From Terriglobia bacterium (GTDB lineage: Bacteria > Acidobacteriota > Vicinamibacteria > Vicinamibacterales > CAVVIG01), in NCBI GenBank assembly GCA_020073005.1, contig JAIQFX010000044.1:21047-85046 (forward strand): DNA of 64,000 nucleotides, given 5' to 3'. The notes under the pieces are model-generated. The model was not told the DNA's origin and searched no databases. It saw only the letters and a program-made list of their open reading frames with translations. The position numbers and the translations under genes are program-made. Each line of letters opens with the position of its first letter. Position 1 is the first letter of the stretch. Positions 1-64,000 of this stretch are shown piece by piece.

Positions 1-453
1 GCGAAAATAATCTGCTTTTCTGGCGGCGGCTCGACGGCACCCCGCCCGTTCTTCACGCCATACGCGGTGGCCAAGGCAGGCATCGTTCGCATGGTCGAGA
101 ATCTCGCCCATGAATGGGCTGCGCTGCCGATCGATATCAATGCGCTTTCCCCAGGCGCGGTTAACACTCGAATGACCGATGAAGTACTAGCGGCAGGCCC
201 CGCCGTGGTCGGACAGGTGGAATATAGAAAGACACTGGCGCAAAAACAAACCGGAGCCACGCCACTGGTAAAGGTCAGCGAAGTCAGCGACTTTCTACTT
301 TCGCCGGCATCAGATGGTATTTCGGGCCGCCTGGTCAGCGGACTCTGGGATCCCTATCACTCTCTGTCTGCAAAGCGGGAGCAACTACGAGAGTCCGACA
401 TCTATACGCTGCGGCGTATCGTACCGCAGGACCGCGGCCTGGATTGGAAATGA
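1..453 (+). CDS. Short-chain dehydrogenase/reductase, 5' end outside window
   Basis: The frame is open from base 1, so 150 C-terminal residues are visible and the NAD-binding N-terminus is missing. The SDR active site is seen as a SGGG segment (Ser about residue 7) followed by YAVAK (Tyr21, Lys25), then the usual S-P-G-A-V-N-T-R loop. The tail is unusual for SDRs: a WDPYHSL segment, then YTLRRIVPQDRGLDWK. The SDR at 14973-15845 shares this active-site region and the same tail, so the two are paralogues in one sugar operon. The substrate is probably a nucleotide-linked or free sugar derivative, which is inferred from context only. Confidence 0.85.
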   Translation, partial: AKIICFSGGGSTAPRPFFTPYAVAKAGIVRMVENLAHEWAALPIDINALSPGAVNTRMTDEVLAAGPAVVGQVEYRKTLAQKQTGATPLVKVSEVSDFLLSPASDGISGRLVSGLWDPYHSLSAKREQLRESDIYTLRRIVPQDRGLDWK

Positions 454-478
454 GGGGCAGGTCAATGCCACTGCCGTC

Positions 479-1651
479 ATGACGCTTGCCGCAGGTGCAC
501 AGGGGCCTGTGGCTGCACACCGGGACGTCCTGGTGCTGATGACCGGTGCGTTCAGGCTCGGAGGCGGGATTGCGGCGTCGAATCGCCTCGTCCTCAAAGC
601 GCTGTCCGACCCGGCACAGGGTGCGGCACGTCTGACGGTCCTCGCCTTCAACGAGCCGATCGGCAGCAGAGCCGACGGTGCGTATCTCGATCTCTCCCGT
701 AGCGACTGGCGCGCCTTTGGACGCAGGTATGCAGCCTTCATCGCCGCTGCGTGGCGGCAGGCCCTCGGCCGTCAATGGGATCTGATTCTAGTCGACCACG
801 TGGGGATCGCGTGCGCGCTCGCGCCGCTCGCGCGCCTGGGACTGTGTTCTTACGTTCTCATGTGTTACAGAGGCGAGCTGACGCCAAGCGATCTGTCGCC
901 GCGACGCCGCGTCGCCCTCTTCGCGGCCACGCGCCGCATCGCAACGTCCGACGCTACCGCGGCGTACATCCGGGAACGTTTCCCGACACTGGACGCGGCG
1001 GTCAGCGAACTGGCGATCGATCCAGAAACCGCACTCGCGACACCACCGCAAACAACGACGCTCGTTCTCGCCAACGTCGCGGGGGAGCAACATCCCATCG
1101 GGCCCCGGATGGTGCTGTGCGTCGGACGGATGGAGCGGACCCAGCGCCATAAGGGTCAGGACGTGCTGATCCGGGCGACGCCGGCGATCCTCCGGCGATT
1201 CCCTGACGCACAGATCGTTCTCGCAGGTGGCGGCGACTGGTACGACGAGCTTGCGCAGGTGGCGCGCGCCGAAGGCGTGTCGAGGTCGGTGTTCCTCACC
1301 GGCTTCGTCGCCACGGATCTGCGCGACGAACTATACGGGCGTTGCGCTGTTTTCGCGATGCCGAGTCATGGGGAAGGTTTCGGGCTCGTGCACCTCGAAG
1401 CCATGCGCTGGAGCAAGCCATGTATCGGCGGCGCGCTCGATTCCGCGCGCGATCTCATCGTGGATGGTGAGACAGGAGTGCTCCTCGCCGACCCCCGGGA
1501 TTCGGCTCTCGTGGCAAAGGCAATCGTCGATCTGCTCTCCGATCCACAGCTCGCGGCGGCCTTCGGCGCCGGCGGACGACGACGTCTCGAGGAGCGCTAT
1601 CTGTTCCCCCATTTCCAAGCACGCTTCTATCGCGCGCTTGGGTGGGCCTGA
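479..1651 (+). CDS. GT4-family glycosyltransferase
   Basis: A 390-residue retaining glycosyltransferase of the GT-B fold, expected in the cytoplasm or at the inner membrane and transferring a sugar from a nucleotide donor. The C-terminal donor-binding half is clear: LCVGRMERTQRHKGQD, a VFLTGF strand, then PSHGEGFGLVHLEAM with the two Glu of the E-x7-E motif. The frame is open further upstream to 314, but that would overlap the preceding SDR gene in another frame, so the ATG at 479, 26 nt after that stop, is preferred. No strong ribosome site is visible. The donor and acceptor cannot be told from sequence. Confidence 0.85.
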   Translation: MTLAAGAQGPVAAHRDVLVLMTGAFRLGGGIAASNRLVLKALSDPAQGAARLTVLAFNEPIGSRADGAYLDLSRSDWRAFGRRYAAFIAAAWRQALGRQWDLILVDHVGIACALAPLARLGLCSYVLMCYRGELTPSDLSPRRRVALFAATRRIATSDATAAYIRERFPTLDAAVSELAIDPETALATPPQTTTLVLANVAGEQHPIGPRMVLCVGRMERTQRHKGQDVLIRATPAILRRFPDAQIVLAGGGDWYDELAQVARAEGVSRSVFLTGFVATDLRDELYGRCAVFAMPSHGEGFGLVHLEAMRWSKPCIGGALDSARDLIVDGETGVLLADPRDSALVAKAIVDLLSDPQLAAAFGAGGRRRLEERYLFPHFQARFYRALGWA

Positions 1652-1654
1652 GAG

Positions 1655-2866
1655 ATGCGGGTCGGAATCGATGCGTCGAACATTCGTGAGGGCGGCGGCG
1701 TGACGCACCTTTGCGAATTGCTCGCCGCGGCCGAGCCGTCGCGCGACGGCGTCTCTCGCGTCGTCGTCTGGGGCAGTCGCCGCACCCTCGACCTCTTGCC
1801 CGAGCGCCCCTGGCTCACACGCGAATGGGTGTCCGCACTCGATGGTGGACTCGTGGCGCGCGTGGGCTGGCAGCACCATCGATTGCACACGGCAGCGCGC
1901 GGCCGGTGCGACGCGCTGTTCATCCCTGGCGGAATGTACACAGGTCCGTGGCGACCGTTCGTGGCGATGTCGAGGAACCTGCTGCCGTTCGACGCGCGCG
2001 AACGCCGTCGCTACGGATGGTCGGCGGCGCGACTTCGGTTGATGCTGCTCGCGCGCGCACAGACGTTCACGTTCCGGCGGGCATCGGGCGTGATCTTTCT
2101 CACGGAGGCCGCGCGCACGCGCGTGGAGGCGTCGACCGGCCCGTTGGATGCGTCTGTCGCCATCATCCCGCACGGAGTGTCGGAGCGCTTCCGGGCAGAG
2201 CCCAGGAAGCAAGAGCCCATCGAGGCGTACTCGATGGACCGTCCGTTTCGCTGGTTGTATGTGTCGAGCATCGATCGATACAAGCACCAGTGGCACGTCG
2301 CTGAGGCGGTGGCCGCGCTCCGCGCGCGAGGGATGCCGGTCACGCTGGACTTGTTCGGCGTCGCCGAGCCGACGGCGATGAGGCGCCTCGAATCTGTGAT
2401 CCAGCGACTGGATCATGATGGTCGCTTCCTCTTCTATCGCGGCCCTATCCGGCACGAGGATTTGCCCGCCGCGTACCAGGCGGCGGATGGCTTTGTCTTC
2501 GCATCGAGCTGCGAGACGTTCGGCCAGATTCTGGTCGAGGCAATGGCCTCGGGTCTTCCCATCGCTTCGTCGGATCGCGCGGTCATGCCAGAGATGGCCG
2601 GCGACGCCTGCCGGTACTTCGATCCCGAACGCTCCGAAACGATCGCCGATGCCCTGGCAGGACTGATGACCACGCCCACTCTGCGCGATCGGAACGCATG
2701 GGCCGCCTACGAGCGGGCCAAAGCCTATTCGTGGCGGCGCTGCGCTGAGCAGACATTCGACTTCATCGTGTCGACGAGCGCCGGAGGTGTTCATTCCGCC
2801 CGGGCCGCCCCGCTATACTCGGAGCCGCAATCACCCGACAGTCTCACATTTGAGAAGAACCATTGA
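1655..2866 (+). CDS. GT4-family glycosyltransferase
   Basis: 403 residues, GT-B fold, starting 3 nt after the previous stop with GAGAG just upstream of the ATG, so translation is probably coupled. Visible motifs are WLYVSSIDRYKHQ (start of the donor domain), LFGVAEP, FLFYRGPI and SSCETFGQILVEAMASGLP carrying the E-x7-E pair. The last 25 or so residues, after the recognisable fold, are low-complexity, and the DNA there contains a possible promoter for the next gene. It likely adds one sugar of the repeat unit; specificity is unknown. Confidence 0.85.
   Translation: MRVGIDASNIREGGGVTHLCELLAAAEPSRDGVSRVVVWGSRRTLDLLPERPWLTREWVSALDGGLVARVGWQHHRLHTAARGRCDALFIPGGMYTGPWRPFVAMSRNLLPFDARERRRYGWSAARLRLMLLARAQTFTFRRASGVIFLTEAARTRVEASTGPLDASVAIIPHGVSERFRAEPRKQEPIEAYSMDRPFRWLYVSSIDRYKHQWHVAEAVAALRARGMPVTLDLFGVAEPTAMRRLESVIQRLDHDGRFLFYRGPIRHEDLPAAYQAADGFVFASSCETFGQILVEAMASGLPIASSDRAVMPEMAGDACRYFDPERSETIADALAGLMTTPTLRDRNAWAAYERAKAYSWRRCAEQTFDFIVSTSAGGVHSARAAPLYSEPQSPDSLTFEKNH
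2790..2819 (+). promoter_or_regulatory. Possible internal sigma-70 promoter
   Basis: TTCATT and TATACT are separated by 18 bp, inside the last codons of the upstream glycosyltransferase and about 55 bp before the epimerase start at 2874. It is the only good -10 match noticed in the polysaccharide operon, so it could give extra transcription of the distal genes. The -35 is poor. Confidence 0.3.
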
Positions 2867-2873
2867 CCCCATC

Positions 2874-3788
2874 ATGAAGATTCTGATCACTGGGAGCAGA
2901 GGCTGCATCGGGCGCACGCTGGTCGCTGAGTTGGAGCGTCGCGGTCACGACGTCTGGGGCTGTGACCTTGCCCACGCGGGGCGCGCGAGGTACACCCGAT
3001 GCGATGTCCGCGTGTATCGCCAGCTCGAGCGCCTCTTCGATGAGCACGCCTTCGAATATGTCTACAACCTTGCCGCCGAGTATGGCCGTTGGAACGGCGA
3101 GGACTACTACGAGAATCTCTGGACGAGCAATGTCGTGGGCGCGAAGAACATCCTGCGGCTCCAGGAACGTCGCCGCTTTCGCCTGATCCAGTTCAGCAGC
3201 GCGGAGGTTTACGGCGACTACGACGGGCGCATGGAAGAGTCCGTGATGGATACGGTGCCCCTCAAGCAGATGAACGACTACGCGATGACGAAGTGGGTGA
3301 ACGAGATGCAAGTGCTGAACTCCGCCGCCATGTTCGGCACCGAAAGCGTGCGGGTGCGGCCTGTGAACGTGTACGGGCCCGGCGAGGAATACACGCCGTA
3401 CCGCGGGGTGGTGCCTGCCTTCATTCACAAGGCGCTCGCTCGGCAGCCCTATACGGTGTACCTCGGCCACAAGCGCATCTTTGACTATGTCGAGGACACC
3501 TGCCGCACGTTCGCCAACATCGTCGACAACTTCATCCCGGGCGAGGTCTATAACGTGGGCGGACCGCAGGAGTGGGAGCACGAAATCAAGTACCTTTCAG
3601 ACCTCATCCTTGCCCATCTCGGTCTCGATGATTCCCTCGTCACATACAAGGAAGCGGAACCGTTCACGACCCGCGTCAAGACCATCGATACCACCAAAGC
3701 CAAGCGGGATCTCCGGCACGAGTCCCGTATTGACATTGAGGTCGGCATCCCGCGGACCATCGACTGGATGAAAGCGCAGTCTCGCTGA
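2874..3788 (+). CDS. NAD-dependent sugar epimerase/dehydratase (extended SDR)
   Basis: 304 residues. The N-terminus ILITGSRGCIGRTL is the Rossmann GxxGxxG motif. SSAEVYG and DYAMTKWV supply the Ser/Tyr/Lys catalytic triad, and RPVNVYGPGE and NVGG segments are typical of nucleotide-sugar epimerases and dehydratases. The frame is open upstream to 2787, but the ATG at 2874 begins directly before the Rossmann strand and lies 7 nt after the previous stop. Its stop overlaps the next start (TGATG). The exact reaction (4-epimerase, 4,6-dehydratase or reductase) cannot be decided by eye. Confidence 0.85.
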   Translation: MKILITGSRGCIGRTLVAELERRGHDVWGCDLAHAGRARYTRCDVRVYRQLERLFDEHAFEYVYNLAAEYGRWNGEDYYENLWTSNVVGAKNILRLQERRRFRLIQFSSAEVYGDYDGRMEESVMDTVPLKQMNDYAMTKWVNEMQVLNSAAMFGTESVRVRPVNVYGPGEEYTPYRGVVPAFIHKALARQPYTVYLGHKRIFDYVEDTCRTFANIVDNFIPGEVYNVGGPQEWEHEIKYLSDLILAHLGLDDSLVTYKEAEPFTTRVKTIDTTKAKRDLRHESRIDIEVGIPRTIDWMKAQSR

Positions 3789-4816
3789 TGGCAATCTTCG
3801 ATCCCTCGATGTATGACGGCGAGACGGTCCTCGTGACCGGCGGAGCAGGAGCCATCGGCAGCAATCTCACGCGCGCGCTGGCCGAGGCTGGCGCCCGCGT
3901 GATTGTGCTCGACGACCTCTCGTCTGGCGAGCGATGGAACGTGCCTTCACTGTCTCGAGTACTCTTTTCTGAAGGCAGCGTGCTCGACGAGGTGAAGCTC
4001 AAGCGCGTCTTCTTCGAGCGTCCCGCCATTGTTTTTCATCTCGCAGCCTTTTTCGCAAACCAGAACAGCGTAGACCATCCCGAGCACGACCTCATGGTCA
4101 ACGGGCTGGGCACCCTCCGGCTTCTGCAGTACTCGGCGCTGGCGGGAGTGGAGCGCTTCGTGTACGCGTCCTCGGGTTGTTCGATCTACGGGAGCGCTGC
4201 GCCGTTGCCACTTCGCGAGGAGTTTACGTCGCTCCATCTGAGTTCCCCCTACCAGATAACCAAGATGCTCGGCGAGCTCTACGCGAACTTCTTCCAGCAT
4301 CACTACGATCTCAAAGTGGTGAAGCCGCGGTTCTTCAACTCCTATGGTCCTGGAGAAATCCCCGGCCAGTACCGCAACGTCATCCCCAACTTCATCTACT
4401 GGGCCATGCGCGGGGAGCCGCTGCCCATCACCGGTTCCGGCGAGGAGACGCGTGACTTCACCTTCGTGGGCGACATCGTGAACGGGCTCCTGCGCGCGGG
4501 AGTCATGGAGAGCGCGGTCGGGCAGGAGTTCAATCTCGCCTCGGGACGGGAAACGCGGATCGTTGATGTGGCCAACTTGATCCTCGCCGCCACCGGCAGC
4601 AAGGCCGGCATCCGCTTCGCGGAGCGTCGGAAGTGGGACACGAAGAGCCGTCTGCTCGCTTCGATCGATCGCGCCCGCACCGTCATTGGTTACGATCCCC
4701 GTACGACGTTCGAGACGGGGCTCGAGCGGACCGTACAGTGGTTCCGCGATCACCGCGAACGGATTGACGCGGCAGCCCGCTTCGGCCCCGGCGCTTCGTC
4801 CGCGGTGAGGAGCTGA
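3788..4816 (+). CDS. NAD-dependent sugar epimerase/dehydratase
   Basis: 342 residues, extended SDR. VTGGAGAIGSNLTRAL binds NAD, LDDLSSG follows as in GalE-like enzymes, and SSGCSIYG and SPYQITKMLGE give the Ser and the Y-x3-K pair. RFFNSYGPGE and ETRDFTFVGD are the usual substrate-loop segments. The start overlaps the stop of the preceding epimerase. It is a second, non-identical member of the family within the operon and so probably acts on a different intermediate. It resembles UDP-glucose or UDP-glucuronate 4-epimerases most, which is a family-level guess. Confidence 0.85.
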   Translation: MAIFDPSMYDGETVLVTGGAGAIGSNLTRALAEAGARVIVLDDLSSGERWNVPSLSRVLFSEGSVLDEVKLKRVFFERPAIVFHLAAFFANQNSVDHPEHDLMVNGLGTLRLLQYSALAGVERFVYASSGCSIYGSAAPLPLREEFTSLHLSSPYQITKMLGELYANFFQHHYDLKVVKPRFFNSYGPGEIPGQYRNVIPNFIYWAMRGEPLPITGSGEETRDFTFVGDIVNGLLRAGVMESAVGQEFNLASGRETRIVDVANLILAATGSKAGIRFAERRKWDTKSRLLASIDRARTVIGYDPRTTFETGLERTVQWFRDHRERIDAAARFGPGASSAVRS

Positions 4817-4820
4817 GCCG

Positions 4821-5921
4821 ATAATCTCCGTCCTTGCCGTGTTCGGCACGCGGCCCGAAGCGATCAAGCTGGCGCCGGTGATCCTCGAGCTGCGCCGACA
4901 CTCCGACGTCGTGCGCACTGCCGTCTGCGTCACCGCTCAGCACCGCGAGATGCTCGATCCCGTGCTGACGTGGTTCGACATCGTTCCCGACTACGACCTC
5001 AATCTCATGCAGCCAGACCAGAGCCTGGCCGGCTTTGCGAGCCGCTCGCTCATCGCCATCGACGATGTGCTGGAGAAAGCGCGGCCGGACGTAGTGCTCG
5101 TCCAGGGCGACACCACAACCGTAGTGACGGCTGCGCTGGCCGCCTTCTACCGGCGCATCCCCGTGGGTCATGTGGAGGCCGGGTTGCGCACTGGCGACAA
5201 CGAAAATCCGTTTCCCGAGGAGATGAACAGGCGGATGGCCGGGGTGCTCGCCGTCCACCATTTCGCGCCCACCGAGCGGGCGGCGGCGGCCCTGCGCGCC
5301 GAGCGCGTGCCCGAGCATCACATCCATGTCACGGGCAACACGGTGGTGGACGCGCTTCTCATGACGGTGGCGCGCCCCGTGCCGCTCGACTTCGACTTCG
5401 ACCCCGCAGAGGGACGGATGATTCTCGTTACCGGCCACCGCCGCGAGAGTTTCGGGGCACCGCTCGAATCGATCTGTCACGCTCTCGTTGACATCGCCGC
5501 TCGTCATCCCGACGTGCGGATCGTCTATCCTGTTCACCTCAATCCCAACGTTCGGGGCCCGGTGCAGCGCCTGCTCGCGGGTCGGGAACGCATCCACCTG
5601 ATCCCGCCCCAGCGCTACGAGATTTTTGCCGCGCTCATGAAGCGCGCGTATCTCATTCTCACCGACTCCGGCGGTATCCAGGAGGAGGCCCCTGTTCTCG
5701 GCAAGCCGGTCCTTGTCTTGCGAGACACGACCGAGCGATCGGAAGCCGTCGAAGCGGGCACTGCACGCCTGGTCGGCACCGATCGCGCGCGCATCGTCGC
5801 TGAGACGGAACGACTGCTTACTGACGAGCGTGCCTATCGCTCCATGGCCACCGCGGGCAGCCCGTTCGGTGACGGCCGCGCGGCCGAGCGCATCGTGAAC
5901 ATCCTGCTCGCCGCCGAGTGA
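4821..5921 (+). CDS. wecB: UDP-N-acetylglucosamine 2-epimerase (non-hydrolysing)
   Basis: Interconverts UDP-GlcNAc and UDP-ManNAc in the cytoplasm. Family motifs are all present: FGTRPEAIKLAPV, QGDTTTVVTAAL, HVEAGLRTGDNENPFPEEMNRR in its two halves, TGHRRES, and SGGIQEEAPVLGKP with the ERSE/EAG tail. The start is odd. The first standard start codon in frame is GTG 4839, which would cut off the first beta strand. GAGGAG at 4807-4812 lies 8 nt before an ATA at 4821, which gives the normal family N-terminus (I)ISVLAVFGTRPE, and there is an in-frame stop at 4806. Initiation at AUA, or an ATG-to-ATA change, is therefore proposed. The stop overlaps the next start (GTGA). Confidence 0.9.
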   Translation: MISVLAVFGTRPEAIKLAPVILELRRHSDVVRTAVCVTAQHREMLDPVLTWFDIVPDYDLNLMQPDQSLAGFASRSLIAIDDVLEKARPDVVLVQGDTTTVVTAALAAFYRRIPVGHVEAGLRTGDNENPFPEEMNRRMAGVLAVHHFAPTERAAAALRAERVPEHHIHVTGNTVVDALLMTVARPVPLDFDFDPAEGRMILVTGHRRESFGAPLESICHALVDIAARHPDVRIVYPVHLNPNVRGPVQRLLAGRERIHLIPPQRYEIFAALMKRAYLILTDSGGIQEEAPVLGKPVLVLRDTTERSEAVEAGTARLVGTDRARIVAETERLLTDERAYRSMATAGSPFGDGRAAERIVNILLAAE

Positions 5922-7177
5922 ACGACGTGACGGTTCGGCGGATGCGCGTCGCAATCCTGTCGCAGACCTACTTTCCTGAGCCGGACCCGAAAATGCAGAT
6001 CCTCGCCGCGGGCCTCGTCGAGCGCGGCCACACGGTGACGACGATCACCGCGTTTCCGAACTACCCGGCAGGCAAGATCTATCCCGGCTACCGCCAGCGA
6101 CCTTGGCAGCGCGAGAAGATCGACGGGGTGGAAGTCGTCCGCTTGCCCATCTATCCGGATCGAAGCCGCTCGCCCATCCGGCGCTCGGCAAACTATCTGA
6201 GCTTCCCCGCCGTGGCGTCCCTGCTCGGCCCAGTCCTCAGCGGCCCCATGGACGTCTTACTCGTCTACCACCCGCCGCTCACTCTCGGCATCCCCGCCTG
6301 GATCATCAGCCGCCTCAGACGCGCGCCGTTCGTGTTCGAGATCCAGGATATGTGGCCGGAGACGCTGCCAGCGACCGGCATGGTCGACAATGCCGCCGTA
6401 CTCGGGGCTCTAGCTCGCCTGGGGACGTTCGTGTATCGGAAGGCGGCGGCCATCACGGTGATCTCGCCAGGATTTCGGAAAAATCTCATCGACAAGGGCG
6501 TTGCCGTCGGCAAGATCCATGTGTTCCCCAACTGGGCGTACGAAGGCATGTACGAGACCGTCGCGCGCGACGACTCACTGGCGCGGGAGTTCGGCTTGGC
6601 GGGGCGCTTCAACGTGATGTATGCGGGGAACTTCGGGCCGGCCCAGGATCTGGACAACGTGCTAAAGGCGGCCGTCCTGCTCCGCGATCTCCCCGAGGTT
6701 CAGTTCGTCCTTCTCGGCGACGGTGTCGAGCAAGCCGACCTTGAAACCGCGGCGCGGACGCGCGGTATCACGAACGTCCGCTTCATCCCGCGGCAGCCCA
6801 TGCGAGACATGCCGTCGTGGTATGCATGGGCCGACGCGTTGCTCGTGCATCTTCGGGACGACCCGCTATTCGCCATCACCATTCCTGGCAAGACGCAGTC
6901 CTCGCTCGCGAGTGGCCGGCCGGTGATTGCCTGCGTGCGAGGCGATGCCGCCGATCTCGTGCTGGAGGCGGACGCCGGGCTGGCGGCTGAACCATCCAAT
7001 CCAAAGTCCCTCGCCGACGCCGTACGTCGCATGCGCGGCCTTTCCGAGGAACAGCGAGCGGTGCTGGGAGCGGCTGGCCGTCGGTACTACCGTGAGCACC
7101 TTGCGCCCGACGTGCTCATCGGTCGCTACGAGCGCCTGCTGGCCGATGTGGTCACGGCCGCGGCGGCGGCGCGGTGA
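5918..7177 (+). CDS. GT4-family glycosyltransferase, WbuB/WcaI-like
   Basis: 419 residues. The N-terminus LSQTYFPEPDPKM, then TTITAFPNYPAGKIYPGY, FEIQDMWPETL and AAAITVISPGFRKNL, are characteristic of the WbuB-like group of GT4 enzymes, which often act on UDP-linked deoxy-amino or N-acetyl sugars. The donor half has VMYAGNFGPAQ, VLLGDGVE and RFIPRQP. GTG 5918 overlaps the wecB stop by 4 nt; an ATG at 5942 is an alternative start. Its position directly after wecB fits a ManNAc-type donor, but this is inference. Confidence 0.85.
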   Translation: MNDVTVRRMRVAILSQTYFPEPDPKMQILAAGLVERGHTVTTITAFPNYPAGKIYPGYRQRPWQREKIDGVEVVRLPIYPDRSRSPIRRSANYLSFPAVASLLGPVLSGPMDVLLVYHPPLTLGIPAWIISRLRRAPFVFEIQDMWPETLPATGMVDNAAVLGALARLGTFVYRKAAAITVISPGFRKNLIDKGVAVGKIHVFPNWAYEGMYETVARDDSLAREFGLAGRFNVMYAGNFGPAQDLDNVLKAAVLLRDLPEVQFVLLGDGVEQADLETAARTRGITNVRFIPRQPMRDMPSWYAWADALLVHLRDDPLFAITIPGKTQSSLASGRPVIACVRGDAADLVLEADAGLAAEPSNPKSLADAVRRMRGLSEEQRAVLGAAGRRYYREHLAPDVLIGRYERLLADVVTAAAAAR

Positions 7178-7220
7178 CCGAGCGCCAGTAATTCTCCGAA
7201 AGCCCATCGCAGAAGACTCG

Positions 7221-8045
7221 ATGTCTCAGCGGATCGAAGATTTCAAAGAGCTGGCCCGGCATGTTCGGCTGACGGCCGTCAGGATGACCCACGCTGCACC
7301 CAGCGCTCACGTCGGAGGCTCATTGTCGATGGCCGACCTCCTGGCGGTGCTCTATGCGGGCATACTCCGCGTGGACGCCGCCAATCCGATGTGGGAGGAG
7401 CGGGACCGATTCATTCTCAGCAAGGGGCACGCTTGCGCCGGACTCTATGCCGTTCTTTCCAAGAGGGGGTTCTTTCCGGAGACGTGGTTGGAGTCCTTCT
7501 ATAAGGACGGCGGGAAGCTATTCGGGCACGCGACGCACACCGGGGTCCCCGGTATTGAAGTCTCCACGGGCTCGCTAGGCCACGGCCTTTCGATCGCGTG
7601 CGGTATGGCCCTCGCGGCCAGAATCGACGGCCGCAAGCACCGCGTGTATTGCATGCTCAGCGATGGCGAGTGCGACGAGGGCTCGACCTGGGAGGCGGCG
7701 CTCTTCGCCGGACACCACGGCCTGGACAATCTCGTGGTCATCGTGGACTACAACCGGATCCAGAGCCTGGGGCATACGAAAGATGTCCTGGATCTGGATC
7801 CCCTAGCCCAGAAGTGGAGAAGCTTCCGCTGGGCCGCCCGCGAAGTCGACGGCCATGATGTCAGGTTGATCGACGAAACACTTCAGGAGGTTCCCTTCGA
7901 AGTCGGCAGGCCTTCCTGCGTGATCGCTCACACCGTCAAGGGCAAAGGCGTGAGCTTCATGGAAGACAAGTTGCTCTGGCATTATCGAAACCCGTCGATC
8001 GAAGAGTACGCCGCAGCAGTGGCTGAGCTCGAGAGGAAGAGTTGA
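7221..8045 (+). CDS. Transketolase, N-terminal (TPP-binding) subunit
   Basis: 274 residues, the first half of a split transketolase. The TPP pyrophosphate-binding region is visible as HVGGSLSMADLLAVLY, SKGHACAGLYAVL, GSLGHGLSIACGMA and MLSDGECDEGSTWEAA with a later Asn in VDYNRIQS. The frame is open upstream through the previous gene; ATG 7221 is chosen because the family starts here and it follows the upstream stop by 43 nt. It works with the next gene product to move a two-carbon ketol unit between sugar phosphates, for example giving sedoheptulose-7-phosphate, and could feed the heptose genes downstream. Confidence 0.88.
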   Translation: MSQRIEDFKELARHVRLTAVRMTHAAPSAHVGGSLSMADLLAVLYAGILRVDAANPMWEERDRFILSKGHACAGLYAVLSKRGFFPETWLESFYKDGGKLFGHATHTGVPGIEVSTGSLGHGLSIACGMALAARIDGRKHRVYCMLSDGECDEGSTWEAALFAGHHGLDNLVVIVDYNRIQSLGHTKDVLDLDPLAQKWRSFRWAAREVDGHDVRLIDETLQEVPFEVGRPSCVIAHTVKGKGVSFMEDKLLWHYRNPSIEEYAAAVAELERKS

Positions 8046-8968
8046 GGACCGCGTTCATCAACGCCCTCGAGGAACTCGCGGCCGAAGACCCTCGCATCAC
8101 TTTGCTCACCGGAGATCTCGGCTTCTCGGTCTTTGAGCCCTTCATTGCGAGGTTTCCCAGGCAGTTCCTCAATTGCGGCGTCGCCGAACAGAACATGACC
8201 GGCGTAGCGGCGGGCATGGCGCTTTCCGGGAAGGTTGTGTTCACGTACAGCATCGGCAATTTCTCCACCCTGCGCTGCCTGGAACAGATCCGCAACGATG
8301 CGTGCTATCACGGGGCCAATGTCAAAGTGGTGAGCGTGGGTGCGGGTCTCGCGTACGGGCCGCTGGGCAGTTCGCACCACGCCCTGGAAGACCTCGCTAT
8401 CCTGCGCGCTCTTCCTGAAATGACGGTCGTTGCTCCCGGAGATCCGATCGAAGCCGCTGCAGCCACGAGGGCGCTTGTCAGCCATGACGGTCCTTGTTAC
8501 CTGCGGCTCGGCAAGTCGGGAGAGCCGCGCGTACATGCTGAAGTCCCGGACTTCGCTCTCGGACGGGCCATTCGCGTGAGCGACGGCAACGATCTGACGC
8601 TGATCGCCACGGGAACGACACTGAAGGCCTGCTGTGATGCCGCCGCGAAGCTGAGCGCTGAAGGAACGTCAGTCAGGCTCTTGAGCATGCACACGATCAA
8701 GCCGCTCGACGTCGAGGCCGTCCGCCGGGCGGCGAAGGAGACGAGCGCCATCGTGACGGTCGAGGAGCACAGCGTTACCGGAGGATTGGGCGGGGCGGTC
8801 GCCGAGGTTCTGGCTCAGTCCGACGGAAGGCGAGTTCCCTTTCTCATCATGGGCGTTCGTAGTGGATTCTGTCGCGTGGTCGGAAGCCAGGAATATCTCA
8901 AGGCGCAGTGCGGGCTGACGGTCGACGACATCGTCGTCAACGCGAACCGACTGATTCGCCGACTATGA
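8042..8968 (+). CDS. Transketolase, C-terminal subunit
   Basis: 308 residues, the pyrimidine-binding and C-terminal domains of a split transketolase. TGDLGFSVF and NCGVAEQNMTGVAAGMA contain the Glu that activates TPP; SHHALEDLAILRALP and the C-terminal VEEHSVTGGLGG segment are also typical. The start is TTG at 8042, overlapping the TGA of the N-terminal subunit, so the two are translationally coupled and should form one heteromeric enzyme. Dehydrogenase E1 or DXS-like roles are less likely because of length and domain split. Confidence 0.88.
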   Translation: MRTAFINALEELAAEDPRITLLTGDLGFSVFEPFIARFPRQFLNCGVAEQNMTGVAAGMALSGKVVFTYSIGNFSTLRCLEQIRNDACYHGANVKVVSVGAGLAYGPLGSSHHALEDLAILRALPEMTVVAPGDPIEAAAATRALVSHDGPCYLRLGKSGEPRVHAEVPDFALGRAIRVSDGNDLTLIATGTTLKACCDAAAKLSAEGTSVRLLSMHTIKPLDVEAVRRAAKETSAIVTVEEHSVTGGLGGAVAEVLAQSDGRRVPFLIMGVRSGFCRVVGSQEYLKAQCGLTVDDIVVNANRLIRRL

Positions 8969-10095
8969 GTGTAAGAAGAGACACTGTGGAAAGGAAGACC
9001 GTCAAGTTCGTCGTTCCCTCACGGACTTATTCCGCCCTGAAGGAAGAACTGGACGCCGTCTATTTCGACGTGATGGCCAAAGGTGCTCTGATCGACCGCG
9101 AGCATCTCAAGAACTTCGAGGCGAACCTCGCGAACTTTGTAGGTACCAAATACGCCGTGGGCCTCAATAGCGGCTACGATGCCTTGCACGTGTCGTTGCG
9201 CGCTGCCGGCATTGGCCCCGGCGACGAAGTGATTGTTCCGGCCCACACCTTCGTGGCCACTTGCTCTGCGGTGGTCAACGCCGGCGCGACGCCCGTCCTT
9301 GTCGATGTGGCTGACGACTTTAACATCGACGTCACGAAGATTGAGCCGGCGATCACTAGCGAGACACGCGGCATCATTCCAGTGCACCTGAGCGGCTGGA
9401 TGGCAGACATGCCAGCGCTGATGACGATTGCGCGGAAACACGACTTGGTGGTGGTCGAAGACGCTTGTCAGAGTCTTGGCAGCAGCATCAACGGCAAAGG
9501 TGCCGGATCGTGGGGTCTGACCGGTTGCTGGAGCTTCTACCCCTTCAAGATCTTAGGCGGTTACGGCGACGGTGGGGCTATCACGACCAATGACGAAGAA
9601 GTGGCGCTCTACGCACGGCGGATGCGCTACAACGGCGAGGACCGCAAGACCGGCGAGTATCACGGACATGGATTCACGTGCCTGCTCGACAACTTGCAGG
9701 CGGCGTTTCTCGACGTCAAACTGCGGCACTTGCCGTCATCGATCGTGCGCCGCAAGGCCATCGCCGGACGTTACCGTGACGCGTTATCCGACCTTTCTGA
9801 TCTGACGCTGCCGCACTACACAAGGCCTGGGTTCGATCATGTTTACCAGAACTATACGGTGCGATCCAGGCAAGGGAACGCCTTTTCCGAATACATGAAG
9901 ATGAACGGCGTGGAAGTTCTCACGCAGTTCCGCAAGCCTTACTATCGCCACGCGGCGCTGAAGCTGGTCGACCGAGGTTTTCCGGTGACCGAAGCGATTA
10001 GCCGCGAAGTGTGCTCGCTGCCGATGGCGGTCGAAACTGCAGACGATGAGGTCGAGTACGTGATCCAGGTGGCGCGGGCGTTCTACGGGAAGTAA
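8965..10095 (+). CDS. DegT/DnrJ/EryC1/StrS-family PLP sugar aminotransferase
   Basis: 376 residues. It should transfer an amino group from glutamate to a keto nucleotide sugar. The PLP Lys lies in SFYPFKILGGYGDGGAI; VGLNSGYDALHVSLRAAGI, PAHTFVAT, GIIPVHLSG and VEDACQSLGS are standard motifs of the family. ATG 8965 overlaps the preceding stop by ATGA. It probably acts on the 4-keto product of one of the epimerase/dehydratases in the operon, giving an amino-deoxy sugar. The split transketolase directly upstream is an unusual neighbour for such an enzyme. Confidence 0.88.
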   Translation: MSVRRDTVERKTVKFVVPSRTYSALKEELDAVYFDVMAKGALIDREHLKNFEANLANFVGTKYAVGLNSGYDALHVSLRAAGIGPGDEVIVPAHTFVATCSAVVNAGATPVLVDVADDFNIDVTKIEPAITSETRGIIPVHLSGWMADMPALMTIARKHDLVVVEDACQSLGSSINGKGAGSWGLTGCWSFYPFKILGGYGDGGAITTNDEEVALYARRMRYNGEDRKTGEYHGHGFTCLLDNLQAAFLDVKLRHLPSSIVRRKAIAGRYRDALSDLSDLTLPHYTRPGFDHVYQNYTVRSRQGNAFSEYMKMNGVEVLTQFRKPYYRHAALKLVDRGFPVTEAISREVCSLPMAVETADDEVEYVIQVARAFYGK

Positions 10096-10101
10096 ACACG
10101 G

Positions 10102-10848
10102 ATGAAACGCGCGTTGGACGTCGTGGTGTCGGCAGGCGCGCTACTCCTCCTCTCGCCGCTCCTCGTGATTGTGGGCGTCGCCGTTTGGCTGCAAGACTTC
10201 CGCTCGCCGTTCTATGTTGCCCCACGCGTCGCCCGTGGTGGCAGAACGTTCGCGATGGTCAAATTTCGCTCGATGACCTCCGGCGCTGACCGATCTCACG
10301 TGGACTCCACCGCCGCCAATGACAGTCGGATCACTGCGCTTGGCCGAATCCTGAGGGCCTACAAACTTGACGAGTTGATGCAGTTGTGGAACGTGCTGAA
10401 GGGCGAGATGAGCCTGGTGGGCCCGAGGCCGCAGGTCCGGCGCGACGTGGAGTTGTACACCGCTGTGGAATTTGATCTGCTCACGGTTCAGCCGGGAATA
10501 ACGGATCTCTCATCGATCGTCTTTTCGGATGAGGGAGAGATCCTCAGGGGTACCATCGATCCAGATCTCGCCTACAACCAGCTCATCCGGCCGTGGAAGA
10601 GCCGATTAGGTCTGCTCTATGTGCGGTCTCGATCGCTAAGGCTCGATTTCGAACTGATCGGCCTGACCATCGTTGCTTTGTTCTCACGCAGGCGGGCCCT
10701 TCTTGGCGTTCAACGCATTCTCGAGCGCCTCGGCGCAGACGAGGCAACGCGCCAAGCCGCGCGGCGGAACGCGACGCTCGCGCCCCATCCGCCGCCGGGC
10801 GCCGCGGATGTCGTCGCATCCCGGTCATTCGTTACGAACCGTCCTTGA
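10102..10848 (+). CDS. Initiating phosphoglycosyl transferase (bacterial sugar transferase)
   Basis: 248 residues. It has the short monotopic form: a single N-terminal membrane re-entrant helix (SAGALLLLSPLLVIVGVAV) and the catalytic domain, without the N-terminal CoA-binding and membrane domains of WcaJ. MVKFRSM, YKLDELMQLWNVLKGEMSLVGPRP in sequence (with the catalytic Asp-Glu) and VQPGITDLSS are visible. It transfers a sugar-1-phosphate onto undecaprenyl phosphate to start the repeat unit. The last 60 residues, rich in Ala, Arg and Pro, are an extension of no known role. It starts 6 nt after the aminotransferase. Confidence 0.88.
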   Translation: MKRALDVVVSAGALLLLSPLLVIVGVAVWLQDFRSPFYVAPRVARGGRTFAMVKFRSMTSGADRSHVDSTAANDSRITALGRILRAYKLDELMQLWNVLKGEMSLVGPRPQVRRDVELYTAVEFDLLTVQPGITDLSSIVFSDEGEILRGTIDPDLAYNQLIRPWKSRLGLLYVRSRSLRLDFELIGLTIVALFSRRRALLGVQRILERLGADEATRQAARRNATLAPHPPPGAADVVASRSFVTNRP

Positions 10849-10853
10849 GTTCA

Positions 10854-12722
10854 ATGCGAACCGCTTTTTTCAGCCTTGTGGATCGCTACAGGCGTGTCCT
10901 CGTTGTCGGTCTCCACATTGCGCTCATCGTCCTGTCTAATTACTTTGCATTCTGGCTTCGATTTGACGGGCAGATTCCGAACACGGAATTCGGACTCCTT
11001 CTCGACATGCTTCCCTGGCTCATCGCCATACGCGCGATCAGCTTTCTCCCCTTCAGGCTGTACGAAGGACTCTGGCGATACGCCAGCATATGGGACCTGC
11101 GAAATATCGTCGCAGGAGTTGCAACCAGCTCCGCGGTCTTCTTCGTGTTTGCGCATTCGATTCTCGGACTCACGCGGTATCCGAGATCCGTTTTTCTGAT
11201 CGATGCGCTCCTTCTCGTGTGCTTCATGGGAGGCGCGCGCCTCGGCCGGCGCATCTACCGGGAGCTGGCGCATGTCGATCGCGACAAGCGGGTGCTGATC
11301 TATGGCGCCGGCGATGCGGGCGAGATGATCGTCCGCGACATGAAGAACAACGCGTACTACGACTACGAGCCGATCGGTTTCGTGGACGATGATCCAAGGA
11401 AGACGGGCGCCCGGATCCACGGCGTGGCGGTGCTCGGCACTCGCATGGCGTTGCCATCGATCATCGAGGCACATCGGCCGCACGAAGTGCTGGTCGCGAT
11501 GCCGTCCGCCGGCGCGGCCACCATTCGAGAGGTCGTCCGTGCGCTCGAGCCTTACAAGGTTGCGATCAAGACGCTGCCGGGCCTTCCCGATGTGATGGAC
11601 GGCCGTCTGCTCGTCAGCCAGATCCGCAACTTGAAGATCGAAGATCTGCTGGCGCGCGCGCCGGTCGGTCTGGACACCGCGCCGCTCTCACGCCTCATCA
11701 AGGGCAAGCGCGTGCTGGTGACGGGCGCCGGCGGCTCCATTGGCTCGGAGCTGTGTCGTCAGATCGCACAGCTCGAACCTGAGACGCTGACCCTATACGA
11801 GCGATATGAGAACGGTCTGTTCGCTGTCGCGAACGATCTGGCGACTCGCAATTTGCGTTGCACCGTGCAGTCTCTGGTAGGCGACATCACAGACAGGAAT
11901 CGGCTCGATACCGTGATGGACGCCTGCCGGCCAGCCATCATCTTTCATGCCGCCGCGCACAAGCACGTGCCGCTGATGGAGGGGAATCCCTGCGAGGCCG
12001 TGAAGAACAATGTCATCGGCACTCGCACCGTGATGGAGGTTGCCGCCAGCCATGGCGTGGAGCGATTCATCCTGATCTCGAGCGACAAGGCCGTGAATCC
12101 CTCGAGCGTGATGGGCACCACTAAACGAGTGGCCGAATTACTTGTCCAGGCGATGAACCGGCAAGGCCGAACGGCATTTCTCGCTGTCAGATTCGGAAAC
12201 GTCCTGGCCAGCAACGGAAGCGTCGTGCTGACGTTCATGGAACAGATCAAAGCCGGCGGCCCGGTGACGGTCACCCATCCCGACATGCGCCGCTACTTCA
12301 TGTTGATCTCGGAGGCGGTGCAATTGGTGCTCAACGCCGCCGCGCTTGCCGAGGCGGGCGCGGTGTACGTCCTCGAAATGGGCGATCAGGTGAAGCTCGT
12401 GGACATGGCGCGCAATCTGATCCGCTTGTCGGGTTTCGTTCCAGACGAGGAGATTCCGATCGTCTTCACCGGCCTTCGCCCGGGCGAGAAGCTCTTCGAG
12501 GAGATTGCCGGGGACGACGAGCGCGCAGAACCATCTGGCCTCGAGAAGGTCCTTCGCGTGCGGCCGCTCGCCTCCCGAAGCTTCGATGCCATCACGGTAC
12601 AGATCGACAAGCTCGAACGCCTCGCGACCGACGGGGACGTCCCCGGCACGCTCCGGCAGCTCGGCCAGATCGTCCCCGCGTTCCAGCGAGTTGCTGCACC
12701 TGCAACGTCCGTCGCGCCGTGA
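10854..12722 (+). CDS. Polysaccharide biosynthesis nucleotide-sugar dehydratase, CapD/WbpM type
   Basis: 622 residues. Four N-terminal membrane helices within about residues 10-130 are followed by a CoA-binding-like Rossmann domain (YGAGDAGEMIVRDM) and a C-terminal SDR domain with VTGAGGSIGSELCRQI. The active site reads SSDKAVNPSSVMGTTKR, with Met in place of the Tyr of Y-x3-K, as in the UDP-GlcNAc C6-dehydratases WbpM and FlaA1. It makes a 4-keto-6-deoxy amino sugar at the inner face of the membrane, a likely substrate for the DegT aminotransferase. ATG 10854 is chosen directly before the first hydrophobic stretch; the frame is open further upstream. Confidence 0.88.
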   Translation: MRTAFFSLVDRYRRVLVVGLHIALIVLSNYFAFWLRFDGQIPNTEFGLLLDMLPWLIAIRAISFLPFRLYEGLWRYASIWDLRNIVAGVATSSAVFFVFAHSILGLTRYPRSVFLIDALLLVCFMGGARLGRRIYRELAHVDRDKRVLIYGAGDAGEMIVRDMKNNAYYDYEPIGFVDDDPRKTGARIHGVAVLGTRMALPSIIEAHRPHEVLVAMPSAGAATIREVVRALEPYKVAIKTLPGLPDVMDGRLLVSQIRNLKIEDLLARAPVGLDTAPLSRLIKGKRVLVTGAGGSIGSELCRQIAQLEPETLTLYERYENGLFAVANDLATRNLRCTVQSLVGDITDRNRLDTVMDACRPAIIFHAAAHKHVPLMEGNPCEAVKNNVIGTRTVMEVAASHGVERFILISSDKAVNPSSVMGTTKRVAELLVQAMNRQGRTAFLAVRFGNVLASNGSVVLTFMEQIKAGGPVTVTHPDMRRYFMLISEAVQLVLNAAALAEAGAVYVLEMGDQVKLVDMARNLIRLSGFVPDEEIPIVFTGLRPGEKLFEEIAGDDERAEPSGLEKVLRVRPLASRSFDAITVQIDKLERLATDGDVPGTLRQLGQIVPAFQRVAAPATSVAP

Positions 12723-13678
12723 ACACGTACTTCGTTACTGGTGCGGGCGGCTTCATTGGCAGCAACCTGGTGGACAGCCTCATTGCCGGCCGCCACCAGG
12801 TCGTCGGCTACGACAACTTCTCGACCGGCCAGCAGCTGTTTCTCGGTCTTGCATCGCCCTCGCCGTCATTCCGACTTGTTCGGGGCGACGTTCTCGACCT
12901 GCCACTGATGACGGAGGCGATGAAGGGCTGCGATTTCGTCTTCCATCTGGCGGCAAACGCCGACGTTCGTTTCGGAACCGAACATCCGCGAAAAGATCTC
13001 GAGCAGAACACGGTCGCCACCTTCAATGTACTCGAAGGGATGCGCGCCAACGGCATTCGGCGGATCGCGTTCTCTTCGACCGGCTCCATCTACGGTGAGC
13101 CGGACATCCATCCGACGCCTGAGACAGCGCCCTTTCCGGTACAGACCTCGCTCTACGGCGCGTCGAAGCTCGCCTGCGAGGGACTGATCCAAGCGTACTG
13201 TGAAGGCTTCGGATTCCAAGGCTACATCTTCCGCTTCGTGTCGATTCTAGGCGAGCGGTACTCGCACGGCCACGTTTTCGATTTCTATCGAAGCCTGCGT
13301 GCAAATCCGAACGAGCTGCGTGTGCTCGGCGACGGCCGACAGCGCAAGTCGTACCTCTACGTTCAGGACTGCATCGACGCCATGCGCATCGCCATCGAGA
13401 AGGCGCAAGACAGGGTGAACGTTTTTAACCTTGGCACAGATGAGTACTGTCAGGTGACGGACTCAATCGGTTGGATCACCAGTCACCTTGGGATCGACCC
13501 GGTGAGGCGCTACACCGGAGGCGAGCGCGGATGGATCGGCGACAGCCCGTTCATCTTCCTCGACACCACGAAGATCCGATCGCTCGGCTGGAAGCCGAAG
13601 CTGTCGATTCGCGATGGCATCATCAGGACGCTGGACTACCTCAAAGAAAACTCCTGGCTGTTCGACGAGCGTTCATGA
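12719..13678 (+). CDS. NAD-dependent epimerase, GalE-like
   Basis: 319 residues, extended SDR. VTGAGGFIGSNLVDSL, GYDNFSTGQQ, FHLAANADVRFGTEHP, SSTGSIYGEP and TSLYGASKLACE give NAD-binding, Ser, and the Tyr/Lys pair. GTG 12719 overlaps the upstream stop. The protein most resembles UDP-glucose or UDP-GlcNAc 4-epimerases with a shortened C-terminus. Together with the other two epimerases it gives the operon three related but distinct enzymes. Confidence 0.86.
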   Translation: MNTYFVTGAGGFIGSNLVDSLIAGRHQVVGYDNFSTGQQLFLGLASPSPSFRLVRGDVLDLPLMTEAMKGCDFVFHLAANADVRFGTEHPRKDLEQNTVATFNVLEGMRANGIRRIAFSSTGSIYGEPDIHPTPETAPFPVQTSLYGASKLACEGLIQAYCEGFGFQGYIFRFVSILGERYSHGHVFDFYRSLRANPNELRVLGDGRQRKSYLYVQDCIDAMRIAIEKAQDRVNVFNLGTDEYCQVTDSIGWITSHLGIDPVRRYTGGERGWIGDSPFIFLDTTKIRSLGWKPKLSIRDGIIRTLDYLKENSWLFDERS

Positions 13679-14976
13679 AGGTGTGCGTGCTCGGGCTCTG
13701 GCACTTAGGCACGGTAACCGCCGCCTGCCTGGCGTCGGCCGGCCACGATGTGACTGGCATCGACTTCGACCCGGCTGTCGTCGCAGGCCTCGCCGGCGGC
13801 ACGCCGCCGGTGTTTGAGCCTGGACTTGAAGATCTGGTCAAGACTGGTCTCGCCAGCTTTCGCTTGCGCTTCACGACCGATGTCGCCGCTGTAGCGGGCG
13901 CCGACGCGGTCTGGATTGCGTGGGACACTCCGATAGACGACGAGGACCGGGCGGACGTGGAGTACGTGATCGAACGGACCGCCAGACTGTTTCCGCATCT
14001 TCGCAACGGTGCGTTCGTTCTCGTATCGTCACAGGTGCCCGTCGGAACGACGCGGCGCCTCGAGCAGGCATTTGCGAGCGAGTCGCAAGGCCGCGTCGTT
14101 GGGTTCGCCTACTCTCCGGAGAATCTGCGGCTCGGCAGGTCGATCGCAGTGTTCACGCAGCCCGACCGCGTCGTCGTTGGCGTGCGTACGTCCGCTGACC
14201 GGGAGAACGTGACGATGCTGCTGCGGCCGTTCGCCGAACGGATCGAGTGGATGTCGGTCGAATCGGCCGAGATGACCAAGCATGCGCTCAACGCGTTCCT
14301 CGCCACTTCGATCACCTTCATCAACGAGATTGCGGCAGTGTGCGAACAGGTCGGCGCCGACGCGAGCGAAGTGGAGCGCGGGCTCAAGTCCGAGTCTCGG
14401 ATCGGGCCGAAGGCCTATCTCTCGCCAGGAAGTGCGTTCGCCGGCGGCACGCTCGCGCGTGACGTCGTGTTTTTCTCGCAGCTCGGTCAGGCACACGGTG
14501 TGGCCACGCATCTCCTGTCGTCCGTCAAGGCGAGCAATGACGCGCACAGAACGTGGGCCGCACAGCGGCTCGACCAGTCGCTCAAGGGCGTGTCTGGGAA
14601 GGCGGTTGCTGTCTGGGGTCTTACCTACAAACCGGGTACCGACACGCTGAGGCGATCGAGCTCCATTGAGCTGTGTCAGTGGCTCATCGCTCGGGGCGCG
14701 ACCGTTCGCGCACACGACCCAGCAGTGCGAGCCCTTCCGGCAGGTTTCGTCGACCACTTCAGTCTTGCCGAGAACGCCCTCTCTGCGGTGCAGGGGGCGT
14801 CGGCGCTGGTTGTCGCCACGCCATGGCCTGAGTATGGAGAGATCGCCGCCGAAGACGTGACCGCGCGGATGATTCGACCGTTGGTGATTGACGCGAATCG
14901 CTCGACCGGCAAGACCCTCGGTGCGTGCGCCGACATCGAATACGTGAGCGTGGGGAAGGCCGGCACAAGAAGATGA
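13675..14976 (+). CDS. UDP-glucose/GDP-mannose dehydrogenase homologue lacking the catalytic Cys
   Basis: 433 residues with the three-domain layout of nucleotide-sugar dehydrogenases. The family Lys/Asn pair is kept (EMTKHALNAF, K202 and N206), as is the first Glu (SPE, E149). The catalytic segment normally reading GGSCFPKD is AGGTLARD, so the nucleophilic Cys is Thr259. The Glu of SPEFLRE is Leu153. The dinucleotide motif is GLWHLG rather than GxGxxG. I recall GLWHLG-type relatives elsewhere, so this is probably a conserved divergent subfamily rather than damage. Full oxidation to an uronate by the usual thiohemiacetal route seems unlikely. ATG 13675 overlaps the previous stop. Confidence 0.82.
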   Translation: MKVCVLGLWHLGTVTAACLASAGHDVTGIDFDPAVVAGLAGGTPPVFEPGLEDLVKTGLASFRLRFTTDVAAVAGADAVWIAWDTPIDDEDRADVEYVIERTARLFPHLRNGAFVLVSSQVPVGTTRRLEQAFASESQGRVVGFAYSPENLRLGRSIAVFTQPDRVVVGVRTSADRENVTMLLRPFAERIEWMSVESAEMTKHALNAFLATSITFINEIAAVCEQVGADASEVERGLKSESRIGPKAYLSPGSAFAGGTLARDVVFFSQLGQAHGVATHLLSSVKASNDAHRTWAAQRLDQSLKGVSGKAVAVWGLTYKPGTDTLRRSSSIELCQWLIARGATVRAHDPAVRALPAGFVDHFSLAENALSAVQGASALVVATPWPEYGEIAAEDVTARMIRPLVIDANRSTGKTLGACADIEYVSVGKAGTRR

Positions 14977-15845
14977 CGAGACCGCTCGAAGGACGCACCG
15001 CGCTCATTACCGGAGCCAATCAAGGGCTGGGCCTCGCTATCGCTCGCGCCTACGTCGAAGCTGGCGCCAGTGTGTTCATGTGCGCCCGTGGCGTCGCACT
15101 GCTGGAAGAAGCCCGCACGGAGGTTGCCGCCGTCGCGAGGCACGACCAGGTGGTCCTGGCTCGCACCGCAGACGTCTCCCGGCAGAAAGACGTCGACGAG
15201 TTGGCGCATGCGGTACTCGAAGCGTTTCCGCAACTGCACGTGCTCGTCAACAATGCTGGTGTGTACGGCCCAATGGGCCCCATCGAGGATGTGGACTGGG
15301 ACGCCTGGGTGCGCGCGATCGAGATCAACCTGTTCGGATCGATCCTGATGTGTCGTGCGCTGCTGCCGCATTTCAAGGCGCAACGCTACGGCAAGATCGT
15401 TCAACTGTCAGGCGGCGGCGCAACCAACCCGCTGCCCCGTATCAGCGCGTACGCCGCCTCGAAAGCGGCCATCGTCCGCTTCGCGGAGACGCTCGCCGAA
15501 GAAGTGCGCGATGAGCGCATCGACGTCAATTCGATTGCGCCCGGCGCGCTGAACACGCGGCTGCTCGATGAGGTGCTGGCGGCTGGGCCCCGGGCAGTCG
15601 GCAAGGAGTTCCACGAGCGCATGGTGAAGACGAAGGCGCAAGGCGGCACTCCGCTGGAGAAGGGCGCCGCTCTCGCGGTGTTTCTCGGATCAGCCGCGAG
15701 CGACGGGGTCACCGGTAAGTTGCTGAGCGCGGTGTGGGATCCGTGGGAGACACTACCGCAGCATCGCGATGACCTCCAGCAGACCGATGTCTACACGCTC
15801 CGACGCATCACGCCAGCGGACCGCGGTCTGTCATGGGGCAAATGA
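14973..15845 (+). CDS. Short-chain dehydrogenase/reductase
   Basis: 290 residues, classical SDR. TGANQGLGLAIARAY binds the cofactor, NNAGVYGPMGP is the structural NNAG motif, and the active site is SGGG (Ser) followed by YAASK. The C-terminal tail WDPWETLPQHRDDL...YTLRRITPADRGLSW matches that of the partial SDR at 1-453, so these two genes flanking the operon core are paralogues. ATG 14973 overlaps the upstream stop by ATGA. It is probably a sugar oxidoreductase; cofactor preference and substrate are unknown. Confidence 0.87.
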   Translation: MTRPLEGRTALITGANQGLGLAIARAYVEAGASVFMCARGVALLEEARTEVAAVARHDQVVLARTADVSRQKDVDELAHAVLEAFPQLHVLVNNAGVYGPMGPIEDVDWDAWVRAIEINLFGSILMCRALLPHFKAQRYGKIVQLSGGGATNPLPRISAYAASKAAIVRFAETLAEEVRDERIDVNSIAPGALNTRLLDEVLAAGPRAVGKEFHERMVKTKAQGGTPLEKGAALAVFLGSAASDGVTGKLLSAVWDPWETLPQHRDDLQQTDVYTLRRITPADRGLSWGK

Positions 15846-16846
15846 CGGGCAGCGCGGGGCTTTCGGCTGAGCGTGCTGGCGTTGCCATCGTTGGCTGCGG
15901 CGCGATCGGTCAGAAGCGCGCGCGGGCCCTGGCCGGCTCACGGCTCGTCGCATGCGCTGACATCGACCGCGGCCTGGCCGATTCGTTGGCGCGCACCGCG
16001 CCTGGAGTGGTCGCAACAGACGACTGGCGAGCCGCAGTCGATCGCGGTGACGTCGATGTCGTCGTCGTGTCGACGACGAACGACCGGCTGAAGGAGATCG
16101 CATGCGGTGCGATTGCGGCCGGCAAACACGTGCTCGTCGAGAAACCAGCAGGCCGGTCGGTGGCGGAGATCGACGCGTTGATTCAAACGGCGACCCGGTA
16201 CCGCCGGTTGGTCCGGGTCGGCTTCAATCATCGATACCATCCTGCGCTCCTGAAGGCGCGTGAACTCTTCGACTCAGGCGCGCTCGGCGAGATGATGTTC
16301 GTCCGTGGCCGTTACGGACACGGCGGCCGCCTCGGGTACGAGAAGGAATGGCGTGCCAATCCCGCGCTGTCAGGCGGCGGTGAGTTGATCGACCAGGGCG
16401 TGCACCTGATCGACCTGTCGCGCTGGTTTCTCGGCGACTTCACGGTGGTGGACGGATTTGCCCACACCTACTTCTGGCAGATGCCGGTGGACGACAATGC
16501 GTTCTTGCTTCTCCGGACTGCGCAAGATCAGGCGGCGTTCCTCCACGTCAGCTGCACCGAATGGAAGAACCTGTTCTCTTTCGAGATCTATGGAAAGGAC
16601 GCAAAGCTTCACGTGGAGGGGCTCGGCGGCAGTTACGGCGTCGAACGACTGACGCTCTACAAGATGCTGCCGGAGATGGGACCGCCGGAGACGACCATCT
16701 GGGAATACCCACGCGGGGATCAATCGTGGGAGCTCGAGTTTGCAGAATTCCTCGATGACATCCGCCTAGACCGCACGCCATCGGCCAGTCTCACCGACGC
16801 ACGGGCGACGTTGACCATCGTCGAGGAAGTGTATCGCCACCGATGA
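15842..16846 (+). CDS. Gfo/Idh/MocA-family oxidoreductase
   Basis: 334 residues. The N-terminal Rossmann fold has VAIVGCGAIGQKRARAL, VSTTNDRL and the family-defining HVLVEKPAGRS with the catalytic Lys. GFNHRYHPALLKAREL and GELIDQGVHLIDLSRWFLGD come from the C-terminal alpha/beta domain. Two ATG codons are possible (15833 and 15842); 15842 gives the 4-nt ATGA overlap used throughout the operon. Family members oxidise or reduce a sugar hydroxyl with NAD(P). With the adjacent SDR it could modify C3 or C4 of a nucleotide sugar, which is inferred from context. Confidence 0.86.
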   Translation: MTGSAGLSAERAGVAIVGCGAIGQKRARALAGSRLVACADIDRGLADSLARTAPGVVATDDWRAAVDRGDVDVVVVSTTNDRLKEIACGAIAAGKHVLVEKPAGRSVAEIDALIQTATRYRRLVRVGFNHRYHPALLKARELFDSGALGEMMFVRGRYGHGGRLGYEKEWRANPALSGGGELIDQGVHLIDLSRWFLGDFTVVDGFAHTYFWQMPVDDNAFLLLRTAQDQAAFLHVSCTEWKNLFSFEIYGKDAKLHVEGLGGSYGVERLTLYKMLPEMGPPETTIWEYPRGDQSWELEFAEFLDDIRLDRTPSASLTDARATLTIVEEVYRHR

Positions 16847-17823
16847 TCATCACGCGCAGCCCTCTGCGAATCACATTGGGCGGTGGAGGAACCGACCTTC
16901 CGTCGTACTACCGGCAGCACGGCGGATTCCTGATTGCCGCGGCCATCGACAAGTATGTCTACGTCACGGTCATGCGGCCGTTCTCGGAAGGGATCTACCT
17001 CAAGTACTCGAAGCTCGAACACGTAGAGAAGACAGACGAGATCCAGCACCCGATCATTCGTGAAGCGATTCAGATGCTCGGGTTCAACACACCACAAGTT
17101 GAGATTACGACGCTGGCTGACATTCCGGCCGGAACCGGCCTCGGCTCGTCGGGGAGCTTCTCGACCGCGCTGCTGAAGGCGTTGTACGCGCACCGGCGCC
17201 GGCTGCTGCATCCGAGCGAGCTGGCGGAGCTGGCGTGCGAGATCGAGATCAACCGTCTCGGCGAGCCGATCGGCAAGCAGGATCAGTACGCCGCGGCCTA
17301 CGGCGGAGTTACCTGCTTCACCTTCAATCCGGACGGACGTGTCGATGCGCGTCCGCTGAAGGTGAGCATCGATGGCCTTTTCGAGCTCGAAGACAACTTG
17401 CTCCTCTTCTTCACTGGATTCTCACGCAATGCGGGCTCGATTCTTGCCGACCAGAAGCAGCGCACAGAGCGGTCTGACGCGGCGATGCTCGAGAACCTCC
17501 ACTACGTGAAGGAGCTCGGCCTACGGAGTCTGAACGCACTCGAAAGTGAGAAGGTTGCGTTGTTTGGGGAGTTGATGCACGAGCATTGGGAGCACAAGAA
17601 GCGCCGGTCCGACGGCATGAGCAACCCGAAGATCGACGAGTGGTACGAGCTCGGCCGGAAGAATGGCGCCATCGGCGGAAAGCTGGTCGGCGCAGGCGGC
17701 GGCGGGTTTCTTCTCTTCTATTCCGAGGATCACAAACGTCTGAGGGCGGCGATGGCCAAGGCGGGGCTCGAAGAAGTGCGTTTCCGCTTCGACTTCGAAG
17801 GCACGAAGGTGCTGTTCGGATGA
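16843..17823 (+). CDS. hddA: GHMP kinase, D-glycero-D-manno-heptose 7-phosphate kinase-like
   Basis: 326 residues. The N-terminus SPLRITLGGGGTDLPSYY is typical of the HddA group; the ATP-binding GHMP loop is IPAGTGLGSSGSFS, and the C-terminal motif is KLVGAGGGGFLLF. HddA phosphorylates C1 of D-glycero-D-manno-heptose 7-phosphate, the second step toward GDP-heptose. The next three genes supply the guanylyltransferase, isomerase and phosphatase, which strongly supports the assignment over fucokinase-like relatives. Start and stop both overlap neighbours by 4 nt. Confidence 0.85.
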   Translation: MIITRSPLRITLGGGGTDLPSYYRQHGGFLIAAAIDKYVYVTVMRPFSEGIYLKYSKLEHVEKTDEIQHPIIREAIQMLGFNTPQVEITTLADIPAGTGLGSSGSFSTALLKALYAHRRRLLHPSELAELACEIEINRLGEPIGKQDQYAAAYGGVTCFTFNPDGRVDARPLKVSIDGLFELEDNLLLFFTGFSRNAGSILADQKQRTERSDAAMLENLHYVKELGLRSLNALESEKVALFGELMHEHWEHKKRRSDGMSNPKIDEWYELGRKNGAIGGKLVGAGGGGFLLFYSEDHKRLRAAMAKAGLEEVRFRFDFEGTKVLFG

Positions 17824-18530
17824 TCCTGCCGGTAGTCGTTCTGGCCGGCGGCCTGGCCAGGCGCTTGGGGCCTGTGACGGAACGTATTCCAAAGTCGCTC
17901 GTGGACGTTGCTGGCGAACCGTTTGCCGTCCGCCAGATCGAATTGTTGAGCCGCCACGGGCTCACCGACATCACGTTCCTGGTCGGTCACCTTGGCGAGA
18001 TGATCGCTGACCGCCTGGGCGACGGCAGCCGATGGAATGTGCGCGTGAGCCACGTGTTCGACGGCCCACGTCCGCTGGGCACCGGGGGGGCGATTTGCAG
18101 AGCGCTGCCCGCGCTGGGCGATTCGTTCTTCGTGCTCTACGGTGATTCGTACCTGGAGTGCGATTACGATGCGATCGAGCGGGCGTTCCTCGCGAGCGAC
18201 AAGCGCGGCCTGATGACCGTCTACCGCAACGAGAATCGGCTGGATCGCAGCAACGTTCTCTATGCCGATGGCCGCATCGCTCGCTACGACAAGCAGCACC
18301 GCACGCCGGATATGCGGCACATCGATTATGGCCTTGGCGCCTTCCGGAAATCTGCGTTCGCCGGCCGCGGCGAGGAGGCCTTCGACCTCGTCACCGTCTA
18401 CCAGGATCTGCTCGCGAACGACGATCTTGCCGGGTTCGAAGTGCCGGACCGCTTCTACGAGATCGGCTCACCCGAAGGTCTCGAAGAGACCCGGGCGTAT
18501 CTTGCTGCGAAGGGAATCGTCGCTCGATGA
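17820..18530 (+). CDS. hddC: Sugar-phosphate nucleotidyltransferase, heptose-1-phosphate guanylyltransferase-like
   Basis: 236 residues. PVVVLAGGLARRLGPVTERIPKSLVDVAG is the nucleotide-binding signature of the GT-A nucleotidyltransferases, and FVLYGDSYLECD provides the metal-binding Asp. HIDYGLGAFRKSAF and a C-terminal EIGSPEGL segment are typical of the short HddC and RmlA-like enzymes. In this cluster it should couple GTP to heptose-1-phosphate to give the GDP-activated heptose. The frame is open upstream but ATG 17820 overlaps the kinase stop and begins directly before the first strand. Confidence 0.83.
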   Translation: MILPVVVLAGGLARRLGPVTERIPKSLVDVAGEPFAVRQIELLSRHGLTDITFLVGHLGEMIADRLGDGSRWNVRVSHVFDGPRPLGTGGAICRALPALGDSFFVLYGDSYLECDYDAIERAFLASDKRGLMTVYRNENRLDRSNVLYADGRIARYDKQHRTPDMRHIDYGLGAFRKSAFAGRGEEAFDLVTVYQDLLANDDLAGFEVPDRFYEIGSPEGLEETRAYLAAKGIVAR

Positions 18531-19159
18531 GCTACGCCAGACAACATCTTGACGAAACGGCCCGCGTGATCGCCGGCCTCGACGCGATGGAAATCGAGAA
18601 GATGGTCACGTTGCTGGTCGATTTGCGTGCGCGCGGGGGCCGCCTCTTCTTTCTGGGTGTCGGCGGCAGCGCCGCCAACTGTTCGCATGCGGTGAACGAC
18701 TTCAGGAAGATCGCTGGAATCGAAGCGTACACACCCGTCGACAACGTGTCCGAGTTGACGGCTCGCACGAACGACGAGGGATGGGAGCACGTCTTTGCAG
18801 CCTGGTTGAAGGGCAGTCGCCTGCAGGCGAAGGACATGGTGTTCGTCTTCTCAGTCGGCGGCGGCAGCCTCGAGCGCAACATCAGCCCGAACATTGTGCT
18901 CGCCCTCCAGTACGCGCGGCAGGTGGGTTCGCAGATCGTAGGCGTCGTCGGACGCGACGGCGGTTACACCGCGCAGGTGGCACACGCCTGCGTGATCGTG
19001 CCGACGGTCAATCCGGACACCATCACCCCGCACACGGAAGCGTTTCAGGCGGTCGTGTGGCACCTCCTCGTCTCGCATCCCGCGCTCAAGGCGGCGCAGA
19101 CAAAATGGGAATCGACGTCGGCCGTCGTCGCGCCGTCTTCCTCGACAGAGACGGCGTAA
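18527..19159 (+). CDS. gmhA: SIS-domain phosphoheptose isomerase-like
   Basis: 210 residues. GVGGSAANCSHAVNDFRK is the sugar-phosphate binding loop of GmhA-type isomerases, and VFSVGGGS is the second SIS motif. GmhA converts sedoheptulose-7-phosphate to D-glycero-D-manno-heptose 7-phosphate, the entry reaction to GDP-heptose. The segment TITPHTEAFQAVVWH near the C-terminus carries Glu/His residues where GmhA has its catalytic His. The last 18 codons overlap the next gene in another frame. A more distant SIS role is possible, but the neighbours argue for heptose. Confidence 0.8.
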   Translation: MSYARQHLDETARVIAGLDAMEIEKMVTLLVDLRARGGRLFFLGVGGSAANCSHAVNDFRKIAGIEAYTPVDNVSELTARTNDEGWEHVFAAWLKGSRLQAKDMVFVFSVGGGSLERNISPNIVLALQYARQVGSQIVGVVGRDGGYTAQVAHACVIVPTVNPDTITPHTEAFQAVVWHLLVSHPALKAAQTKWESTSAVVAPSSSTETA

Positions 19160-19665
19160 TCAACCGCGCCGTCGTGCGCGATGGAAAGCCGCATCCGCCA
19201 ACAGACGCCGATCACGTCGACGTGCTCCCGGGCGTCGCTGCGGCGTTGGGACGCCTGAAGGCCGCCGGATACCTGCTGATCGTGGTCACCAACCAACCTG
19301 ACGTGGCGCGCGGCACACAATCCCGCGAAGCGGTCGAAGCGATTCACGCGCGTCTGGCCTCGGAGTTGCCGATCGACGACTTCCGGGCCTGTTATCACGA
19401 CGATCGTGATGCCTGTGCGTGTAGAAAGCCGAAGCCCGGACTCATCATTGATGCGGCACTCGCCCATGGCGTGGACTTGCGGGAGAGCGTCATGGTTGGA
19501 GACCGCTGGCGCGACATCGAAGCCGGCCGGCGGGCCGGCTGCCAGACAGTGTTCGTGAACCACGAGTACGAGGAACGGAAGCCGGAGAAACCGGATGCCG
19601 TCGTGGGGGCGCTCGAAGAAGCTGCGACGTGGATCCTCTCAGATCCTGGGGGCCGGCCTTCATGA
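19105..19665 (+). CDS. gmhB: HAD phosphatase, D-glycero-D-manno-heptose 1,7-bisphosphate 7-phosphatase-like
   Basis: 186 residues. AVFLDRDGVINR is HAD motif I with both catalytic Asp. VVTNQPDVARG carries motif II, CRKPKPGLI contributes the zinc-binding Cys and the motif III Lys, and MVGDRWRDIEAGRRAG is motif IV. Length and zinc-type Cys (DACACRKP) match GmhB. The only plausible start, ATG 19105, gives an unusually long overlap of 55 nt with the isomerase gene. Removing the C7 phosphate of heptose bisphosphate places it between the kinase and the guanylyltransferase in the pathway. Confidence 0.87.
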   Translation: MGIDVGRRRAVFLDRDGVINRAVVRDGKPHPPTDADHVDVLPGVAAALGRLKAAGYLLIVVTNQPDVARGTQSREAVEAIHARLASELPIDDFRACYHDDRDACACRKPKPGLIIDAALAHGVDLRESVMVGDRWRDIEAGRRAGCQTVFVNHEYEERKPEKPDAVVGALEEAATWILSDPGGRPS

Positions 19666-20378
19666 AACCGCTCGATCAGTTGTCGGTGAAGATCTTCGCG
19701 GACGGAGCGGACCTGCCGGGCATGCTTGAAATGTACCGTACGCCGTTTATCAAGGGATTCACCACCAATCCGACGCTGATGAACAAGGCCGGCATTCGTG
19801 ATTATCGCGCCTTCGCGCGGCAGGTGCTGGACGCGATCCCGGACCGGCCGATCTCTTTTGAGGTGTTCTCCGACGACTTCGCTGAGATGGGGCGCCAGGC
19901 TCGTGAAATTGCCGGATGGGGCCAGAACGTTTACGTCAAGATTCCGATCACGAACACGAGGAGAGAACCCGCCTACGATCTGGTACACACACTGAGTCAC
20001 GCTGGCGTCAAGGTCAACGTCACCGCGCTAATGACGCTGGAGCAGGTCCGCGATGTTGGTTGCGCCGTCGCGGGCGGCGCACCATCGTGCGTCTCCATGT
20101 TCGCTGGACGCATCGCCGACACCGGGCGCGATCCCGTCCCTATGATGGCGACCGCGGTCGAGATGCTGCAGGTGGCACCTGAAGCCGAACTCATCTGGGC
20201 CAGTCCGCGCGAGCTGCTCAACATCTTCCACGCCGAGTCGGTCGGGTGCCACATCATCACTGTGACGAACGACATCCTGAAGAAGCTCGCAATCGTGGGA
20301 AAGGACCTCGCCGACTACTCGCTCGACACAGTGAAGATGTTCTTCGACGATGCCAGCGAGGCCGGCTTTGATCTCTAG
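19662..20378 (+). CDS. tal: Transaldolase, short TalC/FSA-like form
   Basis: 238 residues. KIFADGAD, GFTTNPTLMNKAGI, VYVKIPITN with the Schiff-base Lys, VNVTALMTLEQV and SMFAGRIADTGRDP define the small transaldolase group. The enzyme moves a dihydroxyacetone unit between sugar phosphates and so interconverts erythrose-4-P plus fructose-6-P with sedoheptulose-7-P plus glyceraldehyde-3-P. Its start overlaps the gmhB stop, so it is translated with the heptose genes. A dedicated supply of sedoheptulose-7-P to GmhA is the natural reading. Confidence 0.87.
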   Translation: MKPLDQLSVKIFADGADLPGMLEMYRTPFIKGFTTNPTLMNKAGIRDYRAFARQVLDAIPDRPISFEVFSDDFAEMGRQAREIAGWGQNVYVKIPITNTRREPAYDLVHTLSHAGVKVNVTALMTLEQVRDVGCAVAGGAPSCVSMFAGRIADTGRDPVPMMATAVEMLQVAPEAELIWASPRELLNIFHAESVGCHIITVTNDILKKLAIVGKDLADYSLDTVKMFFDDASEAGFDL

Positions 20379-20396
20379 GAACCGAAGACTCCTCAG

Positions 20397-21839
20397 GTGA
20401 CATCGCCGGCACATTTCGAAGTGTCCTGGCGCGTCGTCGCTGCACTCGTGCTGGCTTCGTGGGGAGCGCTCACCTTCGGAGCGGTGTACCCCTGGGCATT
20501 CCTACCGCTGTTTGCGGGATGTGCAGTCGTCGGTACCGCGACGATGCTGCAGCGCACGGGCGGCGGAAGGACGGAAATACTTCTCGCGGCTTCGTTGGCT
20601 GTTGTCGTCGTGGCCATCGGCGTGCAACTCATTCCCCTACCTGTCGAGAGCGTGCGCTGGCTCAGTCCGGAAACCGACGTGTTCCTGCGGCGCTACGAAA
20701 TCAGCTATCCCGGATCGCTGCAGTATCATCCGCTCTCGATCAAACCGCACGTGACAGTTCTCGCCCTGATGGCGACTGCGGCTCTGGGCGTGTTGCTGGT
20801 CGGACTGGCGCGCACGCTCACGCGCGACGATATCCTGCAGATTCCCCGTGGCGTGAGCATCCTTGGTGTCGTGCTCGCGGTTGTGGGCGTGGCGCAGAAG
20901 GCCATGTGGAACGGCAAGATCTACGGCTTCTGGACGCCGATCGACGTGGGCGATTCGTTCGGTCCGTTCGTCAACCGCAACCACTTCGCGGGCTGGATGC
21001 TGATGGCGCTGCCACTCGTGGTCGGTTACTTCGCCGCGCGCGTGGCTCGCGGGATGCGACAGGTCAAGCCAGGCTGGAGAAACCGCCTGGTCTGGTTCTC
21101 GTCCGCTGATGCGAGCGAGACGATACTGGTGGGCTTCGCCGTGCTCCTGATGGCGCTCGCCCTGACGCTGACCACGTCGAGATCCGGCATGCTGGGCCTG
21201 CTGGCGGCCTTGGTCATCTCGGGATGGTTCGTCGCGCGGCGGCAGGCCACAGGTTCTCGACGGGTGATCGCAGGGGGCTACCTGATGTTCGTGGCGCTCG
21301 TGGCCGCAGGCTGGACCGGCTTCGATCGGATTGCCGCTCGCTTCGCCGAAGGCAACGCCGCTGATGCCGGTGGCCGTCTGGGAATCTGGGGCGATACGTG
21401 GCGTCTGGCCAGCCGGTTTCCGATCGCGGGCACCGGCCTCAACACCTTCGGTGTGGCCACGCTCTTCTACCAGACGGGTGATCTGAAGGAACACTTCGCG
21501 GAGGCGCACAACGATTACCTTCAACTCCTGGCTGAAGGCGGAGCGCTCGTGTGCATCCCGGCGGCCCTCGCGATCCTCGCCTTCGCGTGGACTGTCCATC
21601 GTCGATTCCGCGAGGTGTCCGTCGAGAGCTCCGACTACTGGATCCGGGTCGGAGCCGTCACTGGTATTCTGGCGATCGCGCTGCAGGAGTTCAGCGACTT
21701 CAGCTTGCAGATGCCCGGCAACGCGGTGCTCTTCTGTGTGCTGCTCGCAGTCGCCGTTCGCCATTCGGGGCCGGGACGCCGGATCTCCGCACGGGCCTGG
21801 ACGCCCGCACACAACTCTGCAAATTGTGAAGGTGCATGA
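20397..21839 (+). CDS. O-antigen ligase/polymerase family membrane protein
   Basis: 480 residues with about ten hydrophobic segments spread over the whole length. The central periplasmic region contains NRNHFAGWMLMALPLVVGY, a TLTTSRSGMLGL helix and the conserved FAEAHNDYLQLLAEGG motif of the Wzy_C (WaaL/Wzy) family, where the His is catalytic in ligases. It should either polymerise lipid-linked repeat units or transfer the polymer to an acceptor in the periplasm. The GTG start lies 18 nt after the transaldolase stop. No Wzx flippase is seen in this window; it must be elsewhere or upstream. Confidence 0.85.
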   Translation: MTSPAHFEVSWRVVAALVLASWGALTFGAVYPWAFLPLFAGCAVVGTATMLQRTGGGRTEILLAASLAVVVVAIGVQLIPLPVESVRWLSPETDVFLRRYEISYPGSLQYHPLSIKPHVTVLALMATAALGVLLVGLARTLTRDDILQIPRGVSILGVVLAVVGVAQKAMWNGKIYGFWTPIDVGDSFGPFVNRNHFAGWMLMALPLVVGYFAARVARGMRQVKPGWRNRLVWFSSADASETILVGFAVLLMALALTLTTSRSGMLGLLAALVISGWFVARRQATGSRRVIAGGYLMFVALVAAGWTGFDRIAARFAEGNAADAGGRLGIWGDTWRLASRFPIAGTGLNTFGVATLFYQTGDLKEHFAEAHNDYLQLLAEGGALVCIPAALAILAFAWTVHRRFREVSVESSDYWIRVGAVTGILAIALQEFSDFSLQMPGNAVLFCVLLAVAVRHSGPGRRISARAWTPAHNSANCEGA

Positions 21840-22152
21840 ATTGCAGCAGTGTCCCCGATGCCGGTCGCAGGAGATTCATTGCTCGCGCTCGAAAACCAGA
21901 TGGGAGATGTGGCGGAAAGCGATCACCGGCAAGCGACCTTACCGCTGTCGAGCCTGCGGATGGCGCGGGTGGGGGGTCGATCCTGGCCCCAAGTTCGATG
22001 CCCTTCAAGTTGAACTCGCCACACGCGCGCTTGCCCCGGAACCCCCGAATCTCAAGGGCACCGCGCTCGCGCCGCAAGAGAGCACGTCTGTCGTCGACCT
22101 GAAGGAACTCGATTCCTTCGCGAGCAGCAGGCAGAAGCCGGACTCAGACTGA
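21832..22152 (+). CDS. Small zinc-ribbon-like protein, paralogue 1
   Basis: About 106 residues of unknown function. Two CxxC pairs (CPRC near residue 8 and CRAC near residue 38) flank a basic stretch RSKTRWEMWRKAITGKRPYR, followed by GWRGWGVDPGPKF. The layout suggests one zinc ribbon. The gene at 22230 encodes the same pattern, so this is a tandem duplication. The start is GTG 21832 or GTG 21826, overlapping the end of the O-antigen ligase gene; no clear ribosome site is visible. The C-terminus is polar and variable. Confidence 0.65.
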   Translation: MHELQQCPRCRSQEIHCSRSKTRWEMWRKAITGKRPYRCRACGWRGWGVDPGPKFDALQVELATRALAPEPPNLKGTALAPQESTSVVDLKELDSFASSRQKPDSD

Positions 22153-22229
22153 ACGCAGGCCTTCTCACGCTATATATAGATGTTGCCCATTCCCCGTGGT
22201 AGTCTAAAGACGACCATAAAGTGCTTTTA

Positions 22230-22508
22230 ATGACCGAATGTCCAAAATGCGGGTCCGCGGAGGTTCATCGTTCTCGGGCCCGAAATACGTGGGAGCAGTG
22301 GCGCAAGACAGTCACGAGCAGGCGGCCGTATCGATGTCACGCCTGCAACTGGCGTGGCTGGGCCGCCGACAGTGGGCCGCGATTCCCTCAAAGTGAAGTT
22401 GACTACGCCAACCGCTCGTTGAGCCCACGACATCCCAATCTCGAGGACGCGGATCTCGACCGCCTGGATTATTCAGAACCCGCCGGCCGCAAAACGGAAG
22501 TGAGCTAG
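22230..22508 (+). CDS. Small zinc-ribbon-like protein, paralogue 2
   Basis: 92 residues of unknown function. CPKC, RARNTWEQWRKTVTSRRPYR, CHAC and NWRGWAADSGPRF line up one for one with paralogue 1 at 21832-22152. ATG 22230 is preferred to GTG 22221 because it gives the same short lead before the first CxxC. The 77-bp spacer before it is AT-rich (TATATATAG at 22171-22179) and may hold its own promoter. Role unknown; nucleic-acid or regulatory binding is suggested only by the zinc ribbon and basic middle. Confidence 0.68.
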   Translation: MTECPKCGSAEVHRSRARNTWEQWRKTVTSRRPYRCHACNWRGWAADSGPRFPQSEVDYANRSLSPRHPNLEDADLDRLDYSEPAGRKTEVS

Positions 22509-22515
22509 CTGCTCG

Positions 22516-23247
22516 TTGCCCCTTCGCATCGCATTCGACCTCGACGGCGTCCTCGCGGACATGGACACCGAGCTCGTCCGCCACGCCGAGGCCCTCTTCG
22601 GCGAGCCGATGACGCGCAAACTCGAAGAGCGCACGGCCGATGCCGAAGATCCCGCCAAGCCCGGCGACGCGAAAACAGCCGTCGACGATGTGCCGGTCAG
22701 TACGCGCCTGCACATGACCGCGCGCCAGACGCGACGGCTGTGGCAACACGTCGGGTCGATCAACGGCTTCTGGGAAGGCTTGAAAGAAATCGAACCGGGT
22801 ACCGTTGCACGGCTGGCCGCCGTCGCCGCCGATCGCCGCTGGGAAGTCATCTTCCTCACCAAGCGGCCGGACACGGTCGGCGCCATCGCCCAGGTCCAGA
22901 GCCAGCGCTGGCTCGAGGCGAAAGGCTTCGCACTGCCCAGCGTCTACGTCGTTCAGGGATCGCGAGGGCTCATCGCCGCCGCGCTGCACCTGGACATCGT
23001 CGTCGACGACCGCCCCGAGAATTGCCTCGACGTCGTCGTCGACTCGAAAGCGCGCGCGATTCTCGTCTGGCGCGACGATGAGAAGAACCTGCCGGCCACG
23101 GCGCGTCGCCTGGGAATCGGCGCCGTGAAGACCGTCGCCGAGTGCCTGGATATCCTGACGAAAGTCGACTCGCCGGAAGGCGATCAGCCTGGCATCATGG
23201 CGCGCGTGATGAAACTGCTCGGCCTAAACGAAACCGCCCGCGTCTAG
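22516..23247 (+). CDS. HAD-superfamily phosphatase, 5'-nucleotidase-like
   Basis: 243 residues. IAFDLDGVLADMD is HAD motif I. An alpha-helical cap follows, VIFLTKRPDTVG matches motif II of the NT5C/deoxyribonucleotidase group, and DIVVDDRPENCLDVV is motif IV. The start is TTG 22516, 7 nt after the preceding stop. The 3' end overlaps the convergent Dabb gene by 24 nt. It is probably a soluble nucleotidase or sugar phosphatase; the exact substrate is not deducible. Confidence 0.75.
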   Translation: MPLRIAFDLDGVLADMDTELVRHAEALFGEPMTRKLEERTADAEDPAKPGDAKTAVDDVPVSTRLHMTARQTRRLWQHVGSINGFWEGLKEIEPGTVARLAAVAADRRWEVIFLTKRPDTVGAIAQVQSQRWLEAKGFALPSVYVVQGSRGLIAAALHLDIVVDDRPENCLDVVVDSKARAILVWRDDEKNLPATARRLGIGAVKTVAECLDILTKVDSPEGDQPGIMARVMKLLGLNETARV

Positions 23248-23580
23248 CGCACTAAGCCCCGCCTCTCCCACCTCGAAGTCGTACACCCACGCTGAACTGA
23301 ACGACAGACCGAACCGCGCGCCGAGCTCCGCGTGCGAGGGATGCCGGAGGTACGTCTGCACGCCGGCGACATCGTCGAACTCGATGACGGCGATGTAATC
23401 GGCGGCGTCGGGCGTGCCGTGCTCGTACCCGGCGCCGTGCGTGACGCGCTTGCCGACACGCACGCCGCGCACGGTCGGAATCTCGCGGACGGCCCGCTTG
23501 AACGCGTCCACGAACGCCGTCCGATCGGCGGGCGCGAGATCAGGTTTGCGCTTCATCAAAACGACATGCCAGAGCATCAC
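23224..23580 (-). CDS. Stress-responsive Dabb (alpha/beta barrel) domain protein
   Basis: 118 residues. WHVVLMKRKPDL, VDAFKRAVREIPTVRGVRVG, DYIAVIEFDDVAGVQTYLRHPSH and AELGARF match the dimeric ferredoxin-like Dabb family throughout its length. Family members are small cytoplasmic proteins of unclear or enzymatic role. The start ATG 23580 (or 23577) overlaps the stop of the YdcF-like gene upstream, so the two are co-transcribed. Its stop lies inside the convergent HAD gene. Confidence 0.8.
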   Translation of the reverse strand: MMLWHVVLMKRKPDLAPADRTAFVDAFKRAVREIPTVRGVRVGKRVTHGAGYEHGTPDAADYIAVIEFDDVAGVQTYLRHPSHAELGARFGLSFSSAWVYDFEVGEAGLSALDAGGFV

Positions 23581-24356
23581 TCACTCCGATACCAGCCGCG
23601 CCACCAGTAGTACGGAATCCCAATCAGCTCGTGGACGACGCCGTTGCTGAACTCCAGGCCGGCGCGCGACGGCTCCAGCCAGTCTGCCCAGGAGTCCTGA
23701 AAGTACGCATTGGGCGCGATTGCAGGGATCGCCTTGATTCCCTGTGCATGAAATACTCCCAGCGAGCGACGCATGTGCACGTCAGACGTGACGAGCACCA
23801 CATGCTCGATGCCGCGCTCGCGCAGCATCTCCGCGATGATGACGGCTTCGTCGTGCGTGTCGCGCGAATCATTCTCGACGAGGATGCGCGACGGCGAGAC
23901 GCCAAGGCCGACCAGGAGATCGCGCATCATCGTGCCGCTCGGCACCTTGGCGCGTTCCGTCGGAAGGTTGCCCCCCGAACTGACGATGACCGCATCCGGC
24001 AGCAGCCGCGCCACACGCGCGGCCTCGAGTGTCCGCGCGGCGCTGGATTCGTTGGACACGCCGAGCCGCTGATGCTCAAAGCCGGAGACCGTGATGCCGC
24101 CGCCGCCGAGCAGCACGATGGCCGTCCGCCCCGCCGGCACATCGGCCTTCGTGAACTCGTGATACCCGGCGGCGAGGACGCGCGTGACGCCGGCGGGAAC
24201 GGCATACACGCTCGCGACGCCGAACCAGATCACGACAGCCAGCAGACAACGACGCGGCCACAGCGATCGCGGACGGATTAGTCCGAGCACGGCGACGACC
24301 AGCATCGCCGTCAGGCATCCGTTGATTGTGAAGAGGAACGAAACGACTCGAGACAT
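23577..24356 (-). CDS. YdcF/ElyC/SanA-like DUF218 membrane protein
   Basis: 259 residues. Two N-terminal membrane helices (about residues 5-27 and 35-55) are followed by the DUF218 domain: AIVLLGGGG, a long acidic loop with VENDSRDTHDEAVI, and HVVLVTSDVHMRRSLGVF. Members such as ElyC and SanA act in envelope polysaccharide or peptidoglycan maintenance. The C-terminal LIGIPYYWWRGW is typical of this size class. It lies in an operon with the Dabb gene. Confidence 0.82.
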   Translation of the reverse strand: MSRVVSFLFTINGCLTAMLVVAVLGLIRPRSLWPRRCLLAVVIWFGVASVYAVPAGVTRVLAAGYHEFTKADVPAGRTAIVLLGGGGITVSGFEHQRLGVSNESSAARTLEAARVARLLPDAVIVSSGGNLPTERAKVPSGTMMRDLLVGLGVSPSRILVENDSRDTHDEAVIIAEMLRERGIEHVVLVTSDVHMRRSLGVFHAQGIKAIPAIAPNAYFQDSWADWLEPSRAGLEFSNGVVHELIGIPYYWWRGWYRSE

Positions 24357-24368
24357 CGAGCGCGCGTC

Positions 24369-24938
24369 CTAACTGTGCTCGGGGGGCTCGTCGTCGCGCT
24401 TCTTGCGCGGCCAGCTCTGCGTGGGCCCGGTGTGTGGGCGGAACGGCTTGCGCCCGCTCGTGGAATTCTTACCCTGCCACGGTTTTCGCGGTCCTCCCGG
24501 GCCAGCGGGTTTGCCCTGGGCTCCGCCGAGAGGTTTGCCCTGCCAGGGTCTTCTTTGAGCCCGCGGCCCGGTCGGCTTCGTCTGCCACGGGCGATCGCCA
24601 GACGGCTTTGCTGGCTTTCCTGACCAGGCCCGTTTGTCGCCGCGCGGCGGCTTGCCGCTCCACGGTCGATCGCGTCGCGTTGGACCCGGCGGTTTCGGTG
24701 TCCACGGACGCGCCTCGCGCGGCGGACCGAGTTTCTCGCGATCGGCGCGCAGGTCCGGTTTGTCCGACCACGCACGCTCCGGCCGATTCTTTTTCTTGAA
24801 CCGATCGCGCGGATCCTTGTGCGCGCCGCCCGGCCGCCAGTCGCGGCCGCGCTTCTCCATCGGCGGCTTCGGTCGCTGCTTCGCCGCGAGCTCGGCCTCC
24901 GGCGAGTCCCACACCTTGCCACGAGCGAACCACTTCAT
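24369..24938 (-). CDS. Arg/Lys/Pro/Trp-rich repeat protein
   Basis: 189 residues if it starts at the ATG at 24938, whose N-terminus MKWFARGKVWDSPEAEL looks like a real start. The frame is open to 24998, but that part overlaps the divergent promoter and palindrome. After GRDWRPGGAHKDPRDRFKKK the chain consists of seven degenerate units of about 12 residues, each with a core like RPW(S/T/Q)xKP: RAWSDKP, RPWTPKP, RPWSGKP, RAWSGKP, RPWQTKP, RPWQGKP, RKPWQGK. It is strongly basic and predicted disordered, with no signal peptide. Nucleic-acid or ribosome association is a guess. Confidence 0.6.
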   Translation of the reverse strand: MKWFARGKVWDSPEAELAAKQRPKPPMEKRGRDWRPGGAHKDPRDRFKKKNRPERAWSDKPDLRADREKLGPPREARPWTPKPPGPTRRDRPWSGKPPRGDKRAWSGKPAKPSGDRPWQTKPTGPRAQRRPWQGKPLGGAQGKPAGPGGPRKPWQGKNSTSGRKPFRPHTGPTQSWPRKKRDDEPPEHS

Positions 24939-24984
24939 GACGACGTTCGTGCTCTTGCGCTGGAGCCGCGCCGATGTCGATGGA

Positions 24985-24999
24985 CATGTGCTGCACATG
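24985..24999. promoter_or_regulatory. Perfect palindrome upstream of toxin-antitoxin genes, probable operator
   Basis: CATGTGC, one central T, then GCACATG: 7-bp arms without mismatch, ending 17 bp before the RHH antitoxin ATG and 46 bp upstream of the divergent repeat-protein start. RHH antitoxins normally repress their own operon by binding such short palindromes. Confidence 0.5.
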
Positions 25000-25016
25000 C
25001 AAAATATCCTGATTGC

Positions 25017-25247
25017 ATGTCACGCATGATTCAGCTGCGGGATGTTCCCGATGCGCTGCACCGGACGCTGAAGGCCCGCGCGGCGCTGGCCGGCATGTCG
25101 CTCTCGGACTATCTTCTGGCGGAGATTCGTCACGTCGCCGAGCGGCCAACACTCAGCGAACTGCGCCAACGTCTACAGCGACGCGAGCGCATCACGCTGC
25201 CGCAGCCGGCCGCCCGCGCCGTTCGCGCCGAACGGGACGCCCGGTGA
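25017..25247 (+). CDS. FitA/VapB-like ribbon-helix-helix antitoxin
   Basis: 76 residues. MIQLRDVPDALHRTLKARAA is the RHH beta strand plus first helix and GMSLSDYLLAEI the second helix, followed by a C-terminal toxin-binding tail (LSELRQRLQRRE). It should bind DNA as a dimer and neutralise the PIN protein encoded next, whose GTG start overlaps its stop by 4 nt. The ATG at 25017 or 25026 may be used. A palindrome at 24985-24999 is the likely operator. Confidence 0.85.
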   Translation: MSRMIQLRDVPDALHRTLKARAALAGMSLSDYLLAEIRHVAERPTLSELRQRLQRRERITLPQPAARAVRAERDAR

Positions 25248-25561
25248 TCGTCCTCGATGGCTCTGCCGCCATCGAATGGCTGCTTCGGACGGACACCGGG
25301 CTGCGGGTCGAAGAACGCATCTTCGCGCGCGCCGTCACGGCATTGCGCGGGAAGGACGCGCTCGACGACCTCTCCGACCTCGCGCTCACCCGCTATCCCG
25401 ATGATGTCCTGCTCGGGCGGATGTGGGAACTGCGCGACAACCTGACCGCATACGACGCAGCGTACGTCGCCCTGGCGGAAGCGCTCGACGCCCCGTTGGT
25501 GACGTGCGACGCCAAACTCGCGTCGGCCCCAGGTCATCGTGCCCGTATCGAGGCGGTGTAG
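25244..25561 (+). CDS. VapC/FitB-like PIN-domain toxin with internal deletion
   Basis: 105 residues against about 130 for the usual family. The first catalytic Asp is present (VIVLDGSAAIEWLL, D5), as are the third and fourth acidic positions (LTAYDAAYVALAEA, D71; VTCDAKLAS, D89). The segment that in relatives reads roughly HAPHLLDVEVAQVLRR, carrying the conserved second acid, is absent. Residue A30 joins directly to VTALRGKDALDDLSDLALTR. The frame is intact, so an in-frame loss of about 25-30 codons is inferred. Without that Glu the ribonuclease site is probably inactive, leaving an antitoxin-binding remnant. Confidence 0.78.
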   Translation: MIVLDGSAAIEWLLRTDTGLRVEERIFARAVTALRGKDALDDLSDLALTRYPDDVLLGRMWELRDNLTAYDAAYVALAEALDAPLVTCDAKLASAPGHRARIEAV

Positions 25562-25735
25562 CGCGGATGACGCGCCCCGCCGGGTCGCTTCACGATCATG
25601 GCAATTCGCTCCAACAGTGATGCGCAATCGCTAGGCAAAGATCGCCACAGTTCCCGACTCGGCCACGGATTTTCTGGAGATTTCGCGCGGCATACCGAAT
25701 GCACGAGCCGCAGCGACGATCAGAACGGACCGTCA

Positions 25736-26323
25736 ATGGCCAATGCTAGAATCACGACCAGGATGGACGTTCGCGAACGGTTGTTCACTGCGGACGAGTA
25801 TCATCGCCTCGCCGAGGTTGGCATCCTCCACGAGGACGATCGGGTCGAGCTGCTCGACGGGGTCATCGTCGAGATGAGTCCCATAGGCGTCAGCCACGCC
25901 TCCTGTGTCGATCGACTGATGGCCCTCCTGCAGCGCCGCTACGGCGATCGCGCCATCATCCGCGTCCAGGGGCCGATTCGGCTGAACATGTACTCCGAGC
26001 CACAGCCGGACCTGTCGATCCTGAAGCCGCGCGCCGACTTTTACGGCGGCGCGCATCCCGGTCCGAGCGATGTCCTGGCGGTGATCGAAGTCGCCGATAC
26101 ATCGCTGCGGTTCGACCGCGACGTCAAGATGCCGCTGTACGCTCGCGCAGGAATCGCCGAATGCTGGCTGATCGATCTCGGAACCGACACGGTGGAGGTG
26201 TTCACCCAGCCGAGCTCCACCGGGTATCTGGCTTCGCACGTTGCCTCGCGGGGCGACCGTCTGCCCACGCACGCATTGGCGAGCATCGATCTCACGGTCA
26301 CCGATGTTCTCGGCGACCGCTGA
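25736..26323 (+). CDS. Uma2-family (DUF820) PD-(D/E)XK nuclease-like protein
   Basis: 195 residues. FTADEYHRLAEVGILHEDDRVELLDG is the classic Uma2 opening, split here over residues 17-42. The nuclease core is visible as PQPDLSIL (D92) and VIEVADTSLRFDRDVK (E118 and the migrated Lys131), followed by YARAGIAECWLIDL. The family is abundant in cyanobacteria and Acidobacteriota; its biological role is not settled. ATG 25736 is chosen by family length. A 174-bp spacer separates it from the toxin gene, and I see nothing else there. Confidence 0.82.
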   Translation: MANARITTRMDVRERLFTADEYHRLAEVGILHEDDRVELLDGVIVEMSPIGVSHASCVDRLMALLQRRYGDRAIIRVQGPIRLNMYSEPQPDLSILKPRADFYGGAHPGPSDVLAVIEVADTSLRFDRDVKMPLYARAGIAECWLIDLGTDTVEVFTQPSSTGYLASHVASRGDRLPTHALASIDLTVTDVLGDR

Positions 26324-26368
26324 CGTTCCCCACGCCGAGTCGAATCCCGGAGCGCCGTCAGATTTGCG

Positions 26369-26397
26369 TTGATCCCGGCGTCACGTACTTGGACAAT
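26369..26397 (+). promoter_or_regulatory. Putative sigma-70 promoter of the exported protein gene
   Basis: TTGATC at 26369-26374 and GACAAT at 26392-26397 are separated by 17 bp. Transcription would start about 16 nt before the ATG at 26420, leaving room for the GAGG ribosome site at 26409-26412. Confidence 0.4.
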
Positions 26398-26419
26398 ACG
26401 CCGAGAATCGAGGCCCCCC

Positions 26420-26935
26420 ATGCTGCGGCGTATCTCCTCGCTCGCGCTCGTGTGTGCGTTGCTGGCGGCCGGCGTGCCGGTCTCAGCCGCAGTCAAGACC
26501 AGACAGGCCGAGGGCACCGGCCGGATCAGCGGCACGGCCAAGGACGCCAAAGGCGTCAACCTGGCGAATCACACCGCGAGACTGCGGAATATTTCGACCG
26601 GACAGATCGCCGGTGAAACGACGACCAACGCCAGCGGGCAGTGGTCGTTCGCCGGCCTGAATCCCGGTCAGTACGTCGTCGAGATCGTCAACCCGGCAGG
26701 CCTCGTCGTCGCGACGACCACGCCGATTTCGCTGACCGTCGGCGCCATGGTGGCGGCGGGCGTCAGCATCACGGCGTCCGCTGCCGCGGCCGGCACCGCC
26801 GGAGCAGTTGCCGCCGCCGCGGCGGCCGGCGGCGGATTCTTCGGCAGCACCGCCGGCGCCGTGCTGCTGGCCGCGGTCGGCGCGGGCATCGGCACCACGG
26901 TCGCCGTCGTGCAGACCGCCAGTCCCTCTCGATAA
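26420..26935 (+). CDS. Small exported protein with carboxypeptidase-regulatory/Cna-B-like domain
   Basis: 171 residues. The signal peptide is RRISSLALVCALLAAGVPVSA, split at about residue 23. Residues 30-90 form one beta-sandwich repeat: ISGTAKDAKGVNLANHTARL, then TTTNASGQWSFAGLNPGQYV, as in CarboxypepD_reg or Cna-B folds. The C-terminal 70 residues are Ala/Gly-rich with two hydrophobic stretches (VAAGVSITASAAAAG and AGAVLLAAVGAGIGTT), so it may be membrane-inserted. Similar small proteins are common in Acidobacteriota. No enzymatic motif is present. Confidence 0.75.
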   Translation: MLRRISSLALVCALLAAGVPVSAAVKTRQAEGTGRISGTAKDAKGVNLANHTARLRNISTGQIAGETTTNASGQWSFAGLNPGQYVVEIVNPAGLVVATTTPISLTVGAMVAAGVSITASAAAAGTAGAVAAAAAAGGGFFGSTAGAVLLAAVGAGIGTTVAVVQTASPSR

Positions 26936-26966
26936 CTGCCGCCGCTCGCGAGCGAGCCCGCAGCCG

Positions 26967-29900
26967 TCACTTCGCGCCGCGTCGCGCCGCCGCGGTGTGA
27001 CGCGCAATCAGCCCGAAGTTCTTCGGCGTCGCGTCCCGCTCGAGCGCCTGCAGGCGCGCCACGCCCGCGGCAGTCTGGCCCGACTGCATCTCGATCTCGC
27101 CCAAGGCGAGCCGCGCCTCGAACTGCGGCCACACCATCAGCCCTTTGGTCGCGGTCGCGAGCGTTGCGTTCAGCGCTCTTATTCCATCAGCGCTCTTACC
27201 GGTGGCGGCCGCCGTTCGCGCGCCCGTAATGTCGAACACCAGTCGCGTGTCGCGCGGCAACGTGGCGAGAGCCGCCGCCGGCAGCGACTGCGCACGGGCC
27301 ACCGCCTTTGCGGCCTCGACCGCCTTTCCTTCTGCGAGCAGAGCTCGCGCGACCGCGTCGAGCGCGAGCGCTTCACCGTCGGCGCGCTTTTGCGCGGCGA
27401 ACTGATCGGCGATCGTGCGCGCCGCAGTCTCAGCGTCGGCAGGCCGGCCTTCCTCGATCGCAATCTGGGCGAGCGCGATCTGCGTCTGCGCCGCGCCGAA
27501 TTTGTCGCCGAGCTGCTGCCAGCCCGCGAGCGCCGCCTCGTAGGTCTTCCGCGCCGCAGGCACATCTCCCTGGAGCATCAAGACCTGACCCAGGCGCGAC
27601 TGCGCGCTGAGCGTGCGACCGCGGCTCGCGTTGGCCGCGAGCGCGTCGTCGAACGCCTTCTTCGCCTCGGCGAGCCGACCTTGCTGCTGCAGCCCGATAC
27701 CGCTGTTGGTCAGCGCGCTCGCCACGCCCTCCTGATCCTTCAGGTCGCGATACACCGCCACGGCTTCGTCGAAGTTCTTCGCCGCCGCCGCGTAGTCGCC
27801 TTCCTGCAACAACGCGAACCCGAGATTGGTGAGCGCGCCGCCGATGCCGGTCTTCCTGCCGATCTCGCGCTGAATCTTCAAGGCGTCCGCAAACAGCGGC
27901 CGCGCGCCAGCGGCATCGCCGCTGTTGAGGAGCAGGCTCGCAAGGTTGTTCAGAATGTCCGCCTCGCCGCTCTTGTTGCCAACGTCGCGATAGCTGGCGA
28001 GCGCGTCCTCGTACATCTTTCTGGCGCCAGGCAGATCGCCCTGGTAGACGCTGACGTTGCCCATGTTCTGCTGCGTCTGCGCGATGCCGGTCCGGTTGCC
28101 GATCTGCCGGTACGTCGTGAGCGCCTGCGCGTGCATGTCACGCGCCTCGGCGAGCTGGCCCCGCTGCCACAGAATCGTGCCGATGTTGTTCATCGTCGCG
28201 GCGACGCCGGCGAGGTCGCCGATCGCGCGCCGGATCGTCAGCGCCTGCTGGAACATTTCACGCGCCTGATCGAGATAGCCCTGATCCTTCAGCAGCAGCC
28301 CTTGGTAGTTCACGGCGCGCGCGACGCCCCCGCGGTCGCTCGCCGTGACGAAGATCGACTTGGCGTCCTCGAGCGCGGCGGCGGCGTCCGGCAGCTGCCC
28401 CAGATTCCGCAGCGCCCACCCTTCCGCGAGCCTGGCGTTGCCCACGATCAACCGCGCGCCAGTTTTCGTCCCCTTGGCGGCCGCGTTCGCCGCGGCCGTC
28501 CGTTCGCGCTTGAAGTCGGAGAGGGCCGCCGCTGTATTCGCTTCAGCGAGGTCGATGCGCGGATCGTCGTTCGCCGGCGCCGGCAGCTTGCGAAGGGCGT
28601 CGAGCGTCCCCAGCGCTTCACGGCCCTTGCCTGCCGCCGTCTGCGAGCTGGCCAGCCGCAGCCCGTAGTCCAGACTGTCGGGAAAGAAGCCGAACAGCTT
28701 TTCGTACGTCGCGGCCGCCTGATCCCATTCCTGCGCCGCTTCGTGGTACCGCGCTTCGACGACGTAGCGATCCTCGCGGCTGGCGCTCGTGGACAGATCG
28801 AACGCCTTCTTCGCTTCAGCGCGGGAGTTCCCGTCGTAGCCCATCGCGGACCAGGCCGCCGCGAGCGCCGTGTGCGCAAGCGCATGCTTCGGATCCGCGA
28901 TCACCGCGCGCTCGAGCAGACCCTTCGCGCCCAGCGCGTCGGCCACGCGCAGCTTGGCCACGCCTTCGGCGTACAGCCGGGCGGCTTCGGCGTTCGCCGG
29001 CAGCGCCGCCTGTACGCTCTGCGCGTCCGCGGCCGAGAGCGCGCCGAGCCCGAGCTTGGCGCGCAGCTGCTCACCGGCTCGCGTCGCCAGATCGATGAGG
29101 TCGGATTCACCGACGGTTTCGCCGACGGTCGCGATCGTCTCGCCTGATGTCGTGTCCTGCATGCGCAGATCGAGACGGACTCTTCCGCCGCTGGCGAGAT
29201 ACGACCCGAGCACGATCACGTCCGTTCCAAGATTTGCGCGAATCCGGCCGAGCGTGTCCTTCGGATACGCGTCAGCCTCGCTCAGCCCCAGGTCCGTCTT
29301 CACGCGCGCCACGGTGTCGCTGCTGCTCGTCTGCAACTGTTCGCCGGCGCCGAGCTCCGTGGTGAGCATTTCGGAAAGCGCCGTCGAGATCCACGCGCTC
29401 TCCGGCTTCGCGGAGCTGTTCTTGAAACCGATCACGGCGACGCCGCGCCGCGCCTTCACGGCCGCTGCCGCGGGACGTCCGGCGTTTCCAGCGGAACTCG
29501 CCTGCGATCGGACGAGCGACGGGACGTAGCGAACGCCGAGCGCCGTCACAACCAGGAGCGCAGCCGCGCCCGCGCCGATGACGAGCGCGCGCTGTTTTCG
29601 CCGCCGCCGCTCATCGAGCTCGCGCCGGCCGGCGGCGACTTCACCGCCCGCGAGCGCCTTGAGGACGTCGCCCGCGCTGGAAAAGCGATCCGCCGGATTG
29701 CGTTCGAGACACCGCAGGATGGTCGCTTCCCAGCGCTGGTCGAGATCCTTCACATGCGTCCGCGGAGGCGGCGGCGGCTCGCTCAGTCTCTTGACCGCGG
29801 TCGTCAACGGCGAGTCGCTCGTGAAGGGGCGCCGTCCCGTGACCATCTCGTACATGACGATGCCGAGCGCGTAGATGTCCGCGGCCTCGGTGATCGTGCC

Positions 29901-30632
29901 GCCGGTGACCTGCTCCGGCGCCATGTAGTCCGGCGTGCCGAGCGTGTCGCCGTACGTCGTCAGCGCCGTCCTCATCGTCGTGCCGCCACTGCCGCCGCTA
30001 TAGGCCAGCCCGAAGTCGGTGACGACGGCCCGTACATCCTGTCCACTCTTGGACGGGACGAGCATCACGTTCGCGCTTTTCAGATCGCGGTGCACGATGC
30101 CGGCCGCGTGCGCGGCGTCGAGCGCGGCGGTGACCTGCGCGATGATCGCGATCGCATCCGCGGGCGCCATGCGGCCTTCGCGTTCGAGCCGCTCGTGCAG
30201 CGTTTCACCGCTGAGCAGTTCCATCGTCAGGAACGTGAGCCGCTCGACGTCGTCTGAACGCTCCGCAACGTCGCTTGGGCGCTCGGGCTCCGGCCACTGG
30301 TGATGGAAGATGTCGAAAATGCGCGAGACGTTGGGATGCGTGACCTTGCGCGCCAGCTGGATCTCGCGCTTGAAGCGCGCCAGCGCCATCGGGTCTTCCG
30401 CGATGTCTGGACGGATCGTCTTGAGCGCGACGTTCTCGTTCAGCTCGATGTCGTGCGCTTCGTAGACTTCGCCCATGCCGCCGCGGGCGATGAAGCGCAC
30501 GATCGTGAAGCGCTCGGCGAGCACCAGTCCGGCCTCGAGCGCAGGGGGCGCGACACGCGGCGCGCGGTTGACGCGTCCCGACTGGCTGAGCCGCAGCGTC
30601 GCGCGATCGTCCGGAACGTTCTCGTTAGACAC
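26967..30632 (-). CDS. Membrane Ser/Thr protein kinase with FlgO/TolB-like domain and long TPR tail
   Basis: 1221 residues. A PknB-type kinase spans about residues 42-330: ARGGMGEVYEAH (P-loop), K71, HRDLKSANVM (D183), DFGLA (D206) and GTPDYMAPEQ. A single membrane helix lies near 349-371. An extracytoplasmic region beginning VAVIGFKNSS resembles the FlgO/TolB amino domains found after kinases of this type. From about residue 540 to the end there are roughly a dozen TPR units (for example GVAATMNNIGTILWQRGQLA). An insertion at 113-131 (EPERPSDVAERSDDVERL) breaks the kinase N-lobe. It is co-oriented with, and overlaps by 8 nt, the HD-GYP gene upstream. Confidence 0.9.
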   Translation of the reverse strand: MSNENVPDDRATLRLSQSGRVNRAPRVAPPALEAGLVLAERFTIVRFIARGGMGEVYEAHDIELNENVALKTIRPDIAEDPMALARFKREIQLARKVTHPNVSRIFDIFHHQWPEPERPSDVAERSDDVERLTFLTMELLSGETLHERLEREGRMAPADAIAIIAQVTAALDAAHAAGIVHRDLKSANVMLVPSKSGQDVRAVVTDFGLAYSGGSGGTTMRTALTTYGDTLGTPDYMAPEQVTGGTITEAADIYALGIVMYEMVTGRRPFTSDSPLTTAVKRLSEPPPPPRTHVKDLDQRWEATILRCLERNPADRFSSAGDVLKALAGGEVAAGRRELDERRRRKQRALVIGAGAAALLVVTALGVRYVPSLVRSQASSAGNAGRPAAAAVKARRGVAVIGFKNSSAKPESAWISTALSEMLTTELGAGEQLQTSSSDTVARVKTDLGLSEADAYPKDTLGRIRANLGTDVIVLGSYLASGGRVRLDLRMQDTTSGETIATVGETVGESDLIDLATRAGEQLRAKLGLGALSAADAQSVQAALPANAEAARLYAEGVAKLRVADALGAKGLLERAVIADPKHALAHTALAAAWSAMGYDGNSRAEAKKAFDLSTSASREDRYVVEARYHEAAQEWDQAAATYEKLFGFFPDSLDYGLRLASSQTAAGKGREALGTLDALRKLPAPANDDPRIDLAEANTAAALSDFKRERTAAANAAAKGTKTGARLIVGNARLAEGWALRNLGQLPDAAAALEDAKSIFVTASDRGGVARAVNYQGLLLKDQGYLDQAREMFQQALTIRRAIGDLAGVAATMNNIGTILWQRGQLAEARDMHAQALTTYRQIGNRTGIAQTQQNMGNVSVYQGDLPGARKMYEDALASYRDVGNKSGEADILNNLASLLLNSGDAAGARPLFADALKIQREIGRKTGIGGALTNLGFALLQEGDYAAAAKNFDEAVAVYRDLKDQEGVASALTNSGIGLQQQGRLAEAKKAFDDALAANASRGRTLSAQSRLGQVLMLQGDVPAARKTYEAALAGWQQLGDKFGAAQTQIALAQIAIEEGRPADAETAARTIADQFAAQKRADGEALALDAVARALLAEGKAVEAAKAVARAQSLPAAALATLPRDTRLVFDITGARTAAATGKSADGIRALNATLATATKGLMVWPQFEARLALGEIEMQSGQTAAGVARLQALERDATPKNFGLIARHTAAARRGAK

Positions 30633-32127
30633 GAGTGCCTGCTGCAGGCTGTCGAGCCGCCATCATCTTCGCGCGGATCTGGATGATTTCATCCTCGCAC
30701 CGGTCGAAGGCCTCGACGACGGCGGGATCGAACTGCTTGCCGGGCTCGGCGCGGATGCGCCGGCCGGCTTCGTCGGCGGGAAGCCCGGCGCGATACGGAC
30801 GATCCGACGTCATCGCGTCGTAGGTGTCGGCCACGGCCATCAACCGCGCGTGCAGATGGATGCGTTCGCCGGCGAGGGCGTCCGGATAGCCCTTCCCGTC
30901 CCATCGCTCGTGATGGCCGCGAATCGAGGGCAGCGATTCCTGCAGGAACGGCAGACCCGACAGCATCTCGTGACCGATCGTGACGTGACTTTCCATCATC
31001 GCGCGTTCGTCCGGATCGAGATGCCCGGGCTTCTGCAACACGCGGTCGGGAATGCCGACCTTGCCGATGTCGTGCAGCATGCCGGCGCGACGGATGATCT
31101 CGAGCGCGGGCGCGTCGAGTCCGGTGAATCTCGCGAGGGCGAGCGTGTACGCGGTCACGCGCTCCGAATGACCGGCCGTGTAGCGATCTCTGGCTTCGAT
31201 CGACTTCGCAAACGCCTCGAGCGTCGATCGGAAATGCGCCTCGCGATCGGCGTACAGCTTGCCGGTCTCGAGCGCGGTGGCGGCATGCGCGGCAAAGCCG
31301 GAGGCGTACTCGACGTCGGCGGGCGCGAATCCCGCGCCGCCATGACGGTCCGCGTACAGCGCGCCGATCGGGCCGGTGCGGCCGAGCAACGGTACGCAGA
31401 TGATGCTGCGCGCACCGGCCTTCATGATGCTCATGGCGTCCTGAAACCGGCGATCGCCGCGCACGTCCACGAGGACGACGGCCTCACGGGCGTCGATCGC
31501 TTCGCGCACGACTGTCGCGCTGGCGAATTCCGATACCGACGCGTATTCGCCCGCCGGACGCACGGCCCGCGGCGCGAGCGTCCCGGTCCCGGCGTCGTAG
31601 AACAGGATGGCGCTGCGGTGCGGCTTCAGGATCTCGGTCAGCCGGTCGAGCACGTGCTCGAGCAGGACACCCAGATCGGCAAACGCCATCAGCTCCCGGC
31701 TGGTGGCCAGAAGCGCCTCGAGCACGCGCCGATCGACCTTCGTGTGGGCGTCGGGCGCCATCGCAAAGCGCGTCATCGATCCCCACGCCGGCGCGTCAGC
31801 GACGCTGCGGGACGGCGCGGTGCCGTTGTCGGCGAGGAACTCGAGGGCGCCGATCGTCAGCTGATCGCCGGCGGCGATTCGCGCCGTGGAGACGCGCGCG
31901 CCGTTGACGAAAATGCCGTTCGTGCTGCCGAGATCCTCCGCCGTCACCTCGCCGTCGCCGGCCATCGTCAGCCGCATGTGCTGCCGGGACAGGCTGATGT
32001 CGTCGATGGAGATATCCGCGCTCGCCCCGCGGCCCACGACCTTCGATTCACCGGGATTGACGACGATCGTCGGCACCGCGCGATGCGCCGTCAGCGGTCT
32101 CAGCCGGATGAGCGGCATCGGGTCCAT
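30625..32127 (-). CDS. FHA-GAF-HD-GYP protein, probable cyclic-di-GMP phosphodiesterase
   Basis: 500 residues. An FHA domain (about 25-97, VVGRGASADISIDD and DLGSTNGIFVNG) binds phosphothreonine, so it is a natural partner of the adjacent Ser/Thr kinase. A GAF domain follows (about 150-290). The HD-GYP domain occupies the C-terminus with MLHDIGKVGIP (H352, D353) and the complete signature HHERWDGKGYP at 405-415, so hydrolysis of c-di-GMP is expected. Alternative start ATG 32118. It lies in the same minus-strand run as the NtrC-type regulator (3-nt gap) and the kinase (8-nt overlap). Confidence 0.9.
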   Translation of the reverse strand: MDPMPLIRLRPLTAHRAVPTIVVNPGESKVVGRGASADISIDDISLSRQHMRLTMAGDGEVTAEDLGSTNGIFVNGARVSTARIAAGDQLTIGALEFLADNGTAPSRSVADAPAWGSMTRFAMAPDAHTKVDRRVLEALLATSRELMAFADLGVLLEHVLDRLTEILKPHRSAILFYDAGTGTLAPRAVRPAGEYASVSEFASATVVREAIDAREAVVLVDVRGDRRFQDAMSIMKAGARSIICVPLLGRTGPIGALYADRHGGAGFAPADVEYASGFAAHAATALETGKLYADREAHFRSTLEAFAKSIEARDRYTAGHSERVTAYTLALARFTGLDAPALEIIRRAGMLHDIGKVGIPDRVLQKPGHLDPDERAMMESHVTIGHEMLSGLPFLQESLPSIRGHHERWDGKGYPDALAGERIHLHARLMAVADTYDAMTSDRPYRAGLPADEAGRRIRAEPGKQFDPAVVEAFDRCEDEIIQIRAKMMAARQPAAGTRV

Positions 32128-32130
32128 TCT

Positions 32131-33600
32131 CTACGCTCTTTCGATCCGCTTGAGTTTTTCGACGAGCGTGGTGCGCTTCAGATTGAGCAGCTTCGCGGCC
32201 TGCCCTTTGTTCCCGCCCGTGCGCTCGAGCGCGCGCTGCACGAGGTCGCGCTCGATCCCGCCGATGAAGTCGTCCAGGTCCAGTCCGCCTTCGGGCAGCG
32301 TGACCGCCGACGCCAGCGCCGCTTCCTGCGCCTGCTGAATCTCGTTCGGCAGATCGCCGGCGTCGATCTGCGCGCGGCCCGCGCTGAAGGCGACCGCGCG
32401 CTCGACCGCGTTCTCGAGCTGCCGCACGTTGCCCGGCCAGTGGTACGCCATCAGCCGGCGCATCGCGTCCTGCGACACGCTTTTGCGGACAGATCGCTCG
32501 CCTGAAAGACTCGCGCTACGTTCGCCCGCGCTACGTTCGCTCGCGCTACGTTCGCCCGCGCTACGTTCGCCCGCGCTGCGATCGCCGCTGGCGAGCTTGT
32601 CGAGGAAATGCTGGACCAGCAGCGGGATGTCCTCTTTGCGCTCGCGCAGCGGCGGCAGCTGGACCGGAATCACGTTCAGCCGGTAGAACAGGTCCTCGCG
32701 AAACGTCCCCTCGGCCACGAGCCGTCCGAGATCGCTGTTCGTTGCCGCGATCACGCGCACATCCACCTTGATGGTGTGATTCGAGTCGCCGACGCGCTCG
32801 AACTCACGCTCCTGCAGCACGCGCAGCAGCTTCATCTGCAGCGCCGCGCTCATCGTGCCGACTTCGTCGAGGAACAGCGTGCCTTTGTGCGCCTGCTCGA
32901 GCCGGCCCTGCCGGTTGCCGACGGCGCCCGTGAACGCGCCGCGGACGTGGCCGAACAGTTCGGCCTCGAGCAGCGTCTCGGGAATGGCGCTGCAATTGAG
33001 CGCGACGAACCGGTGCAGGCGCCGCGGACTGCCCTGATGGATCGCGCGCGCCACGACTTCCTTGCCGGTCCCGGTTTCGCCAGTAATAAGGATGGTGCTG
33101 CCCGTGGGCGCGACGGTTTCGAGCAGCTGAAACAGCCGCGACATCGCCTGCCCGCGTCCGACGACGCCTTCGAAGCGATCGCGTTTCTCGAGCTGCGCCC
33201 GCAGGTACGCGTTTTCCGATTTCAGCCGGCGCTGTTCGATCGCCGAGTCGAGCACGTGGAGCAGCTCGTCGATCTGAAACGGCTTGCTGACGAAATCCCA
33301 CGCGCCGCGCTTGATGGCTTCGACCGCGTCCTTCACGGTGCCGTAGCCGGTGACGACGATCGCGATGATGTCCGGATACCGTTCGACGGCGCCTTCGACG
33401 ACGGCCGAACCGTCGACGCCGGGCAAACGGAGATCAGTAATGATGATGTCGAACGCGAAGTCGGCCAGCTTGGCGAGCGCCGCTTCGCCCGTGTCGACCT
33501 GCTCGACCTGATAGCCGCGGTCCGCCAGCTGCTCCGCGATCGCCACCCGCAGAGGGGCCTCGTCTTCGACCAGCAAGAGATGTTTTGTAGAATCAGTCAT
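32131..33600 (-). CDS. NtrC-family sigma-54-dependent response regulator
   Basis: 489 residues. Receiver domain 6-120 with phosphoacceptor D56 (IITDLRLPG) and Lys107 (VSKPF). The AAA+ domain begins VVGRGQAMSRL, with Walker A GETGTGKE (174-181), GAFTGA at 221-226 for sigma-54 contact and LFLDEVGTM. A Fis-type helix-turn-helix ends the protein (GGNKGQAAKLLNLKRTTLVE). Between the AAA+ domain and the last helices an insertion of (E)RSAG units about 25 residues long is encoded by a 15-bp tandem repeat. It likely controls nearby sigma-54 genes; its kinase partner may be the hybrid kinase at 35404. Confidence 0.92.
   Translation of the reverse strand: MTDSTKHLLLVEDEAPLRVAIAEQLADRGYQVEQVDTGEAALAKLADFAFDIIITDLRLPGVDGSAVVEGAVERYPDIIAIVVTGYGTVKDAVEAIKRGAWDFVSKPFQIDELLHVLDSAIEQRRLKSENAYLRAQLEKRDRFEGVVGRGQAMSRLFQLLETVAPTGSTILITGETGTGKEVVARAIHQGSPRRLHRFVALNCSAIPETLLEAELFGHVRGAFTGAVGNRQGRLEQAHKGTLFLDEVGTMSAALQMKLLRVLQEREFERVGDSNHTIKVDVRVIAATNSDLGRLVAEGTFREDLFYRLNVIPVQLPPLRERKEDIPLLVQHFLDKLASGDRSAGERSAGERSASERSAGERSASLSGERSVRKSVSQDAMRRLMAYHWPGNVRQLENAVERAVAFSAGRAQIDAGDLPNEIQQAQEAALASAVTLPEGGLDLDDFIGGIERDLVQRALERTGGNKGQAAKLLNLKRTTLVEKLKRIERA
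32512..32586. repeat. 15-bp tandem repeat, five units, inside the NtrC-type gene
   Basis: Five consecutive 15-bp units of the form CGCGCTACGTTCGCC, the last degenerate. Read on the minus strand they encode G/S-E-R-S-A. The unit length keeps the frame, so copy-number change would only lengthen or shorten the linker. Confidence 0.9.
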
Positions 33601-33619
33601 TTAGCGGAGCGCCAGTATT

Positions 33620-33648
33620 TTGACACTCGGCGGCCCCCCGTGTCCATA
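33620..33648 (+). promoter_or_regulatory. Possible promoter with consensus -35 before the HTH gene
   Basis: TTGACA at 33620-33625 is a perfect -35. The -10 is weak: TCCATA at 17 bp spacing or CATATC at 19 bp. The site lies in the 126-bp divergent spacer between the NtrC-type gene and the HTH gene, about 100 bp before the latter. Confidence 0.3.
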
Positions 33649-33726
33649 TCCGGTCGTTCGCCTTCTTCACGTCCTGACTATTCCCGGCCCGGCCTCCCAC
33701 CGATAGAGGGGGCTGGAGGAAAGAAC

Positions 33727-33945
33727 GTGGAGCGAAAAACCATCTCGATCATGAAGGCCTGTGAGCTGGTCGGCGTCAGCCGCCGCACGATTTACAATTG
33801 GCTCTCGAGCGGCAAGATCGAATACGTGCGCACGGCCGGCGGTTCAGTACGCATCTTCGTCGACACGCTGTGGCGCGACCCGAACAACGCCAGTCGCCCC
33901 GCGGTCCAGACGATGTGGCAGACCGAAGGCCGGAATCAGGCCTGA
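33727..33945 (+). CDS. Small helix-turn-helix DNA-binding protein (excisionase/BldC-like)
   Basis: 72 residues. ISIMKACELVGVSRRTIYNW is a MerR/excisionase-type helix-turn-helix, followed by the wing GKIEYVRTAGGSVRIF. GTG 33727 is chosen as the start because GGAGGAAAG ends about 6 nt upstream, the best Shine-Dalgarno sequence in the region; ATG 33751 is the alternative. Its stop overlaps the start of the next gene (TGATG), so the two products are probably made together. No phage or integrase gene is nearby, so a transcriptional role is more likely than excision. Confidence 0.8.
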   Translation: MERKTISIMKACELVGVSRRTIYNWLSSGKIEYVRTAGGSVRIFVDTLWRDPNNASRPAVQTMWQTEGRNQA

Positions 33946-34199
33946 TGCCGCGTCCGTTCAGCGTCGAGGAACTGCTCGCCAGGGGACCAATGGACGAATC
34001 ACCCGAATTGCGTCTCCTGTTCCACCGCCTCAACAATCAGCTCGGGATCATCCTGGCGCACGCAGAATTGCTCGAAGCGAAAGCGCCCGACGACATGAAT
34101 CGGGCGCGAGCGGGCCAGGTTGTCTCGAGCGCGCTCGAGGCGATGGGCACCGCCAAGGAAATCCGACGTCTCGCCGCCCCTTCGGTCGATCCCCAGTAA
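33945..34199 (+). CDS. Stand-alone histidine-kinase phosphoacceptor (DHp)-like protein
   Basis: 84 residues. LLFHRLNNQLGIILAHAELLE matches, in its first 20 residues, the H-box of histidine kinases (usually HELNNPLxxILGxAELL), with His at about residue 28. A second helix follows (RARAGQVVSSALEAMGTAKEIRRL), so the segment looks like a two-helix DHp hairpin. There is no ATPase domain. It is translationally coupled to the small HTH protein. It could be a phosphotransfer or dimerisation module, or a decoy for the hybrid kinase or the NtrC regulator nearby; the function is inferred only. Confidence 0.6.
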   Translation: MPRPFSVEELLARGPMDESPELRLLFHRLNNQLGIILAHAELLEAKAPDDMNRARAGQVVSSALEAMGTAKEIRRLAAPSVDPQ

Positions 34200-34455
34200 A
34201 CTCACACAATAACGTAATTCAGCCGTCATTTTTTTGGCTGACTGGACCTGTAAATCGTCAAACAATTGACGATATTGCGCTCGTTCGGACGCCATTCCGC
34301 AGCCGGGTCCAGAAATAGACCACGCCGATAAATACCTGAAATAAAGCGTCTTAGCGTGTACTTCGTCGCGTTAGTGGTGAGCTCCAGAACACGAGCCCAA
34401 TTGTTGGTACCGGCGTTGCGATAGCGCGCAACTGTCGGAAACCAGGAGACACCAC
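34200..34455. other. AT-richer intergenic region with inverted repeats
   Basis: No gene is seen in this 256-bp gap. TCAGCC and GGCTGA flank a T7-containing loop near 34219-34242. A perfect 8-bp dyad, ATCGTCAA and TTGACGAT with a 4-nt spacer, lies at 34254-34273 and could bind the HTH product. AGGAG at 34442-34446 is the ribosome site of the sigma-factor gene. Confidence 0.5.
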
Positions 34456-35400
34456 ATGCGTGTTCAGCCCGTTGCCGCCAATCAGAACCGCCGTATCGTC
34501 GCCAGCTTGCCGTTTGTCGAGGCGCTGGCTCGACGAATGGCTGCGTCGATGCCGAATTCGATCGACATCGGCGATCTCGTGCAGGACGGCGTGCTCGGTC
34601 TCATCGATGCCGCGCATCGCTTCGATGAAGATCGCGGCATCAAGTTCGAGACGTTCGCGGAACGGCGCGTGCGCGGCGCGATGATCGACGCGCTTCGCAA
34701 GGACGCGTGGCCCCGCGGCGTCCGCCGCCAGCGGCGCGAGCTCGACGCGGCCCGCGAAGCGCTGCGCCGCGAGCTGGGACACGAGCCGTCGATGGCCGAC
34801 CTCGCCGCGCGCGTCGGCTCGGACGAGAAACGGCTGAGCCGGACCATCGTGCGCATCAACACGATCGAAGCGACGTCGCCGCTCGCGACGGGCGAGCACA
34901 TGGACGAGAACTCGCTGCCGACCGTGCTCGTGCCGTCGGAGCCCGACGCGCCGGACATGGCCTACGAAAAGGCCGAGACGCGCGACCGCGTGCGCGCCGC
35001 GATTCAATCGCTCCCCTGGCGCGAGCGGAAAGTGATCGGGCTCTACTACTACGGCGAAGTGACGATGAAGCAGATCGGCGCCGAGATCGGCGTCAACGAA
35101 TCGCGCGTCTCGCAGCTTCATGCGCGCGCGATCCGCCGCCTGCGCGACGCGATCGGCGACATGAACCCGCAGAAGATCGCCGAGATGCGCCGTCAGCTGA
35201 TCGCGTTCGCGGTGAAGAAGCCGGTGATGGCGAAGGCGGACGTTCGCTCTGCGTATAAGCCGGACGCGACGATGACCGCCGAGACGGTCGCCACGCCGCA
35301 CGCCGTCGTCCTGCCGTACAAGGCGACGAAACGTACGGCGCCCGTGAAGGCGACGCTCAAGATGGCGCGGTCGCGGCAGGCAGTCGCGGCGGCGAGGTAG
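34456..35400 (+). CDS. FliA/WhiG-like sigma-70 family factor
   Basis: 314 residues. Region 2 is visible as NSIDIGDLVQDGVLGLIDAAHRFDEDRGIKFETFAERRVRGAMIDALRK, in consecutive parts typical of group 3 sigma factors. Region 3 follows (RRELGHEPSMADLAARVG), then region 4 (LPWRERKVIGLYYYGEVTMKQIGAEIGVNESRVSQLHARAIRRLR). The C-terminal 75 residues, rich in Lys, Arg, Thr and Ala, are an extension beyond FliA. Its start is supported by AGGAG 9 nt upstream. No flagellar genes are present, so it may direct a signalling or development regulon instead. Confidence 0.87.
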   Translation: MRVQPVAANQNRRIVASLPFVEALARRMAASMPNSIDIGDLVQDGVLGLIDAAHRFDEDRGIKFETFAERRVRGAMIDALRKDAWPRGVRRQRRELDAAREALRRELGHEPSMADLAARVGSDEKRLSRTIVRINTIEATSPLATGEHMDENSLPTVLVPSEPDAPDMAYEKAETRDRVRAAIQSLPWRERKVIGLYYYGEVTMKQIGAEIGVNESRVSQLHARAIRRLRDAIGDMNPQKIAEMRRQLIAFAVKKPVMAKADVRSAYKPDATMTAETVATPHAVVLPYKATKRTAPVKATLKMARSRQAVAAAR

Positions 35401-35403
35401 CGG

Positions 35404-36927
35404 TCAGGAGAGGCCGTCGCGCACCGCGCGCAGCAGGTCGCCCAGGCGGAACGGTTTCGCCAGCCACCGGCAGCCGCTCTCCTGAAGAAACTTCTCCGCG
35501 TCGGTGCCGGCCACGTCACCCGTGACGAAGATCACGCGTTTGGCCAGCGCCGGCGCCGCGGACGCGAGCTCGCGCGAGAACGACTGGCCGTCGAGCCGCG
35601 GCATCTTCAAGTCACAAATCACCAGATCGAACGGCTCGGCTTTGATCTTCGCGAGCGCCTCGATGCCGTCCACCGCGTGCTGGACGACGTAGCCCGCGTC
35701 GCGCAGCGCGTCGACGACGGCGCTCGCCAGCTTCGTCTCATCCTCGACGACGAGAATCGCCGCGCCGACGACCGCCTTGACGGGCTCGGACAGGCGCGCC
35801 TTCATGCCGCCCTCCGGCCCGAGCTTCCTGCCGCTGACCGGGACCTCGACGAAGAATGACGCGCCGGCGTTCGGACGCGACTCGAGCCGGATGCGGCCGC
35901 CGTGCTCCTGCACGATCGCGTACGCGACGGTCAAGCCGAGTCCCGTCCCCTTGCCGACTTCCTTCGTGGTGAAGAACGGATCGAAGATCTTCGGCTGCAG
36001 CTCGTCCGGAATCCCAGGGCCATCGTCGTTGATCTCGAGAATGACGGATTCCTGCTCGGCGTTGTGCCACGTGCGCACGACGAGGACGCCGCGTCCGTGC
36101 GCCGACAGCATCGCCTGCTCGGCGTTGATCACGAGATTCAGCAGCACCTGCTGGAGCTGATGGCCGTCCGCGAACACCTGCGGCAGGCCGGCGGCCAGCG
36201 CGTCGATCACGCTGATGTTGGTGACGCGCTGATCGTACGCGCGCAGCGCCAGCGTTTCGCGGACCACTTGATTGATGTCCACCATCGCGCGCGTCGTCTG
36301 ACGCTTGCGGGCGAAGGTGAGCAGGTTGCGGACGATCCGTGCGGCGCGTTCGGCCTCCGACTGGATCGTCTCCACGCCGCGGCGCACCGGATCGTCGAGC
36401 GTGCGCTGCGACAACCGCTCGGCCCAGCTGAGGATCGTCGCCAGCGGATTGTTCAGCTCGTGCGCGACGCCGGACATCGTCTGGCCGAGCGCGGCCATCT
36501 TCTCCGCCTGCAGCAGCTGGTGATAAATGTCGCGCGTCTCGTCGTCGAGCTTCTTGCGCTCGCTCACGTCGCGGATCAGCGCCTCGACGCGGACCGTGCC
36601 GTCCTCCGCCGGCGGATCCGCGCGCGCCGTCAGCTCCACCCAGGCGGGATTGCCGTCCGCGCGGCGCAGGCGCATCAGATAGTTGTTCACCGATCCATCG
36701 GTCGAGAGACGCTCGACGAGCGCGACGCGCGCCTGCGGATCGACGAATCGCTCGTGATCGAACGGACGGACGTCGCCCTCCGGCGCCTCGCTCGGGTACC
36801 CGAAGATCAGTTTGAGGTGGGGATTGGCGGCAATCGTCGACGTGGTCGCGGGACCGATCGTCCCGATGTACACGCCTTCGTGCACGGCCTCGAACAGCCG
36901 CGCGAATGCCGATGCGCGTCGCTCCAC
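35404..36927 (-). CDS. PAS hybrid histidine kinase with C-terminal receiver
   Basis: 507 residues, no membrane helix. PAS-like region 8-122. DHp H-box MSGVAHELNNPLATILSWAE with H156. HATPase_c domain with ADGHQLQQVLLNLVINAEQA (N box), DDGPGIP, FDPFFTTKEVGKGTGLGL. A receiver domain occupies about 390-505 (ILVVEDETK, LVICDLKMPRLDG with the phosphoacceptor Asp). The GTG start at 36927 is only 6 nt downstream of a perfect TATAAT, so the mRNA is probably leaderless. The receiver may return phosphate to DNA-binding partners such as the NtrC-type protein. Confidence 0.9.
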   Translation of the reverse strand: MERRASAFARLFEAVHEGVYIGTIGPATTSTIAANPHLKLIFGYPSEAPEGDVRPFDHERFVDPQARVALVERLSTDGSVNNYLMRLRRADGNPAWVELTARADPPAEDGTVRVEALIRDVSERKKLDDETRDIYHQLLQAEKMAALGQTMSGVAHELNNPLATILSWAERLSQRTLDDPVRRGVETIQSEAERAARIVRNLLTFARKRQTTRAMVDINQVVRETLALRAYDQRVTNISVIDALAAGLPQVFADGHQLQQVLLNLVINAEQAMLSAHGRGVLVVRTWHNAEQESVILEINDDGPGIPDELQPKIFDPFFTTKEVGKGTGLGLTVAYAIVQEHGGRIRLESRPNAGASFFVEVPVSGRKLGPEGGMKARLSEPVKAVVGAAILVVEDETKLASAVVDALRDAGYVVQHAVDGIEALAKIKAEPFDLVICDLKMPRLDGQSFSRELASAAPALAKRVIFVTGDVAGTDAEKFLQESGCRWLAKPFRLGDLLRAVRDGLS

Positions 36928-36933
36928 TGTCGG

Positions 36934-36939
36934 ATTATA
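36934..36939 (-). promoter_or_regulatory. Consensus -10 box of the hybrid kinase gene
   Basis: TATAAT on the minus strand, 6 nt before the GTG start at 36927, places the expected transcription start at or next to the start codon. There is no clear -35; the upstream DNA is the heptamer repeat. Confidence 0.5.
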
Positions 36940-36944
36940 CGGGC

Positions 36945-37011
36945 TTGGTGACTGGTGACTGGTGACTGGTGACTAAAGACGGGTGCGTTCTTTCCAGCCA
37001 CCAGCCACCAA
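36945..37011 (-). repeat. Heptamer repeat region forming a long RNA hairpin after the selenoprotein gene
   Basis: Four copies of GGTGACT (36947-36974) and, further on, an inverted array of AGCCACC units (36996-37009). In minus-strand RNA the arms at 36994-37011 and 36945-36962 pair over 18 bp, with two G-U wobbles and a 31-nt loop, starting 3 nt after the stop codon at 37015. It may act as a terminator or 3' stabiliser, although no U-tract follows. Confidence 0.6.
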
Positions 37012-37014
37012 CCC

Positions 37015-37638
37015 TCACTTCGTCGGCGCCGGCGCCGTCGGCGTATGCGTCGGATAGGTGCCCGACCACTTTTTTTCGTTCGCGGCCCGAATGTCCCGCA
37101 CCGAGGCGCCCGAGTTGTACATCTGCATCGCGTCACGCGCGACGTCCAGGCAGATGGCTCATGTCATGCCGTGCGGCTCCCACTGCGTCACGTCGCCCTT
37201 CGCGTCCCGGGCCGTGACGAAGCAATCTTCGTTGCCGCGATGTCCGGAATGCTCGCAGCCGCAGTAGCACGGCACGTAGCTCAACACTTCCGGATGCTCG
37301 GCGGCGAACTTGTACGCCGCGCGCACGGTTTCCATCGGCCGCGCCGGCGGCTCGGGATCGAAGGGCAGCGGCGGCAGATTCTCCTGAGGATGCGGACCGA
37401 GCTTCGCCGATTCCGGCGGATCGACCACGGCCGGCAGTGGCGCCGTTTGCGCGGCCGGCTGCGTCGCAGCGGGACCCGACGATCGCATGTAGACCAGCGC
37501 GCCGCCGATCACGAGAATCAGCGCGGCGCCCGCGAGCATCATCGGCATCGATGATCGCGGCGGCTCTGCCGGTGGTGTCGAGGATGCCCCCGGCCGGGCC
37601 TGCGCTTTGGCGGAAGATTTGCGACCCATCATTTTCAT
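37015..37638 (-). CDS. PCYCGC-family membrane-anchored protein, candidate selenoprotein (in-frame TGA at 37159-37161)
   Basis: 207 residues if the TGA is read as selenocysteine (U160). A basic N-terminus and one membrane helix (MPMMLAGAALILVIGGALVY, about 31-50) precede a Pro-rich linker. The folded part has VLSYVPCYCGC at 119-128, then HSGH, DCFV and QWEPHGMT. The TGA replaces the first Cys of the family's C-terminal CxxC: HGMT-U-AIC-LDVARDAMQMYNSGASVRDIR, the continuation matching the family in the same frame and ending at a normal TGA at 37015. A SECIS-like hairpin lies right after the codon. Likely an extracytoplasmic thiol/metal redox protein of unknown function. Start ATG 37638; 37650 and 37629 are alternatives. 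No Sec machinery is in this window. Confidence 0.82.
37120..37156 (-). promoter_or_regulatory. Candidate bacterial SECIS element
   Basis: Counting from the TGA on the mRNA, nt 3-9 (CAUCUGC) pair perfectly with nt 33-39 (GCAGAUG). Inside, nt 15-18 (CGUC) pair with 25-28 (GACG), leaving the loop GCGCGU, whose first G is 19 nt after the UGA. This spacing and the apical G match the known SelB-binding hairpins such as that of E. coli fdhF. Confidence 0.65.
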
Positions 37639-37680
37639 TTTACCGTGCATTCCGCTTTGGGCTAAAGTGCGATCGGTCCC

Positions 37681-38880
37681 ATGAATCTTGTTGGGCGTCA
37701 GGACCGCCTGTTGCTCGGCGGTCTGGCCGTCGCCGTGATCGTCGTCTTCGCGCGGCCGATCGAGCGCTACGGCCTCAGCCTGGCGCGCGAAGCCGAGCGC
37801 AGCTCCGGCCTCGCCCTCGTGCCCGCGCTGCTGATTCTGGTCGCGGTTTTCCTCTTCCATCAGCAAGGCAAACGTCAGGAAGCGAGAGCGCGCACCACGG
37901 CGGCGGAAGCCGACGCGAAACAGGCGGGCGCGCGCGCCGCGGAGATGGAGCGGCTCGTCAATCTCGGTCAGGCGCTCGCCCGATCGCTCGATCTGGAAAC
38001 GATTCGCGACGCCGTGCTGCAGCACCTGCCCAAGCTCGCGGGCACCGAGGACGTCTGGATCCTTCTGCGCGTGAGCGGCCACTGGCAGGCGCTGGTCGGC
38101 CCGGCGCGCGACACGCGCCGCGAGATCGAGCGCGCGCGCGAGCACGTGGCCGATCGCGCGCTGGCCGGCGATCTCGCACCCGAGGGTCTGGCCGCCGACG
38201 GACAGTATTGCCTGCGGCTCACGGCGGGCGGGGACATCGTCGGCGTGCTCGGCGTGCCCGAGACCGACGGCCCGATCCAGGAGGCGCGGAAGCGCGTGCT
38301 GGCGACGGCCGGGGCGCTGCTCGGCATCTCGCTTCGCAACGCGCAGCTGTTCCACGAAATCCGCGAGACCAGCCTCCGCGACGGCCTGACCGGCTGCTAC
38401 AACCGCACGCACGCGCTCGAAGTGATCGACTCGGAGCTGCGCCGCGCCCGGCGATCGCAGATGCCGATGTCGCTCATCATGTTCGATCTCGATCACTTCA
38501 AGGACGTCAACGATCGCTACGGCCATCTCTGCGGCGACGCGGTGCTGGCGGGCGTCGGCGTCAAGATGCGCGACGCCCTCCGCGGCAGCGATCTGAAATG
38601 CCGGTACGGCGGCGAAGAATTTCTCGTGCTGCTGCCGGAGACGCCGCTCGAAGGCGCCAAGCGCGTCGCGGACTCGCTGCGCCGCGAGCTCGCGGACATG
38701 CGCATCACGTGGAAGGACGATTCGCTCACGGTGACGGCGAGCTTCGGCGTCTCCGTCGCGCTGCCGGCCGAAGTCGACGGCCAGGCGCTCATCGCCCGCG
38801 CGGACGCGGCCCTCTACCGCGCCAAAGATCAGGGACGCAACTGCGTCCGCCTTTCGATCGAAACCGCCGTCGTCGCATAA
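37681..38880 (+). CDS. Membrane-anchored GAF-GGDEF diguanylate cyclase
   Basis: 399 residues. Two hydrophobic segments (about 9-24 and 45-60), a coiled-coil-like linker rich in Ala/Glu (65-95), a GAF-like domain (about 95-225) and a GGDEF domain. The active site is RYGGEEF (GGEEF at 310-314), preceded by an intact RxxD inhibitory site (RGSD, 301-304) at the canonical five-residue spacing. It should make c-di-GMP with product inhibition, opposing the HD-GYP protein at 30625. It starts 42 bp from the divergent selenoprotein gene; TAAAGT at 37663-37668 is a possible -10. Confidence 0.92.
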   Translation: MNLVGRQDRLLLGGLAVAVIVVFARPIERYGLSLAREAERSSGLALVPALLILVAVFLFHQQGKRQEARARTTAAEADAKQAGARAAEMERLVNLGQALARSLDLETIRDAVLQHLPKLAGTEDVWILLRVSGHWQALVGPARDTRREIERAREHVADRALAGDLAPEGLAADGQYCLRLTAGGDIVGVLGVPETDGPIQEARKRVLATAGALLGISLRNAQLFHEIRETSLRDGLTGCYNRTHALEVIDSELRRARRSQMPMSLIMFDLDHFKDVNDRYGHLCGDAVLAGVGVKMRDALRGSDLKCRYGGEEFLVLLPETPLEGAKRVADSLRRELADMRITWKDDSLTVTASFGVSVALPAEVDGQALIARADAALYRAKDQGRNCVRLSIETAVVA

Positions 38881-38909
38881 GCCCCACGCGCACGTGGTAC
38901 CGTAATTCG

Positions 38910-39812
38910 GTGTCACACACGACCCGGCGCGCGTATCTGGCCTGGATCGCCGTGTGCCTGATCTGGGGCACGACGTATCTCGCCATCCGCATCTCGCTCG
39001 AGACCATTCCGCCGCTGCTGATGGCGGCGATCAGATGGATCGTCGCGGGCACGCTGCTCATCACGATCCTCAAGATCCGCGGCGAGCGCCTGCCGGGGCC
39101 GCGCGCGTGGCCGTCGCTCGCCATCCTCGGCGTACTGCTGCTCGGCTTCGGCAACGGCGCGGTCGTCTGGGCCGAGCAGACCGTGCCGAGCGGCCTGACG
39201 GCCGTGCTCGTCGCCACCTGTCCGTTCTGGATGGTCGGCATCGACGCGGTGATGCCGGACGGCGCGCGCCTGACGATCACGCGCGTGGCCGGACTGGCGG
39301 TCGGGTTCGGCGGCATCGTCATTCTGGTCTGGCCGGAAATCCACGCGAGCGACGCCGGCGGCCGCGCGTTCCTCGGCGGCGTGATTGCGGCGCAGATCGC
39401 GTGCGTCGGCTGGGCGATCGGATCGTCGTACGCCCGCCACCGCGGGCGCGGTCACGCGCGCGACGAAAACGTCCTCGCGACGGCGGCGTTCGAGATGCTG
39501 TTCGGCGGCATCGTGCTGCTCGTCGCCGGACTCGTCTTGCGCGAAGCCTCGCACCTGGCCTTCACGCCGAGGACGACAGCCGCGCTCGTCTACCTGATCT
39601 TCTTCGGCGCGATCGGCGGCTTCACGGCGTACGCGTACGCGCTCAAGCATCTTCCCGTCGCCACGGTGTCGCTCTACGCGTACGTCAATCCGATCATCGC
39701 GGTCGTGCTCGGGACGATCGTGCTCAGCGAGCCGCTGAATGCGCGGATGGTGATCGCCGCAGCGGTCGTGCTGGGCGGAATGGCGATGGTCAGGGCTGAA
39801 GCGAGAGCCTAG
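38910..39812 (+). CDS. EamA/DMT-family drug/metabolite transporter
   Basis: 300 residues with ten predicted membrane helices in two EamA repeats, starting LAWIAVCLIWGTTYLAIRIS and again at GGVIAAQIACVGWAIGSSYA. The glycine-rich GVLLLGFGNGAVVWAEQ and the terminal LYAYVNPIIAVVLGTIVLSEPL are typical motifs. The start is GTG 38910, placed before the first helix; the same frame is open far upstream through the GGDEF gene, which is a shadow. Substrate unknown; amino-acid or metabolite export is usual for the family. Confidence 0.88.
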   Translation: MSHTTRRAYLAWIAVCLIWGTTYLAIRISLETIPPLLMAAIRWIVAGTLLITILKIRGERLPGPRAWPSLAILGVLLLGFGNGAVVWAEQTVPSGLTAVLVATCPFWMVGIDAVMPDGARLTITRVAGLAVGFGGIVILVWPEIHASDAGGRAFLGGVIAAQIACVGWAIGSSYARHRGRGHARDENVLATAAFEMLFGGIVLLVAGLVLREASHLAFTPRTTAALVYLIFFGAIGGFTAYAYALKHLPVATVSLYAYVNPIIAVVLGTIVLSEPLNARMVIAAAVVLGGMAMVRAEARA

Positions 39813-39839
39813 AAGTCAGAACTGAGAAGTTGGAACTGA
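39812..39839. repeat. Two tandem 14-bp repeats in spacer
   Basis: GAAGTCAGAACTGA and GAAGTTGGAACTGA lie directly after the transporter stop codon, with a third partial copy running into the GTG start of the next gene. Confidence 0.7.
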
Positions 39840-39842
39840 AAA

Positions 39843-40484
39843 GTGAAGACGCGCACACGTTTTGTCATCGTCCTGATCTCCGCGCTCCTGACGCCAGCTG
39901 CATCACTCGCACAGGACGCGGCACCGCCTTCTTCGCCGCAGACTGATACGAGGGGCCGCGTCGTGGATGCCGTGCAGTTTCTCGCCGGCGGCGCGCTCGG
40001 GTTGGCGATGCACGAGAGCGGGCATCTGATCGTCGACGGGATGTTCGACGCGCAGCCGCGACTCGAAGGCATCCGGTTCGGGCCGTTTCCGTTCTTCGCG
40101 ATCACTCACAACGCGAACGTGTCGCCTCGGCGCGAGTTCACGATCTCGTCCGCGGGATTCTGGGTGCAAAGCCTGTCGAGCGAGTGGCTGCTCACGCGCG
40201 ATCGCCTTCGCGAGGAGCACGCGCCGGTCGCCAAGGGCGTGCTCGCGTTCAACGTCCTCGATTCGGTGGGCTACGCCGCGGTGGCGCTGGCGAAAGCCGG
40301 CCCCGTCGAGCGCGACACGCGAGGGATGGCGTCGGGAATCGACGTGGACGAACGTGCCGTCGCGCTCGTCGTGCTCGCGCCGGCGGCGTTCGACGCGTAT
40401 CGGTATTTCCATCCGGACGCGCGCTGGGCGGTGTGGGCGTCGCGGATCGCGAAGATCGGTTCGGTGACGCTCGTTGTGAAATGA
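39843..40484 (+). CDS. Membrane/exported protein with HExxH motif (S2P-like, uncharacterised)
   Basis: 213 residues. A signal peptide or first helix (VIVLISALLTPAASLAQ) precedes a second hydrophobic segment bearing LGLAMHESGHLIVDG, with H57, E58 and H61 forming a zinc HExxH motif as in site-2 proteases. A moderately hydrophobic C-terminus follows (AVALVVLAPAAFDAYRYF). I do not see the second S2P motif (NxxPxxxxD). It could be a minimal metallopeptidase or a non-peptidase zinc membrane protein. GTG 39843 is used as the start; the next gene is convergent with a 3-nt gap. Confidence 0.6.
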   Translation: MKTRTRFVIVLISALLTPAASLAQDAAPPSSPQTDTRGRVVDAVQFLAGGALGLAMHESGHLIVDGMFDAQPRLEGIRFGPFPFFAITHNANVSPRREFTISSAGFWVQSLSSEWLLTRDRLREEHAPVAKGVLAFNVLDSVGYAAVALAKAGPVERDTRGMASGIDVDERAVALVVLAPAAFDAYRYFHPDARWAVWASRIAKIGSVTLVVK

Positions 40485-40487
40485 CGC

Positions 40488-40943
40488 CTACGTCTCTTCC
40501 GGCTTCGGCCCGAGCGCGAACGTCATCGAGCCTTCGGCGACCGTGATTCCGTTCACCGTCGCGACGCCTTTGAGCAGTCCCATCCGGGTGCGCAGCCGCA
40601 CGACGTTGGCTTCGATCACGACGACGTCGCCCGGGTGCACGGCGCGGCGGTAGCGCACGCGCTCGATGCCCGCGAAGAAGGGCAGGCGCTGGCGGTTCTC
40701 GGGCTTGGCGAGGATGAGGATCGCGCCGACCTGCGCCACGGCCTCGGTGAGGATCGTCGGCGGCATCACGGGCGGGCCCTGCGTCGAGTACGACAGGTAG
40801 CGTTCGTTGTGCGAAACGTTCTTGATGCCGACGATGCGCTTGTCGACTTCGAATTCGATGATGCGGTCGACCAGCAGGAACGGATAGCGGTGCGGCAGGA
40901 TCCGTTCGATGTCGGCGTGGTCGAGCGGCAGCTTCAGGTCCAT
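40488..40943 (-). CDS. FabZ-like hotdog-fold protein lacking the catalytic His
   Basis: 151 residues. The fold is clear: ILPHRYPFLLVDRIIEF, VGIKNVSHNERY, VMPPTILTEAVAQVGA, PFFAGIERVRYRRAVHPGDVV. In FabZ the dehydratase pair is the His of GHFPG and the Glu of EAxAQ. Here Glu67 is kept, but the GHFPG segment reads YSTQG, so the His position is Ser53. 3-hydroxyacyl-ACP dehydration by the normal mechanism is therefore doubtful; an acyl-binding or thioesterase-like role is possible. ATG 40943 is chosen from the family start. A TATAAT on the minus strand lies 12 nt upstream. Confidence 0.82.
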   Translation of the reverse strand: MDLKLPLDHADIERILPHRYPFLLVDRIIEFEVDKRIVGIKNVSHNERYLSYSTQGPPVMPPTILTEAVAQVGAILILAKPENRQRLPFFAGIERVRYRRAVHPGDVVVIEANVVRLRTRMGLLKGVATVNGITVAEGSMTFALGPKPEET

Positions 40944-40955
40944 GGGAAGGAAGCG

Positions 40956-40963
40956 ATTATACT
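40956..40963. promoter_or_regulatory. Overlapping bidirectional -10 elements
   Basis: ATTATACT contains TATAAT on the minus strand (40961 to 40956, toward the FabZ-like gene at 40943) and TATACT on the plus strand (40958-40963, toward the phosphatase gene at 40985). One AT-rich spot would thus serve both divergent genes. No good -35 was found on either side. Confidence 0.5.
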
Positions 40964-40984
40964 TCGGGGTGAGTTCTCGCCCTG

Positions 40985-42754
40985 ATGTCGACACCCGGCA
41001 ACACCGCCCACACCGCGACCACCAACGACCAGCTCACGACGCTGTTCGCGCTCGGGCGCGAGGTGGCGTCGGTCCTCGATCTCGACGAGCTGCTCCGCAA
41101 GATTCCCGAGCTGATCGCGCGCCTGACGAAGTTCAAGGCGTTCGCGGTGTACCTGCTGGAGCCGAAGAAGGGCGAGCTGACGATCGCGTACTCGGTCGGC
41201 TATCCCGACGCGGCCAAGAAGCTGCACGTCAAGGTCGGGCGCGGTCTGGTCGGCGCCGCCGTCGCCGAGGGTCAGCCGATTCTCGTCAACGACGTCCTGA
41301 CGGATCCGCGGTACGTCGAAGCCGTCCCCGGATCGCGCGCCGAGCTCGTCGTGCCGCTCCGCCGCAAGGGGCGCGTGATCGGCGCCCTCAATCTGTTGAG
41401 CGACACGCCACACCAGTTCACCGAGACCGACGAGACGATGCTGCGGCAGTTCGGCGCGTACGTGGCGGTGTCGATCGAGAACGCGCTGCTCATCGAGCAC
41501 GATCGCGAGTACACGGCGACGCTCGAGACGCTCGCGGAAATCGCGCACGAGTTCGCGGCGATTCTCGATCTCGACGAGCTGCTGACCCGCCTGGCGCAGC
41601 TGACGCGCCGCGTGATCGACTACCGCACGTTCGGCATCTTCCTGCTGAACGAGGAGATGGGCGAGCTCGAGATGAAAGCGGCCGTGCGCTACGGCGATCG
41701 CGTGAACGCGCCGCGCGTGAAGCTCGGCCTGGGGCTCGTCGGCTACGCCGCGCTGCACAAGGAGGTCGTCCTCGTGCCGGACGTCTCGGCCGACCCCCGC
41801 TACATCAAGGTCGTCCACGATGCGCGGTCCGAGCTCGTGATCCCGCTGATGGTGCACGATCGCTGCATCGGCGTCTTCGATCTGGAGAGCCCGGAGCTCG
41901 ACGCGTTCACGAAGAGCCACGCCGAGATCCTCACGCTGCTCGCGAGCCAGGCGGCCGTCGCCATCGAGAACGCGCGCCTGTATCAGACGATCCGCGCGAA
42001 CGAGATCCGTCTCGAGAAGGAGATCCGGTTCGCCCAGCGCGTGCAGATGGCGCTGTTGCCGACGGAGCTGCCCAAGCGCATGAAGCACGTGGACGTCGCC
42101 GCGCGCTTCGAGCCCGCGCGCGGACTCGGCGGCGATCTCTACGACTTCCTCGCGCCCGAGCCCAACACGCTCGCGGTCGCCGTCGGCGACGTCTCGGGCA
42201 AGGGCGTGCCGGCCGCGCTCTACAGCGCGTTCGCCGGCGAGCTGATTCGATCGCGCACGTTCCGGCGCCGCTACGCGCTCGATCGCTTCACGCCGGCGGG
42301 CATCCTCGAGTCGACCAACATGATTCTCTGCGAGCGGCAGCTCGAGGAGTATTTCTGCACGCTCTGCTACGCGCTCTTCGATTTCAAGCGGCGCAGCGTC
42401 ACGATCGCGAACTCCGGACTTCCGTATCCCGTGCGCTGTCGCGGCGACGAGGTCCACCAGATCGTGCTGCCGGGCATTCCACTCGGCGCGCTGGCCGGAT
42501 CGAAGTACGACGAGCTGACGTTCGATCTCGCGGCGGGGGACGTGTTCGTGTTCTGCTCGGACGGCGTGTTCGAAGCCAACGACGCGGGCGGCCGGGAGTT
42601 CGGCGCCGAGCGGCTGCTGCAGGTGGTCGGCGACACGCGCCAGAAAGCCGCGAAAGAGATCGTCGCCGCGATTCTGGCCGCTGTTCAGGAATTCCGCGGA
42701 GGCGCGCCGCCGAACGACGACTTGACGACCGTCGCGGTGAAGATCACGACGTGA
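40985..42754 (+). CDS. GAF-GAF-SpoIIE (RsbU-like PP2C) phosphatase
   Basis: 589 residues, soluble. Two GAF domains (about 15-170 and 195-345) each begin with a near-identical VLDLDELL helix, indicating internal duplication. The PPM phosphatase follows a coiled linker (EKEIRFAQRVQMALLP), with GLGGDLYDF and VGDVSGKGVPAAL as metal-binding motifs, FCSDGVFEAND and a C-terminal NDDLTTVAVKI. It should dephosphorylate a Ser/Thr target, typically an anti-anti-sigma factor, in response to ligands of the GAF domains. No STAS or anti-sigma partner is adjacent. Confidence 0.92.
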   Translation: MSTPGNTAHTATTNDQLTTLFALGREVASVLDLDELLRKIPELIARLTKFKAFAVYLLEPKKGELTIAYSVGYPDAAKKLHVKVGRGLVGAAVAEGQPILVNDVLTDPRYVEAVPGSRAELVVPLRRKGRVIGALNLLSDTPHQFTETDETMLRQFGAYVAVSIENALLIEHDREYTATLETLAEIAHEFAAILDLDELLTRLAQLTRRVIDYRTFGIFLLNEEMGELEMKAAVRYGDRVNAPRVKLGLGLVGYAALHKEVVLVPDVSADPRYIKVVHDARSELVIPLMVHDRCIGVFDLESPELDAFTKSHAEILTLLASQAAVAIENARLYQTIRANEIRLEKEIRFAQRVQMALLPTELPKRMKHVDVAARFEPARGLGGDLYDFLAPEPNTLAVAVGDVSGKGVPAALYSAFAGELIRSRTFRRRYALDRFTPAGILESTNMILCERQLEEYFCTLCYALFDFKRRSVTIANSGLPYPVRCRGDEVHQIVLPGIPLGALAGSKYDELTFDLAAGDVFVFCSDGVFEANDAGGREFGAERLLQVVGDTRQKAAKEIVAAILAAVQEFRGGAPPNDDLTTVAVKITT

Positions 42755-42757
42755 TTT

Positions 42758-42805
42758 GAGGATCTGAGGATCTGAGGATTTGAGGATCTGAGGAAGTGAG
42801 GAAGT
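42758..42805. repeat. Six tandem 8-bp repeats in spacer
   Basis: Units GAGGATCT (three), GAGGATTT (one) and GAGGAAGT (two) start 4 nt after the phosphatase stop. The rest of the 262-bp spacer before the next gene holds no ORF; a 6-bp hairpin (GCGGGC, GCCCGC) at 42963-42979 lies downstream of the convergent GAF sensor gene. Confidence 0.85.
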
Positions 42806-43016
42806 GGTCGCGCCGAATCGTGAGTGAAGACCGAGGTGCGGCGATGCCAGCGCCTGCCTGAAGTTACGCACCCCGTGATTCGACGCGACCGGTGATCCCT
42901 ACATCAAATCGCGTGCCCGAAAACCGGCGCGAAAATGGCCGAAAAACGCTGATTGCGGTCTGGCGGGCGTCCTGCCCGCAGTACGGTCGACCTCAACCGG
43001 AGACATTCCGCGCCAC

Positions 43017-44168
43017 CTATGAGCTCGCCGCCTTCTTTTCGGCTGGTTCTTCAGGCGCGATGGCCACGACGCTCGCTAGATGCGCAGCGATGATCCCCGC
43101 GAGCGCTTGAACCGCTTGCGAGGTTTCCGCGCCGCCGCGGATCTCGGCGGAGAACACGCCGACGCAGCCGTCCGCCGTGAGAATCGGCGCCACCACGGCG
43201 CCGTTGCCGCCGCCGGGACGCGCGAGCACGATCTGCAGCGTGCCCGATCGGTACGCGGCCGCCGCGGCGTTGTCCGCGGATCTCGGCATCGCCTGAATGC
43301 GCGCCACCGTCTGCGGACTGTAGCCGTGCGTCAGCGCCGGCTGCAGCGTCGCGCCGTCCGGACTTCCCATCCACACGACGATGCCGCTCGCGTCCAGCGC
43401 TTCGGCGGCGCGGCCCAGCAGCCGCTCGAGCTCGTGCGAATCTCTGACGCGCCCGAAGTCGGTCGCCAGCGCCGCGGCGTTGACGAGCACGGCCGAGGCA
43501 CGCGCCACGGGCGGCTCGACGCGCGCGGCCGGCTGTGCCGCCGGCGGCGCGATGGCAACGGTCGGCGCTTCCAGCGCCACCGCGGTGAACAGCAGGACGA
43601 CGACGATCAGGCAGGCGAGCGCGGCAGATGAAGCGATCGCGAGCGTCTGGCGCGCTCGAAGCGCGGCTGTGCGCGTCGCGTACGTCTGACGCTCGGTCGC
43701 TGTCGCCAGCTCCAGCTGGCGCGCGGCCGCCGCGATCGCGTTCGCGCCGTCGGAGAAGATCGTGTCGCCCGCGGTCAGCAGCTGTCCGGATTTCACGAGA
43801 TCCCGCGCGCGCGCGTCGACTTTCTGAAACTCCACGACCGCGCCGGCGGCCTGGTCGAGCGCGCCCTGCACGTCGGCGTTCTGCGACGACTCCCGCAGCG
43901 CGTCGAGCGTGCTGGTCACCCCCATCGTGCCGGCCGCCACCTTCGGCGTCCAGAACGCGACACCCTGGCCCGCGGCGACGTAGGCCTGCTCGCCCGCGCG
44001 CACATCCGCCAGCGCGCCGGCCGCGTCACGCGCGCGCTGTTCGAACACGCGCGCGGCGGCGGCGAGATTCCCGATCTGCGTTTCGTAATTGAAGAATAAA
44101 AGACCGGCGGCGGCGAGTCCGATCCACGCGGCAGCACCGAGCGTCAATCGAATCGCGCGGGATCGCAT
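43017..44168 (-). CDS. Membrane sensor protein with periplasmic helical domain and GAF-like domain
   Basis: 383 residues. First membrane helix LTLGAAAWIGLAAAGLLFF, a mostly helical extracytoplasmic region of about 150 residues resembling CHASE3 or 4-helix-bundle sensors, second helix LAIASSAALACLIVVVLLFTAVAL near residue 190, an Ala/Pro linker, and a C-terminal GAF-like domain (DSHELERLLGRAAEALDASGIVVWMG and later GVFSAEIRGG). There is no kinase or GGDEF output domain, so it must signal through a partner. It is convergent with the phosphatase gene and divergent from the Oar-like receptor. Confidence 0.72.
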   Translation of the reverse strand: MRSRAIRLTLGAAAWIGLAAAGLLFFNYETQIGNLAAAARVFEQRARDAAGALADVRAGEQAYVAAGQGVAFWTPKVAAGTMGVTSTLDALRESSQNADVQGALDQAAGAVVEFQKVDARARDLVKSGQLLTAGDTIFSDGANAIAAAARQLELATATERQTYATRTAALRARQTLAIASSAALACLIVVVLLFTAVALEAPTVAIAPPAAQPAARVEPPVARASAVLVNAAALATDFGRVRDSHELERLLGRAAEALDASGIVVWMGSPDGATLQPALTHGYSPQTVARIQAMPRSADNAAAAAYRSGTLQIVLARPGGGNGAVVAPILTADGCVGVFSAEIRGGAETSQAVQALAGIIAAHLASVVAIAPEEPAEKKAASS

Positions 44169-44204
44169 GCGAGGCCCTTGGGGGGAAGTCAGCGAACGTC
44201 AGAG

Positions 44205-44210
44205 TATCAT
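44205..44210 (+). promoter_or_regulatory. -10 box of the Oar-like receptor gene
   Basis: TATCAT lies 9 nt before the ATG at 44220, implying a leader of only a few nucleotides. No convincing -35 is seen. Confidence 0.4.
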
Positions 44211-44219
44211 AAGCGTTCC

Positions 44220-46781
44220 ATGCCGGCGACGGTGATGTGGCTGCTGTTGGCCATGACTGGAATGACTGCGACGCCTCAATCGCCGGCGCGCGGCGTCGCC
44301 GTGGCCGGCGTCGTGCAGGATCAGACCGGCGCGATTCTGCCGGGCGCGCAGATCACACTGCTGGTGTCCGGTTCCGCCGCTCCGTCGCAAACGGCCGTCA
44401 GCGATGCCGCCGGCGCGTTTCGCTTCGACCGCGTGCCGCCCGGCACGTACGACATCCGCACCGAGTTTCCAGGTTTCAACACGAACGTCGCCCACGTGCG
44501 CGTCACGACCCGCGCGCCGGGCTCGACGACGGTCGTCATGACGATCGAGGGATTCACGCAGGAAGTGTCGGTCGGCGGCGCCGGGACGGAGACGAGCACG
44601 AACACGGCCGCGAACCTGAACGCGATCACGCTGGACGAGGACACGCTCGACGATCTGCCCGTCCTCGACCAGGATATCGTCGCCGCCGTGTCGCGCTTTC
44701 TCGACTCGAGCGCGATCGGGACCGGCGGGACGACGATCCTCGTCGACGGCATCGAGGTGAACACGCTGGCGCTCTCGGCGTCGGCCGTGCAGCAGATCAA
44801 GATCAATCAGGATCCGTACGCCGCGGAGTTCATGCGTCCGGGCCGCGGCCGCATCGAGATCATCACCAAGCCCGGCGGCAAGGACTACAGCGGCACGTTC
44901 AACCTCCGCTTCCGTGACTCGGCGTTCTACGCCCGCAACGCGTTCGCGGCGACGAAGCCGCCCGAGCAGCGCCGGATCTACGAGGGCACGCTCGGCGGGC
45001 CGGTCCCGGGCGCGCAGAAGACGAACTTCCTGTTCTCGGGCTCGTACGACAGCGAGGCCAACCAGTCGATCGTGTTCGCCGACACGCCCGCGGGCGCGGT
45101 CAACGTCAACGTCGCGACGCCCTACACGCACCTGCTGGCCGCCGGCACGTGGAATCACCAGCAAGGCGACAACACCACGCAGTCGATCCGGTTTTCGCAT
45201 CTGTACAACAGGAACACCAGCCAGGGCGTCGGCGGCGTGAATCTGCCGGAAGTCGGCTTCAACCACGAAGACACCGAAGACGAGGCGACGTTCAGCCAGC
45301 AGACGATCTTCTCGCCGACGCTGCTCAACGATTTCAAACTGCTCGTCGGCGTCGAGAACGAGCCTCGCACGAGCCTGAACGCGGCCCCGCGCATCGTCGT
45401 GCAGGACGCGTTCACCGGCGGCGGCGCTCAGCAGGATCAGCTGCGCACGGAGCATCACTTCACGCTCGTCGAAGCGATCACGTGGTCGCCCGCGAACCAC
45501 ACGATCAAGTTCGGGCTGAACATTCCCGACTGGAGCTGGCGCGGCAACGAGGACAACACCAACACGGGCGGCACGTTTTATTTCTCGAGCCTCGCGGACT
45601 ACACGGCCGGCCGCCCGTACTCGTTCATCCAGCAGGCCGGCGACGGCCACACGCTCTTCCTCGAGAAAGTCGTGAGCGGCTTCGTGCAGGACGAGATCCG
45701 GCTGCGGCCGAACTTCTCGGTCGACGTCGGCCTGCGCTACGACTGGCAGAACTACTTTCACGACCAGGACAACTTCGCGCCGCGCGGGTCGTTTGCGTAC
45801 GCGGTGGACGAGAACCGCCGCACGATTCTTCGCGGCGGGGCGGGCGTCTTCTACGATCGCACCGGTCCGGGGCCGATTCAGGATTTGTTGCGCTACGACG
45901 GCCAGCATCTGCAGCGCTACGTGCTCACCGATCCCGGCTATCCGAATCCGCTCAAGCCAGGGCAGAGCCTGAGCGCGCAGCCGGTCAGCCTCGTGCAGCT
46001 GTCGCCGGACGTCGTGATTCCGTTCACGGTGCAGTACAGCGTCGGCGTCGAGCGTCAGCTCCGGCCCAAGACGACGCTCGCGATCAACTTCATCGGATCG
46101 CGCGGCGTGGACATGTTCCGCTCGCGCGACGTCAACGCGCCGCCGCCGCCGTTGTACCTCGCGCGGCCGGATCCGGCGTACAGCGTCGTGCGGCAGATCG
46201 AATCGGCCGGCACGATGCGGACGTCGTCGCTGCAGTTCACGCTGCGCGGCCAGATGTCGCGGTTCTTCAGCGGCTCGGCCGAGTACAACTTCGGCCGCGC
46301 CTACAACGACACGAGCGGCATCGGCTGGATGCCGCCCAACAGCTACGACCTGTCGCTCGAGTACGCGCGCGCGGATTTCAACACGCGGCACCGCGTCGAT
46401 CTGTTCGGCACGGTGACGCCGGCGCCGGGCATGAACTTCGGCGTCTCGCTCGGTCTGTATTCAGGACGGCCGTATTCGCTGTCGACGGGGCAGGACCTTT
46501 TCAATACGGGGACGGCGAACGCGCGGCCGGCCGGCGTGCCGCGCAACAGCCTCGAAGGGCCCGGCACGATCAATCTGGATCTGCGCTGGTCGCGCGAGTT
46601 CGTCGTCTCGATGCAGGGAACGCGCAAGCGCACGGCGACGATTGGCGTCGACGCGTTCAACGTGCAGAACCGCATCAACTACAGCACTCCGATCGGCAAC
46701 CTCAGCTCGCCGTTCTTCGGCCAGTCGATCTCGGCGCAGGCTCCGCGCCGTCTGCAGTTCTCGGTGCGAATTCGGTACTGA
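44220..46781 (+). CDS. Oar-like TonB-dependent outer-membrane receptor
   Basis: 853 residues. A signal peptide (VMWLLLAMTGMTATPQ region) is followed by a carboxypeptidase-regulatory beta-sandwich (VAGVVQDQTGAILPGAQITL to GTYDIRTEF) and a plug domain (ILVDGIEVNTLALSASAVQQI, then GRGRIEIITKPGGKDYSGT). A long beta-barrel region follows, rich in NFSVDVGLRYDW-type strands, ending in Tyr (FSVRIRY) as outer-membrane proteins do. It is shorter than most Oar proteins (often above 1000 residues). These receptors are expanded in Acidobacteriota; the substrate could be a glycan or peptide. The frame is open upstream; ATG 44220 precedes the signal peptide. Confidence 0.87.
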   Translation: MPATVMWLLLAMTGMTATPQSPARGVAVAGVVQDQTGAILPGAQITLLVSGSAAPSQTAVSDAAGAFRFDRVPPGTYDIRTEFPGFNTNVAHVRVTTRAPGSTTVVMTIEGFTQEVSVGGAGTETSTNTAANLNAITLDEDTLDDLPVLDQDIVAAVSRFLDSSAIGTGGTTILVDGIEVNTLALSASAVQQIKINQDPYAAEFMRPGRGRIEIITKPGGKDYSGTFNLRFRDSAFYARNAFAATKPPEQRRIYEGTLGGPVPGAQKTNFLFSGSYDSEANQSIVFADTPAGAVNVNVATPYTHLLAAGTWNHQQGDNTTQSIRFSHLYNRNTSQGVGGVNLPEVGFNHEDTEDEATFSQQTIFSPTLLNDFKLLVGVENEPRTSLNAAPRIVVQDAFTGGGAQQDQLRTEHHFTLVEAITWSPANHTIKFGLNIPDWSWRGNEDNTNTGGTFYFSSLADYTAGRPYSFIQQAGDGHTLFLEKVVSGFVQDEIRLRPNFSVDVGLRYDWQNYFHDQDNFAPRGSFAYAVDENRRTILRGGAGVFYDRTGPGPIQDLLRYDGQHLQRYVLTDPGYPNPLKPGQSLSAQPVSLVQLSPDVVIPFTVQYSVGVERQLRPKTTLAINFIGSRGVDMFRSRDVNAPPPPLYLARPDPAYSVVRQIESAGTMRTSSLQFTLRGQMSRFFSGSAEYNFGRAYNDTSGIGWMPPNSYDLSLEYARADFNTRHRVDLFGTVTPAPGMNFGVSLGLYSGRPYSLSTGQDLFNTGTANARPAGVPRNSLEGPGTINLDLRWSREFVVSMQGTRKRTATIGVDAFNVQNRINYSTPIGNLSSPFFGQSISAQAPRRLQFSVRIRY

Positions 46782-46794
46782 CGGCGGAAGGGCG

Positions 46795-47316
46795 TCACCG
46801 GCGGTCGAACAGAGCCTCGCGAACCTGTGCGCCACAACCAGGACAGACGTCAGGTCGAAAGTCCTCGGGGTGCGCCTTCACATACGCGTCCAGCGGCTCC
46901 CACTCATTCGACCGCGGATTGCGGATGTTCTTGCAGACGCTGCACACGCCGAGCATGCTTTCGAGCAGGTACGTGTGTTTCAGCTCCCGCATCTGCCGGG
47001 CGGTGCGATCGATCAGCCAGGCAAACGACGCAAACACCGTGATGCGGATCGCGGCGTTGATCGATGACTCCTGGAAGCTCCACGGCGGATTCCAGATGGT
47101 CCTGAAGTAGAGGCGGCAGAGCGGAAGGACAACCGCCAACGCGAGGCCCCAGACTCGACCGCTGAACCACGACGCGAGGCTGATCGGCGCCAGATAGACC
47201 ACCGGGAACTCGATCACGGGCCCGGTCTCGTAGTCGATCGCCAGGCACGCGACGCTCAGCGCCACCCAGGAGAACCAGTGACCCCGCTTCCGCCTCCGGG
47301 GCTCAGGTTCAGCCAT
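46795..47316 (-). CDS. Membrane protein with C-terminal double CxxC zinc-binding segment
   Basis: 173 residues. Several hydrophobic helices lie in residues 15-115 (for example FSWVALSVACLAIDY and VWGLALAVVLPLC), resembling the membrane domains attached to some sensor kinases. The C-terminus carries LGVCSVCKNIRNPRSNEW, then LDAYVKAHPEDF and CPGCGAQV, a pattern commonly found at the end of response-regulator or sensor proteins (ICxxCKKIR...ICPxC). No enzymatic domain. It is the last gene of the long minus-strand block, 18 nt after the TolC gene. Confidence 0.7.
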   Translation of the reverse strand: MAEPEPRRRKRGHWFSWVALSVACLAIDYETGPVIEFPVVYLAPISLASWFSGRVWGLALAVVLPLCRLYFRTIWNPPWSFQESSINAAIRITVFASFAWLIDRTARQMRELKHTYLLESMLGVCSVCKNIRNPRSNEWEPLDAYVKAHPEDFRPDVCPGCGAQVREALFDRR

Positions 47317-47334
47317 GGAAGCCTCGCTTCTGCC

Positions 47335-48603
47335 TCATCGAAGCGCGCCGGTCTGGTACTTCAGCACGGAGGTTCGCGTCTGGTACTCGAACCGCGCGCT
47401 CGCCTGGGCGATCTCGGCCTGCGTCTTGCTCAACTGCGCCTGCGTCAGCTCCACGATCGAGCTCAGCCCGAGGTTGTAGCGCGCCTGCGCGAGGTCGAGC
47501 GCCTGCGTGGCCTGCTCGAGGAGCTGATCGGTGAGCGCCAGACGCTCGAATGCGCTCCTGGCGTCGAGCCAGGCGACGCGGACGTCGCGCGAGATCTGAT
47601 TCTGAATGTCGAGCAGGCGCTGGCGCTCGGCTTCCGCCCGGAACATCGCCTCGGCGTGGCGCGCCGGGTAGAGGCTGCCGTTGAACACCGGCACGTTGAC
47701 GTTCACGCCGACCGCGGCGTAGTGATCGTTCAGCGTGTCCTGCCGGTACGGGATCGCGCCGAACGCGCCCACGGCGCTGATGGACGGCAGCGCGAGGTCT
47801 CCCTCGGCGTCCGCGAACCGCGCGACGGCCTCCGACGAAAATCTCGCGGCCGCCACCTCCGGCCGATCGCGCATCGCGGCCGCAATCAGCGCCGTCTCGT
47901 CCTGCGGCGGAGGCGGAGGCTGCTGTTCCTCGACGAGCGTGTACTCGCGCTCTTCAGACGATCCCATCGCGGCGGCGAGGTCCGCGTAGGCGCCCTTGAG
48001 ATCGTTCTGCGCCTGTACGAGCAGCAGCCGCGCCTCGCTCAGGTTCACGTTCGCGAAGCTGACGTCGAGGCCGGACTTCAAGTTGCTGGCCGCGAGCGCC
48101 GTCACCTGATCGGCGACGACCTTGCGCGTGTCGACGGTGTCCAGCGCGACGCGCTGCACGGCCTGCGCGCGCATCACGTTGAAGTACGCGCGGTCGACGC
48201 GGACGAGCACGTCGGCCTTCCGGCTCGAGACGGTCTGATCCTGCGCCTGCGCGAAGAGCGACGCGCTCTCGGAGAGCGCGTGGGTGCGTCCGAAGTCGGT
48301 GACCATCTGGCTGATGGTCACGCCGGTCGCAAACCGATCGTAGATGACCGGATTGTTCAACCCGCCCGCGGCGATGCGGCTGGCGTTCTGCGAGTCGGCG
48401 CCGGTCACGCTGCCGTAGACCGTCGGAAAGTACGTCGAGCGCGTTTCGCGCACGACTTCGGCCGCGGCTTTCGCCGAGGCCTGCTGCTGCTGGATCTGCG
48501 GGTGATGCTGCAGCGCCGCGTCTTCGGCCTGCTTCAGCGTCAGCGTCTGCGCCGCCGCCGGCGCGGCGGCGAGCAGGCCAATCAACACGAACGCGCGTCT
48601 CAT
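47335..48603 (-). CDS. TolC-family outer-membrane efflux protein (system 1)
   Basis: 422 residues. Signal peptide RAFVLIGLLAAAPAAAQ, then two OEP repeats of long amphipathic helices: TLTLKQAEDAALQHHPQIQ opens the first, and ARYNLGLSSIVELTQAQLSK is the typical end of the second. It forms the trimeric outer-membrane duct for the RND pump encoded directly upstream, whose stop overlaps this start by 4 nt. A Pro-rich loop (EEQQPPPPPQDE) joins the two halves. Confidence 0.9.
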   Translation of the reverse strand: MRRAFVLIGLLAAAPAAAQTLTLKQAEDAALQHHPQIQQQQASAKAAAEVVRETRSTYFPTVYGSVTGADSQNASRIAAGGLNNPVIYDRFATGVTISQMVTDFGRTHALSESASLFAQAQDQTVSSRKADVLVRVDRAYFNVMRAQAVQRVALDTVDTRKVVADQVTALAASNLKSGLDVSFANVNLSEARLLLVQAQNDLKGAYADLAAAMGSSEEREYTLVEEQQPPPPPQDETALIAAAMRDRPEVAAARFSSEAVARFADAEGDLALPSISAVGAFGAIPYRQDTLNDHYAAVGVNVNVPVFNGSLYPARHAEAMFRAEAERQRLLDIQNQISRDVRVAWLDARSAFERLALTDQLLEQATQALDLAQARYNLGLSSIVELTQAQLSKTQAEIAQASARFEYQTRTSVLKYQTGALR

Positions 48604-51600
48604 CGAGCCCTCCGGTACACGAGCAGGTACGCGGCCGGCACGATGAAGACCGTCAGCCCGACCGACACGATCAAGCCGCCGATGATCGCGCGCGCCAGCG
48701 GCGCGTACGCCTCGCTGCCGATGCCGAGCTTGAGCGCCATCGGTACGAGACCGATGATCGTCGCGAGCGACGTCATCAGAATCGGGCGCAGCCGGATCCG
48801 GCACGAATTCACGACGGCGTCGAGCAGCGGCATGCCGTCCGCCTCGAGGCGATGCGTGAACTCGACGATGAGGATGCTGTTCGACACGACCATGCCGACC
48901 ATCATCAGCACGCCCATCAGCGACTGCACGTTGAGCGTCGTGCCGGTCAGCCAGAGCGCGAGCAGCACGCCCGTGAGGCCGGTCGGCACCGCGAGCAGAA
49001 TCAGGAACGGATCGACGAACGATCTGAACTGCGCGACGAGAATCAGGTAGAGCAGGACGAGCGCGAGGATCAGGCCGAGCGCGAAGCTGGTGAACGACGC
49101 CTGCATGCCCTGCACCATCCCGCGCATCGCGACGCGCACGCCCGCCGTCCGCTTCATCGACGCGAGCACACGGTTGATGCCGCCGGCGAGCGTGCCGAGA
49201 TCCTCGCCGATCGGGTTTACGTAGATGTCGATCACGCGCTGAATCTGGTAGTGATCGATTTCGGTCGGCGACTTCATCGGCGTGATGGACGTCACCGCGT
49301 CGAGCAGCGTCGGGTCCTTCACCCGCATGGCGTGCAGCGGCATGTTCCGCAGATCGAGCAGGCTCTTGATCTCATCCTCGGGATACTGCACCGTCAGCAT
49401 GTAGTCGTTGCCGCTCTTCGGGTCCACCCAGTAGCTCGGCGCGATCATCTGGTTCGACGTCAGCGCCGTGATCACGTTGCCCACGACCTCGCGCTGATCG
49501 AGACCGAGCTCCGCCGCGCGCTCGCGGTTGATGTCCAGGCGCAGCGACGGGTAATCGAGATCCTGCGGAATGAAGACGTCGCTGGCGCCGGGCAGCTTCC
49601 GGATGTCGGCCGCGAGATCGGTGGCCGTGTTGAACACGGCGTCGAGATTCGATCCGCTGAGCTGGACGTCGATCGGCGCCGGCAGCCCCTGGTTCAGGAC
49701 GGCGTCGACCATGCCGCCCGACTGGAAGTACGTGCTCAGGTGCGGCAGCTCGCTGGCGATCGCGCGTCGCGTGCGCTCCATGTACTCGTAGCTGCCGACG
49801 CGGTGGTTCTCCTTGAGCGCCACCTGCACGGTCGCCGTGTGCGGCCCGGCGTTGCTCGTGTAGATCGACGAGAAGCCCGGCTGGACGCCGATGTTCGACG
49901 CGATGAGGTCCAGATCCTCCGGCGCGACGACCTTGCGCACGAGCGCTTCGACGCGATCGACGTCGCTCGTCGTGACCTCGATCCGCGATCCCGTCGGCGA
50001 CTTCACGTTGATGACGAACTGGCCGGCGTCGGTGCGCGGGAAGAACGCGACGCCGAGGAGCGGATAGAGCAGCAGGCTCACCAGGAACAGCGCCGTGATT
50101 GCCGCGACGACGAGCCGCGGCGCGACGAGCGCCTTTCGCACCGTCTGCTCGTACCAGGTCAGCAGCCGGCCGAATTGAGCGGCGAACGCGGCGTTGAAGC
50201 GCTGGCCGAACGACAGCTTCACGCCCGGCACGGCGTTCGCGCCTTCGGGATGCCCGGCCGGATCGTGAGTGCCGGGTTCGGCCGGACCGTGACCCTTCAT
50301 CAATCGCGCGCAGAAGAGCGGCACGACCGAGCACGCGACGAAATACGACGCGACGAGCGACAGGACGACCGACAGCGCCAGCGCCGAGAACAGGAACCGG
50401 CTCACGCCGTAGAGGAACGTCACCGGGAAGAACACGACCGAGCTCGTGAGCGTCGCGGCGAGCACGGCCATCGCGACTTCCTCGCCGCCCTTCTCGGCCG
50501 CGATCTCGGGCGGCTCGCCCATCTCCAGGTGCCGGAAGATGTTCTCGAGCACGATGACGGCGTTGTCGATCAACCGCGAGAACACCAGCGCGAGGCCGGC
50601 GAGAATCATCGTGTTGATCGAGCTGCCGCCGAAGTAGAGCATGATGAACGCGGCGAGCGCCGAGAGCGGAATCGACAGGAACACCGCGACCGTCGCGCGG
50701 AAGCTGCCGAGGAAGACGAGCACCATCACACCGGTCAGCAGCAGGCCGACGCCGCCTTCGCGCACGAGCGTCTCGATCGCGCGCTTGACGAAGAGCGACT
50801 GATCGAACACGACCGACGGCACGAGCTGCGACGGAACGTCCACGAGCCGGCCGACGAGGTCCTTGATGCCGTCGACGACGGCGATCGTGTTCGTGTCGCC
50901 GCCCTGCTTCATCACCGGCAGGTAGACAGACGGCTGGCCGTCCACCTTCACGACGTTGACCTGAATCTGGTGGCCGTCCTCGGCCCAGCCGACGTCGGAG
51001 ACGCGGACGGTCGACTGGCCGACGGCTTTCAGCGGGATCTGATTGATCTCGGGAATGGTCCGGAACTGGCTGTTGGTGAAGATCGTGTAGTCGAACGGCC
51101 CGAGCTTGACGTCACCCGACGGCAGAATCAGGTTGGCGTTGTTGACCGCGCGGACGACGTCCATCGGGCTCATCTCGTACGCGTGGAGCTTCGACGGATC
51201 GACGTAGACCATGATCTGCCGGTACTTCCCGCCGAACGGCGGCGGAATCGACGCGCCCGGTACGCTCGCGAGCTGGTTGCGGACGGTGAACTGCCCGAGG
51301 TCGCGCAGCGCGGTCTCGTTCAATCCTTCGCCCTTCAGCGTGATGAGGCACACGGGCAGGCTCGACGCGTCGAACTTCTGCACGATCGGCGGCAGCGTGC
51401 CCGGCGGCAGCCGTCGCAGGTCCGCCATCGCGAGGTTCGAGATCTCGTTCACGTCGGAGTCGGCGTCGGTGCCCGGCTGGAAATACACCTTGATGATGCT
51501 GACGCCCGGGAGCGACCGCGACTCCATGTGATCGATGCCGGCGCCCAGCGTGAAGAAGCGCTCGAACCGCCCGGTGATGTCGGTCTCGATCTGCTCGGGC

Positions 51601-51758
51601 GGCATGCCGTTATAAAACGTCGCGACGACGACTTCGGGAATGTTGATGTTCGGAAACAGATCGACCGGCATCCGCACCACGCTCGTCAAGCCGATGACGA
51701 TGACGATGAGGCAGATGACGACGATCAGGTACGGATTGCGGATCGAGAAACGCGCCAT
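48600..51758 (-). CDS. RND efflux permease, HAE1-like (system 1)
   Basis: 1052 residues with the 12-helix, two-porter-domain RND layout: RNPYLIVVICLIVIVIGL at the N-terminus, PGVSIIKVYFQPGTDAD in the porter domain, and PILMTSLATIIGLVPMALKLG near the C-terminus. In TM4 the proton-relay Asp pair of AcrB is Asp398-Asn399 here (SRLIDNAVIVLENIF). It is translated after its adaptor (1-nt overlap) and before TolC (4-nt overlap). Substrates may be drugs, lipids or solvents. Confidence 0.92.
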   Translation of the reverse strand: MARFSIRNPYLIVVICLIVIVIGLTSVVRMPVDLFPNINIPEVVVATFYNGMPPEQIETDITGRFERFFTLGAGIDHMESRSLPGVSIIKVYFQPGTDADSDVNEISNLAMADLRRLPPGTLPPIVQKFDASSLPVCLITLKGEGLNETALRDLGQFTVRNQLASVPGASIPPPFGGKYRQIMVYVDPSKLHAYEMSPMDVVRAVNNANLILPSGDVKLGPFDYTIFTNSQFRTIPEINQIPLKAVGQSTVRVSDVGWAEDGHQIQVNVVKVDGQPSVYLPVMKQGGDTNTIAVVDGIKDLVGRLVDVPSQLVPSVVFDQSLFVKRAIETLVREGGVGLLLTGVMVLVFLGSFRATVAVFLSIPLSALAAFIMLYFGGSSINTMILAGLALVFSRLIDNAVIVLENIFRHLEMGEPPEIAAEKGGEEVAMAVLAATLTSSVVFFPVTFLYGVSRFLFSALALSVVLSLVASYFVACSVVPLFCARLMKGHGPAEPGTHDPAGHPEGANAVPGVKLSFGQRFNAAFAAQFGRLLTWYEQTVRKALVAPRLVVAAITALFLVSLLLYPLLGVAFFPRTDAGQFVINVKSPTGSRIEVTTSDVDRVEALVRKVVAPEDLDLIASNIGVQPGFSSIYTSNAGPHTATVQVALKENHRVGSYEYMERTRRAIASELPHLSTYFQSGGMVDAVLNQGLPAPIDVQLSGSNLDAVFNTATDLAADIRKLPGASDVFIPQDLDYPSLRLDINRERAAELGLDQREVVGNVITALTSNQMIAPSYWVDPKSGNDYMLTVQYPEDEIKSLLDLRNMPLHAMRVKDPTLLDAVTSITPMKSPTEIDHYQIQRVIDIYVNPIGEDLGTLAGGINRVLASMKRTAGVRVAMRGMVQGMQASFTSFALGLILALVLLYLILVAQFRSFVDPFLILLAVPTGLTGVLLALWLTGTTLNVQSLMGVLMMVGMVVSNSILIVEFTHRLEADGMPLLDAVVNSCRIRLRPILMTSLATIIGLVPMALKLGIGSEAYAPLARAIIGGLIVSVGLTVFIVPAAYLLVYRRAR

Positions 51759-52972
51759 TACGGTTTTCCTTCCGCGGCCTGGGTCTCGCTGACCTTCGGC
51801 GTGGCGGCGGTGCCGGCTTTCAACTGACTGCGGCTGCCGACGACGACGAGGTCGTTTTCAATCAGCCCCGAGGTGATTTCGACGCGATCCGGCAGCTCGA
51901 GGCCGGTCTTCACCGCGCGGCGCTCGAGCGTGCCGCCGTTGACGACCATCACGCTGGTCTTCTGTTCGTCACGATCGAGCGCCTGCACCGGCACGATCAG
52001 CGCGCCCGTGATGCGATCGAGCGCGATGTCCGCGTACGCGTACATGCCGGGAATCAATTCGAGGTTCGCGTTGGCCACGTCCACCTCGGTCTCCATCGTC
52101 CGGGTATCGGCGCTGAGTCTTTCGGCGAAGCGCGCGATCTTTCCGGGATACGTGCGGCCGAGCGCCTGCACGCGCACGTCGACCGGTTCGCCGAGCCGGA
52201 TGCGCGTGACGGCGGATTCGGGAACAGGAATCGTCAGGCGGAGCAGCCGGTTCTCCGACAGCCTGACGATCGGCATCGTCTGCGTCTGCGACGCGGTGCC
52301 GGCCTGAATCATCGCGCCGGTGTCGGCGTAGCGATGCGTGATCACGCCTTCGAACGGCGCCGTGATGCGCGCGTACGCGAAGAGCGTCTGCGTCTTGTTC
52401 TGCGTCGCTTTCGAGACCTCGAGTTGCTGTTCGGCAGCGGCGAGCGTGGCCTGAGCCGTCGCCACCTGCGCTTCGGCGATGCGATCGCGCGCCGTGGCAT
52501 CGTCGACGTCCTGCTGCGCGACGAGGTTGGGCCGTTCCTTGATGACGGCGGCCAGCCGCGTCGACGAGAGGTGCGCCACCTGGTGCGCGGACTCCGCGCG
52601 TTCGAGATCCGCTTTCGCGCGGCGGATCTCTTCGGCGTTCCGCCGGACGGCGGCATCGTCCTGGCGCATTTCGTCCTGCAGCTCGGGAATCTCGAGCACC
52701 GCGAGCAGCTGTCCCGCCTTCACGCGGTCGCCGACGTCGACCCCGATCGATTTCACGTAACCGGCGACCTTCGCGTGGACGTCGATCTCCTGGTACGGCC
52801 TGAACTCGGCCGCCAGCGACAGCGTCTGCGTCAGGTCGCCGCGCGCGACCCTGGCCACCGCGACGGTCGGCGGCGCCGCGGCCGACTGATTGTCGGCGGC
52901 GCGCGTGGAGGAACAGCCGGCGCTCGCCAGCGCGACGCCGAGGATGACAGCCGTAACGTGTGTCGTCGTCAT
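51758..52972 (-). CDS. RND periplasmic adaptor subunit (system 1)
   Basis: 404 residues. The N-terminus VTAVILGVALASAGC ends in a lipobox-like SAGC, so it is probably a lipoprotein. The lipoyl half-motifs (YQEIDVHAKVAGYVKSIGVDVGDRVKAG and RITAPFEGVITHRYADTGAMI, each in parts) flank a coiled-coil hairpin of about 100 residues. Beta-barrel and membrane-proximal domains follow. It joins the pump to TolC. ATG 52972 overlaps the RraA-like gene stop; the frame is open further upstream in that gene's shadow. Confidence 0.9.
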   Translation of the reverse strand: MTTTHVTAVILGVALASAGCSSTRAADNQSAAAPPTVAVARVARGDLTQTLSLAAEFRPYQEIDVHAKVAGYVKSIGVDVGDRVKAGQLLAVLEIPELQDEMRQDDAAVRRNAEEIRRAKADLERAESAHQVAHLSSTRLAAVIKERPNLVAQQDVDDATARDRIAEAQVATAQATLAAAEQQLEVSKATQNKTQTLFAYARITAPFEGVITHRYADTGAMIQAGTASQTQTMPIVRLSENRLLRLTIPVPESAVTRIRLGEPVDVRVQALGRTYPGKIARFAERLSADTRTMETEVDVANANLELIPGMYAYADIALDRITGALIVPVQALDRDEQKTSVMVVNGGTLERRAVKTGLELPDRVEITSGLIENDLVVVGSRSQLKAGTAATPKVSETQAAEGKP

Positions 52973-53670
52973 GTGCGATGTACCTTTGAACCGTTGATGA
53001 TCGCGCGGAGCCCTTCGATGGAAAACTCCGCCGATTTGCAGAAGTCGATCACTCGCTGCTCGCGCGCCTGCATTTCCTGCGCGACCCAGGGAATCTCGGC
53101 CGCGATCGCCGGCGGGATGCTCTGCAGGCCGTGACAGTCGCCGAAGAGCATGTCTCCCGTCCGCACGCTCAAGCCGGCGACTTCGACGGGCTCGCCGAAA
53201 TCGACGATGTGCACGTACGCGTGCGAGACCGAAATCGATCCGGCGAACAACTGCAGGCCCGTGCGGCCGACGCCGTCGAGATCGCGCACCGCGCCGTTGG
53301 TCGCGTACGCGTGGCAGTCGAGCGCGCGGAGGATGTTGGCGTGCACCTCGCCGACGAGCGCGCCGCGGCCGATGAAGTCGTCGACGTCCTGGACGACGAT
53401 GATGCGCGGCGCCGGCACCGTGCCGATATAGGTCCACCAGTCGGTGCGGTCGAAGTAGTTGTGGCCGACGGGCGGCGGCGTCGACGCGCGAATGCGCGCC
53501 GTGACCGCGTGACCGACCACCGGCGCCTGGCGTTCGAACAGGCAGCGGATGCGGCCGTCGGTGAACCCCTCGTTGCGGAGCCGGACGTCGAACGTTTCGA
53601 TGGCATTCGCGATGGCGCAGCCGTCAAGTCGGCGAAGCGCGGTCGCGAGACCGGCGTCGAGTGCGTGCAT
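52969..53670 (-). CDS. RraA-family protein
   Basis: 233 residues. The fold-defining region reads DDFIGRGALVGEVHANILRALDCHAYATNGAVRD (seen in parts), matching the GExxA and GxxRD motifs around the metal/substrate pocket of RraA and of 4-hydroxy-4-methyl-2-oxoglutarate aldolase. The start ATG 53670 is supported by GAGGAG 8 nt upstream. It is the first gene of the efflux system 1 operon, with its stop overlapping the adaptor start, which is an unusual association. It is probably an aldolase or decarboxylase rather than an RNase E regulator. Confidence 0.82.
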   Translation of the reverse strand: MHALDAGLATALRRLDGCAIANAIETFDVRLRNEGFTDGRIRCLFERQAPVVGHAVTARIRASTPPPVGHNYFDRTDWWTYIGTVPAPRIIVVQDVDDFIGRGALVGEVHANILRALDCHAYATNGAVRDLDGVGRTGLQLFAGSISVSHAYVHIVDFGEPVEVAGLSVRTGDMLFGDCHGLQSIPPAIAAEIPWVAQEMQAREQRVIDFCKSAEFSIEGLRAIINGSKVHRT

Positions 53671-53689
53671 GAATGAGACTCCTCGCGCA

Positions 53690-53785
53690 GTCCGCCTGCG
53701 GCGGACACTACCGAACACGAGTCCGCCTGAAGGCGGACACTACGGCGGAGAAATGGACCAGTCGTGGCGGCCGGCTTCAGCCGGC
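53690..53785. repeat. Cluster of three REP-like palindromes
   Basis: Hairpin 1: GTCCGCC, TGC loop, GGCGGAC (53690-53706). Hairpin 2: GTCCGCCT, GA, AGGCGGAC (53721-53738). Both are followed by ACACTAC or ACACTACC, so they are copies of one element 31 bp apart. Hairpin 3: GCCGGCT, TC, AGCCGGC (53770-53785). They sit in the spacer between the RraA-like gene and the small gene upstream. Confidence 0.8.
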
Positions 53786-53792
53786 TCCGGTC

Positions 53793-54104
53793 CTAGGCGA
53801 GGGGCGGCGCGCGAAGCGCTTCGGGCGGAGCGGTTTCCGGCGAGGGAACGGGATCGCGGTCGGCGACGGGGCACACGCGCTCGATCGTGGGCGTCGGCGC
53901 GGCGAGCGGCTCGCTCGAGGCGACCGGGCGCGGCATGTCGATCAGGATCTTCGAGGGCGGACAGTCCGCCGACTTGCTGAACGACGCGGTCAGGGTTGCG
54001 GCCGTCGATCGTTGGTCGAGCTGCTGGTACACGCGCGTCAGCGAGGGCACGCACAGCAGGACGAGCACGAGCAGCGCGGCGAACGGATGGCGCACGAAAC
54101 TCAC
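53793..54104 (-). CDS. Small hypothetical protein with N-terminal membrane helix
   Basis: 103 residues, not recognised. One hydrophobic helix (FAALLVLVLLCVPSLTRVY) near the N-terminus, then a Ser/Thr-rich segment with a Cys (SADCPPSK) and a Pro-rich C-terminus ending APPLA. The start is GTG 54104 without a clear ribosome site. It could be a periplasmic or lipoprotein-like accessory of the neighbouring genes; it is also possible that only the helix part is conserved. REP-like hairpins follow its stop. Confidence 0.45.
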   Translation of the reverse strand: MSFVRHPFAALLVLVLLCVPSLTRVYQQLDQRSTAATLTASFSKSADCPPSKILIDMPRPVASSEPLAAPTPTIERVCPVADRDPVPSPETAPPEALRAPPLA

Positions 54105-54172
54105 TCTACGTCCGTTAGCCGTTCAAAAGCAACGGTTTGGCCTGTAGCGTGTTCCTTACTCGGGGTCGCGAA

Positions 54173-54607
54173 TCACCCCTCGCGAACTTCTGGCTCGAGG
54201 CGGATCGGCGTCGAGAGCGACGCCGAAACGAGACACGCCTTCTCGCTCTTCTCCATGACGCGCAAGGCCCGCGCGTGATCCGTGCCCGGGGCGACGGTCA
54301 TCCGCGGGCGCAGGACGATCTCGGTGAACCGCGTGACGCCGTCCACACGATCGACCGTGCCCGCGATGTCGACGTCGAGCGCCGTGAACTGCACTTTCGA
54401 CAGGGCGGCGACCGAGCGGAGCGTCAGCATGAAGCACGTCTCCACGGCCGCGAGCAGCAGATGCTCGGGACTCCACGCGTCGCCGGGGCCGTCGAAGTCC
54501 TTCGGCGCCGCCGCGGACAGCTCGGGCAGCCCGTTGGTCGTCAGCCGGACGTATCCCGTGGGTCCGCCCGCGAGGTGCGCGTCGTAATGATGAGGAAAGG
54601 GTTGCAT
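54173..54607 (-). CDS. OsmC/Ohr-family peroxiredoxin-like protein
   Basis: 144 residues. The two redox Cys of the family are visible at AAVETCFMLTLRS (C58) and SEKACLVSASL (C125), with PEHLLLAAVE just before the first. Such proteins reduce organic hydroperoxides in the cytoplasm. The start is supported by AAGGAG 11 nt upstream. It follows the DUF2892 gene in the same direction, 16 nt downstream of its stop, and probably belongs to the efflux system 2 operon, suggesting a stress or solvent response. Confidence 0.87.
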   Translation of the reverse strand: MQPFPHHYDAHLAGGPTGYVRLTTNGLPELSAAAPKDFDGPGDAWSPEHLLLAAVETCFMLTLRSVAALSKVQFTALDVDIAGTVDRVDGVTRFTEIVLRPRMTVAPGTDHARALRVMEKSEKACLVSASLSTPIRLEPEVREG

Positions 54608-54623
54608 GAGGCCGAGGTCTCCT

Positions 54624-54833
54624 TCAGTGCGCGATGGGACTGCGCTGATCGGGCACGCCCGCCGATCGCAGAATCGACATCATCGGGCACCAGCCCGTGA
54701 ACGCCGACTGCGTGAGGTTTACGCCGACGAACAGCGTGAACCACAGAAAGTACGGATGCACGAACATGCCGAGCAGCACGCTCGCGGCGACGAAGACGCC
54801 GGCGATCAGCCGGATCATCGGTTCAACGGTCAT
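54624..54833 (-). CDS. DUF2892 (YgaP-type) inner-membrane protein
   Basis: 69 residues. Two membrane helices ([20 protein letters not shown] and [17 protein letters not shown]) and the family motif [13 protein letters not shown] are visible. ATG 54833 overlaps the RND permease stop by 4 nt. Proteins of this family are often attached to rhodanese domains or encoded near sulfur and efflux genes; here it is free-standing. The longer open frame upstream is a shadow of the RND gene. Confidence 0.85.
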
Positions 54834-57800
54834 GATAATGCTCCTCTCCGGTGCGTCAGGTAATACGTGATCGGAACGGTCATGCGCGACAGCAGCAGCG
54901 ACGCGACTTCGCCCGCCATCAGCGAGATGGCGAGGCCTTGAAAGATCGGATCGAACAGGATGACGGCCGAGCCGGCGATGACGGCGGCCGCGGTCAGCGC
55001 CATCGGTCGGAACCGCACGGCCCCGGCGTCCACGACGGCGGCTTCGAGCGGCATGCCGTCCCGCACGCGCAGCTCGATGAAGTCCACGAGGATGATCGAG
55101 TTGCGGACGACGATGCCCGCGCCGGCGATGAAGCCGATCATCGACGTGGCCGTGAAGAACGCGCCGAGGAGCGCGTGCGCGGGCAGAATGCCGACGAGCG
55201 AGAACGGAATGGCCAGCATGATCGTCAGCGGCGTGATGAACGACTGGAACCATCCCATGATGAGGATGTAAATCAGGACCAGCACGGCCGCGAACGCGAT
55301 GCCGAGATCGCGGAAGACCTCGTACGTGATGTGCCACTCGCCGTCCCACTTCATCGCGTACTTCGAGCTGTCGAACGGCTGGCGCGTGTTGTAGACCTCG
55401 AGGCCGTAGCCCTCTGGAAACCTGATCGACCCCAGCGCCTTGTTCATCTGCAGAATCGCGTAGACCGGACTCTCGATCGATCCGGCGACGTCGCCCGTCA
55501 CGTACGTCACCGGAAGCAGGTTCTTGTGATAGACGCTCTGCTCCTCGACCGCGGGCACGGCGCGCGTCAGCTCGCCGACGGCGACGGACTGCAGACCCCG
55601 GAGGCGAATCGCGCGGACGGCGTCGAGCGATCCGCGATCCTCGCGCGGGAGGCGCAGCACGATCGGCACGTCCTCGCGGGCGCGCGGATCGTGGAGCAGG
55701 CCGGCGGCCGCACCGGATCCGGCCATGCGCACGACGGCCGCAACGCTCGACGGCGCGACGCCGGCGGCGGCGGCCTTCTCGGTGTCGACGTCGAGCTGCC
55801 ACTTCGGCCGCGCGGACTCGACGTACCAGTCCGCGTCGACGACGCCGGCCGTGTGCTCGAACGTCGCGCGGACCTGTCGCGCGAGATCGAGGCGGCGTGC
55901 GGCATCGGGTCCGTAGACTTCGGCAACCAGCGTCTGCAGCACCGGCGGACCCGGCGGCACTTCGACGACCTGAAGATGCGCGCCGAGGCGCTCGGCGACC
56001 GGCGCGAGCGAGACGCGGATGCGCTTGGCGATCGCGTGGCTCTGCTCGCGGCGCTCGTCCTTGCCGACGAGCAACAGCTGCAAATCCGCCAGGCTCGGAT
56101 CGCGGCGCAGGAAGTAGTGCCGCACCAGCCCGTTGAACGTGTACGGCGCGGACGCGCCGGCGTAGCTCTGGACGCTGACGACCCGCGGATCTTTCAGCGC
56201 TTCATCGGCGAGCGCGGTCGCGACTCGTGACGTCGTCTCGAGCGAGGTGTCGTCCGGCATCCGGATCATCACCTGGAGTTCGCTCTTGTTGTCGAACGGC
56301 AGCATCTTCACCGTCACGGCGCCCACCGGCACGAGCACGACCGCGCCAAGCAGCAGCGCCGCGATCAAGGCGAGGAAGCCGGCGCGGGCGCCGGCGCGAT
56401 GAATCAGCGGACCCATCACTCGGCGATAGAGCGCGGTGAGCCGATCCTCGCCGGCATCACCATGGGCGCTTTCGCGCCCATCATGAGTGGCATGGCGCTT
56501 CAGCAGGCGGACCGCCGCCCAGGGAGTCACGATGAACGCGACGACGAGCGAGAAGAGCATCGCGGCCGTCGCGCCGACCGGGATGGGCCGCATGTACGGA
56601 CCCATCAGCCCGCCGACGAACGCCATCGGCAGGATCGCGGCGACGACGGTCAGCGTCGCGAGGATCGTCGGATTCCCGACCTCGTCGACGGCGCGAATCG
56701 CGACCGCCTCCAGATTTCCCCCGGCCATTCGCGCGTGACGCACGATGTTCTCGACGACGACGATCGCATCGTCGACGAGGATGCCGATCGAGAAGATGAG
56801 CGCGAACAGCGTGATGCGGTTCAGCGTGTAGCCGTAGAGATAGAAGACGAACAGCGTCAGCGCGAGCGTGACGGGAATCGCCGTCAGCACGACGAGCGAT
56901 TCGCGTCGGCCGAGCGTCAGCCAGATGAGCACGGAGACCGAAAGGATGGCGAGCAGCATGTGCCAGAGCAGCTCGTTCGATTTCTGCTCGGCCGTCTCGC
57001 CGTAATTTCTCGTGATGGACAGCTGCACGTCGCCCGGCAGCGAATAGCCGCGCACGGTGTCCAGCTTCTGTTCGATCGTGCGCGTGAGCTGAATCGCGTT
57101 CACGCCCTTGCGCTTGGCAATCGTCAGCGTGACGGCGGGGAACGATTGGCCGTGCTTCGGGTGATAGCTGACGTAGTCGACCGGCTCGCCGCCGCCGTCC
57201 GTGACCGACGCCACATCGTCGAGATGCACCGGCGCGCCGCCGGCGTGGCCGACGACGATGCGCTTCAGCGACGCGATCGAGTCCGGCCACGCGCCGGCTT
57301 CGAGCCGCGTGACGGCGCCGCCGCTGACGATGTCGCCGGCGGATGTCCTCGCGTTCGCCGCCGAGAGCGCCTGCTGGACGGACAGCGGATCGAGATCGCG
57401 CGCGGCGAGCGCGGCCGGGTCGAGATCGATCGTGAGCTGGCGAGGCTGGCCGCCGGTGATCGTCACTTCGGAGATGTCCGGGACTTCCTTGAGCGTGTCA
57501 TGCAGCTGCGCCGCCATTTGCCGCAGTTGCACGTGGTCGTACGGCGCACCCCACAGCGTGATCGCCATCACCGGCACATCGTCGATCGAGCGCGCCTTCA
57601 CGAGCGGAAGCGAGACGCCCGGCGGCAGGCGATCGAGATTCGCGGACAGCTTCTGATTCAGGCGCACGAGCGCCTTCTCCTCGTCCTGGCCGACGAGAAA
57701 ACGGACGACGACCATCGCGCGGCCGGCGCTCGACGTGGAATAGAGGTACTCGACGCCCGGCACTTCCCAGAGCAGCTTCTCCATCGGCCGCGTCACGCGC

Positions 57801-58003
57801 TGTTCGACTTCGCCCGGCGACGCGCCCGGCATCTCGACGAACACGTCGATCATCGGGACGATGATTTGCGGCTCTTCCTCGCGCGGCAGCGCGACGACGG
57901 CGTAGACGCCCATCAGAAGCGACGCGAGGATGAACGCGGGCGTCAGCTTCGAATGGATGAACGCGCCGGCGAGTCGCCCCGCCATGCCGACGTGACGTGT
58001 CAT
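54830..58003 (-). CDS. RND efflux permease (system 2)
   Basis: 1057 residues with the RND layout: [21 protein letters not shown] at the first helix, [20 protein letters not shown], and the intact TM4 relay [16 protein letters not shown] with two Asp. The C-terminal half has [20 protein letters not shown]. It belongs to the branch often encoded with DUF2892 and OsmC-type proteins, as here. It is flanked by its adaptor (58000, 4-nt overlap) and the DUF2892 gene (4-nt overlap). The sequence differs strongly from system 1, so the two are not a recent duplication. Confidence 0.92.
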
Positions 58004-59169
58004 CGGCGATCTCCGGTCACGCGCGCGCCGTCGGTCAGCGCGGGCGATGGCGTGGCGACGAGCGGTTCGCCAGTGGTCAGGCCCGAAAGAATTTCAATTC
58101 TCTCGTCGGTCGCTGGCCCGGCCGAGACCGGCCGCAGCCGCGCGTGCCCTTCACCGTCGACGGCGAAGACGAACGTCATCTGCCCGCGATGAATCACGGC
58201 CGACGCGGGAACAGTGAGCGCGTCATGCGTCTCGGCGACGATGCGCGCGCGGCCGAACGCGCCCGATTTGAGCGCCGGCGACAGCGGCACGTCGATCTTC
58301 GCGATGAACCCGTGACCGGTCGGATCGAGGCGCGAGATTTCGGACACGCGCCCGGCCTGCCAATCCTTTGCCGCGGACTCGTCCAATCGGATCTGCACCT
58401 GCTGTCCGACGGCGAGGCCGCTCGCGCGCGACTCGTCGAGCCGGACTTCCAGCCGGAAAGACGATGTGTCTTCGAGCGTCAGCAGCGGCGCGCCCGGTGT
58501 CGCGAGCGTTCCGGGATCGACCGCGCGGTCGGCGACGATGCCGTCGAACGGCGCGGTCAGCGTGGTGTACGAGAGCGCGATCGCCGCGCCGTTGACCGAC
58601 GCCTCGGCGGCCTTCAGCCCCGCGGCCGCTTCGGCCGCATGCGCGTCCGCGCCGGCCACGCGCGCTTCGGCCGCACGCAGCGCGGCGACGGCTTCGTCGA
58701 GCTCCTGCGCGGTCGCCGATCGCGTCGCGGCGAGACGGCTCATGCGATCGTGAGTCGCCGACGCCAGCATCAGCCCGGCGGCGGCGCCTTTCTGCTCGGA
58801 TTCCGCGCCGCGGATCGCCTGCTGCGCCGCCGTCAGCGCGGCGGCGGCGCGATCGGACTGCGCGCGCATCTCGCGGCTGTCGAGCACGACGAGCACCTGA
58901 CCCTGCCTGACGCGATCGCCGGGACGGACGCGGACTTCGGCGATGGGCGCCATCACGCGGCTCGCAATCGCCGACGTCAAACGCGCGCGCAGCACGCCGC
59001 CGGCTTCGACGTGCGACGGAATGCGCGCGGCTTCGGCGCGAACGATCGTCGCCTCGACCTTCGGCGTCGTCTCGGTGATCGGAGCTTTCGCCGAAGGCGC
59101 GGCGCACGCGATCGAGAGGGCGGCGATGGATAAAAAAACGATCAGAGGTTTCACGTTCAGGCCTCGCAT
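58000..59169 (-). CDS. RND periplasmic adaptor subunit (system 2)
   Basis: 389 residues. N-terminal segment [19 protein letters not shown] has a lipobox-like SIAC, so a lipoprotein is likely. The lipoyl halves are [20 protein letters not shown] and [20 protein letters not shown], with an Ala-rich coiled-coil hairpin between, then [20 protein letters not shown] of the beta-barrel region. The very long frame extending upstream to 60288 is a shadow of the TolC gene; ATG 59169 is chosen by the signal peptide and lies just after that gene's stop. Confidence 0.9.
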
Positions 59170-59171
59170 GA

Positions 59172-60512
59172 TTACGGTTTCCGTCCGACCGCACGATCGA
59201 GCATCGCGCGGCTGACCACGGCGTCCACGAGGGCGTTGATGCGCTGCGACTCGGCGTCGAGCACGGCGGACGATGCGCGAAGCACGTCGGTCGCGCCGGC
59301 GACGCCCGCGTCGAACCGGTTCCGGATGATGCGTTCGCTCTCGCGCGCCTGCGCGACGGTGGCCTGTCCGACGGCCTGCCGGGCGCGGGCCGATTCGAGG
59401 CGCCGCAGCGCCGTGACGATCTCGACCTGCGCGGCCGCGCGCGCTTCGTCGCGATCCAGCCGCGAGCGCGTCGCGGTCTCGGCCGCGGCCTGCACGTGCG
59501 CGCGCTCGGCGCCGCCGAGCGACAAATTCCATCGCAGCTCGGCGCCGACGATCCACGACGACGCGCGATCGGTGAGCTGCGTGCCTGCGACTTCGTAGCC
59601 GGCCTGCGCACCCACTTGTGGAAACCACGCCGCGCGGGCGAGCGTGCGGCCCGTGTCCGCGAGCTGCTCGGCCGCCGCGCTCCGGCGGAGATCGGGACGC
59701 GACGCGTCGGCTTCGGCGAACAGCGCCGCCAGCGACGACGCACTGGTCTCGCCCGGTGCCGGCGGTGGCTCCTGCACGGCGAACTCGCGGTCGATCGGCG
59801 ATCCCATCAAGCGGTTCAGTTCGGCGCGCGCGACGGCGTAGTCGCCGGCCGCCTGAATGCGCCGCTGCCGCACGTCGGCGAGGTGGACGGCCAGCGCGAG
59901 GACGTCGGCGTCGGTCATCGTGCCCGCGTCCCGGCGCCGTTCGGCGCGCGCGACGTCTTCCTGCGCCGCGGCGATCGCGCCGTCGGCGGCGCGCGCCATC
60001 GCGTCGGCGGCGACCGCGCGGCCGTACGCCTGGCTCACCGCGACCGCGAGGCCGGACGCCGCTTCGTCGGCGCCGAGGCCGGCGATGTCCTGCTGCAGCC
60101 GGGCCGACCGCACCGAGGCGCGCGTCCGCCCCGCGTCGAAGATCTGTTGATCGATGGAGAAGGCGCCGCGGAAGAATCCCGTCGGGTCCGGCGAGTTGAG
60201 GGCGTCGATGGCGAAGTTGGCCGCGCCGAACTTGCGCGCGGAGAGCAGCGAGCTGAACACGAAGACCGGCTGATCGCCGCGCTGCCACGATTCGGTGAAC
60301 GAGACGCGCGGGAAGAATCCGGCGCGCGCTTCGGTGACGTGGGCCGCCGATTCGCGCGCGGCCGACTGCGCGCCCAGCAGCGAGCGATTGTGCGCAAGCG
60401 TTTCCTGTACGGCCTGCTCGAGCGTCAGCGGCGTCTGGGCCCGCGCCGTCGAGGGCGACAGTGCCAGGGACGCGAGCACGGCGAGGCGGGTGAGGCGCAA
60501 AACGGGGCTCAT
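59172..60512 (-). CDS. TolC-family outer-membrane efflux protein (system 2)
   Basis: 446 residues. Signal peptide LAVLASLALSPSTARAQ, then OEP repeats starting TLEQAVQETLAHNRSLL and ending NRFDAGVAGATDVLRASSAVL. FSIDQQIFDAGRTRASVRSA is the equatorial segment. It is the first gene of the minus-strand operon that continues with adaptor, RND pump, DUF2892 and OsmC, and it diverges from the ECF sigma gene (44-bp spacer), so the two units may share control. Confidence 0.9.
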   Translation of the reverse strand: MSPVLRLTRLAVLASLALSPSTARAQTPLTLEQAVQETLAHNRSLLGAQSAARESAAHVTEARAGFFPRVSFTESWQRGDQPVFVFSSLLSARKFGAANFAIDALNSPDPTGFFRGAFSIDQQIFDAGRTRASVRSARLQQDIAGLGADEAASGLAVAVSQAYGRAVAADAMARAADGAIAAAQEDVARAERRRDAGTMTDADVLALAVHLADVRQRRIQAAGDYAVARAELNRLMGSPIDREFAVQEPPPAPGETSASSLAALFAEADASRPDLRRSAAAEQLADTGRTLARAAWFPQVGAQAGYEVAGTQLTDRASSWIVGAELRWNLSLGGAERAHVQAAAETATRSRLDRDEARAAAQVEIVTALRRLESARARQAVGQATVAQARESERIIRNRFDAGVAGATDVLRASSAVLDAESQRINALVDAVVSRAMLDRAVGRKP

Positions 60513-60552
60513 CGTGTGTACAGATTCAAACGGGGCGATTTGGTGACACGGC

Positions 60553-60558
60553 TACAAT
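60553..60558 (+). promoter_or_regulatory. Possible -10 overlapping the annotated ECF start
   Basis: TACAAT overlaps the ATG at 60557. If it is used, transcription would begin near 60565 and translation at the in-frame GTG 60578 instead, shortening the protein by seven residues. Confidence 0.3.
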
Positions 60559-61210
60559 GGCCGCGTCGAATCGCGCTGTGACCAAAACACGGAATTCGCA
60601 TCTCTCCCCTGAAGAGAACGACACGAGCGACACGCGCGTAGCGGAGTGCGCGCGTCTGGTTCGTCAGGCCGCCGCCGGCGATCGCGACGCCATGGAGCGT
60701 CTGCTGATGCAGGCGCAGGAGGTGGCGTTCCGCTTCAGCTTTCTCGTCTGCGGCCATGCGCAGGACGCGGAAGACGTCATGCAGGATGCCTTGCTAAAGA
60801 CGTACCGTCACATCGGGCGCATCCGCGAGCCCGAGCACTTCCGGACCTGGCTGTACAAGACCGTGCGCAACACGTGTCTGATGAAACGCCGCCGACGCGT
60901 GGACGAACCGTCGCATCTGCTGTCGATCGAGCAGGGCGGACCGGCGTCGGGCGACGGCTTCACGGCGGTCGATGTGGAAGATCCGGCGCAGGGACCGGAC
61001 GAAGCGGCGATGAATACGTGGCTCGGCGAGCGCCTGCGCGCCGCGCTGAAGGCGCTGCCGCCGTCGTATCGCATGATCGTGTTCCTGCGCGAAATGGAAG
61101 GGCTCTCGACGCGCGAGGTCGCGAAGGTGACCGGCATCTCCGAAGCGAACGTGAAGACGCGGCTGCATCGCGCGCGCGGGATTCTACGAGAGCAGTTGGA
61201 GGATGTATGA
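60557..61210 (+). CDS. ECF-type sigma-70 factor
   Basis: 217 residues. Region 2 is seen as AFRFSFLVCGHAQDAEDVMQ, then HIGRIREPEHFRTWLYKTVRN. Region 4 is LPPSYRMIVFLREMEGLSTREVAKVTGISEANVKTRLHRAR, in parts. The acidic linker between them is typical. ATG 60557 (or GTG 60578, see the -10 overlap) starts the gene; its stop overlaps the anti-sigma start by ATGA. Being divergent from efflux system 2, it may regulate that operon, which is inferred. Confidence 0.9.
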   Translation: MAASNRAVTKTRNSHLSPEENDTSDTRVAECARLVRQAAAGDRDAMERLLMQAQEVAFRFSFLVCGHAQDAEDVMQDALLKTYRHIGRIREPEHFRTWLYKTVRNTCLMKRRRRVDEPSHLLSIEQGGPASGDGFTAVDVEDPAQGPDEAAMNTWLGERLRAALKALPPSYRMIVFLREMEGLSTREVAKVTGISEANVKTRLHRARGILREQLEDV

Positions 61211-61455
61211 AGGCCGGTGACTGCGCGGCGATCCTCGCGCATATCTCCGCGTACCTGGACGGCGAGCTCGAGGCGACCGAGTGCGACGCGATCGAGCGCC
61301 ACTGCCGCGAGTGCGATTCGTGCGCGTCGGTGGTCGCAGGTCTGCGTCACACCGTCGGGCTGTGCCGCGAGGCCGGGAGCGCGCCGCTGCCGGACGTCGT
61401 GCGAGCGAAAGCCCGTGAGAGCGTGAAGAAGCTGCTCGCCGAAAAGAAGTCGTAG
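61207..61455 (+). CDS. Zinc-finger (zf-HC2/ZAS) anti-sigma factor
   Basis: 82 residues, no membrane helix. The ZAS signature is visible as AYLDGELEATECDAIERHCRECDSC, a H-x3-C-x2-C zinc site. Such proteins bind and hold the ECF sigma factor encoded just before, releasing it on redox or other change. Because it lacks a membrane segment, a cytoplasmic signal is more likely than an envelope one. A hairpin begins at its stop codon. Confidence 0.87.
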   Translation: MKAGDCAAILAHISAYLDGELEATECDAIERHCRECDSCASVVAGLRHTVGLCREAGSAPLPDVVRAKARESVKKLLAEKKS

Positions 61456-61477
61456 GGCGAGCCTTTCAGGCGAGCCC
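61455..61477 (+). repeat. Hairpin after the anti-sigma gene and adjacent GGTGGCTGGGG repeat
   Basis: GGGC-GA-GCCT-TTC-AGGC-GA-GCCC: two 4-bp stems separated by facing G-A/A-G mismatches. No T-run follows, so it is not a classical terminator. Directly downstream, GGTGGCTGGGG occurs twice (61485-61495 and 61499-61509), a G-rich tract. Confidence 0.55.
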
Positions 61478-61513
61478 GCCCGCTGGTGGCTGGGGACGGG
61501 TGGCTGGGGCTGA

Positions 61514-61519
61514 TATACG
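61514..61519 (+). promoter_or_regulatory. Possible -10 of hsdR
   Basis: TATACG lies 13 nt before the hsdR ATG at 61533, so the leader would be only about 5-7 nt. The -35 region is G-rich and unrecognisable. Confidence 0.3.
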
Positions 61520-61532
61520 ATGCTCGCCACGC

Positions 61533-64000
61533 ATGCCTGACCTGGCGCCAGAGGCCAAAGCCCGCGAGCAGATCGACGCGCTCCTCACTGCCGCCGGCTG
61601 GACGCTGCAGGACTACACCCGTTTCGATGGCTCGGCGTCGCGCTTCATCGCGCTGAGAGAGATACCCATCACGCGGGGCCGTTGCGACTATCTATTACTT
61701 ATAGATAAGAATCCGCTCGGCGTCATCGAGGCCAAGAAGGCCGGGACCAGGCTGTCGATGGTGGCGGAGCAGTCGGCGTTCTACGGCGCCAACCTGCCGG
61801 ATTTCCTTCAGCGCCCGATCGGACCGTTGCCGTTCTACTACGAGTCAACCGGCATCGAGACGTTCTTCCGCGACGCGCGCGATCCGGATTCGCGATCGCG
61901 CCGTGTCTTCGCGTTCCATCGCCCGGAGACGCTTCTTGAATGGTCCGGCGAAGCCGACACGCTCCGCGCGCGACTGCGGACGCTGCCGCTGCTCGCCACC
62001 GATGGGATGCGCGGCTGCCAGATCGAAGCGATCACCAGCCTCGAGAAGTCGTTCGCCGGCGCCAGGCCGCGCGCGCTGATCCAGATGGCGACCGGCGCGG
62101 GCAAGACGTACACCGCCTGCGCGTTCATCTATCGGCTCATCAAGCACGCCGGCGCGCGGCGCGTGTTGTTCCTCGTCGACCGTTCGAACCTCGGCCGGCA
62201 GGCAACGGCGGAATTCCAACAGTTCGTCACGCCGGAGACCGGCCGCAAGTTCACCGAGCTGTACAACGTGCAGCACCTGATGTCGAATCAGCTCGACTCG
62301 GTCTCGCGCGTCACGATCTGTACGATTCAGCGGTTGTATTCGATGCTTCGCGGCGAAGAGCTGCCCGAGGAGATCGACGAGATCTCGGGATTCGAGCTGG
62401 CTGCCGCCGATGGCCGCGAGCGGGAAGTGAGGTACAACCCTTCGATCCCCATCGAGACGTTCGACTTCATCGTCACCGACGAGTGCCATCGGTCCATCTA
62501 TAACCTGTGGCGGCAGGTGCTCGAGTACTTCGACGCGTTCCTCATCGGCCTCACCGCGACGCCGTCCAAGCAGACGATCGGGTTCTTCGATCAGAACCTG
62601 GTCACCGAGTACAACCACGAGCGCGCCGTCGCCGACGGCGTCAACGTGGGCTACGACGTCTACCGCATCAAGACGCAGGTCACCGATCAGGGCGCGACGG
62701 TCGAGAAGGGCTTTTACGTAGACAAGCGCAACAAGGAGACGCGCGTTCTCCGCTGGCAGCAGCTCGACGAGGACCTCACGTACGGCGCGGGCGACGTCGA
62801 TCGCTCCGTTGTCGTGCCGTCGCAGATTCGGACCGTCGTTCAGGCGTTCAAGGACGCGCTGTTCACCGAGCTGTTCCCGGGCCGGACGCTCGTCCCCAAG
62901 ACGCTCATCTTCGCCAAAGACGACTCGCACGCCGAGGACATCGTCCGCATCGTGCGCGACGTGTTCGGCAAGGGCAACGACTTCGCGAAGAAGATCACGT
63001 ACAAGACGTATAACGTCGAGACCAAGCGTATCGAGAAGTCCGAGAACCTGATTCAGGAATTCCGCACGTCGCCGCAGCTTCGCATCGCCGTGACCGTGGA
63101 CATGATCGCGACCGGGACGGACATCAAGCCGCTCGAGTGCCTCGTGTTCCTGCGCGACGTGCGCAGCCGCGTCTACTTCGAGCAGATGAAGGGCCGCGGC
63201 ACGCGCGTCCTGACGCCGACGGATCTGCAGGCGGTGAGCGGCGCCGACGCCCGCGCCAAGACGAACTTCATCATCGTGGACGCCGTCGGCGTGTGCGAGA
63301 GCGACAAGACCGACTCGCGTCCGCTCGAGCGGCAGCGCACGGTGAAGTTCGGCCAGCTCATGCTGGGCGTGTCGCTCGGGAAGCGCGACGAGGACACGCT
63401 GACGACGCTTGCCGGCCAGACGCTCGCCGAGATGTCGGGAGCGCTTCTGCGCGCCATCGATCCGGATGCGATCGCGCAGAAGGCCACCGGTCGAGCGGGC
63501 GCCAGCCCCTCGGAAGTGCTGCCCGAGCCGTTCGAGGCCGCGCGGAAGGCGCTCGCGAACGAGGCGTGCGCGCCGTTCGACAAGCCGGCGCTGCGCGACA
63601 TCCTCGCCAAGGCGAAGCAGGACGCCGAGCAGACCATCGACACCGTGACGATCGACGCCGTTACGGAGCAGAGCTTCGACGCGGCGGCGAAGGACAAGGC
63701 CGAGAGCCTCGTGACCAGTTTCCGCGCATATATAAAGGAGCATCACGCCGAGATCACCGCTCTGCGGATTCTCTACAGCCGGCCGTACGCGCAGCGGCTG
63801 ACCGAGCCAATGCTGAAGGAGCTGGAGCGGAAGCTGCGCGACACCAACGCGACGTGGAACGAGGAGCTTCTCTGGAAGGCGTTCGCGACGACGGCGCCGC
63901 AGAAAGTGAAGGGGCGTTCGGCCGTGAACCGCTTCGCCGATCTCGTCCCGCTCGTGCGTTTCGCGCTCGAACAGCAGCCCGTGCTCGAGCCGTTCGCCGA
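61533..64000 (+). CDS. hsdR: Type I restriction endonuclease subunit R, EcoEI-like, 3' end outside window
   Basis: The frame runs open to the window edge, 822 codons visible. The N-terminal PD-(D/E)XK nuclease is seen as RCDYLLLID (D52) and GVIEAKK (E66, K68). The helicase has MATGAGKTYTA (Walker A, K191), TDECHRSIY (D316-H319), GLTATPSKQT and QMKGRGTRV (motif VI near 556). Together with HsdM and HsdS, expected downstream, it would translocate and cut unmodified DNA. ATG 61533 is the first start after the upstream spacer. The nuclease motif is encoded with rare AT-rich codons (CTA TTA CTT ATA) that form a 7-bp dyad at 61689-61707. Confidence 0.9.
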   Translation, partial: MPDLAPEAKAREQIDALLTAAGWTLQDYTRFDGSASRFIALREIPITRGRCDYLLLIDKNPLGVIEAKKAGTRLSMVAEQSAFYGANLPDFLQRPIGPLPFYYESTGIETFFRDARDPDSRSRRVFAFHRPETLLEWSGEADTLRARLRTLPLLATDGMRGCQIEAITSLEKSFAGARPRALIQMATGAGKTYTACAFIYRLIKHAGARRVLFLVDRSNLGRQATAEFQQFVTPETGRKFTELYNVQHLMSNQLDSVSRVTICTIQRLYSMLRGEELPEEIDEISGFELAAADGREREVRYNPSIPIETFDFIVTDECHRSIYNLWRQVLEYFDAFLIGLTATPSKQTIGFFDQNLVTEYNHERAVADGVNVGYDVYRIKTQVTDQGATVEKGFYVDKRNKETRVLRWQQLDEDLTYGAGDVDRSVVVPSQIRTVVQAFKDALFTELFPGRTLVPKTLIFAKDDSHAEDIVRIVRDVFGKGNDFAKKITYKTYNVETKRIEKSENLIQEFRTSPQLRIAVTVDMIATGTDIKPLECLVFLRDVRSRVYFEQMKGRGTRVLTPTDLQAVSGADARAKTNFIIVDAVGVCESDKTDSRPLERQRTVKFGQLMLGVSLGKRDEDTLTTLAGQTLAEMSGALLRAIDPDAIAQKATGRAGASPSEVLPEPFEAARKALANEACAPFDKPALRDILAKAKQDAEQTIDTVTIDAVTEQSFDAAAKDKAESLVTSFRAYIKEHHAEITALRILYSRPYAQRLTEPMLKELERKLRDTNATWNEELLWKAFATTAPQKVKGRSAVNRFADLVPLVRFALEQQPVLEPFA

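Follow-up and report, generated by a model that had tools for sequence, protein, structure and literature searches.

Known PCYCGC selenoproteins and the gene in the window

The closest described system is the 'CYCXC family protein (hypothetical protein OS_HP4)', an entry with the Pfam domain PF13798 and a UxxC site that is catalogued among selenoproteins in a 2026 review (PMC13188914), where it is referred back to the 2007 paper on the Olavius symbiont. OS_HP4 with UxxC also appears in the list of PMC9312934, and NCBIfam holds a model for it, NF041379 'OS_HP4_CYCXC, CYCXC family (seleno)protein'. The relevant passages of PMC2398784 and PMC12013277 make no mention of the PF13798/OS_HP4 family, and no title among the matches listed for the acidobacterial selenoprotein literature concerns a PCYCGC protein. 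In the part of the literature that describes it, a PCYCGC lipoprotein of Parageobacillus is called a protein of unknown function, with the gene of an iron-binding protein alongside.

The stretch of DNA analysed here, referred to as the window, comprises 64,000 nucleotides of a contig from a Terriglobia bacterium. A PF13798 (PCYCGC) gene is located on its minus strand (37015..37638), and with one TGA read through it encodes 207 residues including one predicted selenocysteine (Sec). The frame reads ...SYVPCYCGCEHSGHRGNEDCFV...QWEPHGMT, followed by TGA at 37161-37159, AICLDVARDAMQMYNSGASVRDIRAANEKKWSGTYPTHTPTAPAPTK and the terminal stop TGA at 37017-37015, the distance from the first TGA to the second stop being 47 codons, as the first-pass annotation of this DNA had stated. 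The in-frame TGA (37159..37161, minus strand) is the predicted Sec codon, residue 160, and occupies the first position of UxxC. The PF13798 match (92 bits; cut-off 25) spans residues 103-201, the TGA position included, so that the second half of the domain can be recognised in the same frame, and the homology does continue behind the TGA as had been proposed.

All 66 members of our alignment A1 matched PF13798 at E 1. In this alignment the P-C-x-C-x-C motif (residues 123-128), G132 and H133 (together 37240..37272, minus strand) are invariant. For the protein of the window, an AlphaFold2 model predicts a membrane helix at the N-terminus together with a small domain of helices that carries CxCxC, H, C, H and UxxC. 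The predicted helix covers residues 31-53 of the model (37480..37548, minus strand), and the hydropathy maximum of the protein (2.26, starting at residue 33) falls inside it. The positively charged N-terminus ahead of this helix suggests that the domain with the Cys and Sec residues would lie outside the cytoplasm. The gap between this gene and the histidine kinase gene that follows it (36940-37010) is filled with short repeats, ggttggtggctggtggctgg; agtcaccagtcaccagtcacc.

The first-pass annotation had put the gene forward as a new candidate selenoprotein from a family that it supposed not to be listed among selenoproteins. The name of NF041379 and the entry in PMC13188914 say otherwise, and a new selenoprotein family is ruled out, as both already have PF13798/OS_HP4. 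The review entry describes PF13798 selenoproteins with one Sec in UxxC, and the TGA of the gene in the window stands where CxxC has its first Cys. Its protein scores 71 bits with NF041379, below the curated equivalog cut-off of 90, and so do all 37 TGA genes found in the order to which the window genome belongs, the best of them (L061) reaching 74.8 bits (E 4.4e-21). The scores of Cys genes include 78.8 bits for one gene of the order (L012) and 114 bits for one gene of family f29. The candidate is very probably a selenoprotein gene, as claimed, but it stands in a separate branch of a family that is not new. The new part is this PF13798 branch, which falls short of the NF041379 cut-off and has a hairpin and a gene neighbourhood of its own.

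The TGA codon and the selenocysteine machinery

PF13798 was searched in a phylum sample of 297 genomes, 61 of which had a match, and in 162 genomes of the order, 90 of which had a match (98 matches). The alignment of 116 acidobacterial sequences combines every one of the 98 matches from the order with 18 of the 43 that the phylum sample gave outside it, a duplicate locus (L036) having been removed beforehand; the other 25 of the 43 were judged unaligned, from the reported stop column only. The TGA reported for one gene (G105/L030) is its terminal stop and was entered as Cys. The column of codon 160 is occupied by Cys (TGC or TGT) in 76 of the 116 sequences, by TGA in 40 and by no other codon, with 37 TGA and 61 Cys inside the order and 3 TGA and 15 Cys outside it. 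Neither the phylum nor the order genome search reported TAA or TAG inside a PF13798 match, TGA being the sole stop type. The TGA is hence placed exactly on the first Cys of CxxC, and the earlier argument that chance would not place it there holds: aligned with residue 160, the relatives have TGA or TGC/TGT only.

The window genome (G000; 5.86 Mb, 179 contigs) has a single PF13798 match, containing one TGA, and two assemblies of the same genus (G325, G326) share the TGA at this codon. Among the database proteins, the two with the highest scores, P0002 and P0003, end exactly before the TGA codon, which is the truncation at residue 159 that had been anticipated for standard gene calling. The other 119 of the 121 database proteins checked (best 120 of 1898 matches), P0001 included, have Cys at this position. 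The listing of the protein in shortened form is what would also be expected if the TGA were a true stop, produced by a nonsense mutation or ending a deliberately shorter protein with a decaying or untranslated tail, and the PCYCGC cluster would remain in such a protein. We regard this as very unlikely, since the TGA recurs at this one codon over many genera, no PF13798 match is reported with TAA or TAG, and the tail, whose absence or degradation in homologues the first-pass annotation had named as counting against Sec, is conserved instead: all 37 order TGA genes keep the Cys at +3, the Ile of DIR and both Thr of TPT.

The genes selA, selB, selC and selD, proposed earlier as a search in the same genome, are all present in the window genome, with matches of 452.9 bits for SelA, 43.3 bits (over the cut-off) for SelB, 60.4 bits for tRNA-Sec (anticodon tca) and 349.4 bits for SelD, the last match itself holding one TGA. 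This TGA lies in frame near the start of selD (L053; G000:C133, match 1501-2430), in TGC GCC GGT TGA, from which SelD of this genome is itself predicted to be a selenoprotein. General codes in which TGA is recoded occur in other bacteria, and the TGA of the PF13798 gene might be translated as Trp, Arg or some other amino acid by such recoding or by leaky read-through without selenium. However, the window genome uses TGA as a normal stop as well, both for this gene and for 5 of 11 neighbours, the relatives never align any residue but Cys with the codon and the full Sec machinery is encoded, which makes a reading without selenium extremely improbable.

The machinery also follows the TGA gene across the order. 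A strong SelA match was obtained for 35 of the 37 TGA-gene genomes of the order, as compared to 33 of the 53 Cys-only genomes (Fisher p 0.0004); the two TGA-gene genomes without one are G301 and G393, and a match was not counted as strong if its best E was worse than 1e-15, which applies to six genomes including G393. The tRNA-Sec search (E 1e-8) covered 57 of the 90 genomes, namely the 37 that carry a TGA gene and those 20 of the Cys-only genomes that lack a strong SelA. Matches over the family cut-off were obtained in 34 of the former against 9 of the latter, and matches above 55 bits in 32 against one (G376); the group of matches at 50 bits may represent other tRNAs. The SelB wing domain was matched in 7 of the 8 phylum-sample genomes that have a TGA gene, as against 24 of the other 53 (p 0.053), and the lone TGA-gene genome without a wing match (G277) has both SelA and tRNA-Sec.

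A tree of the 116 rows, with few columns and long branches, requires at least 8 changes between the Cys and Sec states, of which the starred branches force only 2, and such counts do not distinguish gain from loss. At this low resolution the TGA forms fall in both PF13798 branches. A single Sec gene ancestral to the order, followed by repeated losses to Cys, is favoured over independent origins of Sec, because the TGA genes of the order have the same frozen hairpin in common. Sec-form and Cys-form PF13798 genes occur together in three genomes (G315, G316 and G307). The second Cys of CxxC has been lost in two divergent copies (L123 in G428 and L132 in G348).

The hairpin behind the TGA

A stem-loop of 6 bp with a 5-base loop, GUCGCG-CGUGA-CGCGAU, is located 15 bases behind the TGA (37127..37143, minus strand) and is predicted to be the apical part of a SECIS element. 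Its exact 18-base form (GTCGCG-CGTGA-CGCGAT and the next G) is shared by 35 of the order's 37 TGA genes and by none of the 76 Cys genes; all six stem pairs can form in 37 of 37 TGA genes as compared to 3 of the 76 Cys genes. The six residues encoded here, VARDAM, also occur in nine Cys genes, each of which makes 5 of the 6 pairs. Codon choice within the hairpin is frozen in the TGA genes: its five degenerate codons have a mean major-codon frequency of 0.994, against 0.657 (maximum 0.95) for 35 other conserved codons.

L121 departs from the 18-mer by one loop base. In L127, a divergent TGA gene, the hairpin encodes different residues and the stem is kept because both partners of two pairs have changed, a compensatory pattern that comes from one sequence and is a thin signal, reached by 1 of 500 shuffles. 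Taken by itself, the folding energy of the region in the window is unremarkable, with a z of -1.5, and the minimum-energy fold differs from the 6-bp stem. The three TGA genes of family f71 have another stem, CAAGGAG-GKT-CTCCTTG.

As the assembly is a draft, a sequencing or assembly error could in principle have turned TGC or TGT into TGA. The same TGA together with the same hairpin is found in the two assemblies of the same genus, G325 and G326, and in 34 further genomes of the order, so that the probability of such an error is practically negligible. Taken together, the alternation of TGA and Cys, the genes of the Sec machinery and the hairpin of the TGA genes, the exact form of which is absent from the Cys genes, argue that the in-frame TGA is, with high probability, decoded as selenocysteine. 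We infer that SelB would bind the hairpin and that SelB and Sec-tRNA would be what actually reads this codon; most likely, SelB brings the Sec-tRNA to the UGA at the hairpin.

Gene neighbourhood, possible function and comparison with known systems

Directly downstream of the PF13798 gene and on the same strand lies a gene for a hybrid histidine kinase with HisKA, HATPase and receiver domains (35404..36927, minus strand). The conserved neighbours beyond it are a sigma-70-type sigma factor, assigned by context comparison and domains (34456..35400, plus strand), and an NtrC-type response regulator with receiver, sigma-54 interaction and HTH_8 domains (32131..33600, minus strand). On the other side, a GGDEF protein is encoded divergently (37681..38880, plus strand). 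Domain checks of these neighbours were done on the copies in the window. In the NtrC-type regulator, ERSAG/ERSAS repeats form a stretch that separates the AAA core from the C-terminal part.

For comparison we used 36 contexts, made up of 26 distinct contexts of the order, 2 duplicates and 8 from outside the order. A same-strand hybrid kinase directly follows the PF13798 gene in 24 of the 26 distinct order contexts (16 of 17 for Sec and 8 of 9 for Cys), and in none of the 8 contexts outside the order does such a kinase adjoin it. With duplicates included, the opposite-strand sigma factor is present in 21 of the 36 contexts and the NtrC-type regulator in 23; the GGDEF gene is present in 8, counting one partial match and two contexts from the same genome.

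This arrangement, alike for Sec and Cys forms, raises the possibility that the Sec protein is an outside redox or metal sensor for the downstream kinase and not an enzyme or a metal carrier. Against it, the kinase has no membrane-like stretch (highest 19-residue hydropathy 1.33), so that a direct contact with a domain outside the cytoplasm is hard to see, and synteny within one order may be mere inheritance; we therefore consider a sensor role doubtful. The expression or the signal of the PCYCGC protein may be tied to the kinase, which is among the weakest of our proposals.

Genes for metal efflux are seen next to several relatives. The Sec-form gene L127 (in L155, G427:C26:52000-66000) lies directly behind genes for OEP, CusB-type (HlyD_D23 and the heavy-metal-binding HMBD) and RND proteins, and the Cys gene L107 (in L175) behind CusB-type and RND genes. 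Of the two Cys genes in G348, one (L171) comes after RND and P-type ATPase genes, and the other (L170) is flanked by a gene for cation efflux and by one for a P-type ATPase that contains a heavy-metal domain. Inspection by eye found no metal-efflux neighbours at the divergent copies L174, L176 and L177. Among 32 plasmid contexts with a match five were opened, and in four of them the PF13798 gene is near genes for a heavy-metal ATPase, ArsR/SmtB, a copper-binding protein, CopD or a multicopper oxidase; the fifth, a Thermomicrobium plasmid record, has no such metal genes near it. The gene in the window does not itself lie inside a metal-efflux operon, the placement of Cus-type accessory genes that is seen in its relatives L127 and L107.

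A remote resemblance to CcmH, the thiol protein of cytochrome c maturation, is suggested by profile comparison. The hhalign comparison gave 67% and a score of 35.0; none of 100 column shuffles exceeded 18.7, and reversal gave 21.3. PF03918 (CcmH) was not listed as a match for any of the 66 members at E 1, and no stops lie inside 25 aligned CcmH rows. A sequence search for relatives with solved structures gave none at E 1, and Foldseek returned 0 matches at E 0.001 and 37 at E 10. Some acidobacterial CcmH relatives (L200, L213 and L216) show CxCGC ... CNHxGC, which is like the Cys pattern of PCYCGC.

The metal-efflux neighbours of some relatives and the remote resemblance to CcmH suggest thiol/selenol redox chemistry or the handling of soft metals on the outer side of the membrane, and it is on account of the relatives' gene neighbours that we put such a role first. 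By analogy with these relatives, it is possible, though we propose it with reservation, that the protein of the window does soft-metal or thiol/selenol work outside the cytoplasm. In the full-length protein, the N-terminal helix would serve as the anchor and place the CxCxC/H/C/H/UxxC domain outside the cytoplasm, and a selenol would raise the reactivity of the UxxC site. The domain may bind a soft metal, for instance copper(I), or may act on disulfides as a reductant; these ideas are likewise among the weakest parts of this proposal. A bolder and rather unlikely extension would be that the PCYCGC proteins belong to the CcmH thiol-reductant fold as a lost branch, one whose task is the handling of copper(I) or other soft metals, and that one acidobacterial branch of them, with Sec in the reactive site, an order-wide SECIS sequence of its own and a coupling to the hybrid histidine kinase, forms an extracytoplasmic selenol/thiol module.

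With 37 order genomes carrying a TGA gene below the cut-off, Sec in the PCYCGC family extends beyond the branch covered by the NCBI model, and ordinary gene calling would cut such proteins in the middle of the reactive motif, as in P0002 and P0003. Closely related genes alternate between TGA and Cys, and the hairpin is frozen in the TGA genes alone, which offers a clean natural experiment on the gain and loss of Sec. For a Pfam family of unknown function, extracytoplasmic metal or thiol chemistry with a possible kinship to CcmH provides a testable lead.

In comparison to known systems, CcmH has fewer Cys and His residues and a shorter loop than PCYCGC. The PCYCGC motif-containing (lipo)proteins of Bacillales and other groups belong to the same PF13798, by the annotators' names and a tblastn match; they are ordinary annotated genes and do not bear the name of selenoproteins. 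Bacterial selenoproteins with a SECIS in general, such as SelD of the same genome, share with it the in-frame TGA, the close hairpin and SelA, SelB, tRNA-Sec and SelD, whereas the hairpin sequence is, among the genes we looked at, peculiar to its own branch. OS_HP4/NF041379 has the PCYC-x-C domain and Sec at the first UxxC position in common with the protein of the window, and its cut-off is passed by the three acidobacterial TGA genes of family f71 (L043-L045, 104-112 bits). The protein of the window differs from it in falling below that cut-off and in an extra segment between DCF and HG, and its gene in a different hairpin sequence and in the hybrid kinase downstream.
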